Source: Candidatus Woesearchaeota archaeon
GTDB taxonomy: Archaea; Nanobdellota; Nanobdellia; Woesearchaeales; GW2011-AR9
Length of the DNA: 51,849 nt
Direction of reading: 5' to 3'
Assembly (NCBI GenBank): GCA_018655525.1
Contig: JABIJM010000002.1
Location: forward strand, 173,575-225,423
Shown here: one piece after another, positions 1 to 51,849 of the stretch
How positions within the stretch are numbered: position 1 is the first letter of the stretch
Layout: every line of letters begins with the position of its first letter
Notes under the pieces: generated by a model
The model's database searches: none
Told to the model about the DNA's origin: nothing
Seen by the model: only the letters and a program-made list of their open reading frames with translations
Made by a program: the position numbers and the translations under genes

Positions 1-1449
1 ATAGAGAGAGTTCCGTTAGTGTTTGATCAGCAAACACACGAATGGAACTTACCAGTAAATTATAAATTACCTGAAGATGCAAACATCGTTATATGGCCAT
101 CAAGTTTACCGACAAGTTTTGATGGAATAACAACCGAAACTCATCAGAAACTAAAAACGGCACAATGTTGGACAGAAGCAGGATTACGTGATAATGTTTC
201 TGCACAAAATCTTTACAACAGATTACAAGGTGCAGATTGTATCCTTACATGTTGGACAGAAATTCCAGACCAAGTATTAGATAAATTGATTGTAGATGAA
301 GAAACTAAAGCGATCATTACCTGGACGCATGAATTTGAACATAGATTGAATGTTAATAAAACACGAAAGGCAGGAATCCATACAAATTGTGTTCCAGATT
401 ATGGAACAGATGCTGTTGCTGAATTAGAATTTGATGGATTAATTAAACTTATTGAGCGTAATAAATCTACAGATGAAAAATGGAAAACTGACGAAGATGT
501 TACAATTGGTGTAGTAGGAAGATTATTTGATCACTATAGGAAATCCCATATTAATGAGAAAAAAACACGAAGAGGTCAATTTTCACATCAATTCCATAAA
601 ATTGGAAGGTCATTAAAACATTATGGAGATTTTGGTGAAAGAAGTATAGATGAGATTATTCCAGAAAAATTAATTGAAGGAAAATCAATTGGAATAATTG
701 GTGACCAAAGTTGTGATTACCTAGAAAATGTTCTTAACAAAGGATTCAAAATGAATGTTCGTAGACAAAGTAAAAAAGACGAAGATTCTGCAGAGTTTTA
801 CAAATTCATTGCTGAGAATGAAACAATCGTATATGATTCTTCAAAAGTAAGCCCAACAACATCTTCAAAAATCCGTTCAATCAAAGGAGGTCTTGCTATT
901 GATGTAAGTGAATTAAAACACTACAATGAAACATTACGTGGCAAGAAATTAGGAATTGTTGGCCTAGGAAGAATTGGAAGTAGAGTTGCTGAAATTGCTG
1001 AAGCTTTTGAAATGGACATCCAATATACTGGCACAAGCAAGAAACAAGTAAGTCATGAATTTGTTGATATAGATGAACTAATGACTTCAAGCGATATTGT
1101 TTCCGTGAATGTTAAAGCCCATGTTGCAAAAGGAATGATTTCACAAGATAGGATTAATGCAATGCAAGAAGGAACATACTTCATTAACACAAGCGATGCA
1201 AATGCAGTAGATCAGGAAGCGTTAACAAAAAGAATGCTTGGAAATCAAGTGTATGCAGCATTAGATGTGTACCAAGGTCTCCCAACAACACAAACTCTTT
1301 GTTTAGATGATAACATCAATGGAAAAGTTAAGAATCAATTAGCGAACCACGTGTTATGGTATCGTGCTGGTTGGAAAACGCAAGAATCCATAAGAGTTAA
1401 AACATACAAATTGTTGGGTCACATGATGGCTGCATTAGATAAGAATTAA
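1..1449 (+). CDS. 2-hydroxyacid dehydrogenase-like protein (5' partial), probably catalytically altered
   Basis: The frame is open to the left edge, so the GTG at 19 is probably not the start and the gene begins outside the window. The last ~160 residues form an NAD-binding Rossmann domain of the D-isomer 2-hydroxyacid dehydrogenase family: GKKLGIVGLGRIG (about 940-978), then NTSDANAVDQEAL. An upstream stretch (VPDYGTDAVAELEFDG) matches the family's substrate-domain helix. Family members normally have Arg in N-x-(S/A)-R-G and Glu in DVxExEP; here these read NTSDAN and DVYQGLP, so both catalytic residues seem lost, while the late His (ANHVLW) remains. A second, degenerate Rossmann-like copy (GKSIGIIG, from about 679) precedes the intact one. 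Family membership is clear; the substrate and whether it is an enzyme are not. Confidence 0.8.
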   Translation: MERVPLVFDQQTHEWNLPVNYKLPEDANIVIWPSSLPTSFDGITTETHQKLKTAQCWTEAGLRDNVSAQNLYNRLQGADCILTCWTEIPDQVLDKLIVDEETKAIITWTHEFEHRLNVNKTRKAGIHTNCVPDYGTDAVAELEFDGLIKLIERNKSTDEKWKTDEDVTIGVVGRLFDHYRKSHINEKKTRRGQFSHQFHKIGRSLKHYGDFGERSIDEIIPEKLIEGKSIGIIGDQSCDYLENVLNKGFKMNVRRQSKKDEDSAEFYKFIAENETIVYDSSKVSPTTSSKIRSIKGGLAIDVSELKHYNETLRGKKLGIVGLGRIGSRVAEIAEAFEMDIQYTGTSKKQVSHEFVDIDELMTSSDIVSVNVKAHVAKGMISQDRINAMQEGTYFINTSDANAVDQEALTKRMLGNQVYAALDVYQGLPTTQTLCLDDNINGKVKNQLANHVLWYRAGWKTQESIRVKTYKLLGHMMAALDKN

Positions 1450-1472
1450 ATTTCTTTTTTTTCTTTTTTTAT
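1450..1472 (+). terminator. T-rich archaeal terminator
   Basis: Two long T runs broken by single C and A bases follow the TAA directly, with no hairpin. Such tracts terminate archaeal RNA polymerase. The next gene has its own TATA element just beyond (about 1482-1488). Confidence 0.6.
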
Positions 1473-1510
1473 TCAAAAGTCTTAAAAACCCTTCTCTAAA
1501 TAGAATTCTT

Positions 1511-2650
1511 ATGATTAAATCAAATGAATTTTACTCGTACAACACCAAGGAACTGCCTGTAGGCTGTCAGTATTGTGTAAGAGGAGAGAAGATTGTTCTA
1601 TTCATCACAGGGAAATGTCCACGTAAATGTTATTTCTGCCCTGTTTCTGATGAGAAGTTTGGAAAAGATGTCACGTTCGCGAATGAAAAGAAGGTTGAAG
1701 ATTTTTCAGATGTTATTCAAGAAGCTGAAAATATGGATGCGAAAGGTGCAGGAATCACGGGTGGCGATCCATTGATGACTTTAGATAAAACATGTGATTT
1801 TATTAAAAAACTTAAACAGAAGTTCGGAAAAGAATTCCACATTCATTTATACACTTCATTAAATCTTGCAACTGAAAAATCTTTGAAACAATTATATGAT
1901 GCAGGATTAGATGAAATTCGGTTTCATTTTGATTTTGATGATAAAACATTTTGGAAAAAAATTAGTTTACCAAGTAAATTTGATTGGGACATAGGCGTTG
2001 AACTTCCTTTAATTCCTGAAAAAGAAAAAGAAACGAAAGAAGTAATTGATTTAATTCATGATAAAGTACAGTTCATTAATTTAAATGAATTAGAACGTGC
2101 TGACAATACGTTATCTAAATTATCTGATATGGGCATGGAAGTAAAAGAAACGTACAGTTACGCGATTAAAGGATCGTTAGGATTAGGATTTAAATTAATG
2201 AAATATGTTGAAGATCAAAAATATGATTTAGCAGTTCATCTTTGTACAGCGAAATTAAAAGATGGGATTCAATTAACGAATAGAATCAAACGTGAAGGTG
2301 AACATAATCATAAAGCGTTTGATATTGTTGATGATGAAGGTCTTCTTACTAGGGGAGCGTTGTATCTTTATGGTTTGAAACCAGGATTTGATTATAGGAA
2401 GAAGTTATTAGCGGCTGACAAAGATAAGTATATTATAAAACTGAAACCATTGTTTGATAGGATTAAGAAGAAGTTCAAGTTATCAGATGAGGACATTTAT
2501 TTAGATGAAGAGAAACCCCGTATCTTGATTTCTAGGAAACTTGTAAAAAAGAAAAAAGCATATTTCTTGGGGATAGATTTATTTCCTGCAATCGTTACAG
2601 AATATCCAACAGCGGATCAGTTAGAGATTGAAGTAGATTTTTTGAATTAG
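1511..2650 (+). CDS. Radical SAM protein, COG2108-like (PflA-related)
   Basis: A 379-residue radical SAM enzyme. The iron-sulfur cluster motif CPRKCYFCP (C36, C40, C43) is followed by the GGDP motif (TGGDPL) that contacts SAM. Another Cys pair, GCQYC (C19, C22), sits upstream as in the archaeal family described as related to pyruvate-formate-lyase activating enzyme. The C-terminal 150 residues are Lys-rich and carry no motif I recognise. The substrate is unknown. A TTAAAA element about 26 nt upstream makes the ATG leaderless. It converges with the ORF6N gene, leaving 4 bp between stops. Confidence 0.85.
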   Translation: MIKSNEFYSYNTKELPVGCQYCVRGEKIVLFITGKCPRKCYFCPVSDEKFGKDVTFANEKKVEDFSDVIQEAENMDAKGAGITGGDPLMTLDKTCDFIKKLKQKFGKEFHIHLYTSLNLATEKSLKQLYDAGLDEIRFHFDFDDKTFWKKISLPSKFDWDIGVELPLIPEKEKETKEVIDLIHDKVQFINLNELERADNTLSKLSDMGMEVKETYSYAIKGSLGLGFKLMKYVEDQKYDLAVHLCTAKLKDGIQLTNRIKREGEHNHKAFDIVDDEGLLTRGALYLYGLKPGFDYRKKLLAADKDKYIIKLKPLFDRIKKKFKLSDEDIYLDEEKPRILISRKLVKKKKAYFLGIDLFPAIVTEYPTADQLEIEVDFLN

Positions 2651-2654
2651 AATT

Positions 2655-3602
2655 TTAATCTAATTTTTCTATTATTTTTAATGCTTCTTTATCAAACTTA
2701 GAAAATGCAAACCACTTCTTCCCTAAATCTTTAAGTGATGCACCAATATGATACACTTCTTTATCATCAATAATTATAAAGCGATCATGAGATTTTGAGA
2801 ATTCTTTAACTTCAATTGAATTGTATTGTGAGTTATATTTTTTTAAATCTAATTTTAACTGCTTTGAAAGATCTTTTGTATAAATCATAATTTTAATTTC
2901 TTTATTACATTTTTGAAATAGTGTTAAAACTGAATCATCAATAAAATTATCAATTAAAATAATAGATTTATGTGCAGTTCTAAGTAAGTCAGAGATGAAT
3001 TTATACGCATCAAATATTTGTCCTTCAAAAAATATCCCTTTATTTGGTTTTAAATCCTTACTTTCAATTAATGCGAAGACATGTTCTATTTTCAGTTCAG
3101 ATTTAATTTGTTTTTTTTCAAGAGAATCTAGCCTATAGAAAATTTCAGCATTCTTGGAGATGAACCTACGCATTGTAACAAAAGCACGCATAATTTTGAT
3201 ATTTACCTCAATTGCCTTTTTACTTTTTAAAACTCCTGAAAGAGTAGCCACTCCTTGTTCTGTAAATACATAAGAGAGTTTCCTTGTTCCACCCCAACCA
3301 TACTTTGAAGTCACAATTTGTGACCTCAAGTCTTGTTTAGTTTCTAAGGTCACATTTTGTGACATTGAAGAATCATCACTTGAGGTTCCATTTTGGAACT
3401 TCAAGTTTTCAAGTTCATTTTTAGTCAATTGAAACATAAAATCATTTGGAAATCTTTCTATATTCCTTTTTACTGCTTGATTAAGTACTTTTGTTGGAAC
3501 TTCATATAATTCTGCCAAATCACGATCAAGCATAACCTGTAATCCACGAATCGCATAAATTTTATTTTTGAGCGCAATTTCCTTTTTTGATATTAAAGAC
3601 AT
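2655..3602 (-). CDS. ORF6N-domain DNA-binding protein with PLD-like C-terminal domain
   Basis: Residues ~10-150 match the ORF6N domain seen in phage-type and accessory regulators: IYAIRGLQVMLDRDLAELY, later WGGTRKLSYVFTEQGVATLS. The C-terminal part (GQIFDAYKFISDLLRTA, then HDRFIIIDDKEVYHIGAS) resembles the phospholipase-D-like domain often attached to ORF6N proteins; only one HxxxxxxD-type motif is visible. The region joining the two halves of the ORF6N domain contains three related peptides (FQNGTS, SQNVTL, SQIVTS), each coded by a DNA palindrome. TTTAAA at 3625-3630 gives a leaderless ATG. The family is spread by mobile elements, but no other mobile genes flank it. Its role is unknown. Confidence 0.8.
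   Translation of the reverse strand: MSLISKKEIALKNKIYAIRGLQVMLDRDLAELYEVPTKVLNQAVKRNIERFPNDFMFQLTKNELENLKFQNGTSSDDSSMSQNVTLETKQDLRSQIVTSKYGWGGTRKLSYVFTEQGVATLSGVLKSKKAIEVNIKIMRAFVTMRRFISKNAEIFYRLDSLEKKQIKSELKIEHVFALIESKDLKPNKGIFFEGQIFDAYKFISDLLRTAHKSIILIDNFIDDSVLTLFQKCNKEIKIMIYTKDLSKQLKLDLKKYNSQYNSIEVKEFSKSHDRFIIIDDKEVYHIGASLKDLGKKWFAFSKFDKEALKIIEKLD
3305..3406. repeat. Three spaced 15-bp palindromes inside the ORF6N gene
   Basis: GTCACAATTTGTGAC (3310-3324), GTCACATTTTGTGAC (3349-3363) and GTTCCATTTTGGAAC (3385-3399) lie 39 and 36 bp apart, both multiples of three. The third extends to a 29-bp near-palindrome (3378-3406) and the first has matching TTGA/TCAA flanks (3305-3329). Confidence 0.85.
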
Positions 3603-3735
3603 AACTATTTAAGAAAATAATTTCTTTAAATATCTTATCCGTACTTGTCCAGTGGGTTGTGGCTTACTTTTTAAGAAGCGATAGGAAGAAATAATTGTGT
3701 CTTGTGCTTCAGCAGATTGAAGTTGAGTTTTTGAA

Positions 3736-5160
3736 TTAGGCAGAACGCCTAATAAGTTCTCCTCTCGCTGGACCAATGTATATTGCTGTTGTTGGAACGC
3801 CAACATAGTTATCATGGTCTTCTACAAAATTTCGTAAACCTTGAGGTAAAGATTCAAATCCACCATCAATATAGGATTGTCTGATTGGTTTTAATTTTTC
3901 ATGAACCTTAACAGGATCTGATAAATTTCTCTCTCCATCCCATAATTTCCATTGATATCTGCCAACATAAACTGGTTCAACATCATCTAATTTAATTGGG
4001 AATTCTGTTGTTCTTTTTCCATTAATATCATACGCTACACAAATTTTCATTTCTACATCTTGAACGCAATCAGCCCTCGTCATATGAATTTCATCTAAAT
4101 CATACAATAGATGAGCATGAGAGATATTTACCCAGTCAGGATATCCTTTTCTTCTTTTTCTTTTTGTTGTTGCTCCAAATTCACCAGCATTCTCGCCAAC
4201 TACATCTAAATCAGAAGTATCTGTTGCCATTTTTCCGGTCCCAACTCGTGTGGGATAGATTTTTTCTACTCCAACAATCCTAAAATCACGTCTTCGTAAA
4301 CATAATGAGGATAATACATCAAGTGGTGAAAGGTAAGATGAAGTGTTATCAGGAAGTGTTCCTTGCGTTACATGAAGAACTTTACCCTGACGTAATTCTA
4401 CAGCAATGTGATGTCCACCATCAACATATTCTTTCGTTCTGTATTCAAGTAATTCATTATATGGACGTAATTCTTTTCTAATTGGTTCATGAGTTGCAAT
4501 TAATTCTTCAAGATAATCTGAAGAAGAATTTTCTACTTTAGTAAAATCTATATCATGAAAATCCACAGAATCTCTTAATGTTTTCGGAGCTAAGATTCCT
4601 GCATGAGTTAGCTCTAATTTCTTTAAATTTAATACCTTTCGTAATTTATCTGGAAATCTATCTGAAACATAATCATCGAATGTAATTCTTGTATCTCTTC
4701 GTGCATTGTCCATATAGAAAGGACCAATACCAGATTTTGTAGTCCCTATCTTCTCTGAACGTAATGACTCTTGCCATGCATCTAATTTTCTGTGATAATC
4801 AAAACAAATTCCAGCTCTTCCTGAAATAAGAATTCTTCCATTATATCCGAACAAATCAACTGCTTGACTTAATTCATTTAGGAAAGATTGTGGTGTGAAC
4901 GCAACATCTGGACCAATTGCAACATCAACATTGCTTGCTAATCCTATTGGGGCTGCATGAGTAACAAATGGTACTAAAAGACCACTTTCTAATTCAACAT
5001 AACCTGTATGGCCTGCATTGTCGCCACCTTGAGCTACTGGATTTAAAATACGTTTCCCATCGTCTCTCTCTAAAGCTTGTGTAATAAAATCATCAATGAC
5101 TCTTCCTTTACCGCCATCTCCACCTTGTAAATCTGCTACTACTACTCTTATTGGTCTCAT
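3736..5160 (-). CDS. purA: Adenylosuccinate synthetase family protein, divergent
   Basis: The PurA family joins IMP and aspartate using GTP. Family landmarks run through the whole protein: QGGDGGKGR with Asp15 (catalytic Asp), GGDNAGHT with His51 (catalytic His), IGTTKSGIGP, QGTLPDNTSS, RVGTGKMAT, GEFGATTKRKRR and the C-terminal VPTTAIYIGP. Departures are the P-loop, GGDGGKG where the usual form is WGDEGKG, and a length of 474 residues against about 340 in most archaea and 430 in bacteria. It may be the cell's PurA or a paralogue acting on another nucleotide; phage PurZ belongs to this family but replaces the catalytic Asp, which is kept here. TTTAAA at 5183-5188 makes the ATG leaderless. No other purine gene is nearby. 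Confidence 0.8.
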   Translation of the reverse strand: MRPIRVVVADLQGGDGGKGRVIDDFITQALERDDGKRILNPVAQGGDNAGHTGYVELESGLLVPFVTHAAPIGLASNVDVAIGPDVAFTPQSFLNELSQAVDLFGYNGRILISGRAGICFDYHRKLDAWQESLRSEKIGTTKSGIGPFYMDNARRDTRITFDDYVSDRFPDKLRKVLNLKKLELTHAGILAPKTLRDSVDFHDIDFTKVENSSSDYLEELIATHEPIRKELRPYNELLEYRTKEYVDGGHHIAVELRQGKVLHVTQGTLPDNTSSYLSPLDVLSSLCLRRRDFRIVGVEKIYPTRVGTGKMATDTSDLDVVGENAGEFGATTKRKRRKGYPDWVNISHAHLLYDLDEIHMTRADCVQDVEMKICVAYDINGKRTTEFPIKLDDVEPVYVGRYQWKLWDGERNLSDPVKVHEKLKPIRQSYIDGGFESLPQGLRNFVEDHDNYVGVPTTAIYIGPARGELIRRSA

Positions 5161-5255
5161 GTAATGAAGTGGATAGAAGTGATTTAAATAGATTTATGTG
5201 AACTAATCATTATAATAGTATAGAATAAACAATATAAACTGATAGATTATCTTAC

Positions 5256-5627
5256 TTAGAAACCATAAGTTTTATTATATTCAACAATTGATTTGACTAT
5301 TACAAGTTCTGAAGATTCTGTTCTTTCTCCCAGTTCAACATCCACTATACGATATCTTTCATCATTCCATGAAAGGGTAAATTTTCCAAAATCTATTGAA
5401 GACATGATAGAAAATAAAGCTTGCTCATCTCCACTTCTTCCTAACCAAGGAATATCACCAGTGACCACATCATATAAGAAAGAAACTTGTAAGGAATATT
5501 CACCATAATCACTTTTTCTTAAGTTACCAAGAAATTCATGCATTTGACCATAAGATGTTCCAATCATTTTCTCTAAATTATTCTCAATGATATGTTTTTG
5601 TTGACTAGTTACATCAAATCCTTCCAT
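5256..5627 (-). CDS. Hypothetical protein, 123 residues
   Basis: No family recognised. The longest frame begins at 5666, but the palindromic TTTTTAAAAA at 5648-5657 lies 26 nt before the ATG at 5627, which fits the leaderless spacing of this genome, so I chose MEGFDVTSQQ as the N-terminus. The protein is soluble and acidic, with a W-containing central part (GDIPWLGRSG) and a C-terminal stretch that looks like alternating beta strands. It is transcribed away from the 5708 operon. Confidence 0.6.
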   Translation of the reverse strand: MEGFDVTSQQKHIIENNLEKMIGTSYGQMHEFLGNLRKSDYGEYSLQVSFLYDVVTGDIPWLGRSGDEQALFSIMSSIDFGKFTLSWNDERYRIVDVELGERTESSELVIVKSIVEYNKTYGF

Positions 5628-5647
5628 AAATGTATTTTTGGTGTTTG

Positions 5648-5657
5648 TTTTTAAAAA
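5648..5657 (-). promoter_or_regulatory. TATA-like element that decides the 5627 start
   Basis: TTTTTAAAAA, midpoint 5652.5. Minus 25.5 nt gives a transcription start at 5627, exactly an in-frame ATG. Confidence 0.5.
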
Positions 5658-5673
5658 TGTTCTCATGAAAAAT

Positions 5674-5681
5674 TATTTAAA
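5674..5681 (+). promoter_or_regulatory. TATA box of the 5708-7703 operon
   Basis: TATTTAAA predicts a plus-strand transcription start near 5704, a few bases before GTG 5708 and ATG 5714. It sits just behind the minus-strand promoter of the 5256-5627 gene, so the two promoters overlap. Confidence 0.5.
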
Positions 5682-5707
5682 CTAGTAGTGTTACATTTGA
5701 AGAAGAG

Positions 5708-7162
5708 GTGTATATGTTTAACGGTCCATTAACGCAAGCAGAACTAGTACAAGCAAAAGAAGCCCTAGATAATGTAGAGAAATGGGAAGAAAGACGTAGA
5801 GAATTACTTCTTAAAGCGCAATCACAACGACGTGTATTAAAAAATAAAATAAATTTTCATAATATTATTGCAGTCCACTTAACAGATTATTTTCCTAGGG
5901 GTGGTGTTATTACTACCAAAGCAAATCATGAGATAAATTATGAGGGAGTAAAAACAAAATTTCCACGGCAGAGTATCCATTTTGCTCTTAATTCTCCAGT
6001 ATCTAACCATGATATGAATTCTTGGACTGGAGCAAAATTTGCTATTTTAATTCCTCTTAATAAAATTGCAAATAGAATTGTTACGTTAAACCCTGTTGAC
6101 ACATGGGTTATTGGGAGATTAAAATTACCTAGAGGGAGTGTTATAATTGGCCTAGGTAATTCATTAAAAAATAAGACTATTCCTGGAGTTAAATTAATTA
6201 CAATTGAAGGAGATATTCACCAAGCAGTTAGAGATTACATTGCTCAAAAGGGTTTACCTGTTTCAATTATGTCAAAATGGGCATGGAGTTTTGATGCTCA
6301 AAATTTTGAATTAGCTACACGTCTTATTACAGGCGGTTTAAATCCAATGAATACATTCGATGGAGGAGATTTGGATAAACTTTCAAGATCATTAGGTTAT
6401 GAGGTTATGCCCCATAAAGCTACATTCTTTAACAACATAGAATCAATTTTTACAGCAGTTATGGACAACTTAACATCTGACAGACATAACATGAGTGAGG
6501 AAAAAGCGATTATTTCAGACAAACAAATTGATGGATACTTAGATCAATTAAAAGAATTCCTTAAAAAACGTGAAAAGACAGGAATAAGTACGCCTGAACG
6601 TTTAGCTCTAGAAAATATTGAAAAAGTTCTCAAACATTGTAAAGAAGAATTGAAACTCATTAAACATAGAGCAATTAGGAAAACATTCGTTACTATGGAA
6701 AGAATTCATTCCGTAGAAGATCTTGGTGAAGTAGAAAAAAAATGGTTAATAAGAGAACAGATCTTAGTTGATAAATTAAAGGACACTATTTCAGAACATG
6801 ATGTCAAAAAATCTAATAAATTACTTAGGAAAATTGGAAGGATTGAGCGTAGAGTTTATCAAAAATATCAAAAATTCAAAGAACGCCTAGATGAATTAAC
6901 AAAAGACACAAAGTTTTCAGTGGATATTAGTGATATCAGAAAAGAAATGGATTTAGGTGAAGCGTCTTTAGCGAAGTTTTTTTCATTAATTGCAGAAAAT
7001 CAGGATCATTCAATCAAATCCTTAATTGAAAAAGGTAAGTGGGATAAAGCAGAAGAAATGGTCACTAGTTTAGAACATTGGACATTACAATTAGAAATAC
7101 TCATAAAAGATTTACATGATTTATTAGAAGCGAGAAAAAAGAAATTTGAAGAGGGATACTAA
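5708..7162 (+). CDS. Unknown protein with N-terminal globular and C-terminal coiled-coil halves
   Basis: No family recognised with confidence. Residues 1-45 are charged and helical. Residues ~50-190 are a beta-rich domain with IIAVHLTDYFP, a conserved-looking SIHFALNSPV followed by SNHDMNSW, and LNPVDTWVIG. From about residue 250 the sequence is almost entirely charged helix, likely coiled coil. The N-terminal layout (His early, HF strand, second His) loosely recalls ADP-ribosyltransferase folds, but I would not assign that. GTG 5708 and ATG 5714 are both possible starts. It heads an operon with two small genes, the next starting 2 nt after its stop. Confidence 0.75.
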   Translation: MYMFNGPLTQAELVQAKEALDNVEKWEERRRELLLKAQSQRRVLKNKINFHNIIAVHLTDYFPRGGVITTKANHEINYEGVKTKFPRQSIHFALNSPVSNHDMNSWTGAKFAILIPLNKIANRIVTLNPVDTWVIGRLKLPRGSVIIGLGNSLKNKTIPGVKLITIEGDIHQAVRDYIAQKGLPVSIMSKWAWSFDAQNFELATRLITGGLNPMNTFDGGDLDKLSRSLGYEVMPHKATFFNNIESIFTAVMDNLTSDRHNMSEEKAIISDKQIDGYLDQLKEFLKKREKTGISTPERLALENIEKVLKHCKEELKLIKHRAIRKTFVTMERIHSVEDLGEVEKKWLIREQILVDKLKDTISEHDVKKSNKLLRKIGRIERRVYQKYQKFKERLDELTKDTKFSVDISDIRKEMDLGEASLAKFFSLIAENQDHSIKSLIEKGKWDKAEEMVTSLEHWTLQLEILIKDLHDLLEARKKKFEEGY

Positions 7163-7163
7163 A

Positions 7164-7496
7164 ATGAAAATAACGATAGATACAAAACAAGATTCTCATG
7201 AGGACATGAAACATGTTCTTGAGATGCTGACAAACTTACTACAAAAAGGTTCATCTGAACCTGTGAATACAGCTGGGATGATGTCCATGTTTGATTCTGA
7301 ACCAGTTAAGGAGGAACCTGCTGTTCCATTAACAATGTTCAATACACCTGTAAAGGAAAGTAGTGATTCACAATTATTTGGTATGAGTCAAAATCAACAA
7401 GAAGTTCAGAAGAAAGACACAGGAGCAGATTTTTCCGCATTATTGAATTTGCAGGAAAAGAAGGATGATGAAGATCCGCAAGTGGAGGTATTTTAA
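7164..7496 (+). CDS. Small acidic, low-complexity protein
   Basis: 110 residues. The frame could start at 7146, but GAGGGAT at about 7151-7157 sits 7 nt before ATG 7164 and the upstream gene stops at 7162, so MKITIDTKQDSHEDMKHVLEM is the likely N-terminus. That first 30 residues (a beta strand then an amphipathic helix) looks like the only folded part; the rest is Glu/Lys/Gln/Pro-rich and probably disordered. I have an impression of similar short N-termini in other DPANN proteins. Function unknown. Confidence 0.7.
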   Translation: MKITIDTKQDSHEDMKHVLEMLTNLLQKGSSEPVNTAGMMSMFDSEPVKEEPAVPLTMFNTPVKESSDSQLFGMSQNQQEVQKKDTGADFSALLNLQEKKDDEDPQVEVF

Positions 7497-7703
7497 ATGA
7501 TAGAAGCAATATTGTATTATTTGATAGCATTAGATATGCTTAGTTACAACTTAATGTGTTGGTTTGGTGGGAAATGGTATAACAAAAAGTTTTCAGTTTT
7601 AGCAAGATATTTTCCTGCTAAGAAAGGTTTTGGTGCGTATTATCTAATCTTAATATTATGGTTAGGATATAGTTTATGGAGAATGAATGTTTTGCCTTTC
7701 TAA
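7497..7703 (+). CDS. Small membrane protein, 68 residues
   Basis: Its ATG immediately follows the TAA of the previous gene, with GGAGGTA at 7483-7489 as ribosome binding site. Two hydrophobic segments (about residues 2-22 and 46-66) flank a basic loop GGKWYNKKFSVLARYFPAKKG, so it should be a two-span hairpin in the membrane. It ends the 5708 operon and shares the tetranucleotide CTAA with the stop of the converging gene. Confidence 0.65.
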   Translation: MIEAILYYLIALDMLSYNLMCWFGGKWYNKKFSVLARYFPAKKGFGAYYLILILWLGYSLWRMNVLPF

Positions 7704-8146
7704 AGATCAAGACCATAAAGTACATTTTTTATTTTTAATTTACATTCAACTAATTTAGGTAAATACACACCACAAAATTTAGGAGAAACTACAGGAATCT
7801 GATGTTCTCTGGCATAATCTATGATTTCTGGAAAGAAAATACCCACAGATTCAGATGGTTCTTCATCTGGTCTTGTCTTGCAACGTCCATCTGTAATAAT
7901 TAGAGTAGGTTTTGGTTCAGATGCCATTGCAGGCTTAACATGATAATCTCTAAAAAAACCTTGCAGAGTAGCACGAGGGAATTCCCTCTCTACGATTTTA
8001 GAAATATCTTCTCCTGTGTAAAAATCATTTGAAACATACCATATTCTTGAAGAATAAGGTCTGTTTTCAGCATCTATAGGATCCATAATATCTTTTCCAA
8101 TATAGGAAGTTATAAAGGTTATGAAGAAAAAGTCTTCAAAATTCAA
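7700..8146 (-). CDS. Hypothetical protein, 148 residues
   Basis: No family recognised. The start appears to be TTG 8146, overlapping the TGA of the upstream gene as TTGA, with GGTAGGA just upstream; an in-frame ATG lies 20 codons later. Visible features are PTLIITDGRCKTRPDEEP, which looks like a strand leading into an acidic loop, followed by a helix and IPVVSPKF, an alternating beta/alpha pattern of a small Rossmann-like fold. It is translationally coupled to the 8143-8670 gene. Confidence 0.65.
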   Translation of the reverse strand: MNFEDFFFITFITSYIGKDIMDPIDAENRPYSSRIWYVSNDFYTGEDISKIVEREFPRATLQGFFRDYHVKPAMASEPKPTLIITDGRCKTRPDEEPSESVGIFFPEIIDYAREHQIPVVSPKFCGVYLPKLVECKLKIKNVLYGLDL

Positions 8147-8670
8147 TTCCTACCAGTATCAACCTGGATTCCCAATCGCTTCAAAGTATGTTTATATCTA
8201 GAATCATGGGTCTGAACCCATTTAGAATATAATTCAATTGTATCTTTCTCACCAATTAAAGGAAGATGTAAATCTCCGATTGCAACAGATAACGGATGAA
8301 ATAATCCACTTAATTCATCATACAATTCTCTTGATTCACGTGTTTTTGAAATACCTGCTAAATTTCCAAATGCACTACGTCCAATATCATAATGATAATC
8401 AACAAATCCTTTGCCCATTCTTCGTAATGAATCATAAAAATATCCCGTAAGAAATAAACACCGATCACCAATGTCATGCAATTTCCCAGGTTGTTTCTGA
8501 GATTTCATTAATTCTATTAATAGTGGTTCTCGATCAACAAATAACTTTTCAGAATCAACAAACTTAATCAACATACTTGTAAGATATTGGTTTGTAGAAG
8601 GTAAAGTACGTACACCATTTACGTGTAATGAGTGGGATATTTGATGAGAAAAATGTTGTTCTAATTTCAT
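8143..8670 (-). CDS. Hypothetical helical protein, 175 residues
   Basis: No named family. It is predicted to be all helical and soluble. The segment KLHDIGDRCLFLTGYFYDSL followed by VDYHYDIGRSAFGNLA reminds me of short uncharacterised bacterial proteins with a similar GD-LFL-GFF ... YY-xxGRSAY pattern, which could mean transfer from bacteria; this is from memory only. The leaderless ATG lies 26 nt after an AATAAAT element near 8696. It is first in a two-gene operon. Confidence 0.65.
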   Translation of the reverse strand: MKLEQHFSHQISHSLHVNGVRTLPSTNQYLTSMLIKFVDSEKLFVDREPLLIELMKSQKQPGKLHDIGDRCLFLTGYFYDSLRRMGKGFVDYHYDIGRSAFGNLAGISKTRESRELYDELSGLFHPLSVAIGDLHLPLIGEKDTIELYSKWVQTHDSRYKHTLKRLGIQVDTGRN

Positions 8671-8718
8671 AATATAATTTAGAATATGACACTAATAAAT
8701 ATTTATGTTGTAGAAGGA

Positions 8719-9966
8719 CTACAATAAAAACAACAATCCTGCTCCAACTACAATCAACACAGCAAAGAAACTTAATACAATCCTTCCAAATTGCTTGCCA
8801 CCAAACCACCATGCAATTCCACCTTTGACTGCAACATTTGTTAATGCTGCCAATACAATCCCATTTCTTGCAGTGATGGCATTCAAACTGCCTTTTGCTA
8901 GCTGTGATAAGGAAACAGTAATCGCATCTACATCAGCAAACCCTGAAATAAAACTTACAATGTACACACCTTGTTCGGCGAGATAGATATCACCTAATTT
9001 TACCAAAGCTAAGATTACTGCAAAGAATGCTCCAAACTTTAATGCTGGTCCAATTGTAAAAGGTGAATCTAATTCTACTTTTCCTTTGATATCTTTACTT
9101 TTACGATATAATAAATATCCAAAGATTGCAGTGATGATTGCTAAAACTGCCATTGGTATAAGAACTGATAAAAATAAGTCACGGTTAATAACAAAAACTT
9201 CTATTAAAATTCTTATAAACATGATTCCATTTGCAAGAACAACACCCATTACTAAAGGCAGGTATAACTTTTTTTCTTTTTTACTTCTCAATGCAAAGGA
9301 AGATGTTGTTGCAGTTGAACTTACTAAACCTCCAAGAATTCCGGCTAATGTGATTCCTTTTTCTCCAAACCATTTCATGAAGATGTATCCTACAAATCCA
9401 ATTCCTGAAATGAAGACAACCATAAGCCAAATGACATATGGATTAAATATTCCGTGCGGTCCAAAACCTTTATCTGGAAGAAATGGTAGAATCACAAATG
9501 CAACAACAGCAAATTTCAAAGTGTCTGCCATTTCACCTTTCTTTATCTTTTTTGCAAAATGATGTAAGAATGATCTCATATAGAGAAGTATTGTAATTAC
9601 GATTGCAAGTACAACTGCTAATGTAAATTCTCCATAGTACGATAATATTCCAATAAAGAATGTAAGAAAACCTGCAACTTCCGAAGTAACTCCTGTAAAC
9701 TTTCGTTCAGCTTCACTCATACGGAAATATGCTACAATAATTAACATACTTATCATAAAAATTGCAACAAGTAATACATAAGGACTGTATAAATCAGAAA
9801 TAAATGCTGAAAGTGCACCAAACAATGCAATTAAAGGATAGGTTCTGATTCCACCATAATCATGACCACGTTTTTGATACTTCGCATATTCACGTTCTAA
9901 TCCTATAAGTAAACCTAGTGCTAACGCAATTGCAAAGTTTTGTATAAGAGTAACACCTATCTCCAT
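8719..9966 (-). CDS. MgtC/SapB family membrane protein with DUF4010 domain
   Basis: A polytopic membrane protein with about 11-12 hydrophobic segments. The N-terminus carries the MgtC signature ALALGLLIGLEREYAK and GGIRTYPLIALFG. The C-terminal half has the DUF4010 signature GILGGLVSSTATTSSFALRS. MgtC-type proteins are linked to magnesium and membrane-potential homeostasis; the function of the fused DUF4010 form is not known. The full length of 415 residues matches bacterial relatives. TTAATAAAT near 9990 gives a leaderless ATG. Confidence 0.85.
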   Translation of the reverse strand: MEIGVTLIQNFAIALALGLLIGLEREYAKYQKRGHDYGGIRTYPLIALFGALSAFISDLYSPYVLLVAIFMISMLIIVAYFRMSEAERKFTGVTSEVAGFLTFFIGILSYYGEFTLAVVLAIVITILLYMRSFLHHFAKKIKKGEMADTLKFAVVAFVILPFLPDKGFGPHGIFNPYVIWLMVVFISGIGFVGYIFMKWFGEKGITLAGILGGLVSSTATTSSFALRSKKEKKLYLPLVMGVVLANGIMFIRILIEVFVINRDLFLSVLIPMAVLAIITAIFGYLLYRKSKDIKGKVELDSPFTIGPALKFGAFFAVILALVKLGDIYLAEQGVYIVSFISGFADVDAITVSLSQLAKGSLNAITARNGIVLAALTNVAVKGGIAWWFGGKQFGRIVLSFFAVLIVVGAGLLFLL

Positions 9967-10009
9967 GAACTTAGAATATTTTGTTGATTTATTAATGTTG
10001 CCATAATCC

Positions 10010-10408
10010 TTAACAAAAAGATTTAATGTTAAGAGAATTATTTTCTTTCAAATGATTATACCTATTAAAATTTTTAGTTCTTTTCAAAGCTGTTTTTACA
10101 ACACTTCTACCACATGGATGATCCATATATTTCTCACAATAATCTTTGTTATAACCTGTAGAATTTAATTTCCTGACAAGACTATCATATCGTCTATTTT
10201 GTTGATATGTGGCTAATGGAGCAACAAATCCAAGAAGTCCTAAACCACAAACAGCCTTAATTGCAGTAAGACTTCCAAAGATAAAATCTATATTTTCTAC
10301 ATGATACATTGTAAGACCTGTTTCTAACAAAGCTAAGAAACCTCCTGCTCCTGCAAAGGCTGCGAATTTATTGATGTGGACTTTGTCAATTAGTGAATTT
10401 AAACTCAT
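10010..10408 (-). CDS. Small membrane protein, 132 residues
   Basis: Two hydrophobic segments at about residues 13-35 and 42-68 are followed by a basic, probably cytoplasmic tail containing two Cys residues (DYCEKYMDHPCGRS). No family recognised. TTTTAAAA at 10430-10437 makes ATG 10408 leaderless. Confidence 0.65.
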   Translation of the reverse strand: MSLNSLIDKVHINKFAAFAGAGGFLALLETGLTMYHVENIDFIFGSLTAIKAVCGLGLLGFVAPLATYQQNRRYDSLVRKLNSTGYNKDYCEKYMDHPCGRSVVKTALKRTKNFNRYNHLKENNSLNIKSFC

Positions 10409-10441
10409 AAACCTACATTTCTAGTATTCTTTTAAAAAGGT

Positions 10442-12928
10442 TTATCCCCAATTTCCCAAACTCTTTTGCTCTTGCAACTTCTTAACCTTAATCTTCTTCA
10501 TCATCTCATCATCTTTCTCTAGAATCTGTTGAATTTCTCTTGCACGATTTAGAACATCATGTGGTAATCCTGCTAACTTTGCAACATGGACTCCATAACT
10601 TTGGTCTGTCCCACCTTCTATTAACTTACGTAAGAATATGATATCACCTTCTTTCTCTTTGACAGCTATATTATAATTTTTAATTTTTTCAAACTTTCCT
10701 GCAAGTTTATTCATAACATGATAATGTGTTGCAAACAAGGTTTTTGATTTCAAGGTATTGTAAATATGTTCAGCTACTGACCATGCGATTGAAACTCCAT
10801 CAAATGTTGATGTTCCACGTCCAATTTCATCAAGAATAATTAAACTTCGTTCAGTTGCATTATGAAGAATGGAAGCGGTTTCAGTCATTTCTACCATGAA
10901 CGTACTTTGACCGGATGAAAGGTCGTCATATGCACCAACTCGTGTGAATATTCTATCGCAAATACCCAACACACATTCTTCTGCAGGTACGAATGATCCC
11001 ATTTGCGCCATTAACACAATTAAAGCTGTTTGTCGCATCACAGTTGATTTTCCAGCCATGTTTGGTCCAGTGATAATCATCATTTCATTTTCATTGAGAA
11101 TAATATCATTAGTTACAAATCTATCAACCATCTTTTCTACAACTGGATGTCTTCCTTTCCAAATATGAATCAAGTTTTGTGGTACAATTTCTGGTCTTGT
11201 ATAATTCTGTTCAGCTGCAACCTTTGCTAAACTACAGAGAACGTCTAATACTGCAATCTTGACGGCAGTCTTTTGAATTTCTTCAGTTTCTTCAGCAATT
11301 TCTTTTATAACTTTGTGAAATAAGTTGTGTTCTAATTGCTTAATTTTTTCATCTGCACCAAGAATCTTTTCTTCTTCAACTTTCAATTCTTCGGTGATGT
11401 ATCGTTCAGAATTTGCAGTTGTTTGTTTTCTAATGTAATGTTCTGGTACTGCGTGAAGATGTTTCTTTGTGATTTCAATGAAATAGCCAAATACACGATT
11501 ATACCTTATCTTTAAACTTGAAATTCCTGTCTTTTCAATTTCACGTAATTCAATCTCTTGTAAATATTTCGTTCCATTTCGTTTAATATCATGTAACTTA
11601 GAAAGTTCTTCATCATAATCTGATTTGATCATGCCACCTTCTCTGATTGTGAGTGGTGCATCTTCTTTAATGGATTTTTCAATCAATTGTTTTACTTTAT
11701 TGAGAGAAGGCATATCTCCAATTGATTGTAATAATGGACTTTTGAAATTTATTTTAATCTTGATTAATGGAATTTGTTGCAAAGATTGTTTTAATGCAAG
11801 TAAATCTTTTGGAGATGCATTTCCATAATTCACTCTACTAATCAAACGTTCTAAATCGTAGACTTCTTTTAACAACGTAACAATTTCTTCACGTTGAATA
11901 ATTTTCTTTCTAAGAATACCTACTGCATCCAACCGTTTATCAATTGCTTCTTTGCTTTGTAATGGTGTTTTAATCCATCTTCGTAATAATCTAGCACCTA
12001 AAGAGGTTACAGTTTTATCCAATACAGATAACAATGATCCTTTTGAAGTACCATCACGAATGTTTTTCGTTAATTCTAAATTTCTAAATGTTGATGAATC
12101 TAAAATCATATGATGATTGTTGCTTCGTAAAGATATTTTATTAAGATGTGTTAATGCATTTTTTTGTGTTGAAATAAGATATTGCATTAATCCACCAGAA
12201 ACAGATAAATTTAATGGATGTTCATTAAGACCAAACGATTCAAATCCTCTGTTGAAATGTGTCAACAATGTTCCTTTCGCTTTATCTGGTTTGAAGTAAT
12301 AATCTTCAATGGTATTTACGAAACAATTTTGTGCTTCAATCTTTTCACATAATTCTACGTTAACTTTCAAACTTTCTGGGATCACACATTCTACTGGTTG
12401 ATATCTAATAAGATCATTCATCAAGTTTTGTTCTGATGTGAATGAAGATGTAAAAAATTCTCCTGTTGACAAATCACAAAATGCAGCTGCAAATTGATCT
12501 CCTTTAATTGTAAGCGACATAAGATAATTATTTTCATTCTCTGTAAGCATGGAACTATCTACAACCGTTCCTGGCGTTACGATTCGTACAGTTCCTCGTT
12601 TTACTAATCCCTTTGCTTTTTTGGGATCTTCCAATTGTTCTACGATTGCAACTTTGTAACCTTTCTTAACCAATTTTCCAAGATATGGTTCCAATGCATG
12701 ATATGGAACTCCTGCAAGTGGTGCTGCTTTTTCATTCTTCCCACGTTTTGTTAATGTGATATCTAATTCCTTAGCTGCAGTAATAGCATCTTCATAGAAT
12801 AGTTCATAGAAATCTCCCATTCTCAACATGATGATACAATCTGGGTTAAGCTCTTTCGCTTCCTTGTACTGCTTCATTCCTGGGGTTAATCTATGATCAG
12901 GAATGTTTAGAATACTTTCTTCTTCCAC
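10442..12928 (-). CDS. mutS: DNA mismatch repair protein MutS
   Basis: Full-length MutS, 828 residues. The mismatch-contacting Phe-x-Glu motif is present in MGDFYELF (F40, E42). The clamp and connector regions follow, then the ABC-type ATPase with Walker A GPNMAGKST (about residues 620-628), Walker B LIILDEIGRGTSTFDG and FATHYH. Mismatch repair of the MutS/MutL kind is patchy in archaea and usually thought to be acquired from bacteria. No mutL or nuclease partner is in the window. The start is GTG: TTTAAA at 12951-12956 places transcription start at 12928, so a leaderless GTG is predicted. Confidence 0.95.
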   Translation of the reverse strand: MEEESILNIPDHRLTPGMKQYKEAKELNPDCIIMLRMGDFYELFYEDAITAAKELDITLTKRGKNEKAAPLAGVPYHALEPYLGKLVKKGYKVAIVEQLEDPKKAKGLVKRGTVRIVTPGTVVDSSMLTENENNYLMSLTIKGDQFAAAFCDLSTGEFFTSSFTSEQNLMNDLIRYQPVECVIPESLKVNVELCEKIEAQNCFVNTIEDYYFKPDKAKGTLLTHFNRGFESFGLNEHPLNLSVSGGLMQYLISTQKNALTHLNKISLRSNNHHMILDSSTFRNLELTKNIRDGTSKGSLLSVLDKTVTSLGARLLRRWIKTPLQSKEAIDKRLDAVGILRKKIIQREEIVTLLKEVYDLERLISRVNYGNASPKDLLALKQSLQQIPLIKIKINFKSPLLQSIGDMPSLNKVKQLIEKSIKEDAPLTIREGGMIKSDYDEELSKLHDIKRNGTKYLQEIELREIEKTGISSLKIRYNRVFGYFIEITKKHLHAVPEHYIRKQTTANSERYITEELKVEEEKILGADEKIKQLEHNLFHKVIKEIAEETEEIQKTAVKIAVLDVLCSLAKVAAEQNYTRPEIVPQNLIHIWKGRHPVVEKMVDRFVTNDIILNENEMMIITGPNMAGKSTVMRQTALIVLMAQMGSFVPAEECVLGICDRIFTRVGAYDDLSSGQSTFMVEMTETASILHNATERSLIILDEIGRGTSTFDGVSIAWSVAEHIYNTLKSKTLFATHYHVMNKLAGKFEKIKNYNIAVKEKEGDIIFLRKLIEGGTDQSYGVHVAKLAGLPHDVLNRAREIQQILEKDDEMMKKIKVKKLQEQKSLGNWG

Positions 12929-12986
12929 GTGTTTTTAGGATTAATTTAGGTTTAAAAAGATTATTGTTGTGGAGAGATATAAGAGA

Positions 12987-13355
12987 TTATGAAGAACTCA
13001 AGAAGTAAAAAATTACACCTAATAAAAATAACACACTCAATCCAATAATAAGACCAATACCTAACTTCCTCTTACTTTCTGGAAGTTGACTAAATGATAC
13101 ATGATTCTTCTTCCAATCTTTCTTATGAGAGAGTCCAACTCCTACAAATACAATCCCTATAATCAAAAATATAGAAGATCCACCTGTGATCATCTGGATA
13201 ATTCCAATTGGCAACCAAATCAAACCCATGATAAAAAATGTATAATAATCCGGTCCTTTCTTTGTTTTTCCTTTATTTTTATAAGAAATGACTACCATCA
13301 CAATTCCTAGGATTACAATTAAACTTGCTACTATAATTATTAACCAAGGAACCAT
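12987..13355 (-). CDS. Membrane protein, 122 residues
   Basis: Four hydrophobic segments (about residues 2-24, 39-58, 64-80 and 99-118) separated by short basic loops (KNKGKTKKG, KKDWKKN). No family recognised. ATG 13355 is leaderless, 26 nt from the TTATATAA at 13377-13384. It is divergent from the radical SAM gene at 13433. Confidence 0.65.
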   Translation of the reverse strand: MVPWLIIIVASLIVILGIVMVVISYKNKGKTKKGPDYYTFFIMGLIWLPIGIIQMITGGSSIFLIIGIVFVGVGLSHKKDWKKNHVSFSQLPESKRKLGIGLIIGLSVLFLLGVIFYFLSSS

Positions 13356-13376
13356 AATGAGTGGAATTGGTTTGGA

Positions 13377-13412
13377 TTATATAAATATTTTGGGTGGATA
13401 GCTTTTTATAAA
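13377..13412. promoter_or_regulatory. Back-to-back TATA elements of a divergent gene pair
   Basis: TTATATAA (13377-13384) serves the minus-strand gene starting at 13355; TTTATAAA (13405-13412) serves the plus-strand gene starting at 13433. Both spacings predict leaderless mRNAs. Confidence 0.6.
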
Positions 13413-13432
13413 CACCTTGTTTTTTCTCTCTT

Positions 13433-14638
13433 ATGGCAGAACTTCAATACGAAACACTATCCTTCATGGAAAAGGAAGATGACGTAGTTGTAACACTTCT
13501 AAAATTATTCAAGACTTCTATTCCAAAAGCAGAGTTAGCAAAGATTGCTGGTTACAAGGTTGAGAAGAATAAAATTGTCTTTAATCTTGGTCAAAAGAAG
13601 GCTGAATTTAGATTTTCTAGTTTATTAAACAAACATTTTGAATATCTTAAAAATATAATTACAGGAAATGACGGGACTTATATTCATAGAAATTCTGGCA
13701 TTCCCTTGATTGGAAATGTGGCGTTTGGGATTGTGTATAGGGAATCAAGTATCATTGAAATCAAACCTGTGACATCCTGTAATTTGGATTGTGTGTATTG
13801 TTCAATCTCTGAAGGTATTTCTTCTAAGAAGAATGATTTCGTAGTTGAAGAAGAATACATGGTTGAAGAATTGGAGAAGTTCTTAGGATGGTTAGATGAA
13901 GATGTTGAAATTCATATAGGTGTTCAAGGAGAACCGTTCTTATATCAGGATATGTCGTTATTAATTTCTGATATTCAAAAGATGAAACGTGTACACACAA
14001 TTTCTATTGATACCAATAGTACATTATTATCCAAAGAAAAAATTGATGTATTAGCAAAAAATAGCAAATTACAAGTGAACATGAGTCTTGATGCAATTGA
14101 TGAAAAAATTGCGAAAAATATGGCTGGTGTGAAAAATTATAATGTCAAACATGTAAAGGATATGATTGCATATGCATCTGAGAAATTGAAAGTAATTTTA
14201 GCACCTGTATTAGTTAAGGGATATAATGAAAAGGAAATTGAAGAGATTATTAAATATATTAAAACATTAAAGAAACAGCCTATTCTTGGAATCCAGAATT
14301 TCCTGCAATATAAAACGGGACGTAGCCCAGGTAAAGAAATGAGTTGGGATGATTTTTATACATTATTAGAAAAGTTGGAAAAGAAACATGATATTAAATT
14401 AAAATTACAGAAGGAAGATTTTGACATCCGAAAATTGAAGCCATTACCAAAACCGTTTAAGGAAGGTGATGAAGTACAAGCTGTAATTAAATCAATGGAT
14501 CGGTTTACAAATTCTGTAATTGCTGTTTCTAAAGATCGAAATATTTCTGTTCCTGGTGTAAGATATCAGAAAGATAAAAAGATTAATGTGAAGATTGTAA
14601 GAGATAAACATAATGTGTTTACTGGGAAAGTCATTTAA
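13433..14638 (+). CDS. Radical SAM protein with TRAM-like C-terminus, COG2100-like
   Basis: A 401-residue radical SAM protein. The cluster motif is TSCNLDCVYCS (CxxxCxxC) at about residues 118-127, preceded by a ~110-residue N-terminal extension. GVQGEPFLY replaces the usual GGEP-type SAM contact, and ISIDTNSTLL gives the next strand. The C-terminal ~65 residues (GDEVQAVIKSMDRFTNSVIA to KINVKIVRDKHNVFTGKVI) have the small beta-barrel look of a TRAM RNA-binding domain. This matches an uncharacterised archaeal radical SAM family; an RNA substrate is a reasonable guess, not shown. The stop shares TTAA with the converging gene. Confidence 0.8.
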   Translation: MAELQYETLSFMEKEDDVVVTLLKLFKTSIPKAELAKIAGYKVEKNKIVFNLGQKKAEFRFSSLLNKHFEYLKNIITGNDGTYIHRNSGIPLIGNVAFGIVYRESSIIEIKPVTSCNLDCVYCSISEGISSKKNDFVVEEEYMVEELEKFLGWLDEDVEIHIGVQGEPFLYQDMSLLISDIQKMKRVHTISIDTNSTLLSKEKIDVLAKNSKLQVNMSLDAIDEKIAKNMAGVKNYNVKHVKDMIAYASEKLKVILAPVLVKGYNEKEIEEIIKYIKTLKKQPILGIQNFLQYKTGRSPGKEMSWDDFYTLLEKLEKKHDIKLKLQKEDFDIRKLKPLPKPFKEGDEVQAVIKSMDRFTNSVIAVSKDRNISVPGVRYQKDKKINVKIVRDKHNVFTGKVI

Positions 14639-15819
14639 TAATTGTCTACTGGTTTTTTGAAGATATGAGCACCACGATATGTTAATCCTTCCATTGCATT
14701 TAATACATTTTTATTAAGTTTGAATCTTAATGGTAAATATGTTAATTTACCTTTATGGCCATTAAGTAATGAGTCACCTGCAGCTGCAAATTGTTCTGAC
14801 GGTTTATTATCATGTGCTAAACCAAATTTCTTATGTACATTTTTAACAGGAGGAGATTTCTGACCATGGATGTATGTTCTCATAGATTGTGTCAAAGCTT
14901 TTTCTAAATTTCCTGAAGAATCAATATGAGATGCAACATTCATTGCTTGTTTATAGGTTTGAACAACACTTCTCATTGTTTGATTCCAAGCATTATGATA
15001 AGCCATTGGAGAAGGTGATCTCAATGGAATCGTAAATTTTGGCATATTGTATGAATGTTTTTGTTTTTCATAGATTGCTTTTTCTGCTTGAACACTTTTT
15101 CTGATTTCTGCCATGATTTCAGGTTTTTTAGCTTTTGCTGATTGATAATTATTAAGATTACATGAGGACATTACTCCATGAAGATTTTCTAATCGTGATT
15201 CAAGACTATTTCTTGCATTATTTAATTGAGAGGTATTAATTCCTTTTTTCTTAGATATTTTGGCTAATATTTGAGCTCTTTTGAGAACTTTTCTTGCATC
15301 TTCTTCTGTAGTTATTAGATGTTTACAATAATCCATAGGAAGTAAATATTGTTCATGGACTTTATCTCCAAAATCATGAATTTTTTGAAATTCAGCCATC
15401 TCTTTTCTGAATCTTGACATTTCAGGTTGAGAGATCATTCTTTGAATTGCACCATAAATCTTACTTCGTTCTTGAGAATCTAAATGTTGATCAATATAAT
15501 GTATTAATTCGTGTTCAAAAGCATCTGTATTACATCTTTTATAATCCGGCGTACATTCAATGACAATTCTTTTTGAATCTTGATCATATCCGGCGTTTAA
15601 ATCTTCATTCTCTGTTGGTTCAAAATCTACAGCAAATTTTCCTACATCATATTCTCTTTGAAGAACTGGATGTAACCTTCGTACTCTTTCTTCAACGTCA
15701 GAAGTATGACGTGCAAGGTTTATACTAGCGCGTTCACTAGCCATAACTGGGGTTGGATTTAAGAGAGAACTTAACCCAATTATTACACTTGTCAAACCTG
15801 CTACAATTTTCCTTTTCAT
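14635..15819 (-). CDS. Secreted protein with HExxH zinc-protease motif
   Basis: An N-terminal signal peptide is clear: basic MKRK, a hydrophobic core to about residue 24, then PVMASE. H103-E-L-I-H107 within FEHELIHYIDQHLD is a zincin-type metal-binding motif, and a Cys pair around it (ECTPDYKRC) could form a disulfide. The remaining ~250 residues are mainly charged helix with no recognised domain. It may be an exported metallopeptidase acting on envelope or host-cell proteins. The third zinc ligand cannot be identified by eye. A TATA element (CTTTATAAATG, about 15842-15852) gives a leaderless ATG. Confidence 0.7.
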   Translation of the reverse strand: MKRKIVAGLTSVIIGLSSLLNPTPVMASERASINLARHTSDVEERVRRLHPVLQREYDVGKFAVDFEPTENEDLNAGYDQDSKRIVIECTPDYKRCNTDAFEHELIHYIDQHLDSQERSKIYGAIQRMISQPEMSRFRKEMAEFQKIHDFGDKVHEQYLLPMDYCKHLITTEEDARKVLKRAQILAKISKKKGINTSQLNNARNSLESRLENLHGVMSSCNLNNYQSAKAKKPEIMAEIRKSVQAEKAIYEKQKHSYNMPKFTIPLRSPSPMAYHNAWNQTMRSVVQTYKQAMNVASHIDSSGNLEKALTQSMRTYIHGQKSPPVKNVHKKFGLAHDNKPSEQFAAAGDSLLNGHKGKLTYLPLRFKLNKNVLNAMEGLTYRGAHIFKKPVDNY

Positions 15820-15907
15820 ATGTATCTATATAGTGAGCCCATTTATAAAGGTTACTACCTGTTTGTGACGAAACATTTATATATAGTGTTCCTAATTTTC
15901 AATTATA

Positions 15908-16417
15908 ATGGTAAATAATCAATTTTCAGATTTTATTGATGACGTAGTTTCATCTCTTGTTCTAGGTAAAGAATATCAAGCTAATGTACAGATTGAGAAA
16001 GGAAGGGGACGTAGATATGGAAATGAGATTGATGATTGTACCAGGAGTTACAGTATTCTTTTAGAAAGTAAACCAATTAATACATATGAGGTTACAGGTA
16101 TCACAATAGATCCCAATGTAATTGATGATGACAATAGAGAAGAACTTGCAACATTATTACAAAGTTTAGGAGATGGTGTACGAAGAGCTAAATCTTACGC
16201 TGGTATTAATATTAGCGATTCAGAACGTGGGTACTTCACATTGACTAAAAATCCTAATGAAATAAAAACAGATCTTTCAAGGTTAATGGGAAGAAAATAT
16301 CCTGCTGGTAATACATGTACCAAAGAATTAACAGCTGCAGCAATTGAGGCTTATCCTCAATTTAAAGATGATCCTGTGACTGCATTAACATTTTACACAA
16401 ACGCACATCAAGATTAA
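15908..16417 (+). CDS. Hypothetical protein, 169 residues
   Basis: No family recognised. It is soluble and acidic, starting with an acidic helix (FSDFIDDVVSSLVLG). TTTATATA near 15876-15884 gives a leaderless ATG 15908, divergent from the secreted HExxH gene. Its stop shares TTAA with lhr. Confidence 0.6.
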   Translation: MVNNQFSDFIDDVVSSLVLGKEYQANVQIEKGRGRRYGNEIDDCTRSYSILLESKPINTYEVTGITIDPNVIDDDNREELATLLQSLGDGVRRAKSYAGINISDSERGYFTLTKNPNEIKTDLSRLMGRKYPAGNTCTKELTAAAIEAYPQFKDDPVTALTFYTNAHQD

Positions 16418-19400
16418 ATTCTTTCCAACAAAAATTCCCTCAATCCTTGTGGCCATTCTTTTTTAATTTCTTTTTTATGTTCCTTTAATTCTTTAGTAAC
16501 ACGTGCATTTAAATTTCCATTATCAATTAATTTAATCAATTGTTCTTTAGCATATACGGGAACCTTCTTCAAACTCCAGACTTGCATTTTAAGTTTTTCT
16601 TTAAACATGTCTTTTTTATCATCTGATTCTTTCTTTGCTTCTTCCCAGTATTTCTGATAGGAAAATTCTTCCATTTTTTCTTTGACTAATTTCTTACCAT
16701 GTTTCAATGCAATCCGTGCAAGAACTTGTTGATGCATACGTTTCAAGAATTCTTGTTTGTCTTCAACTTTAATCACATCTGAATAGCCAGCCATGATTAA
16801 TCCAAACGCAAATGGAGAAGGCATTTTTGTATTTTTTTCTACAATGATTGCTGGACCATTAATTACAGAGTCAATAATTTGCTGCGCATGAATGATGTCC
16901 ATTTGATCTTCTAAGACTTCTCTACGTGCTTCTTTTAAAATGGAGAAATTTGGATCTATTCTTTTGACTGCATTAAATAAAATTTTGCTCCCCATATGGG
17001 CCCGCCCTACTGATTTCTTCCGTCCCATATAGCTACGAAGAATCATTAATGATCTTCCTGCACAATGTCTGAATCTACGTGAGAGAACTTCACTTTTATC
17101 AATAGATTCTTCTAGGACTCCACGAAAATCTTGTGTTTTAAGTAATTCAAATGCACGCATGGGATTAAATGTTTTTTCTGCTGAGAGATAGAATCCGTTA
17201 TCGCTGATTCCTACTTCTACATCTCGGTGTTGTGAACGTCCAATTACAAAGGCTAATGAACGAGATAAACAATCATTCACACGACGTCCAAACAATGTTT
17301 GGAAGATAACATAAGTTCTTCCTCTATCTGTGTAGGATTCTACAACTATTTTTTTATCATGAGGGATATAAGAAAAATGAAATTGTTCATAGAAATATTG
17401 ATAGATACTTTCAGCAGCCTTTTCATTGACATATAAATAATCGTCAATAAATTTGATGATGTCCTTCTTAGATTCTTTTGCATGGAATCGTTCATCCATC
17501 AATCTTCGGAATCTGTTAATTTCCATTGCTAAGTCAAATGATAAAGGTAGCATTTCTGAGAACCATGATGGAACAGTTGGTGGTCTGTTTACAGAAGTTG
17601 AAACTTGCGCAGTCATACCACGTGCAAATCTAAACATGTATACATTTCCACCTAATACAAACACATCACCTGGACGCATTCGTTCAAGGAATCCTTCATC
17701 AATGGATCCAACAATTTGTTCTCCAATTTTTACTTTGACATGTGTTTGTTCTGGAATGGTTCCAATGTTTGTCATGTAAATCACACGCGCAAGTTTTCCT
17801 TTCTTTCCAATATCTCCTGTATCTTGGTCGTACCAGATTCGTGCATAAACATGTCGTTCTTCTAATGACACATAATGTCCTGAAAGAAATTTAATTAATT
17901 CAAAGAAGTCATCCCATGTTAATTCATGATAGCAATATGATCCTTTAATTAAATGAAATAATTCGTAAATGTTAATCACACCATTAATCGCGATTCCATA
18001 AATTTGTTGTGCTAAAACATCAAGAGCATTTCGTGGGATTTGGACACGATCAATCTTTTTTTCAATAGCTGACTTTAGTAATAATGAACATTCAATAAGA
18101 TCATCACGATCAAGAACTATGACCCGCCCTTTAACCACACCGTGTAACTGATGTCCTGCACGTCCACAATTATGAGTTATAATATTACCAACAATAAAAT
18201 TATGATCTCCTTCAATTGTTAAATTATATGTTGGTTCTGTAAAAGTAATTTTTTTTATAGATTTTATTTTCCTCCAAGAGATAAATTTTGTATTCTTCGA
18301 CTTTTTAATATGGTGTTGTTTAAATTTATTCACTAAATCTTTAGAATTTTTAGCTTTAGGCCCAAAACAAGGAATTTCATTAAAAAAGGTTTTAATATCA
18401 TTAATTCTTGTAAAAGTCAAATTATAAATATATTTTAATTTAATATTAGGAATTTTCTTTGAAACTTTAGATTTCTCTGTATAAATTGTTGTATAATAAC
18501 CTAAACGTGAACTGATTCTATTAATTTGTTTAATGAATTCATGACTACAACTAAAAATTCTAATTTGAGGAAATTTTTTAGAATAATTCCCATCACCCTC
18601 AAATACGCCTTCAAGAAATCCATGATGTAGTTTATGATCTAATTTAAAAAATAAAGGAGATAATTTTAATGAAAAAGATTTATTTTTAAAAGGAATGCCT
18701 AATGCATGTAAAAGCCATACAAAAACCCTATTTCCCGATTCAATGGAAAATTGATGATCTTTTTTTCTAATAGAAGTATGATAACCAATTTTGTATGTAG
18801 ATAGAACATCTTTATATTTTTTAACTAGTTCTTGATTTTTATTACTAAATTTCACAACAAAATTATACAAATTAAACCTTTTATCAAGAGTTTTCACAAT
18901 ACAACCATCTGATGCAATTAAACCTGCAACCCACATCAATTCAGGAGTTAAATACAAAGGAAGCTCAGACCAAGAATTACCTTTATATTTTAATTTTGAG
19001 AGATAAGAGATGAACTCTTTTTCTTTTCTTTCTCCAATCTTACAAACTTTTAAGAAATCTTTAAGCAATATACTTTTTTTTCTACCATTCTGCCTTCTTT
19101 GGTCAATAAGTTTATTATAAGAAAATGAATATTTTTCCGAGAAAGATTTTAACGATATTTGATATTTATTACAATACTCATCAATGATTTTTGTAAAATA
19201 AGAATTTGCTCCATAAACAAAAATTTTATCTTGGGGTAAAAAAGTATAAATTGGAATTTTCCTAGATTTAAAATGTACTTTACTAAAAACCTCAGCAATT
19301 TGATCATCTTCCTTCAATCTATGAGCTTCCTTCCATCCATCTTTTGTTAAGAATGGATGTTCGGAAGTACATTTTATACTTTCACCACTGCTTGTTTCAA

Positions 19401-20685
19401 TTCTTAGTAAATCTTGATTTTCATTTTTGTAGGTTTTCAAAATTTTTCGTGAAACAAAACCTTCTTTTTCATTAAAAGAAATAACATTGACAGGAAGCTT
19501 CTTCTCAACAATTTGACCAATTGGCAAATATGACCCATCATCTAAAAGAACCTCCTCGTTATAGGGTAAACATCTCTGTAAAAATCGTGAAGCTGATTTT
19601 GGAGATCCTAAACATAATACTAAATCAATAAATCCAATGTCAATTCCTAATTCTAAACTTGTTGAGGAAACAACAACTTTTAAGTTCCCATCACGTAAAT
19701 CTTGTTCTGTCTTGAAACGGTTTTCTTTACTTAAACTTCCGTGATGTGCAGAAATGTTTTCAACATTGTAAAATTTGGGATACATTTCTTTCAAATTATG
19801 AACCACACGTTCAGTTGCAGCTCGTGTGTTTGTAAAAACTAAAGTTGTTTTATGTTTCTGAACTTGTTTGTGAATCAATTCATACATCTTTTTATGTTTC
19901 ATCATATATGAATCTTCAACTAAACTTTTAACAGGAGAAAGAACTTTGAAATCTTGTTGTTTTGTATATTGTACATCTACAATACCGCAATCACGTTCGT
20001 CATCTCCGTTATATCCTACAAGATATCGTGCAATTTCTTCAAGCGGTGCTATGGTTGCTGATAATCCTACTCTACATAATCCTGGAGAAATTCTTTGCAT
20101 TCGTTCAATTGTAAGATTCATATGAACACCACGTTTATTTTCCGCAATAGAATGAATTTCATCTACAATTATCCATTGCGTTTTTGTAAGGTGTTCTTTG
20201 AACTTGGGAGAATTAATCATGATCGCTAAACTTTCCGGTGTTGTGATTAGGATATGTGGAGGTTTCTTCAACATCTTTTGTTTCTGGTACGGCGTTGTAT
20301 CACCTGTTCTAAGACCCACACGAATCCCAAATTCTTTTCCAACGAGTTCTTCCATTTCTTTAAGTGGTTCAAGAAGGTTTACAGAAACGTCAGATGATAA
20401 TGCTTTTAATGGAGAAACGTATATACAATACACTCTGTCTTCTAAAATTTGTTTTTCTGCTGAATCAATAAGTTCATTGAGAACTGAAAGAAAAGCTGTA
20501 AGTGTTTTTCCAGATCCTGTTGGAGATGAAATTAACACATTCTGTCTGCAATGAATTGGATATACTGCAAATAGTTGTGGTGGACTGAATGCTTTGAACT
20601 TAGAGAAAAACCATTTATTTACAAAAGGATGTAATACAGCTTTAATTTGTACAGGTTTATATGGTTCAGTAATATATGATATCAT
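16414..20685 (-). CDS. lhr: Lhr-type superfamily 2 helicase interrupted by an intein
   Basis: The 1423-residue precursor holds an ATP-dependent helicase of the large-helicase-related family, thought to act in DNA repair or replication restart. N-terminal motifs are SSPTGSGKT (Walker A, about residues 53-61), ITTPESLA, VDEIH and GLSATIAP; the second RecA domain has FTNTRAATERV, then SSTSLELGIDIG. Motif VI (QRCGRAGH) is split by a 468-residue intein. After splicing the protein would be 955 residues, the usual Lhr size, with the Lhr winged-helix and C-terminal parts after motif VI. The predicted start has no TATA at the leaderless spacing; a structured segment lies 30-150 bp upstream, so this mRNA may carry a leader. 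The stop shares TTAA with the 15908 gene. Confidence 0.92.
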   Translation of the reverse strand: MISYITEPYKPVQIKAVLHPFVNKWFFSKFKAFSPPQLFAVYPIHCRQNVLISSPTGSGKTLTAFLSVLNELIDSAEKQILEDRVYCIYVSPLKALSSDVSVNLLEPLKEMEELVGKEFGIRVGLRTGDTTPYQKQKMLKKPPHILITTPESLAIMINSPKFKEHLTKTQWIIVDEIHSIAENKRGVHMNLTIERMQRISPGLCRVGLSATIAPLEEIARYLVGYNGDDERDCGIVDVQYTKQQDFKVLSPVKSLVEDSYMMKHKKMYELIHKQVQKHKTTLVFTNTRAATERVVHNLKEMYPKFYNVENISAHHGSLSKENRFKTEQDLRDGNLKVVVSSTSLELGIDIGFIDLVLCLGSPKSASRFLQRCLPYNEEVLLDDGSYLPIGQIVEKKLPVNVISFNEKEGFVSRKILKTYKNENQDLLRIETSSGESIKCTSEHPFLTKDGWKEAHRLKEDDQIAEVFSKVHFKSRKIPIYTFLPQDKIFVYGANSYFTKIIDEYCNKYQISLKSFSEKYSFSYNKLIDQRRQNGRKKSILLKDFLKVCKIGERKEKEFISYLSKLKYKGNSWSELPLYLTPELMWVAGLIASDGCIVKTLDKRFNLYNFVVKFSNKNQELVKKYKDVLSTYKIGYHTSIRKKDHQFSIESGNRVFVWLLHALGIPFKNKSFSLKLSPLFFKLDHKLHHGFLEGVFEGDGNYSKKFPQIRIFSCSHEFIKQINRISSRLGYYTTIYTEKSKVSKKIPNIKLKYIYNLTFTRINDIKTFFNEIPCFGPKAKNSKDLVNKFKQHHIKKSKNTKFISWRKIKSIKKITFTEPTYNLTIEGDHNFIVGNIITHNCGRAGHQLHGVVKGRVIVLDRDDLIECSLLLKSAIEKKIDRVQIPRNALDVLAQQIYGIAINGVINIYELFHLIKGSYCYHELTWDDFFELIKFLSGHYVSLEERHVYARIWYDQDTGDIGKKGKLARVIYMTNIGTIPEQTHVKVKIGEQIVGSIDEGFLERMRPGDVFVLGGNVYMFRFARGMTAQVSTSVNRPPTVPSWFSEMLPLSFDLAMEINRFRRLMDERFHAKESKKDIIKFIDDYLYVNEKAAESIYQYFYEQFHFSYIPHDKKIVVESYTDRGRTYVIFQTLFGRRVNDCLSRSLAFVIGRSQHRDVEVGISDNGFYLSAEKTFNPMRAFELLKTQDFRGVLEESIDKSEVLSRRFRHCAGRSLMILRSYMGRKKSVGRAHMGSKILFNAVKRIDPNFSILKEARREVLEDQMDIIHAQQIIDSVINGPAIIVEKNTKMPSPFAFGLIMAGYSDVIKVEDKQEFLKRMHQQVLARIALKHGKKLVKEKMEEFSYQKYWEEAKKESDDKKDMFKEKLKMQVWSLKKVPVYAKEQLIKLIDNGNLNARVTKELKEHKKEIKKEWPQGLREFLLERI
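18169..19572 (-). mobile_element. Intein with LAGLIDADG homing endonuclease in lhr
   Basis: The intein runs from Cys372 (CLPYNEEVLLDDGSYLP, block A) to Asn839 of the precursor, 468 residues. Block B is CTSEHPFLT. Two LAGLIDADG motifs are visible: WVAGLIASDGC and LEGVFEGDGNY. The C-terminal splice blocks are GDHNFIVGN and ITHN, followed by Cys+1 of the extein. All residues expected for splicing (Cys1, block-B His, penultimate His, terminal Asn, Cys+1) are present, so it should splice and the endonuclease may be active. By eye its DNA is more AT-rich than the flanking extein. Confidence 0.95.
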
Positions 20686-20714
20686 GGATTATTATTGTAA
20701 ATGATGTGTATGGA

Positions 20715-20835
20715 TTAGTAGCGCCAATATACGAGCGATACAATCAATTGCCACGTTGATTGCGGGAGGGGTTATCCCTTACGGGGAGGACCCGCATTCG
20801 TTATATACATCAAAAGAGCGAGTCGGCCCTACTAA
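20715..20835. ncRNA. Unidentified structured RNA or leader element
   Basis: A GC-rich island in AT-rich DNA with nested complementarity. TTAGTAG (20715-20721) pairs with CTACTAA (20829-20835), extended by GCC/GGC. ATATACGA (20727-20734) pairs with TCGTTATAT (20798-20806) with one bulge. Inside are two adjacent hairpins: ATCAA/TTGAT (20743-20760) and TGCGGG/CCCGCA (20761-20796). In the second, CCC at 20776-20778 can pair with G runs on either side. There is no tRNA, 5S, SRP or RNase P signature. Strand is unresolved: a minus-strand RNA would be an lhr leader. No coding frame of note. Confidence 0.6.
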
Positions 20836-20871
20836 GAGATACATATTACGCATAGAGAAAATTAGTTCCCT

Positions 20872-20880
20872 ACTTTAAAA
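20872..20880 (-). promoter_or_regulatory. Candidate promoter for the structured RNA and lhr
   Basis: CTTTAAAAG-type element; on the minus strand it predicts a transcription start near 20851, about 16 nt before the first stem of the structured segment and 166 nt before the lhr ATG. Confidence 0.35.
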
Positions 20881-20913
20881 GAGTTGTGCAGGGTTGTCGA
20901 GTGTGGGGTGTGG

Positions 20914-20930
20914 TAATAAAAATAAAAAAA
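20914..20930 (-). terminator. T-rich terminator after the 20931-21206 gene
   Basis: On the minus strand TTTTTTTATTTTTATTA follows the stop codon directly. It separates this gene from the structured RNA and lhr downstream. Confidence 0.5.
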
Positions 20931-21206
20931 TTAATTATAAAGTTTTTTCATATAATCGCCAGCAAGAATGATCTCTTGAGATTCAGGTTTTCCAGAAGGA
21001 TCGTATAAATCTTTGACATGAACTTTTTTTCCGACAGAGTCTACACCCAGTTCAGTTTGTAATCTTACACATCTCATTCCTAGATGCTCTTGGTCTACTG
21101 CGACTTTAGTTGTTGTTCTTCCAGAGATAACTTTATGATCTAATATTCCTGTGATTTTTCCATTTGCTATTACATTCATTTTATCCTCGCCATCCTCAAT
21201 TACCAT
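20931..21206 (-). CDS. Hypothetical protein, 91 residues
   Basis: No family recognised. The sequence looks all beta with a short C-terminal helix: KMNVIANGKITGILDHKVISG, a central KVAVDQEHLGMRCVRL, and GKKVHVKDLYD. TTTATAAA about 21229-21236 places transcription start on ATG 21206. Confidence 0.6.
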   Translation of the reverse strand: MVIEDGEDKMNVIANGKITGILDHKVISGRTTTKVAVDQEHLGMRCVRLQTELGVDSVGKKVHVKDLYDPSGKPESQEIILAGDYMKKLYN

Positions 21207-21265
21207 AATATATCCAGAATAAACGTATTTTATAAATGTTTCATGAATTTTTGAATGATTTCATT

Positions 21266-21490
21266 TCATTCATCATAATCACAACCTAATGCAGTAAACC
21301 CGAGATCAATGAAGTGAATTCTTGTACTTGTACGATAAGGACAACTAAATTGAACATTTTCAGGAATGATGGATGGATCAACTCCACAAAAATATTCTCC
21401 TTGAGAATTTTCACAAATAAATGTTCCAGAATTTTTAAGACAATTTTGAGTAATTCTGTCTAACGTTCTTAAATCTAAATCTTTTCTCAC
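21266..21490 (-). CDS. Small Cys-containing hypothetical protein
   Basis: 74 residues with five Cys (NCLKNSG, FICEN, FCGVD, SCPYR, GCDYDE). The spacing does not form a standard zinc ribbon. The start is GTG 21490, supported by TTATAAAT at about 21512-21519 (leaderless spacing). Divergent from adk, whose own TATA lies only ~30 bp away. Confidence 0.55.
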   Translation of the reverse strand: MRKDLDLRTLDRITQNCLKNSGTFICENSQGEYFCGVDPSIIPENVQFSCPYRTSTRIHFIDLGFTALGCDYDE

Positions 21491-21573
21491 AGATGAGTGA
21501 TTGAGAGGAGATTTATAAGTTCATTGGTACATAAAACAAAACACATTTAAACCCCAACCATTCCACAAATCTC

Positions 21574-22185
21574 ATGAAACTTATACTATTAGGACCCCCT
21601 GGTTCTGGGAAAGGAACCGTTGCACAGATGTTGGCAAAAGATTTCAATTTTGCACATGTTTCTGCAGGTGAATTACTTAGAGAAGAAATTAAGAAAGGAA
21701 CAACTCTTGGAAATGATATTAAAAAATTAGTTGAAACAGGTGCACTTGTTCCAGATCTACTTGTGACTGAAATCATGAAACTTGATGTTTCTTCTAAAGA
21801 GAATTATATTATGGATGGATTTCCACGTACACTTACACAAGCGGAAGCAATTGAAGATTTAGATATCGATATGGCAATCTATTTAGAAGTGCCAGATGAA
21901 GTGGTCATTGATAGATTTGCAGGAAGAAGAACAGATCCTGTGACAGGTGATGTGTATCACATTAAACATAATCCTGCACCAGCTGAGATTCAAGATCGTT
22001 TGGTACAGAGAAAGGATGATACTCCTGAAACTGTGAAAGATAGATTAGTAATTTATCATAAACAGACACAACCTTTAGTTGATTTCTATGAGAAGAAGGG
22101 CATTCTAAAAACGATTGATGGTGCGCCTCCTCCTAAAAAAGTCTATGAAGTTGTGAAGAAGGTTGTTGAAGAGTTTAGTAAGTGA
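21574..22185 (+). CDS. adk: Adenylate kinase
   Basis: Interconverts ATP + AMP and 2 ADP. P-loop GPPGSGKGT (residues 7-15), AMP-binding VSAGELLREE and the signature MDGFPRT are intact. The LID region (RRTDPVTGDVYHIKHNPA) is of the long bacterial/eukaryotic type without zinc-binding Cys, unlike the trimeric archaeal Adk of methanogens. It has 203 residues. CATTTAAAC at 21544-21552 gives a leaderless ATG. The 3' end overlaps the converging gene by 11 bp. Confidence 0.95.
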   Translation: MKLILLGPPGSGKGTVAQMLAKDFNFAHVSAGELLREEIKKGTTLGNDIKKLVETGALVPDLLVTEIMKLDVSSKENYIMDGFPRTLTQAEAIEDLDIDMAIYLEVPDEVVIDRFAGRRTDPVTGDVYHIKHNPAPAEIQDRLVQRKDDTPETVKDRLVIYHKQTQPLVDFYEKKGILKTIDGAPPPKKVYEVVKKVVEEFSK

Positions 22186-22573
22186 TTGTACCACTATAGC
22201 CTAAAGTTGGTAAAACATACAATCCTTTCTGAGGATCGTGAGATATTTTGTATTTCTGATCAACCCCAGCTTCTTGATCTCCTAAGACAAGCATTGATTG
22301 TTTATCAGCAATTTCATTGAATTCAATCATTTCACCATTTGGTGCAACTTCAAATCTCTGACCACAACAGCATTGAAGATCTCCGGTATGTTTCTCAGAA
22401 GTAGGTGCATATAATGCATCTTCTAATGCACTTGAAGCTTCTGTTTTCACAATTTCTGCTTTTGTACCATCATCATGACCGTGGTAACTAAGAAATGCTT
22501 CTTCTACATTCTGAGGAAAAGCTACGGTTGTATTTTGTACAATTGTTCCTATATTTGAGCTAAAATTTACCAT
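22175..22573 (-). CDS. Hypothetical protein with a CCCG motif
   Basis: 132 residues, no family recognised. The C-terminal half contains LQCCCGQRFEVAPNGEMIEF, resembling half of a zinc-binding site. The region upstream is helical with SYHGHDDG. Unlike most genes here it has a ~20-nt leader: the TATA element (TTTATAAA, 22615-22622) predicts a start of transcription near 22593, where a tiny open frame begins. Confidence 0.6.
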   Translation of the reverse strand: MVNFSSNIGTIVQNTTVAFPQNVEEAFLSYHGHDDGTKAEIVKTEASSALEDALYAPTSEKHTGDLQCCCGQRFEVAPNGEMIEFNEIADKQSMLVLGDQEAGVDQKYKISHDPQKGLYVLPTLGYSGTITY

Positions 22574-22592
22574 TGTGACATCTCTTTTCTTA
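22557..22592 (-). other. Possible leader mini-ORF
   Basis: ATG at 22592 sits at the predicted transcription start and opens an 11-codon frame (MDNIRKEMSQW) whose TAA lies just past the ATG of the 22573 gene in another frame. It may be chance or a coupled leader peptide. Confidence 0.25.
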
Positions 22593-22724
22593 TGTTATCC
22601 ATAAGGAGTAGTGATTTATAAAGGTTTCTCTTAAAATAGAGACATTTATGTCAAGATGGTTCATTAGTTAAATCTGTTAAATATTTGAAGAAATGTTTTT
22701 AAAATAACTTTAATATGGGCTAAT

Positions 22725-23423
22725 ATGTATACATTTACTCCTCCTGTTGAAGCAAGAAAAATCACATATTACCACGGTTCTGGATCGGCTAGTTTAGTTG
22801 GTGTTTTAAGTAACAATTTTCCTGGTTTAATGCCTATTGCTACCCTTTTTAGAGAGGGAGGAGTTAGTTATGGCGGAGAAGGCAATGTAGCACAAGTTAT
22901 TGAAAATGTAGACTCTTTTATTTCTACGGTGACAGGTGGACATTTATATGTTGCAATTGATTATGCTACAAAAGAAGGAACCAGATCTTGGACACCAGAA
23001 ATTGGAAAAAAAAACCTTAATATAATACGCCAGCTGCTTAAATTAAAAGAAAATCCATTAAGAAAATTAGGAAAAGTTTTTTTTAAAGTTGAAAATAGAC
23101 GTATTCGACTATGGAAGCAATTATCAGACGAAGAACGTGATTTAATTCAAAATCCTTTCCCTATTATATATAGATTTAATGAAGACGGAGAATTTCATAA
23201 TAATCTTTATTTTCAATCAGGAAGAGAAGTTTGTGTTACTAAAACTATTGGAGTTGACGACCTTAACATCCATGTCCCATTGTCTCAAATTGATAGAGTT
23301 GAAAGAATGGCAAGATCTAAAGGACATTCTCCAAAGATTCTAGATTTTAGTGAATTGGTAATGATAGATTCATTATTTGAGGATCATAAACGATCTTTAG
23401 AAAAATTATTACAGAATAGCTAA
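22725..23423 (+). CDS. ADP-ribosyltransferase-fold-like protein
   Basis: 232 residues. The N-terminus ITYYHGSGSASLVGVLSN, then LMPIATLF, GGHLYVAIDY and a late REVCVTKTIGVDDLNIHVP follow the order seen in ART-fold proteins: an early His strand, a G-L/I-x-P element, the strand bearing the aromatic/Ser, and a terminal catalytic Glu before the last strands. The match is by pattern only; candidates are an NAD-dependent modifier, a toxin, or an RNA 2'-phosphotransferase-like protein. TTTTAAAA (22697-22704) makes ATG 22725 leaderless. No antitoxin or macrodomain gene is adjacent. Confidence 0.55.
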   Translation: MYTFTPPVEARKITYYHGSGSASLVGVLSNNFPGLMPIATLFREGGVSYGGEGNVAQVIENVDSFISTVTGGHLYVAIDYATKEGTRSWTPEIGKKNLNIIRQLLKLKENPLRKLGKVFFKVENRRIRLWKQLSDEERDLIQNPFPIIYRFNEDGEFHNNLYFQSGREVCVTKTIGVDDLNIHVPLSQIDRVERMARSKGHSPKILDFSELVMIDSLFEDHKRSLEKLLQNS

Positions 23424-23471
23424 TAAACATCACATCCAAACCTTTATATAAACCCAAAATAAGATGATTCC

Positions 23472-25406
23472 ATGGAATTCAAAGGTTTTACATTAGATCC
23501 ATTCCAAGAGGAAGCTGTTCTTGCGATTGAAGGAAATAATTCAGTAGTAGTTTCTGCTCCTACTGGCTCAGGGAAAACGCTTACAGCTGACTATATTATC
23601 CATAAACACAAGGATGATGGAAAACGTATTATTTACACAGCTCCAATTAAGGCTTTATCAAACCAAAAATATAGAGACTTTTCTAAAGAGTATGGTGCTG
23701 AAAAAATTGGTTTGATGACAGGAGATATTGTGATCAATCCACATGCAAAAGTCTTGATCATGACAACTGAAGTTTATAGAAACATGGTGGTGTCAAATGA
23801 TAAGGAAGTTAACGATGTTGCATATGTGATTTTTGATGAAGTACATTACATTAATGATCTTGAACGTGGATATATCTGGGAGGAATCTATCATTTATTCA
23901 CCTGAGCATATTCGTTTCCTTGCATTATCTGCAACAATTCCAAATGCACAAGAATTCAGTGATTGGATTAAGGCAATTAAACATCATGAAGTTGCAACGG
24001 TTGTTTCAACGAAACGAAATGTTCCTTTAAAACATTTATTTTATGATTATGAATTAGGAATCACAACTCTTGAGAAGGTTAAGAAAGCTGTTGAAATTCC
24101 ACGATATAAGGAGCGGGGAAGAAATCGTGGGAAACGAAGTCGTAATGTTTTCAGAGAACCTGAACCGAGTCACATTAAATTAATTGAAGAATTAGGTTCC
24201 GACAAATTACCGTGTTTATTTTTCAGTTTCTCACGAAAAGATTGTCAGATGAAGGCAAAGGAATTAATGAAGCGAAATTTGTTTAAGAAAAATCCTAAAA
24301 TACTTCAAATTTTTAACAAACATTTAGAGAAAGCTCCACCGGAGATAGCGAGGTTAACTTCTACTCAATTATTGAAACAAACATTACAGCAAGGAATTGC
24401 ATTTCATCATGCTGGAATTCTTCCTGTGTTGAAGGAAGCTGTTGAAGAGTTGTTTGGTGAAGGGTTAATCAAGGTTCTTTATGCAACTGAAACGTTTGCT
24501 GTTGGGATTAACATGCCTGCAAAAACGGTATGTTTCAATGCTTTACGGAAATATGATGGACGTTCATTTAGAAATTTAAATACGAAAGAATATTTCCAAA
24601 TTGCCGGGCGTGCAGGAAGGAGAGGGATTGATACGATAGGTTATGTTGTAAGTCTTATCTTCAGACCAAAATTTAGATATCATGAAGTTAAAAGAATCAC
24701 AGATGCTGATGTTGAACCAATCAAATCACAATTTAAATTATCTATTAATACTGTATTGAACCTTGTGCATCTTCATACACCTGAACAAATTGAAAAAATT
24801 CTGAGATTAAGTTTTTTTTCATATCAAGAATTTGGTGAAGATTATGAAAAGGTTCCTACAAAATTCTTACTTGCACGATATAATAGTATTATTAAACAGT
24901 TAAATAGATATGCGTATATTATTGATGGAAAATTGACGGAAAAAGGAATTTTTTCATCTCGTGTCTATGCGGATGAAATTTCTATGGGTGAAGCATTTGC
25001 AACTGAATTCCATAAGGATCTAGATTTATATCAGATGTTACTCGCGATTACATGTTTAGTATATGAACATCGTGAAACAACAAAATTCAAACAAGAATTT
25101 AAAGATGAGAAAATGCTTGATTTAAAAAAGAAAATTCGTGCAGATCCTTATCTTAGCAGAGAAAAGAAATTCTTAAACATGAATTACATCACAGCATTCA
25201 TTTATCCCATTTTCCATGATCAGGATTTTTTTGATGTATTAAAATATTCTAATTTATTAGAGGGAGATTTGATTAGGATTTATGCTCAAGTGTTAGATAG
25301 ATTAGGTCAAATTAGAAAAGCTTCTTCCGATCATGAATTATTATCAAAAGTTGATGCATGTGAAGATGTGATTAAACAAGCAATGGAAGGCATTTATTTA
25401 GTTTAA
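23472..25406 (+). CDS. Ski2/Mtr4/HelY-type DExH helicase
   Basis: 644 residues. Motifs: SAPTGSGKTLTADY (Walker A, residues ~31-44), TAPIKALSNQKY, MTTEVYRNM, FDEVHYIND, the Ski2/Mtr4 signature ERGYIWEESII, LSATIPNA, FSFSRKDCQMKA, FHHAGILPVLK, TETFAVGINMPAKT and QIAGRAGRRG. This order is typical of exosome-associated RNA helicases and bacterial HelY rather than archaeal Hel308. The Mtr4 arch is absent and the C-terminal helical part is short. An RNA-processing role is likely by family. TTTATATAAA at 23443-23452 gives a leaderless ATG; the stop shares TTAA with the converging gene. Confidence 0.88.
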   Translation: MEFKGFTLDPFQEEAVLAIEGNNSVVVSAPTGSGKTLTADYIIHKHKDDGKRIIYTAPIKALSNQKYRDFSKEYGAEKIGLMTGDIVINPHAKVLIMTTEVYRNMVVSNDKEVNDVAYVIFDEVHYINDLERGYIWEESIIYSPEHIRFLALSATIPNAQEFSDWIKAIKHHEVATVVSTKRNVPLKHLFYDYELGITTLEKVKKAVEIPRYKERGRNRGKRSRNVFREPEPSHIKLIEELGSDKLPCLFFSFSRKDCQMKAKELMKRNLFKKNPKILQIFNKHLEKAPPEIARLTSTQLLKQTLQQGIAFHHAGILPVLKEAVEELFGEGLIKVLYATETFAVGINMPAKTVCFNALRKYDGRSFRNLNTKEYFQIAGRAGRRGIDTIGYVVSLIFRPKFRYHEVKRITDADVEPIKSQFKLSINTVLNLVHLHTPEQIEKILRLSFFSYQEFGEDYEKVPTKFLLARYNSIIKQLNRYAYIIDGKLTEKGIFSSRVYADEISMGEAFATEFHKDLDLYQMLLAITCLVYEHRETTKFKQEFKDEKMLDLKKKIRADPYLSREKKFLNMNYITAFIYPIFHDQDFFDVLKYSNLLEGDLIRIYAQVLDRLGQIRKASSDHELLSKVDACEDVIKQAMEGIYLV

Positions 25407-25852
25407 GGTTTTAGTTTGTATGTAATATCATCAAGAATACGCGTACTTGTGCTTTGGTCTTCTGAAGAGAGTCTATGATAAGGGACATTTGATCTTACAC
25501 CATGTAGTTTAACATGATCAATGCTATGATCGCATCCATAATCATCAATCCTCACAACTTCTCCTGGTTTTGGAAATTGAACAACAATAGAACAATCATA
25601 TGTACCAAGCACATCATTGTGTTTCTCTTGAACTTCAACAGATCTTCCCAAGGAGATTTGAATAGTAGAATATTTCTCAGTTGTAGATGCATAACCGATG
25701 CCTGCACCAAACCCTAATGCTAATACTGCAATAGCACCAGCAAATCGTATATTGAAGCTTTTGAGAATTGTATTTAGAGTATTTCCAACCCTGGGTGTAT
25801 CTTGAGTCATTATTAATCCACGAATCCCAAGTGTTTTTAAACCTTTTTGCAT
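25403..25852 (-). CDS. Single-span membrane-anchored protein
   Basis: 149 residues. One hydrophobic segment (about 37-54, FAGAIAVLALGFGAGIGYAS) follows a basic N-terminus, so the C-terminal ~95 residues should be outside. That part is beta-rich with a Cys pair (TYDCSIVV and DYGCDHS) able to form a disulfide. No family recognised. A TTTAAATAA element near 25877 gives a leaderless ATG 25852. Confidence 0.6.
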   Translation of the reverse strand: MQKGLKTLGIRGLIMTQDTPRVGNTLNTILKSFNIRFAGAIAVLALGFGAGIGYASTTEKYSTIQISLGRSVEVQEKHNDVLGTYDCSIVVQFPKPGEVVRIDDYGCDHSIDHVKLHGVRSNVPYHRLSSEDQSTSTRILDDITYKLKP

Positions 25853-25892
25853 AATTTCTGTGTAAATAGGGTTTATTTAAAGTTTACCGAGA

Positions 25893-26186
25893 TTATGCAA
25901 CTTTTCTATATCCATTGTAATTACCATGAACTGCAATACCAGCATACTGGCCATCTTGAAATAAATAACGATAATCTCCACGTCCTGATTGATTTGAATA
26001 TTTATTAAGATGTTTTGCATCACAAGCTACGTACCTTTCAGAATCTATGTTTACTACATGCGGTCTAGCACTAGTTTCAAAATTTGAAGTCCTAATAGCT
26101 CGTTCAAGTCCACTAACTTCTTTACGTACTTTACCTAAATCTACTCGTTTCAAAGGTTTTATCTTTTTTATTTTTTCAATTGCCAT
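25893..26186 (-). CDS. Hypothetical basic protein, ~97 residues
   Basis: No family recognised. The longest frame starts at 26213, but that ATG lies at or before the start of transcription predicted by TTATATAT (26230-26237), so the next in-frame ATG (26186, MAIEKIKKIKPLKRVDLG) is preferred; a second TTTAAA element keeps 26213 possible. The C-terminal half (GRGDYRYLFQDGQYAGIAVHG) is beta/Gly-rich. Confidence 0.5.
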   Translation of the reverse strand: MAIEKIKKIKPLKRVDLGKVRKEVSGLERAIRTSNFETSARPHVVNIDSERYVACDAKHLNKYSNQSGRGDYRYLFQDGQYAGIAVHGNYNGYRKVA

Positions 26187-26270
26187 ACAATAATAAGAAA
26201 GAAAAGAATACATAAGGATTATTCTTAAGATATATAAGGTTTTAAAAAAATATAAGAAAAAAGGAAAAAG

Positions 26271-26278
26271 TTTATATA
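26271..26278 (+). promoter_or_regulatory. TATA box of the PhoU/AbrB gene
   Basis: TTTATATA, preceded by a purine-rich BRE-like AAGGAAAAAG. The spacing points to ATG 26301 rather than the GTG two codons earlier. Confidence 0.6.
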
Positions 26279-26300
26279 TACTGATTGTTTTAGAGTGGTT

Positions 26301-27257
26301 ATGAAACGGAAAATCATTAAATTAGGACAGGCAACGTATGTTGCAAGTTTACCTAGTAAATGGATTAGAGCACATAATCTAGAAAAAGGTGATTATTTAG
26401 ATGTTGAAGAAGAACAAGGAGATTTAACGTTTAGAGTTGAAGGAAGAAAAAGAAATAAGGCAATTACACTTGATATTACAAAATTAGATACAAAATTAGC
26501 AGCATCAGTTCTTGAGACATCCTATATTGTAGGTTATGATCCAATTGAAATTATCCATAATCCTGAAATTAAAGAATATTTATCAAAAAGTAAAGGAAAT
26601 AAACTATCAACCACCGAATTTATAACAACTATTGTTAATGAAAAATTAATTGGTTCTGAAATTATTGAACAATCTGATAAAAGAATAATTATTAAAGATC
26701 TTGGTGGTGGACTTAACGAGGAATCAACCGATAATATCTTTCGAAGAATTTTATTCTTATTAAAAGATATTTCTCAAGAGATCATGGAGGCTTTAACTAA
26801 TAATAACCTTGAGAGAATAAAACATCTCCAAACTAAAGTGAAACTTTCAAAAAAATTGATTTTATATTATTCACGATTATTGAATCAAAGTAAAATATCT
26901 TCAAGTCAATTAAAAATTAAAAATACAATCTTAACAAATATTAATTTTATTAATGGAACTTTTAAGGTATTATTAAGGGATGCATTAACTACAAAAAAAC
27001 CTTATTCTAAAGAGTCAATAAATGTTCTCAGTGGAGTGTACAAACATCTCAATCATCTAGTTGTTCTTTTCCTTAAGTTTGATTTAGATAAAGCTGCAGA
27101 ATTCATTGAAAAAAGAGAAAGTATTATTGCATCAATAAATTCATTTGAACCAAAACCCCAAGATTTAGGAGTATCTTATAGTTTAGGTGCATTAATGGGA
27201 TCTATTTGGTATGCTGCAGATGCATGGATTGCAGAAAAAATTATTGAAAAAAATTAA
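26301..27257 (+). CDS. PhoU-domain regulator with N-terminal AbrB-like domain
   Basis: Residues 1-45 (MKRKIIKLGQATYVASLPSK, HNLEKGDYLDVEEE) form the SpoVT/AbrB-type swapped-hairpin DNA-binding domain. The rest is helical PhoU-like, including the tail LGALMGSIWYAADAWIAEK. This AbrB-PhoU fusion is widespread in archaea and linked to phosphate-responsive regulation. No phosphate transporter is adjacent. The start is ATG 26301, leaderless from the TATA at 26271. The stop shares TTAA with the HAD gene. Confidence 0.85.
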   Translation: MKRKIIKLGQATYVASLPSKWIRAHNLEKGDYLDVEEEQGDLTFRVEGRKRNKAITLDITKLDTKLAASVLETSYIVGYDPIEIIHNPEIKEYLSKSKGNKLSTTEFITTIVNEKLIGSEIIEQSDKRIIIKDLGGGLNEESTDNIFRRILFLLKDISQEIMEALTNNNLERIKHLQTKVKLSKKLILYYSRLLNQSKISSSQLKIKNTILTNINFINGTFKVLLRDALTTKKPYSKESINVLSGVYKHLNHLVVLFLKFDLDKAAEFIEKRESIIASINSFEPKPQDLGVSYSLGALMGSIWYAADAWIAEKIIEKN

Positions 27258-27910
27258 AGTAAATCTAAAAGACTTTTAATATCATTAAGCACGTGATCTT
27301 CTGGAAGAAAGCTTAAATCGTCATTAGGGTCTTGATAACAAGCAAAGGTTTCAATTCCTAATTTATTTGCACCTTGCAATTCATCTAAATCATGTGCACC
27401 AAAAATAACATCTTCTTTAGAATAACCATAAGTTTGAAGGAAATGCTCAAATATTTCTTTTGAAGGTTTTGTGTAACCAACATCTTTTGAAGAAACAATT
27501 CCTGCAATGTATTGATCTAAACCACATGACCTGAAAGCATCCCACACATCTTCAGTTGGTGTGCAACAATCTGTCACACCAAATACAGGAATGTTTCTTT
27601 CTTTAGCTTTTTCAAGTAATTCTGTGATACCATCATTAGCAGTCGTTTCACGATTCCGTGCAAGATTGTAGGCTAAGAAGTCATCACAAATGTCTTCATG
27701 ACCAATTTCTGCAAAAGTGTCACGTATTGCATCATTCCAATTATAACCTTGATCTGTATAAGATCTTTCTTTATGTGGTGCATAAACTGCTACGATTTGT
27801 TCTTCTGGTAGGGTTGTTTTTCCAGATAAGTATGTTAATAATGATCGTCTTGTAAATGCATCTCCTTTAAGCAAAAAATCGTAAATATCAGTAATTATTA
27901 CTTTAGTCAT
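27254..27910 (-). CDS. HAD-superfamily hydrolase
   Basis: 218 residues. The four HAD motifs are present: motif I VIITDIYDFLL, motif II VFGVTD, motif III Lys in VGYTKPSKEIF, and motif IV FGAHDLDELQGA. Motif I has Tyr at the second Asp position (D-x-Y), as in L-2-haloacid dehalogenases, where phosphatases have D-x-D. The cap is helical (C1 type). The ATG overlaps the stop of the giant kinase/S-layer gene as ATGA, so the two are co-translated and probably functionally linked. Confidence 0.8.
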   Translation of the reverse strand: MTKVIITDIYDFLLKGDAFTRRSLLTYLSGKTTLPEEQIVAVYAPHKERSYTDQGYNWNDAIRDTFAEIGHEDICDDFLAYNLARNRETTANDGITELLEKAKERNIPVFGVTDCCTPTEDVWDAFRSCGLDQYIAGIVSSKDVGYTKPSKEIFEHFLQTYGYSKEDVIFGAHDLDELQGANKLGIETFACYQDPNDDLSFLPEDHVLNDIKSLLDLL

Positions 27911-30900
27911 TTTTTCTCCTCTTCACCATAATTCTTACTACCTTGATAAACTTTGTTGGTAACTGTTATCGCGGAAGTGAGTGTAAAATCACATTGATGA
28001 TCATCTTGCATAACTGCAGTAACGGGATATTCACCCGGTTCAGCGGATAAAGGTATTTCAAAAGATCCATTAGGATCCATTCTCCGATACACATTGATAC
28101 CTGGAATATTCACATGAAATTTCTTTCCTGAAAATATTGTCTCATTTTCAGTGTTTCCTAGTTCAACTTTAATTTTTTGTCCAGGATGAACGACATTATT
28201 TTTATTTCCTAGTTTAAAGATATAATCTTTTCCTTCATAAGCTAAACCGCATAAAGCTAGATTTCTTTGACCATAATCATTAGAGTCATCACCCTCTCCA
28301 TGATATTCAGCTATTGGTGTAAATATCTTAAAATCTGTTAATGGTTCATTTTTATTTTGCGCTTTTTTATTTTGAATTGTTAGATGATGTTTCCTTAAAT
28401 CAAAATAAACAGCTAAAACATCTTCTACAAAATTTCTAGAATCATCTCTAGAATACTCTACTCTGCCTGGTTTTGAAGGACTCTCTGGAAGAAAACTCTT
28501 GTACTCAAAGTAATCACTTCCACTTTTACCAGCCTTCTGAGCATTATTTTTTGCATGTTGTATTTCTTGATTCGAGTAAACAAAAGAAGCAAGTGAATCA
28601 ATGAAACCTTCTTTAGTGAGAGATTTTTTAAGAGCAACTTCCCTCAAAGGAGAAAGATAATCAGACCTAATACGTTTATTAAGTTTATGAATTAAACTAA
28701 TAATACCTTTTGTTGCTTCATGGTGAGCTTCACGATCAATGTTTCCTTTTTTATCAAGGTAAGTAAATGGAGATAGCCTTTCTTCATTTTCATTAATTCC
28801 AGAATTCTTTAAAAGACGAAACTTTTGATAATCCGCGGTATTGAAAAAAATCGCCGTAATCAAATCAGGATTATCAAATTTACTTCCTTGAGTATCCTGA
28901 TATAATAAAGATTCAAGTAAAGTTCCAATCTTTTTATGAGAATCATATCCTTCAATGATTTCTAATCTTTTTCTTAAAGTTGTATGATGGTCAGATTCAT
29001 AAGGTCTTAGTAAAGAGATAGTATCAACATCTGCATCTTTAATTTTATCACTAAAATCATTTTCTTCATCATCGGTTAAAATGTGACTGAAAGGTTTTTC
29101 ATCAAATGAATCAATAGATTGATTTTGATTTCCTTCTCTTACAATCACACCTTCACCATCAAATTCGTCACTTCGGTACGCAAGAACTTTACCTGCCATC
29201 TTAACATCTTCCCAACTGTGACCTGATACAACTACCGCAACATTATTACCGTCATTTCCAAATATATCTACCCTGCCTTCACCGTGTAGAGTAAATTCTT
29301 TACAATTTCCAGAATTTGAATAATATTTTTTCATAATGCTATGACTACAAGGTAAATTAATCGCTAAAATATTTTTTCCTTCAATAACATTTAATTTTGA
29401 AGAGCGAGATAGAATATCATATGCATGAACACCTACTTTTTTCCTTTCAGTAACATTACCTTGAGAATCATTGTAATACATATTTGCAAGAATTTCAGTA
29501 GCTAAAACAGTTTGCCGAGCATCCAAATGATCTCCAACTACAACAGTTCCATTAAATTTTCCATCCTTAGCAAAGTAACGAGGATAATTCTTCAAGTTTG
29601 GTTCAGTTGTTTTACTACCTACAAATTCAAGCACCATCGATTCTAATTTCTTTTTGTCTGCTTCCGGATCTGAATTTTTTTCCATTTCTTCCAATTGTCC
29701 TATAGAAGAAAAAAGATTATTAATATTTAAGTCTGGAAACGATTCAGTTACGTGGGGAACCCCTATAAACAACCCAGACAATAAAAATGCTTGCGTTCCA
29801 AGAACACTTAAAGGATTGATAAAATTAGCGCCTTTACTATTTTCTGGAACCGTCATTCTTCGTTTGAGATATTTGTGACCTAAGTAAGAAACCCCTCCCC
29901 AAAGACTAGCAAAAGGAAGAGCATCTAACATAAATTGATAATTATCAGCACTACCTAAAAGTTCTGTTGCAGCTTCTGGATTAAGAAGACCTCCAACAAT
30001 TGCTAAAGCACTTGCACCTGCTACGGCAGCACCAACTTTTGAAACAGCATTATGAAGCCAATCAGTTATTCCTTTTGAGGTTATAGGTAAATTGTAATTT
30101 TCTAATTTAGGAGTTTCCTCAACAACAGCACCATTTCCTGAATTCGCGATTTCTTCTAATGATCGTCTCATTTCTCCTAAAGTCGCAATAGATGAACCAA
30201 CACTTGTTTCTAATCTTTCTGGTAGATTTACTTCAGTAAAAAAATCACCTAAGATTTCTGTGTTATAATGTCTTACTAATCCTGCTAATTCTGGTGGAGA
30301 ATTATTTAATGAAAGAGTAAAATACTGATTTCTAAGTTTTGTTGATACATTATCCACTTTTTTTGGAGCAGTAACGTGATGTCCATCATCATTACTTGCA
30401 CCAGGAGTTTCTTTCAACATTTGAGTAAGAGTTCCACGTAATTTTTCTAATCTTACTTCCCTTTCCAACTTCAAAGTTGGGTTTGAGTTTTGTAATTCAA
30501 TATCTCTTTCTGCATCTTCAAGAAACAACCCAGTCACATAATCTACAGCAGCTTTCTGTTTTCTTTCTGCTTCAATAACTTCAGGTCCAAGAACTGAATC
30601 ATCTGAATCTAAACCGGCTTTCTTTCTTAGACGGGATATTGGTTCTTCAAATGTATCTGCAAGATCTTTTGTCTCTTTCACAGGTGACCATAACCAAGAA
30701 CATTTTTCAAATCCTTTTGCTACTCTCGCTAAATCATATCCTTCTGAAAAAGATTGCCATGTAATATCACCTGAATCTAATCCTTTTCTTCTTGAATATT
30801 CTTTATAAAATTTGTAAACATCTTTTAGAACTTCTTCTTTACTTGTTTCAGAAATTCCTAATGTTTCTAAGAAATTAAAACTGTCAAACTGAATTGGACC

Positions 30901-32034
30901 ATGACGAAATAAATAATCATGTAATAAAGTGTGGTAAGGTAGTCCTTGATCTTTACTTTCTGGGTAAAGTTTTTTTTCATGATCAATAAGAACATTGTCA
31001 AATTTCAAGTCGCCATGTAATACATGGTGATCTAATCCCATAATTTGTGTTGCAACGGTTGTTCTATAAGTATCACATAATTCACTAACTAAACCTTGAT
31101 TTTTTAGGAAGGATTCTTCTGCTTGATAAACACCAGCTCTAAAATCATTTTCTACATAACTAATTCCTTGGCTTGAAAGATAAGAACGTAAAACAAACTT
31201 CTTGAAATAATCGTTTGTCAATTTATCTAAACCAAGTTTTTCTTTTTCAGCTGTATCAATAACAGGATTAAAATTAGCAGATTGAAGAGCTGTATAATTT
31301 TGAGGATTCATTTGAAAATCTGTAACGTCTAAACTAATACGTGCAGATTTTCTTAAGACGTTAATCGCTAATGTTTTTTTCTGTACTTCATTCATGTCTC
31401 CAACATCTAATTCTGTATATTCTGGAGATGAAATTCTATCAACTGAAGGAAATGTAAATACAACATCTGCAGAATAATTTTTTGAAAGATGTCCCTGAGC
31501 TGCTGCTTGTTCTAATGACATTCCGGATTGGTTTGTTTTTGTAAAAGTCGGTAACGTTTTTCCACCAGGTAGTAAAATATCTGTTTTAAGAATAAGTCCA
31601 CCACTTTCAGTTGTCATACATGTACGATCAATTGGAGATTCTAATAATGGAAAAATAGTTTTATCTTGAAATTCTCCCATATCTTTTTGAAAACGGGGTA
31701 CTTCGGTATTTAATTGATGTAATTCATTTCTAGAAAGTGTATGTTTAAATCTATCAACAGTTGTGCCAATTTGATGCATAACCATCTGTTGATAAAAATC
31801 TTCAAAATCAGAAAATGAGGGAAATGAAGCCATGTTAGGTCTTCGTTCAGCTACATCTTCTTGAGTTGTACCATATTTTTCTCCATCAGCACCACGCCAT
31901 AAAACTGCTTTATCAATTTCAAAAGATCTAGCATGAGTATAAAAATCTGGATCAATATCACCCTCTCTACAAAGTTCTCCTAAAAAGAGCAATTTCTCTT
32001 CCAATGTACCTTCAAATGTATCTTTTGTTGTCAT
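27907..32034 (-). CDS. Receptor-like giant: APH-type kinase domain, three TM segments, S-layer-like exterior
   Basis: 1375 residues. Residues ~150-480 contain an aminoglycoside-phosphotransferase-like kinase core: catalytic loop VLHGDLKFDNVLID (H340, D342, N347) followed by GPIQFDSFNF where the metal-binding Asp is expected. A helical linker follows. Three hydrophobic segments lie at about residues 662-684, 697-718 and 740-760. After them, residues ~815-970 match the archaeal S-layer domain pattern: TVVVGDHLDARQTVLATEIL, LPCSHSIMKKYYSNSGNC and NVAVVVSGHSWEDVKMAGKVL. A helical region is followed by a C-terminal Ig-like beta domain (~1255-1360, FEIPLSAEPGEYPVTAVM). An odd number of spans puts the kinase inside and the S-layer/Ig part outside. 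It sits between a small protein gene and a HAD hydrolase gene in an overlapping operon. The ligand and the kinase substrate are unknown. Confidence 0.8.
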   Translation of the reverse strand: MTTKDTFEGTLEEKLLFLGELCREGDIDPDFYTHARSFEIDKAVLWRGADGEKYGTTQEDVAERRPNMASFPSFSDFEDFYQQMVMHQIGTTVDRFKHTLSRNELHQLNTEVPRFQKDMGEFQDKTIFPLLESPIDRTCMTTESGGLILKTDILLPGGKTLPTFTKTNQSGMSLEQAAAQGHLSKNYSADVVFTFPSVDRISSPEYTELDVGDMNEVQKKTLAINVLRKSARISLDVTDFQMNPQNYTALQSANFNPVIDTAEKEKLGLDKLTNDYFKKFVLRSYLSSQGISYVENDFRAGVYQAEESFLKNQGLVSELCDTYRTTVATQIMGLDHHVLHGDLKFDNVLIDHEKKLYPESKDQGLPYHTLLHDYLFRHGPIQFDSFNFLETLGISETSKEEVLKDVYKFYKEYSRRKGLDSGDITWQSFSEGYDLARVAKGFEKCSWLWSPVKETKDLADTFEEPISRLRKKAGLDSDDSVLGPEVIEAERKQKAAVDYVTGLFLEDAERDIELQNSNPTLKLEREVRLEKLRGTLTQMLKETPGASNDDGHHVTAPKKVDNVSTKLRNQYFTLSLNNSPPELAGLVRHYNTEILGDFFTEVNLPERLETSVGSSIATLGEMRRSLEEIANSGNGAVVEETPKLENYNLPITSKGITDWLHNAVSKVGAAVAGASALAIVGGLLNPEAATELLGSADNYQFMLDALPFASLWGGVSYLGHKYLKRRMTVPENSKGANFINPLSVLGTQAFLLSGLFIGVPHVTESFPDLNINNLFSSIGQLEEMEKNSDPEADKKKLESMVLEFVGSKTTEPNLKNYPRYFAKDGKFNGTVVVGDHLDARQTVLATEILANMYYNDSQGNVTERKKVGVHAYDILSRSSKLNVIEGKNILAINLPCSHSIMKKYYSNSGNCKEFTLHGEGRVDIFGNDGNNVAVVVSGHSWEDVKMAGKVLAYRSDEFDGEGVIVREGNQNQSIDSFDEKPFSHILTDDEENDFSDKIKDADVDTISLLRPYESDHHTTLRKRLEIIEGYDSHKKIGTLLESLLYQDTQGSKFDNPDLITAIFFNTADYQKFRLLKNSGINENEERLSPFTYLDKKGNIDREAHHEATKGIISLIHKLNKRIRSDYLSPLREVALKKSLTKEGFIDSLASFVYSNQEIQHAKNNAQKAGKSGSDYFEYKSFLPESPSKPGRVEYSRDDSRNFVEDVLAVYFDLRKHHLTIQNKKAQNKNEPLTDFKIFTPIAEYHGEGDDSNDYGQRNLALCGLAYEGKDYIFKLGNKNNVVHPGQKIKVELGNTENETIFSGKKFHVNIPGINVYRRMDPNGSFEIPLSAEPGEYPVTAVMQDDHQCDFTLTSAITVTNKVYQGSKNYGEEEKK

Positions 32035-32458
32035 CTTTTAATAAGGGAAACTTTTCCCCGTTTGGTGTGATTACATAAGGTTTTACAATTCTTGAACCAC
32101 TTGCGGTCACGCAATCATAAACTTCTTCTTCAATGATTGGCAAAAATGCCACGTCACCTAATAAAGGAGGCATTATTTTGTGAAGTGTACGCATAGTTTT
32201 CCTTGAGGAATTTGTTAAATTTCCTTCTAATTCCATTGACCCTAACCAATCTAAGACGCTTTCGGCATACCATTTGAGATAGCCATCCTTTGAATCAAAG
32301 CTTTGCATGTAGGGGAAATCGTTACTCACTTCACCCATTACAATTTGTTCTTTCTGCCTTGTGTAATGCTTCAATTGATCTACGTAATCTCTACTTAAAC
32401 CGTAATATTTAGGTAAATCATCTATTTTACCCAATATTACGTCTAATTTGCTTGCCAT
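32012..32458 (-). CDS. Hypothetical protein heading the kinase operon
   Basis: 148 residues, soluble, mostly helical with Tyr/Asp-rich segments (YYGLSRDYVDQLKHYTRQ). No family recognised. Its 3' end overlaps the giant kinase gene by 23 nt, so it is certainly co-transcribed and may be a regulator or partner of the kinase domain. The expected TATA position holds only a weak TAAATAG overlapped by a perfect palindrome. Confidence 0.65.
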   Translation of the reverse strand: MASKLDVILGKIDDLPKYYGLSRDYVDQLKHYTRQKEQIVMGEVSNDFPYMQSFDSKDGYLKWYAESVLDWLGSMELEGNLTNSSRKTMRTLHKIMPPLLGDVAFLPIIEEEVYDCVTASGSRIVKPYVITPNGEKFPLLKDDNKRYI

Positions 32459-32482
32459 TTTATAAAGGTTTTTGTCTATTTG

Positions 32483-32496
32483 TCACTATTTAGTGA
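32483..32496. promoter_or_regulatory. Operator-like palindrome at the kinase operon promoter
   Basis: TCACTATTTAGTGA is a perfect 14-bp inverted repeat at the position where the TATA of the 32458 gene should be, so a bound protein would block initiation. Confidence 0.35.
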
Positions 32497-32583
32497 ATAA
32501 GCCTAATTATAGGGTTATAATAGAAATAGGAAGGAATAGGATATAATGATGATTCTTAAGAAACATAATATAAAATTAAGAAA

Positions 32584-34773
32584 TTATTTGATCAGTTTTT
32601 CATCACGTTCTTTAACCAGCTCAGAAATAAATTGATCTACGGGAATGTCAAACTTCTGTTCTCCGTTTCTATAACGAACGGCAACGGTTCCTTTCTCAAC
32701 TTCCTTGTCACCAATTGTGACAATGTAATTGACATTCTCCATCTGAGCATCACGAATCTTTCGTCCCATGGTTTCAGATCGTTCATCTAATTCCACACGT
32801 AATCCATAAACATTCATTTTTGCAACAATTTCTTGTGCAAGTTGTGAACTTCTATCGGTGATTGTAAGTACTTTAACTTGAACTGGTGATAACCATAATG
32901 GAAACTTCCCTGCAAAATGTTCAATTAATACTGCCATAAATCTTTCTAAGGAACCAGATACAGCTCTATGAATCATCACTGGACGTTCTTTCTTACTTTC
33001 TGCATTCATATATGATAAGTCAAATCTTTCTGGTAAATTAAAATCTAATTGAATGGTTGCAAGTTGCCATTCTCGTCCCATGGAATCTTTAAACATGAAA
33101 TCTAACTTTGGTCCGTAGAATGCTGCTTCTCCTTCAATCTTTTTGAAAGGAAGTTTATTTTCTGTTGCAGCTTCTTCTAAGGCTGTTTCTGCAGTCACCC
33201 ATACATCTTCTGTTCCAAGATATTTTGATCTATCTTCTCCTCTTACGGATAAAGAAACCCAGTAATCTTGATCCATATCTAATGTTTTATAGAATGCACC
33301 AACAATTTCAACAATGGTTGCAACTTCTTGTTTGATTTGATCAACTCTACAGAAAACGTGACCATCATCTTGTGTGATTGCACGTACTCTGCTTAATCCT
33401 AAGAGTTGTCCAGATTTTTCATCTCTATATACTGCTGTTGGTTCAAAGTATCGTACTGGCATATCTCTGTAACTGAACGAGAAATTTTCAAAGATTTGAA
33501 TATGATGTGGACAGTTCATTGGTTTCATCACAAAGTTTTCTGATTTTCCTTTCACACGAAATAATTCGTCACCAAATTTTTCCCAATGACCTGATTTTTT
33601 ATATAACGATTCTTTCGCAATATGTGGGATCCAAACTTTACTATATCCTTTTCCTTTATGTAGATCCCACAAGAATTTTGTAATTTCTTCACGAATAATC
33701 ATTCCTTTTGGAGCGAGTAAAGGAAGTCCTGCTCCAATTAGTTTACTCACGACAAATAAGCCTTGTTCTTTTCCAATTTTTAAATGTGAACGGTTTTCTG
33801 CATCTTCTCGTTTCTTTAAGTATGTGTCAAGTCCTGAAGAACTTGCAAAACCTACAACAAAGATTCGTAATAATTGTGCATTTGCATCATTACCTTTCCA
33901 ATAGCTGCTGGACATGTTCATGATTTTAAATGCGGAAATTTCATTTAAAGAATAAATAAATGGATCTTTGTACAATGGTACAAATGTAATATCATTAATC
34001 TGATACGCTTCAGCGTTATTTCCTAAATCCTTTGCAATACTTTTTTGTAATTCTTTTTCAAGATGTTCTACACCTGTTTTTGCTAAAACAAGGTCTTGTG
34101 AAACGAGTTCTTGCATTTTTGCTTCAATCTTTTTAAAATGTCCTGGTTTGATTTTTAGATTAGAAAAATCTACATACGCTTGATCTAAATGAAATCCTAA
34201 AGATCCTAATTCTGATTCTGGCCAAATTTCTTTCACTGCTTTCGCCATTAATGCAGCTGTTGTATAAATGACTTTTTCTTCTTGAGAAAGTTCTTTAGAT
34301 TCTAATACAAACGGTTCATCTTTTGATTCACGTTTTAAATTAAGTTCTTCTTCAGTACCAAATTCTCTACTTAATTCTGAAAGAGGATGTCCTTTACAAG
34401 CCACATTAAATGATTTATACCATCCGAACGGTGCACGTGTCACTTTAAAATCTTCGGATAAAAGTTGTTGTGCTTGTTTCATCAACGCAACTGCCATTTT
34501 AGGATTTCCTAATTGAGAACTTAGATGTGCATATGGATATAATACAAGAGTATCTGTGTTAACTTGATCCGCAATCTTACGAATTTCATGAACATATCGT
34601 TTAACAATAGCTTGAACATTTGATTCATCTGTTTTCTCAAAAGCTGTAAATACAACGAGACATTCTTCTACCCGTTCCTTGTCTCCGGATTCAAATTCGT
34701 CTTCAGCTCCTTTGAACGCCTTCTTTTTCGCTTCAAATTCAATGAAGTCTGCGTGTATTGTTAGTATCTTCAT
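32584..34773 (-). CDS. thrS: Threonyl-tRNA synthetase with archaeal editing domain
   Basis: 729 residues. Residues 1-~145 are the archaeal DTD-like editing domain: MKILTIHADFIEFEAK, LVLYPYAHLSS, RAPFGWYKSFNVACKGHPLSELSR. Residues ~160-300 align in pattern with the bacterial N2 editing (SAD) domain (EIWPESELGSLGFHLDQAY, FKIMNMSSSYWKGNDANAQLLRI), but its metal-site HSxAH and C/H motifs are gone (IYTTAAL, KDPFIYSL). The class II core follows: motif 2 YRDEKSGQLLGLSRVRAI, NCPHH, motif 3 MIHRAVSGSLERF, then the anticodon-binding domain (PVQVKVLTITDRS). The catalytic and archaeal editing parts look functional. TTTAAA at 34797-34802 makes ATG 34773 leaderless. Confidence 0.95.
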   Translation of the reverse strand: MKILTIHADFIEFEAKKKAFKGAEDEFESGDKERVEECLVVFTAFEKTDESNVQAIVKRYVHEIRKIADQVNTDTLVLYPYAHLSSQLGNPKMAVALMKQAQQLLSEDFKVTRAPFGWYKSFNVACKGHPLSELSREFGTEEELNLKRESKDEPFVLESKELSQEEKVIYTTAALMAKAVKEIWPESELGSLGFHLDQAYVDFSNLKIKPGHFKKIEAKMQELVSQDLVLAKTGVEHLEKELQKSIAKDLGNNAEAYQINDITFVPLYKDPFIYSLNEISAFKIMNMSSSYWKGNDANAQLLRIFVVGFASSSGLDTYLKKREDAENRSHLKIGKEQGLFVVSKLIGAGLPLLAPKGMIIREEITKFLWDLHKGKGYSKVWIPHIAKESLYKKSGHWEKFGDELFRVKGKSENFVMKPMNCPHHIQIFENFSFSYRDMPVRYFEPTAVYRDEKSGQLLGLSRVRAITQDDGHVFCRVDQIKQEVATIVEIVGAFYKTLDMDQDYWVSLSVRGEDRSKYLGTEDVWVTAETALEEAATENKLPFKKIEGEAAFYGPKLDFMFKDSMGREWQLATIQLDFNLPERFDLSYMNAESKKERPVMIHRAVSGSLERFMAVLIEHFAGKFPLWLSPVQVKVLTITDRSSQLAQEIVAKMNVYGLRVELDERSETMGRKIRDAQMENVNYIVTIGDKEVEKGTVAVRYRNGEQKFDIPVDQFISELVKERDEKLIK

Positions 34774-34870
34774 AATTTAGTTGTAAGAAGCTTATGTTTA
34801 AAAAAGGTTTGGGTTTTTGGTGTGTAGATGCAGAGATTTTGTTTATAATTCTTGAATTTTTTTAGAAAAA

Positions 34871-35176
34871 TTATTGTTTTGAAGCCTGCACAATTGCATC
34901 AATGGTCTGTGCTGTTTTTTCCCCACCAACAGCATCAACAAGTGATTTTCTTTTAGCATCTAAATCCCATTCTTTTATTTTTCTCATAGACTCATTTCCT
35001 GCCGTTAACGCATCATTTTTAGAGTCATAAATAGCAGAACATGAGATTATTGGACGATACCGTCCTTCTTCACCATGAGTAATAGCATAACCATGTTTTC
35101 CAGATTCTTGATTCTCATAAGAACTAACGAATGTTTCATTTTCTTGAATTTCTAATGCTGAAAGTAAACTAACCAT
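34871..35176 (-). CDS. Hypothetical protein, 101 residues
   Basis: No family recognised. The longest frame runs back past the divergent gene's start, but TTAAAA near 35199-35204 places transcription start on ATG 35176 (MVSLLSALEIQENE). The middle (GKHGYAITHGEEGRYRPIIS) is a beta hairpin and the C-terminus is helical. Divergent from the PIG-L gene. Confidence 0.6.
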   Translation of the reverse strand: MVSLLSALEIQENETFVSSYENQESGKHGYAITHGEEGRYRPIISCSAIYDSKNDALTAGNESMRKIKEWDLDAKRKSLVDAVGGEKTAQTIDAIVQASKQ

Positions 35177-35197
35177 GACATATTTGACCTTGTCAGA

Positions 35198-35279
35198 CTT
35201 AAAAAGATTATTGTATTGAAGGAGTATTATTCTACAAATCATAGAATTACCCACACACAAATCAGTAAGCTTCTTAAAC
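35198..35279. promoter_or_regulatory. Divergent TATA pair
   Basis: TTAAAA at about 35199 (minus, for ATG 35176) and CTTAAAC at 35273-35279 (plus, for ATG 35302) both sit at leaderless spacing. The minus element settles the start of the 34871-35176 gene. Confidence 0.5.
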
Positions 35280-35301
35280 TCCAAAATATTCTTTTTACTG
35301 T

Positions 35302-35955
35302 ATGCCCAAGAAAAAAGAAACAATTATTGTGATGAGTGCCCATTCTGACGATTTTGTCATTGGTGCAGGTGGAACCATCGCAGAATACATTAAACAAGGA
35401 AAAAAGGTCATTTCAATCGTATTTTCTTATGGTGAGAAGTCACATCCATGGTTAAAGGAAAAGGTAGTGCAAAAATTCCGTATCCAAGAAACAAAAGATG
35501 CTGCGAAAGCATTAGGTTGTGAGGTTGTTCTTTATGATATGAAGGAAGGAAAGTTCTATGAGGAATATCAAAAGAAAAACTATGAAAAAGAATTTTTACA
35601 ACTTCTCAAAAGTCAAAAACCTTCAAAAATATTTACCCATAGTAATGAAGATCCACATCCAGATCATAAAGCGGTACATAAAATAACATTAGAATTATTT
35701 GAAAAATTAAAGGAAAAACCAGAATTATATATCTATTCAATTTGGAACCCAGTATCATTTAGAACACAACATCCTAAATTATTTGTTGACATCACAGGAT
35801 CATATAAAGAAAAAGTGAAATCTTTACATGCCTTTCCTTCACAGAGATATAATGCAATCTATCCATTATTCATTCTCATCCTATTCAGAGCAATCAGAGA
35901 TGGGTTTAAAATCAAAGGATCTAAGTTTGGTGAAAGTTTTTACAGAATAAAATGA
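35302..35955 (+). CDS. PIG-L/LmbE-family deacetylase
   Basis: 217 residues. The zinc motif is AHSDDFVIGAGGT (usual form AHPDDE), with the second part THSNEDPHPDHKAVH supplying the HxxH ligands. Members remove acetyl groups from N-acetylglucosamine-type sugars in GPI-like lipids, thiols or antibiotics. The ATG of the next gene overlaps its stop, pairing it with a GT4 glycosyltransferase, so the substrate is probably a glycolipid or glycoside made locally. Leaderless. Confidence 0.85.
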   Translation: MPKKKETIIVMSAHSDDFVIGAGGTIAEYIKQGKKVISIVFSYGEKSHPWLKEKVVQKFRIQETKDAAKALGCEVVLYDMKEGKFYEEYQKKNYEKEFLQLLKSQKPSKIFTHSNEDPHPDHKAVHKITLELFEKLKEKPELYIYSIWNPVSFRTQHPKLFVDITGSYKEKVKSLHAFPSQRYNAIYPLFILILFRAIRDGFKIKGSKFGESFYRIK

Positions 35956-37076
35956 CAGAAAAAAAGAAAATCTTAATCGCAGCGGACACATACTTTCCAA
36001 AGGTAGATGGTGTGCTTATGTTCATTAAGGAATTCATTAAACGTGCAGAGAATGATTTTGACATTCATCTTTTAGTACCAAAATATAGTCAGAAAAAGAG
36101 TTTTAAGTCTATTAAAACAACGTTTCTAGAATTATCCAAACGTTCAAGAGCATTTACATATGAACCAATTTCTATTAAGCGTGAGAATAGAAAGAAAATT
36201 AAAAAAGCAGTGAAGGAAGCAGATATTGTATTTGTTCAAGAACTTGGTCCAGTTGGATTTCTTGCATTTAGACAAGCACGTAAACTAAAGAAGAAAACTG
36301 TTTTCTACTTCCACAATACTCCGTGGGATTTTTTAACAAAACATTATACACTAAATGATTATCTTTCACGGATTGTAAAACAATTCTTCATTAAACTTTA
36401 CAATAAGGCTGATTTGTTGCTTGTTCCATACAATGATTTCAAAGCTGAGTTACGAAAGATTGGTATTAAGTCACATATGGAGATTGCACGATTAGGTGTG
36501 GATATTGAACGTTTCAAACCTTCTGATGTGAAGTTAAGAACGAAAGCAAGGTTGAAATTAAATGATAAGCAAGTCATTGGGTATGTTGGAAGAATTTCAA
36601 ATGAAAAAAATACTCTTGTGTTATTAGAAGCATTCAAAAAACTAAATGATCCAAACCTTCATTTGTTAATTGTTGGAGATGGTCAAAAGGAATTAGTTAA
36701 AAAATTCAAAGAACTCAAAAATTGTACAATCACAGGATTCGTAAAGGATGTTGAAAAATATCTTCAAGCGATGGATATTTTTGTGATGCCAAGTTTAACT
36801 GAAACAACATCTCTTGCAACATTAGAAGCAATGGCATCAGGAATTCCTATTGTTTCTACAAAATTGGGATTTATGCAACATTATATTGTCAAAAATTACA
36901 ATGGTTTATTTTTCCCACGAAATAGTCCATCAATGTTAGCTGTGCAAATTAGAAAATTATTGGAAGATGACCACTTACGCGAGAAATTAGGTAAGAACGC
37001 ACGTAAAACGGTAGCATACTCCTTCTCTTGGGAACGTTCTATTAATCGGATTAAACGTATATTACAAAAGGAATAA
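35952..37076 (+). CDS. GT4-family glycosyltransferase
   Basis: 374 residues. The N-terminal half starts KKKILIAADTYFPKVDGVLMFIKEF and includes VFVQELGPVGFLAF and FYFHNTPWDFL. The C-terminal GT-B half has VIGYVGRISNEKNTLVLLEAF, LLIVGDG and the donor-binding E-x7-E region FVMPSLTETTSLATLEAMASG. It retains the fold and both key Glu residues. The donor sugar and acceptor are unknown; the pairing with a PIG-L deacetylase recalls GPI-type or mannosyl-glucosaminyl lipid pathways. Confidence 0.9.
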   Translation: MTEKKKILIAADTYFPKVDGVLMFIKEFIKRAENDFDIHLLVPKYSQKKSFKSIKTTFLELSKRSRAFTYEPISIKRENRKKIKKAVKEADIVFVQELGPVGFLAFRQARKLKKKTVFYFHNTPWDFLTKHYTLNDYLSRIVKQFFIKLYNKADLLLVPYNDFKAELRKIGIKSHMEIARLGVDIERFKPSDVKLRTKARLKLNDKQVIGYVGRISNEKNTLVLLEAFKKLNDPNLHLLIVGDGQKELVKKFKELKNCTITGFVKDVEKYLQAMDIFVMPSLTETTSLATLEAMASGIPIVSTKLGFMQHYIVKNYNGLFFPRNSPSMLAVQIRKLLEDDHLREKLGKNARKTVAYSFSWERSINRIKRILQKE

Positions 37077-37168
37077 ACTAGAAATAAACACATACTTCTC
37101 AATGAAAACATATAGGTATATATAGCATAAACGAAAACTTTAAAAGGCACCCAAAAAAGTTTCCAAAC

Positions 37169-37402
37169 ATGAGTTATAACGAACAATTTGGGGAACAAAA
37201 AGGTGAACGCCAATATGGCGATGATGAATCTACCGAAAAAAGTGGATTCATGAAAGGCTTTATGAATGAAAAAGAGGGAAGTGTATGTGCAGAGTGTGAT
37301 AGCGCTGTTGACCAAGAAGAGATAATTTCTAAGGATTTTGATGGTGAACAACAGATATTTTGCTCAAAATCATGTGTGGAAGATTTTTCAGAAAGTTTTT
37401 GA
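37169..37402 (+). CDS. Small TRASH/MYM-like zinc-finger protein
   Basis: 77 residues. A charged N-terminal half is followed by a four-Cys site: VCAECDSAV and, 27 residues on, IFCSKSCVEDF (CxxC...CxxxC), as in TRASH-type zinc or metal-sensing fingers. TTTAAA at 37139-37144 gives a near-leaderless ATG. Confidence 0.65.
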   Translation: MSYNEQFGEQKGERQYGDDESTEKSGFMKGFMNEKEGSVCAECDSAVDQEEIISKDFDGEQQIFCSKSCVEDFSESF

Positions 37403-37403
37403 A

Positions 37404-37426
37404 TTTTTATTTTTTTTTATTTTTTA
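37404..37426 (+). terminator. T-rich terminator
   Basis: A nearly unbroken run of T with single A interruptions follows the stop directly, just before the promoter of the next gene. Confidence 0.6.
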
Positions 37427-37433
37427 ACCGATA

Positions 37434-37441
37434 TATTTAAA
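37434..37441 (+). promoter_or_regulatory. TATA box that decides the 37465 start
   Basis: TATTTAAA, midpoint about 37438.5, places transcription start at 37464, so ATG 37465 is used rather than 37450. Confidence 0.55.
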
Positions 37442-37464
37442 TTAGGAATATGACTTTTACCTAT

Positions 37465-38640
37465 ATGGCCAAACGTAAAGTTCATTCTTCAGAGCATAGA
37501 GTTTACATTAAACTAGAACATTGGAAGAAAATCACTGATTTACGTTTATTGGAACATTTTATGCTTCCTCTCAAAAGAAAATTTCCTTTATTCTCTTTTT
37601 TATATCCAAAAACTAAAGCTCTCTACAATAGAATGCCTTTAAGGAAGAATGGTGAGAATCCTTTTGCACATCCATTAAATACAATTTTAAATCTTCTAAA
37701 AGCAGGTGTAAAGGATGAAGTGATTCTTTGTGCAGCATTAGTTCATGATTATGTTGAAGAACAAGTTGATTTATTTCGTGATGAGCATAAGATCAATGAA
37801 AAAACAGCGAAAGGTATTAGACGATTAGATGATTTTGAAAGAGAGGTATTTATTACATTTGAAGAAGAAATTTTAATATTTTGTAAAAGAAGAAAAATTG
37901 ATTTAAAGAAAGGGAAAAAGATTATTGCAACAACACGATTATTAACACGACACAAACGTGATTTTTATTATCGTTCTATAATCAATATTTTCACGCATCA
38001 CAATACTGAAATTAAAGAAAATGCCATTCTTATTAAACTTGCAGACCGTTTACATAATGTTCTAACAATTGGAAATTTCAATGAAGCAGAACGAAATTAT
38101 CAATGTTTCAAAAATATGTTTATTCTTAATTCTGTAAAACGATATCTTAAGAACAAACACGGAAAAATGATTTTTGAAGATAACGTTCTAAATCCATTGG
38201 ATAAACTTTTCAAAAAAAATGCAAAGGCAACATACACCGCATTTTTAGAAATTTGCCACTTATGTACTGCAAAGGGGCTTATAGAAGTAACACCAATGAT
38301 TCAGCTTGCATTAAAGAAGTTTGCATTAGAAACTGAAGGGATGTGGGAAGTAACTAAATTAAATAAACATGAAAAACATTTAATGTGTTTATTCCAAGGT
38401 GTAATTAGAAAGTATGATTACAGATTACATCATGAAAAAAATAAATTTAAGAAACGTACATTAAAAGAAATTGAGTATGTCAAAAAATTCTTTGTAGAAC
38501 ATAAATTTAATGATGAGCAAATTAACGCAATTATTGATTACAAAGATGCATATGGTATGAAGGAAGTTATTGGATACTTATTGTATGAAAAAGATTATAG
38601 TATTGCAGGGTTTGAGTATAGTGGTTTATTTGAACGTTAG
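37465..38640 (+). CDS. HD-domain hydrolase of RelA/SpoT type
   Basis: 391 residues. The HD metal-binding set is visible: NPFAHPLNTIL (H69), ALVHDYVEE (H94-D95) and LIKLADRLHN (D194), in the order and context of the (p)ppGpp hydrolase domain of RelA/SpoT and Mesh1. The gap between the second and third motifs is about 30 residues longer than usual. No synthetase, TGS or ACT domain is seen; the C-terminal 190 residues are helical and unrecognised. It could be a stand-alone alarmone or nucleotide hydrolase. The stop shares TTAG with the converging MazG-like gene. Confidence 0.75.
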   Translation: MAKRKVHSSEHRVYIKLEHWKKITDLRLLEHFMLPLKRKFPLFSFLYPKTKALYNRMPLRKNGENPFAHPLNTILNLLKAGVKDEVILCAALVHDYVEEQVDLFRDEHKINEKTAKGIRRLDDFEREVFITFEEEILIFCKRRKIDLKKGKKIIATTRLLTRHKRDFYYRSIINIFTHHNTEIKENAILIKLADRLHNVLTIGNFNEAERNYQCFKNMFILNSVKRYLKNKHGKMIFEDNVLNPLDKLFKKNAKATYTAFLEICHLCTAKGLIEVTPMIQLALKKFALETEGMWEVTKLNKHEKHLMCLFQGVIRKYDYRLHHEKNKFKKRTLKEIEYVKKFFVEHKFNDEQINAIIDYKDAYGMKEVIGYLLYEKDYSIAGFEYSGLFER

Positions 38641-38939
38641 GATTCATCAAGAATGATTCGCTCTCCAAATCCACCACGTTCTTCTGCTTTATTTTTTCTA
38701 ATATTTTCTAAATCTTCTTTATCAGTCTGATGAAAATTACATAAAGCATAAATTACTTCAAGAATGTCCGCAAGTTCTTCTTTAGAAGGGTCTTGTAAAT
38801 ACTCATCAACTTCCTCTTGAAGTTTTTCTTTCAATTTTTGTTGATACTCATCATCAGAAGCAATATGAGTTAAACAAGATTCACCTTTATTTCTAATGAT
38901 TTCAGGAATCTTGTTTCTTACTAATTTATTATATTTCAT
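38637..38939 (-). CDS. MazG-like NTP pyrophosphohydrolase
   Basis: 100 residues. KYNKLVRNKIPEIIRNKGE, KLQEEVDEYLQ, ELADILEVIYAL and ERGGFGERIIL are the hallmarks of the small all-helical MazG/phosphoribosyl-ATP-pyrophosphatase-like house-cleaning family; the EExxE...ExxD metal site is intact. It overlaps the end of gpsA by 11 nt and is co-transcribed with it. Confidence 0.85.
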   Translation of the reverse strand: MKYNKLVRNKIPEIIRNKGESCLTHIASDDEYQQKLKEKLQEEVDEYLQDPSKEELADILEVIYALCNFHQTDKEDLENIRKNKAEERGGFGERIILDES

Positions 38940-39933
38940 TCTGAATTAACGAAATCTTGCTAAACTCTTCCTTTGCATCTTTATTCTCAAACACAACGCC
39001 ATACAACAATGAAACAAAGTCTCTTTTCAATTCATTTTCTTCTAAAAGATCATGAACTAATTTCAATGTTACATATCCTTCTGCATGTTTCTTTTGTGAT
39101 TCTAGATCTTTAATTGCTTCTTCTACTGTCATACCTGAACCAATCATTTCTCCAAACAATCTATTCCGAGAATTTCCGAAACAGGTTGTCATAAGATCAC
39201 CCATCCATGCGTTGGATGCTGTGTGAAAGGTTTCATCCTTTGCACCTAATTTAATTGCTAACAATTCTACTTCTCTAAGTGTTTGTGCAATAAAGAATGC
39301 TTTTGCAGATGTGCCAAATTTAAGTCCGTCAATAATCCCACCACCAATTGCAATCAGATTCTTGAATGCACCTGCAAATTCTATTCCAACAATATCAGTT
39401 GTTATTTCAACATGAACAGTGGTTGGTTTAAAGAGTTCTTTTAATACTTCTAAAGCAGATTCATCTGTACATCCAATATCTGCACCTACTGGTAAACCAT
39501 GTGCGACATCACCTGCTAACATACCTCCAGAAATCGTTGCTGTAGGATTTGATAAGAATTCAGAAATGATTTCTGACATCCGTTTATTTGTACTTTTTTC
39601 AAGAGCCTTTGAAACATTTAGTAATATTGCTTCCTGAGGGACTAATTCTTTAATAGATTCAAGCGCACCACGAAGATATTGTGCTGGAACTGCAAGTAAT
39701 ACAACGTCTGCATCTTTCAAACATTCTTCTTTACTTGCAGTAGGAATTAAATTAGAACTGATTTCACAATCTTTGTGGAAATACGGATGATGTTTTGTTT
39801 CTTTCAACGTATTGATGACTTCATCTACAACATCATATGCATACACTTCAATTTGAGAATGTGTTTTTGATAATAATAATGCAAGTGCATATCCGAATGC
39901 ACCACAACCAACTACTGAGATTTTTTTTACCAT
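38929..39933 (-). CDS. gpsA: NAD(P)-dependent glycerol-3-phosphate dehydrogenase
   Basis: 334 residues, a full-length bacterial-type GpsA converting dihydroxyacetone phosphate to sn-glycerol-3-phosphate. Motifs: VVGCGAFGYALALLL (nucleotide-binding GxGxxG), VLLAVPAQYL, NVSKALE, catalytic Lys in GAFKNLIAIGGG, and NSRNRLFGEMI. Archaeal membrane lipids normally use glycerol-1-phosphate made by an unrelated enzyme, so this gene is unexpected and probably acquired from bacteria. TATATA near 39955-39961 makes ATG 39933 leaderless. Confidence 0.93.
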   Translation of the reverse strand: MVKKISVVGCGAFGYALALLLSKTHSQIEVYAYDVVDEVINTLKETKHHPYFHKDCEISSNLIPTASKEECLKDADVVLLAVPAQYLRGALESIKELVPQEAILLNVSKALEKSTNKRMSEIISEFLSNPTATISGGMLAGDVAHGLPVGADIGCTDESALEVLKELFKPTTVHVEITTDIVGIEFAGAFKNLIAIGGGIIDGLKFGTSAKAFFIAQTLREVELLAIKLGAKDETFHTASNAWMGDLMTTCFGNSRNRLFGEMIGSGMTVEEAIKDLESQKKHAEGYVTLKLVHDLLEENELKRDFVSLLYGVVFENKDAKEEFSKISLIQNEI

Positions 39934-39980
39934 GTATTAAAGAGTGGAGTTAGATATATAAGAATTGTGGAAATTAAACT

Positions 39981-39998
39981 AAAGAAAAAAAGAAAAAA
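39981..39998 (-). terminator. T-rich terminator
   Basis: On the minus strand AGTTTTTTCTTTTTTTCTTT follows the 39999-40793 gene, just before the gpsA promoter. Confidence 0.5.
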
Positions 39999-40793
39999 CT
40001 ATTCATTAAGCCTATACAAAACCCTTGAAGAAGAATTTAAATGACTTACAAGATGCAGTGAATCTGAATGTTGAACATTTACACTATGAGGAATTTTAAG
40101 AGTTTTTGAATAAATACTAACTGCAATTCCACGTTCACCTTTAAATCCGGCAGCAAAAGAAAGCCATGAATCTTGAGTTCTTGGTAACATGTCCGCTAAG
40201 GCATTACAAAATGCGATATCTTCTTCAGAATATTTTGCTTCAGCTTGAGATAATGCTTCAACATAAGGGGAATTAGTACGTTCTTGGGTTTTGCTACCAG
40301 GTATTTGAAATACAAAGGGCTGCAATGAAGAATCTAATTCATGCTGCATCTTACTTAATTTGTTTCCACAATAATCAATACCTACATTAAGACCAAGGTT
40401 TCTATAGAAAGCCGCAAGTCGTACATCACCTGATGAAACCATCTTTGGATCTTTAAGTTCAGGTCCTAATCTATCAAACATACCACGACCAAAAACTTTT
40501 TTTGCATGTTCAAGGTTTTCTTCAATACCATAAGATTTTTCTCTTACATATTTAGAAACTTTTCCTAATCCTTCCATAAAAGGATTTAAAACCCGATCAG
40601 ATAAAGTTTGATTTAAATTGATAACACCACCATCCATCTTATCAAATAATTCTTGATGATCCCTTTTTTGTTTCTTTGGATCATAAATAATTTTATGGAG
40701 ATGAATACACGTTGTTGGTCTCAATTTCCCATCTGTTAATTGTGGAGCTCCGATCTCTTCTAATACTTCCTCTAATGATTTAAAACCATACAT
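39999..40793 (-). CDS. Hypothetical protein, 264 residues
   Basis: No family recognised. Soluble, mixed alpha/beta; visible stretches include KLRPTTCIHLHKIIYD, KKVFGRGMFDRLGPEL and a C-terminal beta-rich GERGIAVSIYSKTLKIPHSV. Unlike its neighbours it has a ~20-nt leader: the TATA (TTTAAA at 40836-40841) predicts transcription start near 40813, and AAGGGGGA precedes the ATG. Confidence 0.65.
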   Translation of the reverse strand: MYGFKSLEEVLEEIGAPQLTDGKLRPTTCIHLHKIIYDPKKQKRDHQELFDKMDGGVINLNQTLSDRVLNPFMEGLGKVSKYVREKSYGIEENLEHAKKVFGRGMFDRLGPELKDPKMVSSGDVRLAAFYRNLGLNVGIDYCGNKLSKMQHELDSSLQPFVFQIPGSKTQERTNSPYVEALSQAEAKYSEEDIAFCNALADMLPRTQDSWLSFAAGFKGERGIAVSIYSKTLKIPHSVNVQHSDSLHLVSHLNSSSRVLYRLNE

Positions 40794-40905
40794 GTTATTC
40801 CCCCTTCTATCACATAATTATTCAAAAAGAACTAATTTAAATAAGTGACTTCTAAAAAACATCTAAAAGAACATCTATTTTATAGAATGACTTGAAAAGT
40901 GAAAA

Positions 40906-41706
40906 CTACCCGAAAACCTTAACATAATTCTTCCAAATCTGATCTGCAACTTCTTCCACACTTAATCCTTTAATCTCTGCAATTTTCTTAATGGTTTCAG
41001 TTACATATGCGGGTTCATTAATCTTATCTCTAAATGGAGATAACCATGGTGCATCTGTTTCTGTAAGTAGCTGAGTTAGTGGAACGAGTTCTACAGCAAT
41101 TTGGAAATTCTGTGCTTTTACAATGTTTGGTGGAATTGAAAAGTAGTATCCAAGTGCAGCTGCACGTTTAGTCAAATGTTTTCTTCCAGAGAAACAATGA
41201 AGGTCTACAGGAATTTCGTTGTTGGGAAGTTCTTCTTCTAAGATATCAAGACATTGTAATTCTGCTTTCCTGGAATGAATCACGATTGGTTTCTTAATCT
41301 TCTTTGCAAACCGAATTATTTTACGAAAAGTCTCAGATTGTTGTTCAAGAGTTTTTTCTTTATCTGCCCAATTAAAGTCCATACCAATTTCTCCAATAGA
41401 AACGAATTCATCTTGATGTTCTTCCATGAATGTAAATTCTTCATCTAAATCAATTTTTCCTATCTGCCTAGCCAAACCTGTTTCACCATCTGCTAATCCA
41501 AGTGCATCTATTGGATAAATTCCTAATGAAGCTTTGATGATAGGATATTTCTTACTCAATGCAAGAACTTCACGATTTGATGCTGTATTGACACCAGAAA
41601 CAACGATTGCTTTCACACCTGCCTTTTCTGCATTCTTCAAGACTTCATCTAGCTTTCCTTCAAATTCTTTATGGTTCAAATGGCAATGGACGTCTACTAA
41701 GTTCAT
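40906..41706 (-). CDS. tatD: TatD-family metal-dependent DNase
   Basis: 266 residues. The metal site is complete: VDVHCHLNH at the N-terminus, SIGEIGMD, KPIVIHSRKA, VDLHCFSG and LTETDAPWL. TatD enzymes are 3'-5' exonucleases or AP endonucleases. The start is ATG 41706, since CCTTATAAAC (about 41729-41738) predicts transcription start near 41708; the frame's upstream ATG at 41715 would precede it. Confidence 0.92.
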   Translation of the reverse strand: MNLVDVHCHLNHKEFEGKLDEVLKNAEKAGVKAIVVSGVNTASNREVLALSKKYPIIKASLGIYPIDALGLADGETGLARQIGKIDLDEEFTFMEEHQDEFVSIGEIGMDFNWADKEKTLEQQSETFRKIIRFAKKIKKPIVIHSRKAELQCLDILEEELPNNEIPVDLHCFSGRKHLTKRAAALGYYFSIPPNIVKAQNFQIAVELVPLTQLLTETDAPWLSPFRDKINEPAYVTETIKKIAEIKGLSVEEVADQIWKNYVKVFG

Positions 41707-41739
41707 AATAATCATAGAAAAAATAGAAGTTTATAAGGT

Positions 41740-42477
41740 TTAAGGTAAATAATCTAATCCTTGCTCTTGCTCAATTATTTTAAGGAGATCTAAACCTTGT
41801 TCAGATAATTCTACAGCAATTAATTCTTCTTCATATTGCTGATCACATTTCTCAGAAATCATTTTTCTATACCCTCGAGGTATTTTCACAATTTCAATAT
41901 CACAAGGCTTTTTTTTAGTCCAATCGTACAAGATAAGCCCTAAACCAATTTTCTGACTATTTTTTATACCATAACCAAATGGATCGTTCAGAGTTCTGTG
42001 AAGATTTGTTGTATAAATATTCATAAATTTTTCACAATAGGTTGAATCTGATAAATTACAATTAACTGCAGAAAATGTTCTTGGACCTGTTTTTATTGAT
42101 ACAACGGCATATAATTCTCTTGAAGATGTATGTAATGTATACAAAACTTTAGCTTTTTGATTATTTGTTTGAATTCCCGTGTAAATTCCTATATGAAATT
42201 TTTTACAGAAATCAAAAGTATCAATAGATTTTGGTTCAAAGAATTTTCCAATTTCAGATCCATTTTGACCATGTGTACGTTTCGTATGAATTTTTCCAGG
42301 GCTACATTTTTCATGAAATGTTGCCAACCAAGGTGCTTCAGCTTTTTCAGGTGTTTCAACAGGATGAGATTTAACAACTATTGGTTTTGGATTAATATTA
42401 ACAGTAACAGGTGCAGAACAACCTACTATTGGCATTAGACCTATAATCAATCCTGTTAAAGTTTTCTTAATATCCAT
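41740..42477 (-). CDS. Lipoprotein of unknown function
   Basis: 245 residues. A basic start and hydrophobic stretch end in a lipobox (LMPIVGC, Cys20), so the protein should be lipid-anchored on the outer face of the membrane. A Pro-rich linker (VNINPKPIVVKSHPVETPEK) leads to a beta-rich domain with paired Cys residues (NCNLSDSTYCEKF). No family recognised. TTATAA at 42501-42506 makes the ATG leaderless. Confidence 0.65.
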   Translation of the reverse strand: MDIKKTLTGLIIGLMPIVGCSAPVTVNINPKPIVVKSHPVETPEKAEAPWLATFHEKCSPGKIHTKRTHGQNGSEIGKFFEPKSIDTFDFCKKFHIGIYTGIQTNNQKAKVLYTLHTSSRELYAVVSIKTGPRTFSAVNCNLSDSTYCEKFMNIYTTNLHRTLNDPFGYGIKNSQKIGLGLILYDWTKKKPCDIEIVKIPRGYRKMISEKCDQQYEEELIAVELSEQGLDLLKIIEQEQGLDYLP

Positions 42478-42570
42478 AAGTACATAATTATCAACCTTTT
42501 TTATAACTTTATTGTTATTTATCCAAGAGTTTCCAAAAAATATTCACTCAAGAGTAAAAACAAAGACAAA

Positions 42571-42579
42571 TTATATAAA
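42571..42579 (+). promoter_or_regulatory. TATA box that decides the 42602 start
   Basis: TTATATAAA lies 26 nt before ATG 42602, so the 30 codons upstream (from 42512) are unlikely to be translated. Confidence 0.6.
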
Positions 42580-42601
42580 TAAAGCCAATTTCGAACTATT
42601 T

Positions 42602-43351
42602 ATGGCCGAATATATCCTTAAATGTCCACCAAAACCTTTAGAAGAAATAGAGCTCCTAACCATAGCTAATTTACGTAGAGGCCATGATTATAAAATTGCT
42701 CTCAATTTATTAACAGATTTACCTGCCTATATGATTGAGGATGGAGAGATTCTAGAAAAAGAAAAATTATTATCCTTATTAAGAACGTTACAGACCTCTG
42801 CTACACATGTAAAAAATATAGATTTTGCTCTACAAACAATAATTGATCCTAAATTCTCTGAAACATTTCAAATAAAGGATGTTGCTAATGACCTAGGTAA
42901 TATGCTAAGTGTAAGATATGGTGCATATCAACAACCTGAAATAAATATAAATGGAACTTTTTCAATGAATTCACATCCCGATTTATTGTACATGCAATTA
43001 TACAATCAATTACGTAATGCCCAACAAAGTTGCACACAACAACCATCACCCAGAATCCACATGAATATTTCATCTCACAAATTAACTAAAAAAGAACTTG
43101 GTTATACTGGCGAGAATCAATTTACCCAAGAAAAATCCTTTGTGAAAATTGATATTACTGATAATGGATTTGGTATTGATGAAGTATTATTACCAGATAT
43201 ATTCAAAAGAGGAGTTAGCACAAAATTAACAAGAGGTATTGGTTTAGCACTTTCAGGACAAACTTGTCACTTGCTAAAAGGTTTTATTAAAGTAAATTCA
43301 GAATTAGGTAAGGGCACAACTTTTTCAATGTATTTACCGCAAGAGATATAA
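42602..43351 (+). CDS. Orphan GHKL/histidine-kinase-like ATPase
   Basis: 249 residues, soluble. The C-terminal half has the histidine-kinase ATPase boxes: N box YNQLRNAQQS, G1 ITDNGFGID, F box IFKRGVS, G2 RGIGLALSG and G3 GKGTTFSMYLP. The N-terminal ~110 residues are helical with LRRGHDYKIALNLL, where His28 could be a phospho-acceptor in a Spo0B/LytS-like helix pair. There is no sensor, membrane segment or receiver domain, and no response regulator in the window. Confidence 0.8.
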   Translation: MAEYILKCPPKPLEEIELLTIANLRRGHDYKIALNLLTDLPAYMIEDGEILEKEKLLSLLRTLQTSATHVKNIDFALQTIIDPKFSETFQIKDVANDLGNMLSVRYGAYQQPEININGTFSMNSHPDLLYMQLYNQLRNAQQSCTQQPSPRIHMNISSHKLTKKELGYTGENQFTQEKSFVKIDITDNGFGIDEVLLPDIFKRGVSTKLTRGIGLALSGQTCHLLKGFIKVNSELGKGTTFSMYLPQEI

Positions 43352-43424
43352 AAGAAGAACATAATTAACAACATAATGTCAAGTGTAAGAAAACGTGGAA
43401 GTTAAGAACATTACCTTTTTCTAG

Positions 43425-43436
43425 ATTATATTATAT
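43425..43436 (+). promoter_or_regulatory. Promoter and leader of the polyamine/hypusine operon
   Basis: GATTATATTATA predicts a transcription start near 43456, giving a ~27-nt leader that contains the ribosome binding site AGAGGA just before ATG 43483. This operon is therefore leadered. Confidence 0.45.
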
Positions 43437-43482
43437 CATCACATCAAATTTACAATAAAATTACAATTAGAGGATTAAAAAA

Positions 43483-44418
43483 ATGAATGTTAAAGATTTC
43501 ACATGGGAACAAGGACTTACAGTAAAAGGGCTTATTGATCAATACAAACAGGTAGGATTTCAAAGTATTGAGTTAGCACGAGCTGCAGAAGTTTTTGTTA
43601 AAATAAAGAAAAACAATGCAAAAACGTACCTTACTTTCACATCAAACATGGTTACATCAGGATTACGAGGATTCTTTGCTCAACTAATTAAATTAAAGAT
43701 GGCAGATGTCATTGTCACAACTGTTGGTGGCATTGAAGAAGACATCATGAAGTCTAAAGGTGAAAAGTTTAAGGTTGGAAGATTTGATACAGATGATGTT
43801 GAATTACATGAACAAGGTGTAAACCGTGTAGGAAATTTATTCATCAACAATGAAGCATACATGAATTTTGAAGATTTAATGTTGCCTATTCTAAATACTC
43901 TTTATGAAAAGAAAAAACGATGGGCTGTCTCTGAACTTCTAAGAGAAATTGGATTAACATTAGATGATGAGAATTCTATTCTTTATCAAGCTGCAAAGAA
44001 CAATGTCCCGATTTTCTGTCCTGCAATTACAGATGGTGCATTCGGGTTCCATTTATACTTATTTCAACAGAAACATAAAGATTTTATTGTTGATGTCGTG
44101 CAAGATTTTGGAAATATTTTATTCAGTAGCAGCCAAGATGAAAAAAAAGCTGTAATTGCATTAGGAGGTTCCATCAGCAAGCATCATGCAATCTTATGCA
44201 CACTTCTTAATGGTGGCGCAAATTATGCTGTATATATGACAACTGCTCATAAAACATCAGGGTCTATGAGTGGTGCAACAACTGAAGAAGCAAAGTCTTG
44301 GGGAAAAGTTAAGGATGATTCTGATGTTGCAACAGTAAATGGAGACGTTACAATCATGTTTCCACTAGCAATGATTTGGGCGCTTGAAGAATTGAAGAAG
44401 GATGGATTAATTGAATGA
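43483..44418 (+). CDS. dys: Deoxyhypusine synthase family protein
   Basis: 311 residues. Transfers an aminobutyl group from spermidine via NAD to a lysine of aIF5A, the first step to hypusine. Family segments: TFTSNMVTSGLRGFFAQLI, VTTVGGIEEDI, the active-site lysine in EEAKSWGKVKDD (K275), and NGDVTIMFPLAMIW. The family also contains homospermidine synthases and agmatine-using variants, so the substrate is uncertain. It heads a four-gene operon with ATGA overlaps at each junction. Confidence 0.92.
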   Translation: MNVKDFTWEQGLTVKGLIDQYKQVGFQSIELARAAEVFVKIKKNNAKTYLTFTSNMVTSGLRGFFAQLIKLKMADVIVTTVGGIEEDIMKSKGEKFKVGRFDTDDVELHEQGVNRVGNLFINNEAYMNFEDLMLPILNTLYEKKKRWAVSELLREIGLTLDDENSILYQAAKNNVPIFCPAITDGAFGFHLYLFQQKHKDFIVDVVQDFGNILFSSSQDEKKAVIALGGSISKHHAILCTLLNGGANYAVYMTTAHKTSGSMSGATTEEAKSWGKVKDDSDVATVNGDVTIMFPLAMIWALEELKKDGLIE

Positions 44419-44933
44419 TACCTTATAGTGTGATTTTAAGATTTGGTCCAAGTTTAGTAACAGAAATAGATCCTTCTTTAGAATATGTCAGAAAATTAAA
44501 TTCACGAGTACATCATGTAAGAAAAAATGGAGAGGATCAAATATTTAGATTTGGAACAATAATGTTTAAAAGAACCTTAGAAAGAGAGATAATGGGTCTT
44601 GAATTAGCAAAAGGAAACCCAGTCCCTAAAGTAGAAGAAGTTTATTGCCAGAATGGTGATAGAATCGCTCTTCGTAAAACATTCATTCCTGGAAGAGAAT
44701 TTAATATGGCAACAGATCAACATCTTAAAAGCCAAGCATATGAGTTAGTAAGAAGGATTCATGCGGTTGGAGTTTCTTACTTAGATCTTAAAGTAGATAA
44801 CATGATTGTAAATGAAAATGGATTACATTTACCAGATTTTGATTTTGTTTCAATTAAAGGATTTTTTGGTGATTATAAATTACATCGGGATTATGACAAT
44901 GAATGCTTAATAAGAATTTTCGGAAAAAGATGA
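44415..44933 (+). CDS. Mini protein-kinase-fold protein
   Basis: 172 residues. The compact kinase fold has a candidate Lys/Glu pair in TIMFKRTLEREIMGLE, the catalytic loop SYLDLKVDNMIV (D124, K126, N129) and DFD at 141-143 in place of DFG. The shape recalls RIO and Kdo/lipopolysaccharide kinases; the activation segment is very short. It lies between deoxyhypusine synthase and a polyamine decarboxylase with 4-nt overlaps on both sides, implying co-translation and a linked role, perhaps on aIF5A or a pathway enzyme. Substrate unknown. Confidence 0.75.
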   Translation: MIPYSVILRFGPSLVTEIDPSLEYVRKLNSRVHHVRKNGEDQIFRFGTIMFKRTLEREIMGLELAKGNPVPKVEEVYCQNGDRIALRKTFIPGREFNMATDQHLKSQAYELVRRIHAVGVSYLDLKVDNMIVNENGLHLPDFDFVSIKGFFGDYKLHRDYDNECLIRIFGKR

Positions 44934-45958
44934 AACCACACTTCACACTAAACAAAAACATTGTACTTCAACAATACCATAAAACAGAGAAGATTTCAGA
45001 CATTGTTAGTTATTCTTCTAAAACAAATCCTTTAGTAACACCAATTTTAGAACAAGAAACAGATGCTATGTTTTCTATCCATTTACAAAATGAATTGAAA
45101 AATGTGAAAGATAAATCACGAATCTTGTTTCTTGCACAAGCGTGGAACGAGGAACAAATAGAATCATTAATCAATCAAGGTATCAATTGGTTTGTTGTTG
45201 ATAATGAAGTTGATTTAGAAATCTTAGTGAAGTATCTAGATACAAGAGATACAAAAATCAACCTTCTACTAAGATTAAAACTAAAAGAACGTACATTAAA
45301 GACGGAAAAGTATTATGTTTTCGGTATGGAATCAAAAGTCATCAATCAAAAGATCAATGAATTGTCAAATCATAAAAACATCAACAATTTAGGAATCCAT
45401 TTCCATAGAAAAACACAAAATATGGCTGAATGGAATTTGCAGTATGAGATTGAAGATGTTATCCCTCCAGAAGTTCTTAACAAAATAACAATTCTAAATA
45501 TTGGAGGAGGATTACCAAGTAATTATGCAAATACGAATGTTAAGGTAATTGATTCAATTTTCAATAAAATAAATGACTTGAAATCATGGTTACAAACAAA
45601 AAATATTAAATTGATGCTAGAACCTGGTAGGTTTATTGCAGCACCTGCTGGAAAACTTCATACAGAGATTATTGCAATCCATAGTAATACAATTATTGTA
45701 AATACATCTGTATATAATTCTGATATGGATGCGTTAATTGTTCCTGTGAAACTTCTTGTTGAAAATGAATTAGAAAAACATCAAGGAGAACCCTATGTTA
45801 TTAAAGGAATCACACCTTGTTCTTTGGACTTATTTCGTTACAGAGTTTATCTTAATGAACCAAAAGTAGGAGATAAGATCACATTTCTTAATGCAGGCGC
45901 ATATAATTTTTCAACAGAATTTTGTGATCTTGAAAAATTGGAGACAATTGAAGAATGA
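44930..45958 (+). CDS. PLP-dependent amino-acid decarboxylase, alanine-racemase fold
   Basis: 342 residues from ATG 44930, which overlaps the previous stop as ATGA. Fold-type III landmarks: PLP lysine in VSYSSKTNP (K31), GIHFHRKTQN, NIGGGLPSNYA, LEPGRFIAAPAG, the Cys/Asp motif ITPCSLDLF and the terminal LNAGAYNF. The family covers ornithine, arginine, diaminopimelate and carboxynorspermidine decarboxylases; at this length it is nearest the carboxynorspermidine/short group. Followed directly by an agmatinase gene, arginine decarboxylation to agmatine is plausible. Most archaea make agmatine with an unrelated pyruvoyl enzyme. Confidence 0.85.
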   Translation: MKPHFTLNKNIVLQQYHKTEKISDIVSYSSKTNPLVTPILEQETDAMFSIHLQNELKNVKDKSRILFLAQAWNEEQIESLINQGINWFVVDNEVDLEILVKYLDTRDTKINLLLRLKLKERTLKTEKYYVFGMESKVINQKINELSNHKNINNLGIHFHRKTQNMAEWNLQYEIEDVIPPEVLNKITILNIGGGLPSNYANTNVKVIDSIFNKINDLKSWLQTKNIKLMLEPGRFIAAPAGKLHTEIIAIHSNTIIVNTSVYNSDMDALIVPVKLLVENELEKHQGEPYVIKGITPCSLDLFRYRVYLNEPKVGDKITFLNAGAYNFSTEFCDLEKLETIEE

Positions 45959-46794
45959 TGACATGGATGAACCTTCCTGAAGAATATAGAACAGACACAT
46001 CAAAGTATGTTATAATCCCAATTGCATATGAGAAAAATTTAACTTTTGGTAAAGGAACTTCTAAAGGTCCAGGAGCTATCATCAATGCGTCAAAACATTT
46101 AGAATATTATGATGATCAGTTTGATTGTGAACCATTTGAAAAAGGTATCAAAGTACAACCACAATTAAATCTTAACGATTCAACTCCAGAAGAAATGGTT
46201 GAAACAATATCACTATCAATTCCAAACAAATTCATCCTGGCAATTGGTGGAGATCATGCAACAACAATTGGAACGGTTAAAGGATTAGAAAAATATCATG
46301 AAGAGTTTTCAGTGATTCAATTTGATGCACATGCAGATTTTAGAGATTCATGGAACAATTCATCTTTGAACCATGCATGTGTTGCAAAACAAGTTTCTAA
46401 GAAACATTCTTTATTACAAATTGGAATTAGATCTATGGATATTGATGAAAAGAATCAATTAGATCAAACAGAACATGTGCATACAATTAAAGCATACGAT
46501 TTTTCATTGGAATCAATCAAATCTATTTTACCAAAACTACATCATAAAGTGTTCATTACAATTGATGTAGATGCATTTGATCCTTCTGTTATAAGAAACA
46601 CAGGAACACCTGAACCAGGTGGATTAATGTGGAATCAGATCATTGTTTCATTAGAACTAATCTTCAAACATAAACAGGTTATTGGAGCCGACATCACAGA
46701 ATTTTCTCCTAATCAAAATTATGAAGCAGAAGCTTATACTTTAGCTAAATTAACTTATAAAATAATGGCATTAGATTCTTCAAGTACCGAATAA
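45955..46794 (+). CDS. speB: Agmatinase/ureohydrolase family protein
   Basis: 279 residues. The manganese ligands are all present: IGGDHATTIG (about residues 97-106), FDAHADFRD (~122-130) and TIDVDAFDPS (~201-210). The family hydrolyses guanidino compounds, releasing urea; next to deoxyhypusine synthase and a decarboxylase the likely substrate is agmatine or an agmatine-modified aIF5A. The gene starts inside the stop of the decarboxylase gene (ATGATGA). Confidence 0.9.
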   Translation: MMTWMNLPEEYRTDTSKYVIIPIAYEKNLTFGKGTSKGPGAIINASKHLEYYDDQFDCEPFEKGIKVQPQLNLNDSTPEEMVETISLSIPNKFILAIGGDHATTIGTVKGLEKYHEEFSVIQFDAHADFRDSWNNSSLNHACVAKQVSKKHSLLQIGIRSMDIDEKNQLDQTEHVHTIKAYDFSLESIKSILPKLHHKVFITIDVDAFDPSVIRNTGTPEPGGLMWNQIIVSLELIFKHKQVIGADITEFSPNQNYEAEAYTLAKLTYKIMALDSSSTE

Positions 46795-46801
46795 TATAAA
46801 T
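46794..46801 (+). promoter_or_regulatory. TATA box of the lipoprotein gene
   Basis: ATATAAAT predicts a transcription start near 46823, leaving a ~140-nt leader that begins with the long hairpin. Confidence 0.4.
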
Positions 46802-46827
46802 ATCATTAATTCTTCACAAATATGATT

Positions 46828-46901
46828 AAAATGCGTAAAGCCATCTCACCCCGTTCTAAAGAAGGGGGTTTCAAAGAGATGGTTTTTCAACTACGCATTT
46901 T
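46828..46901. repeat. Long imperfect hairpin in the leader of the cupredoxin-like gene
   Basis: AAAATGCGTA (46828-46837) pairs with TACGCATTTT (46892-46901); GCCATCTC (46840-46847) pairs with GAGATGGT (46876-46883); ACCCC (46848-46852) pairs with GGGGT (46865-46869); a short TTC/GAA stem tops it. About 26 pairs over 74 nt. It may be a leader RNA element, a processing signal or a relic of an IS200/IS605-type end. Confidence 0.65.
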
Positions 46902-46962
46902 TAGCATGCAAAAAATATCACCAGAGATATTTTTAAGCACAAAATCCTTAGGAGGTGATAAT

Positions 46963-47376
46963 ATGAAAAAAATATTAGTTTTATTAAGTTTAATTGCAGT
47001 TCTTGTTCTAATCGTTGGATGCGGAACTCCAGAGGTTGTTGAAGAAGTTGTTGATGAAGTAGTTGATGAACCTGTAGAGATTGTAGAAGAAGTTGTTGAA
47101 GAAGTTGTTGAAACAGCAGAAGTCAAAGTTACAAAAGATGGTTTTGTTCCAGACACATTAAATGTTAAAGTTGGAACTATTGTAACATGGGAAAATGTTG
47201 ACGACGATAAAAAATACGATAGACCAATGATTTTAGGTACACAAAAATGTATTAAGTTAAAAACAGATAGACTTGAAGCTGGTGAGAGTTATAGTTTTAC
47301 ATTTGAAGAAGCAATGGAATGTAAAATTGTAAATGGTATTCTACCAAGTCAAACAATGAAAGTTGTTGTTGAATAA
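46963..47376 (+). CDS. Lipoprotein with degenerate cupredoxin domain
   Basis: 137 residues from ATG 46963, chosen because GGAGGTGA (46951-46958) is a near-perfect ribosome binding site and a signal peptide begins there; the longer frame from 46822 runs through the hairpin. The lipobox is LIVGC (Cys20), followed by a Val/Glu-rich spacer of VVEEVV-type repeats. The C-terminal ~80 residues follow the plastocyanin-like pattern (TKDGFVPDTLNVKVGTIVTW, ESYSFTFEEAMEC, SQTMKVVVE), but the usual two His copper ligands are absent. Confidence 0.75.
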   Translation: MKKILVLLSLIAVLVLIVGCGTPEVVEEVVDEVVDEPVEIVEEVVEEVVETAEVKVTKDGFVPDTLNVKVGTIVTWENVDDDKKYDRPMILGTQKCIKLKTDRLEAGESYSFTFEEAMECKIVNGILPSQTMKVVVE

Positions 47377-47402
47377 ATTTTATTTTTTTTTATTTTTTAT
47401 TT
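47377..47402 (+). terminator. T-rich terminator between converging genes
   Basis: A run of T with single A interruptions fills the 26 bp between the two stops. Confidence 0.55.
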
Positions 47403-47813
47403 TTATCGAACCTTATCTTCAAATTTTTGAAAAAACTGACGTTTCGGACTTTTAACTCGTGATTCAACATTTCTAAGAAACAAGTATAATTTTGCATTTA
47501 ATTCATCTAATTTAAACAAAAGTAATTCAGAATCTTGTTTAGATAAATATTTTAGATCATGACATAAATTCAGTAATACTTCAACTTCTTTAGCGGAAGC
47601 ATAAGAAACATTGAGAAAATATGCAAACTCTCTATCACTTGCTTTTGCACTTCCTTCAGCAATGTTTAATGGAATAGATACTGAGGCACGTCGAAGTTGA
47701 GAGGTGATATTATGTAGTTCTTCTTTAGGAAAATTTTTGGATTTTTGATAAACATCTAATACAAATTGATATGCTAAATGATAAACTTGAATATTTTTAT
47801 AATTTCTGGCCAT
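47403..47813 (-). CDS. Four-helix-bundle protein (S23/23S rRNA-IVS type)
   Basis: 136 residues. NIQVYHLAYQFVLDVYQKSKN, LTSQLRRASVSIPLNIAEG (here ITSQLRRASVSIPLN) and the run ending EVEVLLNLCHDLKYL are diagnostic of the family first found in 23S rRNA intervening sequences of Leptospira and relatives. Members form pentameric helical bundles; their function is unknown. It lies about 230 bp beyond the 3' end of the 23S gene, on the same strand. CATATAAAG near 47836-47844 gives a leaderless ATG. Confidence 0.88.
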   Translation of the reverse strand: MARNYKNIQVYHLAYQFVLDVYQKSKNFPKEELHNITSQLRRASVSIPLNIAEGSAKASDREFAYFLNVSYASAKEVEVLLNLCHDLKYLSKQDSELLLFKLDELNAKLYLFLRNVESRVKSPKRQFFQKFEDKVR

Positions 47814-48036
47814 ACATTATTATTACATCTTCTCTTTATATGTATTTGTAGAAGCTAATATAATGTCTTTGGTGGTGGTGTTCGGGTGGTGGTACTAAAT
47901 TAAAATGGACAGTGATCTGACTAATAATAACTTGTGAGATAGTTTGTTTGAAATAAAAAATTGTTGGGAATCTAAAACATAGCTAAAGCTATACCTTATT
48001 AAAAAAAAAGAAAAAAAAGGTTGAAGTAAATGAAAA
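47814..48036. other. Spacer between the 23S gene and the four-helix-bundle gene
   Basis: No gene or 5S rRNA is visible. It holds a G-rich stretch (47871-47892, GGTGGTGGTG...GGGTGGTGG), a small palindrome ATAGCTAAAGCTAT (47979-47992) and the rRNA terminator. Confidence 0.6.
48001..48018 (-). terminator. Probable rRNA operon terminator
   Basis: On the minus strand CTTTTTTTTCTTTTTTTTT lies about 20 nt after the 23S processing stem. Confidence 0.55.
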
Positions 48037-48055
48037 CCATATGTAGTTTAACACA
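48029..48055 (-). other. 23S processing stem, 3' arm
   Basis: Plus-strand CCATATGTAGTTTAACACA (48037-48055) is the exact complement of 50988-51006. Beyond a short internal bulge, AATGA (48029-48033) pairs with TCATT (51008-51012), as in bulge-helix-bulge excision sites. Confidence 0.75.
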
Positions 48056-50998
48056 AAGATATGAACGTTAGTGAGTGCATGCTGAATGTCTCGTTGCCTT
48101 GACACTTACACACCACTTCTATCAAACGGGTATTCTTTCCGTGTTCTAAGGAATCTCTTTTCAAGGTACGCTTCGTGCTTAGATGCGTTCAGCACTTATC
48201 GCTTATTGCGTAGCTGCTCTGCATGCCTTATCAGACAACAGATCGACCAGTGGCAACGAACTTTCGTTCCTCTCGTACTAAAAAGTCCTTCCTTTCAGAT
48301 TCCCAACAATTCCAGTAGATATCAAACAAACTGCCTCACAGCGTTCTGAACCCAGCTCACGATCCCTTTTAATGGGTGAACACCCCCACCCTTGGCAGCT
48401 TCTGCACCGCCAGGACAGGAAGAGCCGACATCGAAGTAGCAAACCGCGCCGTCGATTTATTCTCTCTGCTTATGAGTAATCTCACAAGACAGAATACGAA
48501 CTCTCAGGCGCGACAACTCAGTTATCCCCGGAGTAACTTTTCAGTCATTACCAGCCCTCATTAAGAAGGCTTGGTAGTTCGCTAGACCACACTTTCGTGT
48601 TTGGAAACCTTTATGTTCGGAGTCCAATCAGGCAGACTTTTGCTCTTACACTCTACGTCGGATTTCTAAACCGACTGAGTCTACCATTGGGCGCTATTGA
48701 TATCTTTTCAACAGCGTGCCACCCCAGCCAAACTGTCTACCAACCGCTGTTCCTCTTTACGAGGTTAGTGACATAATTTCTGAAAAGTGGTGTTACATTG
48801 GCGCCTCACATACTAACTGACGTCATTATGCTCAAACAGCTCCCACTTACACTATATAACAGAAACCACATCACAACGACAGGCTACAGTAAAGTTTCAC
48901 GGGGTCTTCGCTTCCCACTGGAATTCCCTGGCCTTTGCACCAGGAAAGAGTATTCGGGAGACTCTAGATTGGGACAGTGACAATCTCGTTATACCATTCA
49001 TGCAGGCCGTCATTCAAACGGCAAGGCATTTCGCTACCTTAAGAGAGTTATAGTTACTCCCGCCGTTTACCAGCTCTTCACCCCGTTGAAACGAGGCTTA
49101 AAGTACTGGCACTGGGCAGGTATCACATTCTATACACATCCTTACGGACTAGCAGAATGTTAAGTTTTTGTTAAACAGTCGGACCATCTTTGTAATTGCA
49201 CCCTGAAATCGCACCCATACGAGAACGAAACCAGGGATCCCTTATACCGAAGGTACAGGACTAATTTGCCGAATTCCCTAATCTAGATTAAACTCACACA
49301 TCTTAGGCTTCTCACCTAGGGGCACCAGTGCCGGTTCTGGGTACGGTTACTTTAGATCTTTCAATGTTTCCTTTTCATGGACTCTAGAAATCAGCTAAAC
49401 AGACTATAAGCCTGCTGTTCTACAGTTTACTCATGTTCTCATCATTACGATACTCCCATGACTTATCTGTATTAATACCTCCGACGAGAGATATTAACCT
49501 ATTCAAAAGCGTTAGAAACATAGCTTGCGTTGCCGCACATACTAAAATAGTAGTGGAATATTAACCACTTTCCCTTTCCCTTCACTCCATTACGAGATCA
49601 GTTAGGACCGACTAACCCTTGGCTGATTGACATTGCCAAGGAACCCTTGCCCTTACGATGATAAGGATTCTCACCTTACTAAGATCCTACTTTCACCAGA
49701 ATTTTCATTACGTACAGGTCCATCTCCTCTTACAAGAAAACTTCTATCCTATACGTACGCCTGCCTACGCCCACTTATCGTGGTCTATGGTATCGGCGGT
49801 CAGCTTAGACCCGTCAATTTTCGGGACTCACGATCTCAATGAGTAAGCTGTTACGCACTTTTTAAAGGATGGCTGCTTCTAAGCCAACCTCCTCACTGTC
49901 TAAGATCACGAACACCCTTTACCCTTTATCACTTAGCTGACACTTAGGGGCCTTAACCATAGTCTGGGTTGTTCCCCTCTCGGAAATCAAGTTTACCCCA
50001 AGACTCCCTGTTTCCCAGAGTCTACGGTGTTATAGCATTCGGAGTTGGACAAGAAACCGACAGATTTCTCCGCCTAAATCCCCTATCCGTAGCTCTACAA
50101 CCATAACGACCTCGTCTGAGACTTGACTAAGGTCAATTTCGGCAGGAACCTGCTATCGCCGAGCTCGATTGGCTTTTCACCCCTATTCCCAGGTCAGAAA
50201 AACGCTTGCACGCAGAACTTCTTCAGGCCTCCACGAGGTCTTACCCTCGCTTCACCTTGCCCAGGAATAGATCGCTCGGTTTCAGGTCGTACCCATGTGA
50301 CTTGTGGCCCTTTCATACCATTCCCCTCGTAAACTGCGGGAACTTGCTTTCGCTGTGGATGCCCATTTTCAGGTTATCCTTGCCACATAGATACACTCTC
50401 TGGCCCGTTATTCAAAACGAACGTCAGAACTCCTAAAAGCCCTGACACACTATCACTGCTAGATTTCAGAATCTTTTAACTCTCTATCAAGAGTTCTTTT
50501 CAACTTTCCCTCACGGTACTTTATGCTATCGGATTCGAAACGTATTTAGTCTTAGAGGTTAATGCCCCCCATATTCTCACTTCATTTTCAAGAAGCAATA
50601 CTCTGGATACTTCCAAAACCTTCTTTCTTTCTCCTACGGGACTATCACCCTGTACTGTGTTACTTTCCAGTAAACTTCGGATCAAAAAGAAGGTTGAAAA
50701 GGAAGTCCAAAAACCACATCTCCATTATATTACTATAACGGATTCAGTTTGGACTGTATCGCGTTCGCTCGCTGTTACTAACGATATCTCAATTGATTTT
50801 TATTCCTGCAGGTACTAAGACGCTTCAATTCCCTGCGTTCCCCGACCCCAAAGGGTCTATAAGAGAGAAGACTCATTCGGAAATCTCCGGTTCAACGTCT
50901 ACATTCGACTCGCCGGAGCATATCGTAGCTTGTCACGTCCTTCATCGGCGTTTCGAACCAAGTCATCCATCTAACAGCTTCCTAAGATGTGTTAAACT
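48045..50998 (-). rRNA. 23S ribosomal RNA
   Basis: Near-complete large-subunit rRNA of about 2.95 kb. Landmarks on the minus strand include the 5' segment GCCGATGAAGGACGTGACAAG, the sarcin-ricin loop AGTACGAGAGGAAC (near 48270) and the 3' region GTGCTGAACGCATCTAAGCA. Ends are approximate (within ~15 nt) and lie inside a 19-bp terminal stem. No obvious intron or intervening sequence stands out from the length. The short open frames within it are not genes. Confidence 0.95.
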
Positions 50999-51012
50999 AC
51001 ATATGGCTCATT
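50988..51012 (-). other. 23S processing stem, 5' arm
   Basis: Plus-strand TGTGTTAAACTACATATGG (50988-51006) pairs over 19 bp with the 3' arm at 48037-48055, bringing both ends of pre-23S together for tRNA-splicing-type excision. Confidence 0.75.
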
Positions 51013-51164
51013 ATTATGATGTGGTAACGTAATGAAGTAAATTCAATACTCCATCATATTCAACCAAAGTCACCGTAATATGGCTATCACGATAACTTGC
51101 GTTCAGTTTCCTGAACTATGCACCTACCTCAAGGAGATAGGAACATATTTTCCAATTAAGGAAG

Positions 51165-51236
51165 TGGACCCATCGGGATTTGAACCCGAGACCTCCTGCT
51201 TGCAAGGCAGGCGCTCTCCCGCTGAGCTATGGGCCC
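51165..51236 (-). tRNA. tRNA-Ala (anticodon UGC)
   Basis: 72 nt in the 16S-23S spacer. All four arms fold: acceptor GGGCCCA/TGGGTCC with the G3-U70 pair that identifies alanine tRNA, D arm GCTC/GAGC, anticodon stem CCTGC/GCAGG with loop CTTGCAA, and T arm TCGGG/CCCGA with loop TTCAAAT. The discriminator is A and CCA is not encoded. This placement is usual for euryarchaeal-type rRNA operons. Confidence 0.97.
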
Positions 51237-51282
51237 AGCAAGTTTTTAACAATGATTGTGAACTTTTTTTTAATAAAAAAAA

Positions 51283-51849
51283 AAAGGAGGTGATCCATCC
51301 GTAGGTTCCCCTACGGATACCTTGTGACGACTTAACCCACCTCACCGAATCTGGGTTTAATACAACTAAAAGCTGCATTTCACCCAAACCCAACTCGGTT
51401 GGTTTGACGGGCGGTGTGTGCAAAGAGCAGGGACATATTCACCGGGTCGTGATGAAACCCGATTACTAGGGATTCCGTTGTCATGAGGGCGAGTTACAGC
51501 CCTCAATCCAGACTAAGACGAAGTTTCGAGGTTTGGCTCCACCTTTCGGTGTCGCAGCCCATTGTCCTCGCCATTGTTGCGCGCGTGTAGCCCAGCAGAT
51601 TCGGAGCATACAGACCTATCGTAGCCCACACCTTCCTCTGCGTTTCCACAGCAGTCCCTATAATGTGCCCGGTCATTCAAAAGAATCCGCTGGCAATTAT
51701 AGGTATGGGTCTCGCTCGTTACCTCACTTAAGAGGACACCTTACGGCACGAGCTGACGACGGCCATGCACTACCTCTCGGCTCGTCAGGTAAGACATTTA
51801 ATCTGACCTTCATTCTGCCGTCGCTGCTGGTGAGATTCTCTGCGTAAAG
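51283..51849 (-). rRNA. 16S ribosomal RNA (3' part)
   Basis: About 567 nt of the 3' end, cut by the window edge. The 3' terminus reads GGATCACCTCCTTT, giving an anti-Shine-Dalgarno CCUCC. The 1100 region reads AACGAGCGAGACCC, the archaeal form. The 1400 region (ACACACCGCCCGTC on the minus strand) is intact. A short spacer with A/T runs separates it from tRNA-Ala. Confidence 0.97.

Follow-up and report, generated by a model that had tools for sequence, protein, structure and literature searches.

The window, i.e., the whole 51,849-nt stretch of DNA analyzed here, from a tiny woesearchaeal archaeon not in culture, encodes a 1375-aa protein that joins a divergent kinase-like domain, predicted membrane spans, and a homolog of the genome's own S-layer protein in one reading frame. 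We give about an even chance to the reading that this is a membrane-spanning kinase from the APH (aminoglycoside-phosphotransferase-like) branch of the protein-kinase-like superfamily, that ectodomains are exchangeable among such kinases, this one being docked in the S-layer, and that it signals to an AbrB-PhoU regulator. The kinase would face the cytosol. The ectodomain, which shares the conserved outer domain with the S-layer protein of the cell, would probably hold the receptor within or beneath the S-layer and sense S-layer state or a ligand. The kinase would then probably phosphorylate the convergently encoded AbrB-PhoU regulator, so relaying the signal.

The genes and their conservation

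An earlier note, made from the letters alone, described three overlapping genes in an archaeal (Woesearchaeota/DPANN) setting, and both points hold: the minus strand carries ORFs of 148, 1375 and 218 aa. The most informative neighbor, a regulator gene convergent with the HAD gene, was overlooked there; the 3′ ends of these two genes overlap by 4 nt. The features are as follows.

26295..27257, plus strand: predicted regulator with an AbrB-like DNA-binding domain and a putative PhoU-like domain (family domain matches)
27254..27910, minus strand: 218-aa HAD-superfamily protein (ORF; 4-nt ATGA overlap with the 1375-aa gene)
27907..32034, minus strand: 1375-aa putative transmembrane kinase/S-layer fusion protein (ORF)
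28006..28260, minus strand: C-terminal beta-rich region, residues ~1259-1343, possibly Ig-like (seven predicted strands)
28270..29082, minus strand: helical ectodomain region, family-less (nothing above the Pfam cut-off)
29125..29604, minus strand: S-layer-type outer domain, residues 811-970 (homology to S-layer proteins)
29749..29820, minus strand: predicted membrane span 3, residues 739-762 (hydropathy 1.62)
29887..29943, minus strand: weak predicted membrane span 2, residues ~698-716 (hydropathy 1.07)
29977..30048, minus strand: predicted membrane span 1, residues 663-686 (hydropathy up to 1.76)
30685..31647, minus strand: APH/protein-kinase-like domain, residues ~130-450 (profile of kinases from related loci)
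30994..31017, minus strand: catalytic loop HGDLKFDN, residues 340-347, with D342 and N347 (profile alignment)
32012..32458, minus strand: 148-aa protein (ORF; 23-nt overlap with the 1375-aa gene)

Assembly error, raised earlier as a way in which two genes might have been fused, is an unlikely source of the 1375-aa frame because G+C content is nearly uniform (0.325 in the kinase half, 0.328 in the ectodomain half, 0.332 in the HAD gene) and because two other genomes encode kinase, membrane span and ectodomain as a single ORF, followed by a HAD gene with an identical 4-nt overlap. The search for the same fusion and gene order elsewhere gave a split answer: the S-layer/kinase fusion itself is found in one genome only, while the order of membrane kinase, HAD gene and convergent AbrB-PhoU gene is retained in two further Woesearchaeota genomes (G030/G031). 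The ectodomains of the syntenic G030/G031 kinases are unrelated to that of the window protein. The locus is absent from the two other genomes of the genus, which are just 76-80% complete.

A divergent kinase-like domain

A profile built from 12 kinases adjoining AbrB-PhoU genes, with the window protein left out, finds residues 309-420 in a search of 883 ORFs (E 1.5e-6), scoring 24.2 bits vs 3.4 bits for the top of 500 shuffles. The alignment places H340, D342 and N347 in the HxDxxxxN loop and D373 (LLHDY), 26 residues past N347, at the metal-binding Asp; the motif D, N and D are invariant across eight related kinases. K166 (the beta-3 Lys) and E175 (the alpha-C Glu) are candidates assigned by position only. 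The APH-like core around HGDLKFDN proposed in the earlier note is borne out by the related-loci profile, whereas Pfam, run on a segment, returns only a weak match (0.08-0.2) and makes no family call. Both structure predictions are of low confidence (pLDDT 34-35; 35 for the kinase region). On the strength of profile and motif, we assign residues ~130-450 to a divergent domain of the APH/protein-kinase-like type, with putative catalytic activity and a putative substrate.

Close relatives of the whole protein or of the kinase region are found in none of the viral contigs, genome contigs and phages searched, and the G030 kinase matches no solved structure by sequence. A single-sequence match of the kinase region in a ribosomal-protein operon (G006), the sole one in 353 order and 378 class genomes, was judged spurious, and a phmmer match of residues 528-613 to 2p62 (E 0.57) was discarded. 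PHROGs and PADLOC yield no match other than HAD; defence-system and phage readings, with no match of any sort, were dropped.

The small gene upstream is a real ORF, as described, but not an unrelated partner. Its 148-aa product aligns to residues ~65-170 of the kinase protein, spanning the N-terminal helices and the first N-lobe strands and ending roughly at the position of the beta-3 Lys, with 29% identity and a local alignment score of 74 (300 shuffles, 37 ± 4.3, maximum 55). By this alignment it is a truncated homolog or paralog of the kinase N-terminal region, which may serve as a regulator or be a relic; the other 48 family genomes contain no homolog of it.

Membrane spans and ectodomain

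Two of the three membrane spans announced in the earlier note are clear (663-686 and 739-762), and the third, at ~698-716, is weak. HKYLKRR immediately follows the weak span with five positive charges, and the span-flanking charges agree with the positive-inside rule. Four relatives each have one clear span preceded by a mostly basic stretch. These charges and basic stretches, together with the conserved Cys pair of the S-layer domain, predict a topology in which the kinase would be cytosolic and the S-layer domain outside the cell.

Residues 811-970 match the genome's own S-layer protein (L004:5490-8063) at E 1.4e-11, as the S-layer assignment predicted, and, at E 8e-21 to 1e-8, uninterrupted copies in further surface proteins of the family. 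The S-layer protein itself matches PF05124 at 6.8e-11; the window segment misses the cut-off of that model (E 0.064, 13.3 bits vs 23.9). The N- and C-terminal halves of the domain are contiguous and contain the Cys pair C896/C911. Judged by these matches, the segment is homologous to the cell's own S-layer protein.

Beyond this domain, the helical C-terminal region has no homolog in 345 order genomes; a degenerate transglutaminase or lysozyme-like ectodomain, suspected by eye, is unsupported by Pfam. The C-terminal Ig-like domain proposed earlier finds a weak counterpart in a run of beta strands at ~1259-1343 in a low-confidence model (pLDDT up to 61).

The HAD protein

The 218-aa protein is clearly a member of the HAD superfamily (Pfam HAD_2, 5.9e-12); NCBIfam YjjG, HAD type II and other models match it as well, all under cut-off. 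Motif I reads D8-I-Y10, in which the D8 nucleophile is kept and Y10 replaces the second Asp (D-A-F in the orthologs). T113 of motif II and K148 of motif III are present. Motif IV reads AHDLDE, with H173 at the Asp position (GHSYDE/GHSHDE in the orthologs). With no second Asp in motif I and with His in place of the motif-IV Asp, the window protein is not a canonical Mg-dependent phosphatase. Both orthologs likewise lack the motif-I acid/base Asp and the motif-IV Asp, and the proposal that the HAD protein reverses the kinase reaction loses its footing; a role as a conserved, non-canonical accessory may suit it better.

The AbrB-PhoU regulator and its kinase neighbors

The window regulator matches the AbrB/MazE-type N-terminal domain at E 1.1e-4 (22.5 bits, slightly under the 24.7-bit cut-off), as do all 38 members of its family at E <= 0.01. 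A PhoU domain is found in 16 of the 38 (up to 7.5e-11), the window copy not among them, and the family profile finds solved PhoU structures at E 7e-5. In Pyrococcus furiosus, transcription factors of the PhoU type make up one of the larger families (PMC6316755).

The nearest downstream neighbors of AbrB-PhoU genes match Pfam APH in 14 of 71 cases and Pkinase in 8 of 71, vs 0 of 73 and 1 of 73 upstream, counts that are not independent, several loci being orthologous. All three AbrB-PhoU genes found in the window's genome have a kinase-like gene no more than two genes downstream. A kinase-first search gave two more membrane kinases in genomes from other families, each convergent with an AbrB-PhoU gene. 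Against a shared pathway, more than half of AbrB-PhoU genes have no detectable kinase adjoining, and convergent genes are not co-transcribed. The neighbors at L097, L139 and L153 look like degenerate kinases.

APH-fold enzymes often act on small molecules, which counts against protein signaling. The strongest alternative, though an improbable one, is a surface-anchored kinase that acts on the inner face of the membrane, where its substrate would be a metabolite, a sugar or a lipid headgroup, e.g., for envelope building or modification, with the S-layer domain as a mere anchor and the AbrB-PhoU neighbor regulating the same metabolic route. Related kinases do score against the APH, choline-kinase and EcKL models, most of whose members are small-molecule kinases. 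However, eukaryote-like Ser/Thr protein kinases hold the same position beside AbrB-PhoU genes in G033, G014 and G044, pointing to protein kinase activity as the common property, and the ectodomains differ wholly among relatives, as those of receptors would.

Slightly less probable is that the adjacency is a genomic habit without any pathway link, multiplied families coming to adjoin by chance or in mobile stretches. Both families are multi-copy in these genomes, and several of the counted loci are orthologous, yet the strong downstream bias, the different kinase groups on the same side and the pairing recovered in other families by the kinase-first search all argue otherwise. That the domain is a catalytically dead scaffold tying the S-layer to the membrane is the least probable reading, for although the sequence is very divergent, the 25-residue stretch from N347 to D373 is about twice the usual length and some other AbrB-PhoU neighbors seem degenerate, D342, N347 and D373 are kept and K166 and E175 are in place by position.

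The receptor-kinase reading can be extended, more tentatively and at somewhat below even probability, to a widespread woesearchaeal kinase/AbrB-PhoU module with two-component-like logic, in which diverse kinases would each act on the adjoining regulator and the window version would read S-layer state. The kinases of such a module would be APH-like or eukaryote-like; some would be soluble, others would span the membrane and carry ectodomains that can be swapped.

Comparison with known systems

Little is known about how DPANN archaea perceive surfaces and hosts. A kinase carrying the cell's own S-layer domain in its ectodomain would link the outer coat to the cytosol, and the kinase/regulator adjacency suggests an undescribed route by which cells report surface events. 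For a lineage that is rich in regulators but has few circuits described, the AbrB-PhoU/kinase pairing offers predictions of kinase targets that can be tested; should the pairing be functional, it would amount to an archaeal signaling module of which the literature searched holds no description.

Each component has known relatives. The regulator gene is a member of a family in which both domains of the AbrB-PhoU-type archaeal regulators occur; the literature searched does not describe such regulators paired with a kinase gene. The 218-aa protein shares the family match, D8, T113 and K148 with the HAD superfamily (PF13419/PF00702) but lacks the motif I DxD and motif IV GD...D of canonical HAD phosphatases. 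The ectodomain shares the conserved halves and Cys pair of the archaeal S-layer outer domain (PF05124); in the cell's own S-layer protein a long insert separates the halves, whereas in the window protein they are contiguous and lie behind the predicted cytosolic kinase. The HGDxxxxN loop and subsequent metal-binding Asp are common to the window protein and the APH family (PF01636). The syntenic G030/G031 kinases are plain Pfam APH (3.7e-17 and 2.3e-15, i.e., in the range of 1e-15 to 1e-17), while the window copy falls below Pfam detection. Fusion to membrane-spanning segments and to a sizeable ectodomain sets the window protein apart from the APH family.

Bacterial receptor Ser/Thr kinases such as PknB have an N-terminal cytosolic kinase and a membrane span, and they read the cell wall through an ectodomain at the C-terminus. 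PknB has a Hanks-type HRD loop and PASTA repeats; the window protein, in which Pfam matches no PASTA repeat, has an APH-like HGD loop, an S-layer domain and three predicted spans. The predicted order, cytosolic kinase, membrane span and C-terminal ectodomain, is nevertheless the same in both.

Gene Arrangement and Integrity of the Fusion

The window, which carries archaeal 23S and 16S rRNA genes and belongs to a genome of 0.96 Mb that is 94% complete, encodes the following genes, and ORF calls reproduce the three overlapping frames of the earlier note, all on the minus strand:

32458-32012, minus strand: small protein, 148-aa ORF; 23-nt overlap with the fusion gene
32034-27907, minus strand: kinase/membrane/S-layer fusion protein, 1375-aa ORF; 4-nt overlap with the HAD gene
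27910-27254, minus strand: HAD protein, 218-aa ORF
26295-27257, plus strand: predicted regulator of the AbrB-PhoU family, convergent with the HAD gene

An artificial join of two genes through assembly error is unlikely because the same arrangement, a kinase, membrane span and ectodomain followed by HAD with a 4-nt overlap, is found in two other genomes of the family (G030 and G031); G+C is also unchanged along the fusion gene. Elsewhere in the window, a 1423-aa Lhr-type helicase (16414-20685, minus strand) is split by an intein that includes a LAGLIDADG endonuclease domain (Pfam Intein_splicing, 380-839; LAGLIDADG_3, 689-771).

Kinase Domain

In the fusion protein, the HGDLKFDN segment reaches only E 0.08-0.2 in Pfam, and a single-sequence search with the kinase region found no detectable homologue among 353 genomes of the order and 378 of the class. 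The route to its relatives was opened by the HAD gene, orthologues of which occur in G030 and G031 (38-39% identity, E ~1e-49). There, the preceding gene encodes a protein of 1065 or 1081 aa, respectively, which is a clear aminoglycoside-phosphotransferase-like (APH) kinase (Pfam 3.7e-17 and 2.3e-15) with one membrane span and an ectodomain of ~550 aa, in which no S-layer domain is detectable. Of the gene order that the earlier note proposed to look for, membrane kinase-HAD recurs; the S-layer/kinase fusion was found in one genome.

When 12 kinases of such loci, but not the fusion protein, were combined into a profile and 883 ORFs were searched with it, residues 309-420 of the fusion protein matched at E 1.5e-6. 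One seed (G021a) was wrongly trimmed, which could only have diluted the profile. The alignment places the HGD, N and metal Asp, and the real match scores 24.2 bits vs 3.4 bits for the best of 500 shuffles. The APH-like kinase core claimed for the fusion protein therefore stands, by homology; its conserved residues suggest that it may be active. Structure predictions were too poor in quality for use.

S-Layer Domain and Topology

The proposed S-layer-type domain is borne out: residues 811-970 match the S-layer protein of the same genome (Pfam S_layer_C, 6.8e-11) at both of its ends. In that protein, a long insert separates the two halves, which are contiguous in the fusion protein. Several other surface proteins of the family also carry contiguous copies, and many of these proteins begin like signal peptides or lipoproteins. 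Two membrane spans are clear, and a weak one lies between them, followed by HKYLKRR; counting it, the positive-inside rule predicts an N-in/C-out topology. If only the two clear spans were real, the S-layer domain would be cytosolic, but three points argue against this: its Cys pair is conserved, homologous domains are expected to lie outside the cell, and the relatives have a single span.

HAD Protein and Small Protein

The usual HAD motif IV is a GDSxND-like sequence; here it reads AHDLDE in the window protein and GHSYDE/GHSHDE in the orthologues, and motif I reads D8-I-Y10 and D-A-F, respectively. The nucleophile, Thr and Lys are kept. Because the acid/base Asp and one metal-binding Asp are lost, these motifs argue against an ordinary phosphatase, and with it against the suggestion that the HAD protein reverses the kinase reaction; the protein may have a dehalogenase-like role or act by binding.

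The 148-aa protein can be aligned with residues ~65-170 of the kinase (score 74 vs 37 ± 4.3 for shuffles, maximum 55) and ends near the position of the beta-3 Lys. This alignment identifies the protein as a truncated paralogue of the N-terminal part of the kinase, which may be either a relic or a regulator. A homologue is absent from the other 48 genomes of the family, and no gene of this type lies ahead of the kinase in G030 or G031.

The AbrB-PhoU Regulator and Its Kinase Neighbors

The regulator family has an AbrB-like N-terminus in 38/38 members and a PhoU domain in 16/38, and its profile matches solved PhoU structures. The G030 and G031 orthologues (44% identity) occupy the same convergent position. 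A search of the order with the G030 kinase yielded two more membrane kinases from other families (792 aa in G084, 972 aa in G326), each convergent with an AbrB-PhoU gene. Between the G084 pair lies a 323-aa membrane protein (L085:5963-6934), lysozyme-like by eye, a likeness that Pfam does not support.

Counts around 79 AbrB-PhoU genes, several of them at orthologous loci so that events are not independent, find kinases more often downstream than upstream. Among nearest neighbors, Pfam APH is found in 14/71 downstream and 0/73 upstream, and Pkinase in 8/71 and 1/73 (some proteins may carry both). Local profiles, partly circular since seeded from downstream genes, give 28/71 loci vs 1/75; a motif defined after the downstream kinases had been seen gives 25/88 vs 2/63 proteins of at least 250 aa (Fisher p 3e-5). 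The partners differ in kind: some are soluble APH kinases on the same strand, and others, in convergent orientation, are eukaryote-like kinases or membrane APH kinases.

In the window genome, each of the three AbrB-PhoU genes found is followed, at most two genes downstream, by a kinase-like gene. One of these, on contig C5 (L097:6003-7124), encodes a degenerate 373-aa APH-like protein that was judged by eye; another, on contig C23 (L144:7062-8447), encodes a 461-aa APH-like protein with HGDNRVHHL. One ORF on contig C10 (L004:2179-3363) combines, by eye, a HemK-like methyltransferase sequence with a kinase-like region. In other genomes, a 9-kb stretch (L093, G033:C41) holds three eukaryote-like kinases, an AbrB-PhoU gene and an AAA ATPase, and two adjacent eukaryote-like kinases (L094, G014:C6) have nearly identical C-terminal parts and different N-terminal regions.

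Proposed Mechanism and Known Systems

On the most economical reading, the fusion protein would sample the S-layer as a membrane kinase and act on the AbrB-PhoU regulator. The varying ectodomain among relatives is as expected for a receptor. Such a system would presumably respond to a ligand and pass a phosphoryl group to the regulator, and the HAD protein and the small protein may each have a part in it. Titles and abstracts of the open-license literature (PhoU, AbrB, archaea; Woesearchaeota) yielded no description of the AbrB-PhoU/kinase pairing or the S-layer/kinase fusion; one paper includes PhoU-family regulators in its list of archaeal transcription factors (PMC6316755).
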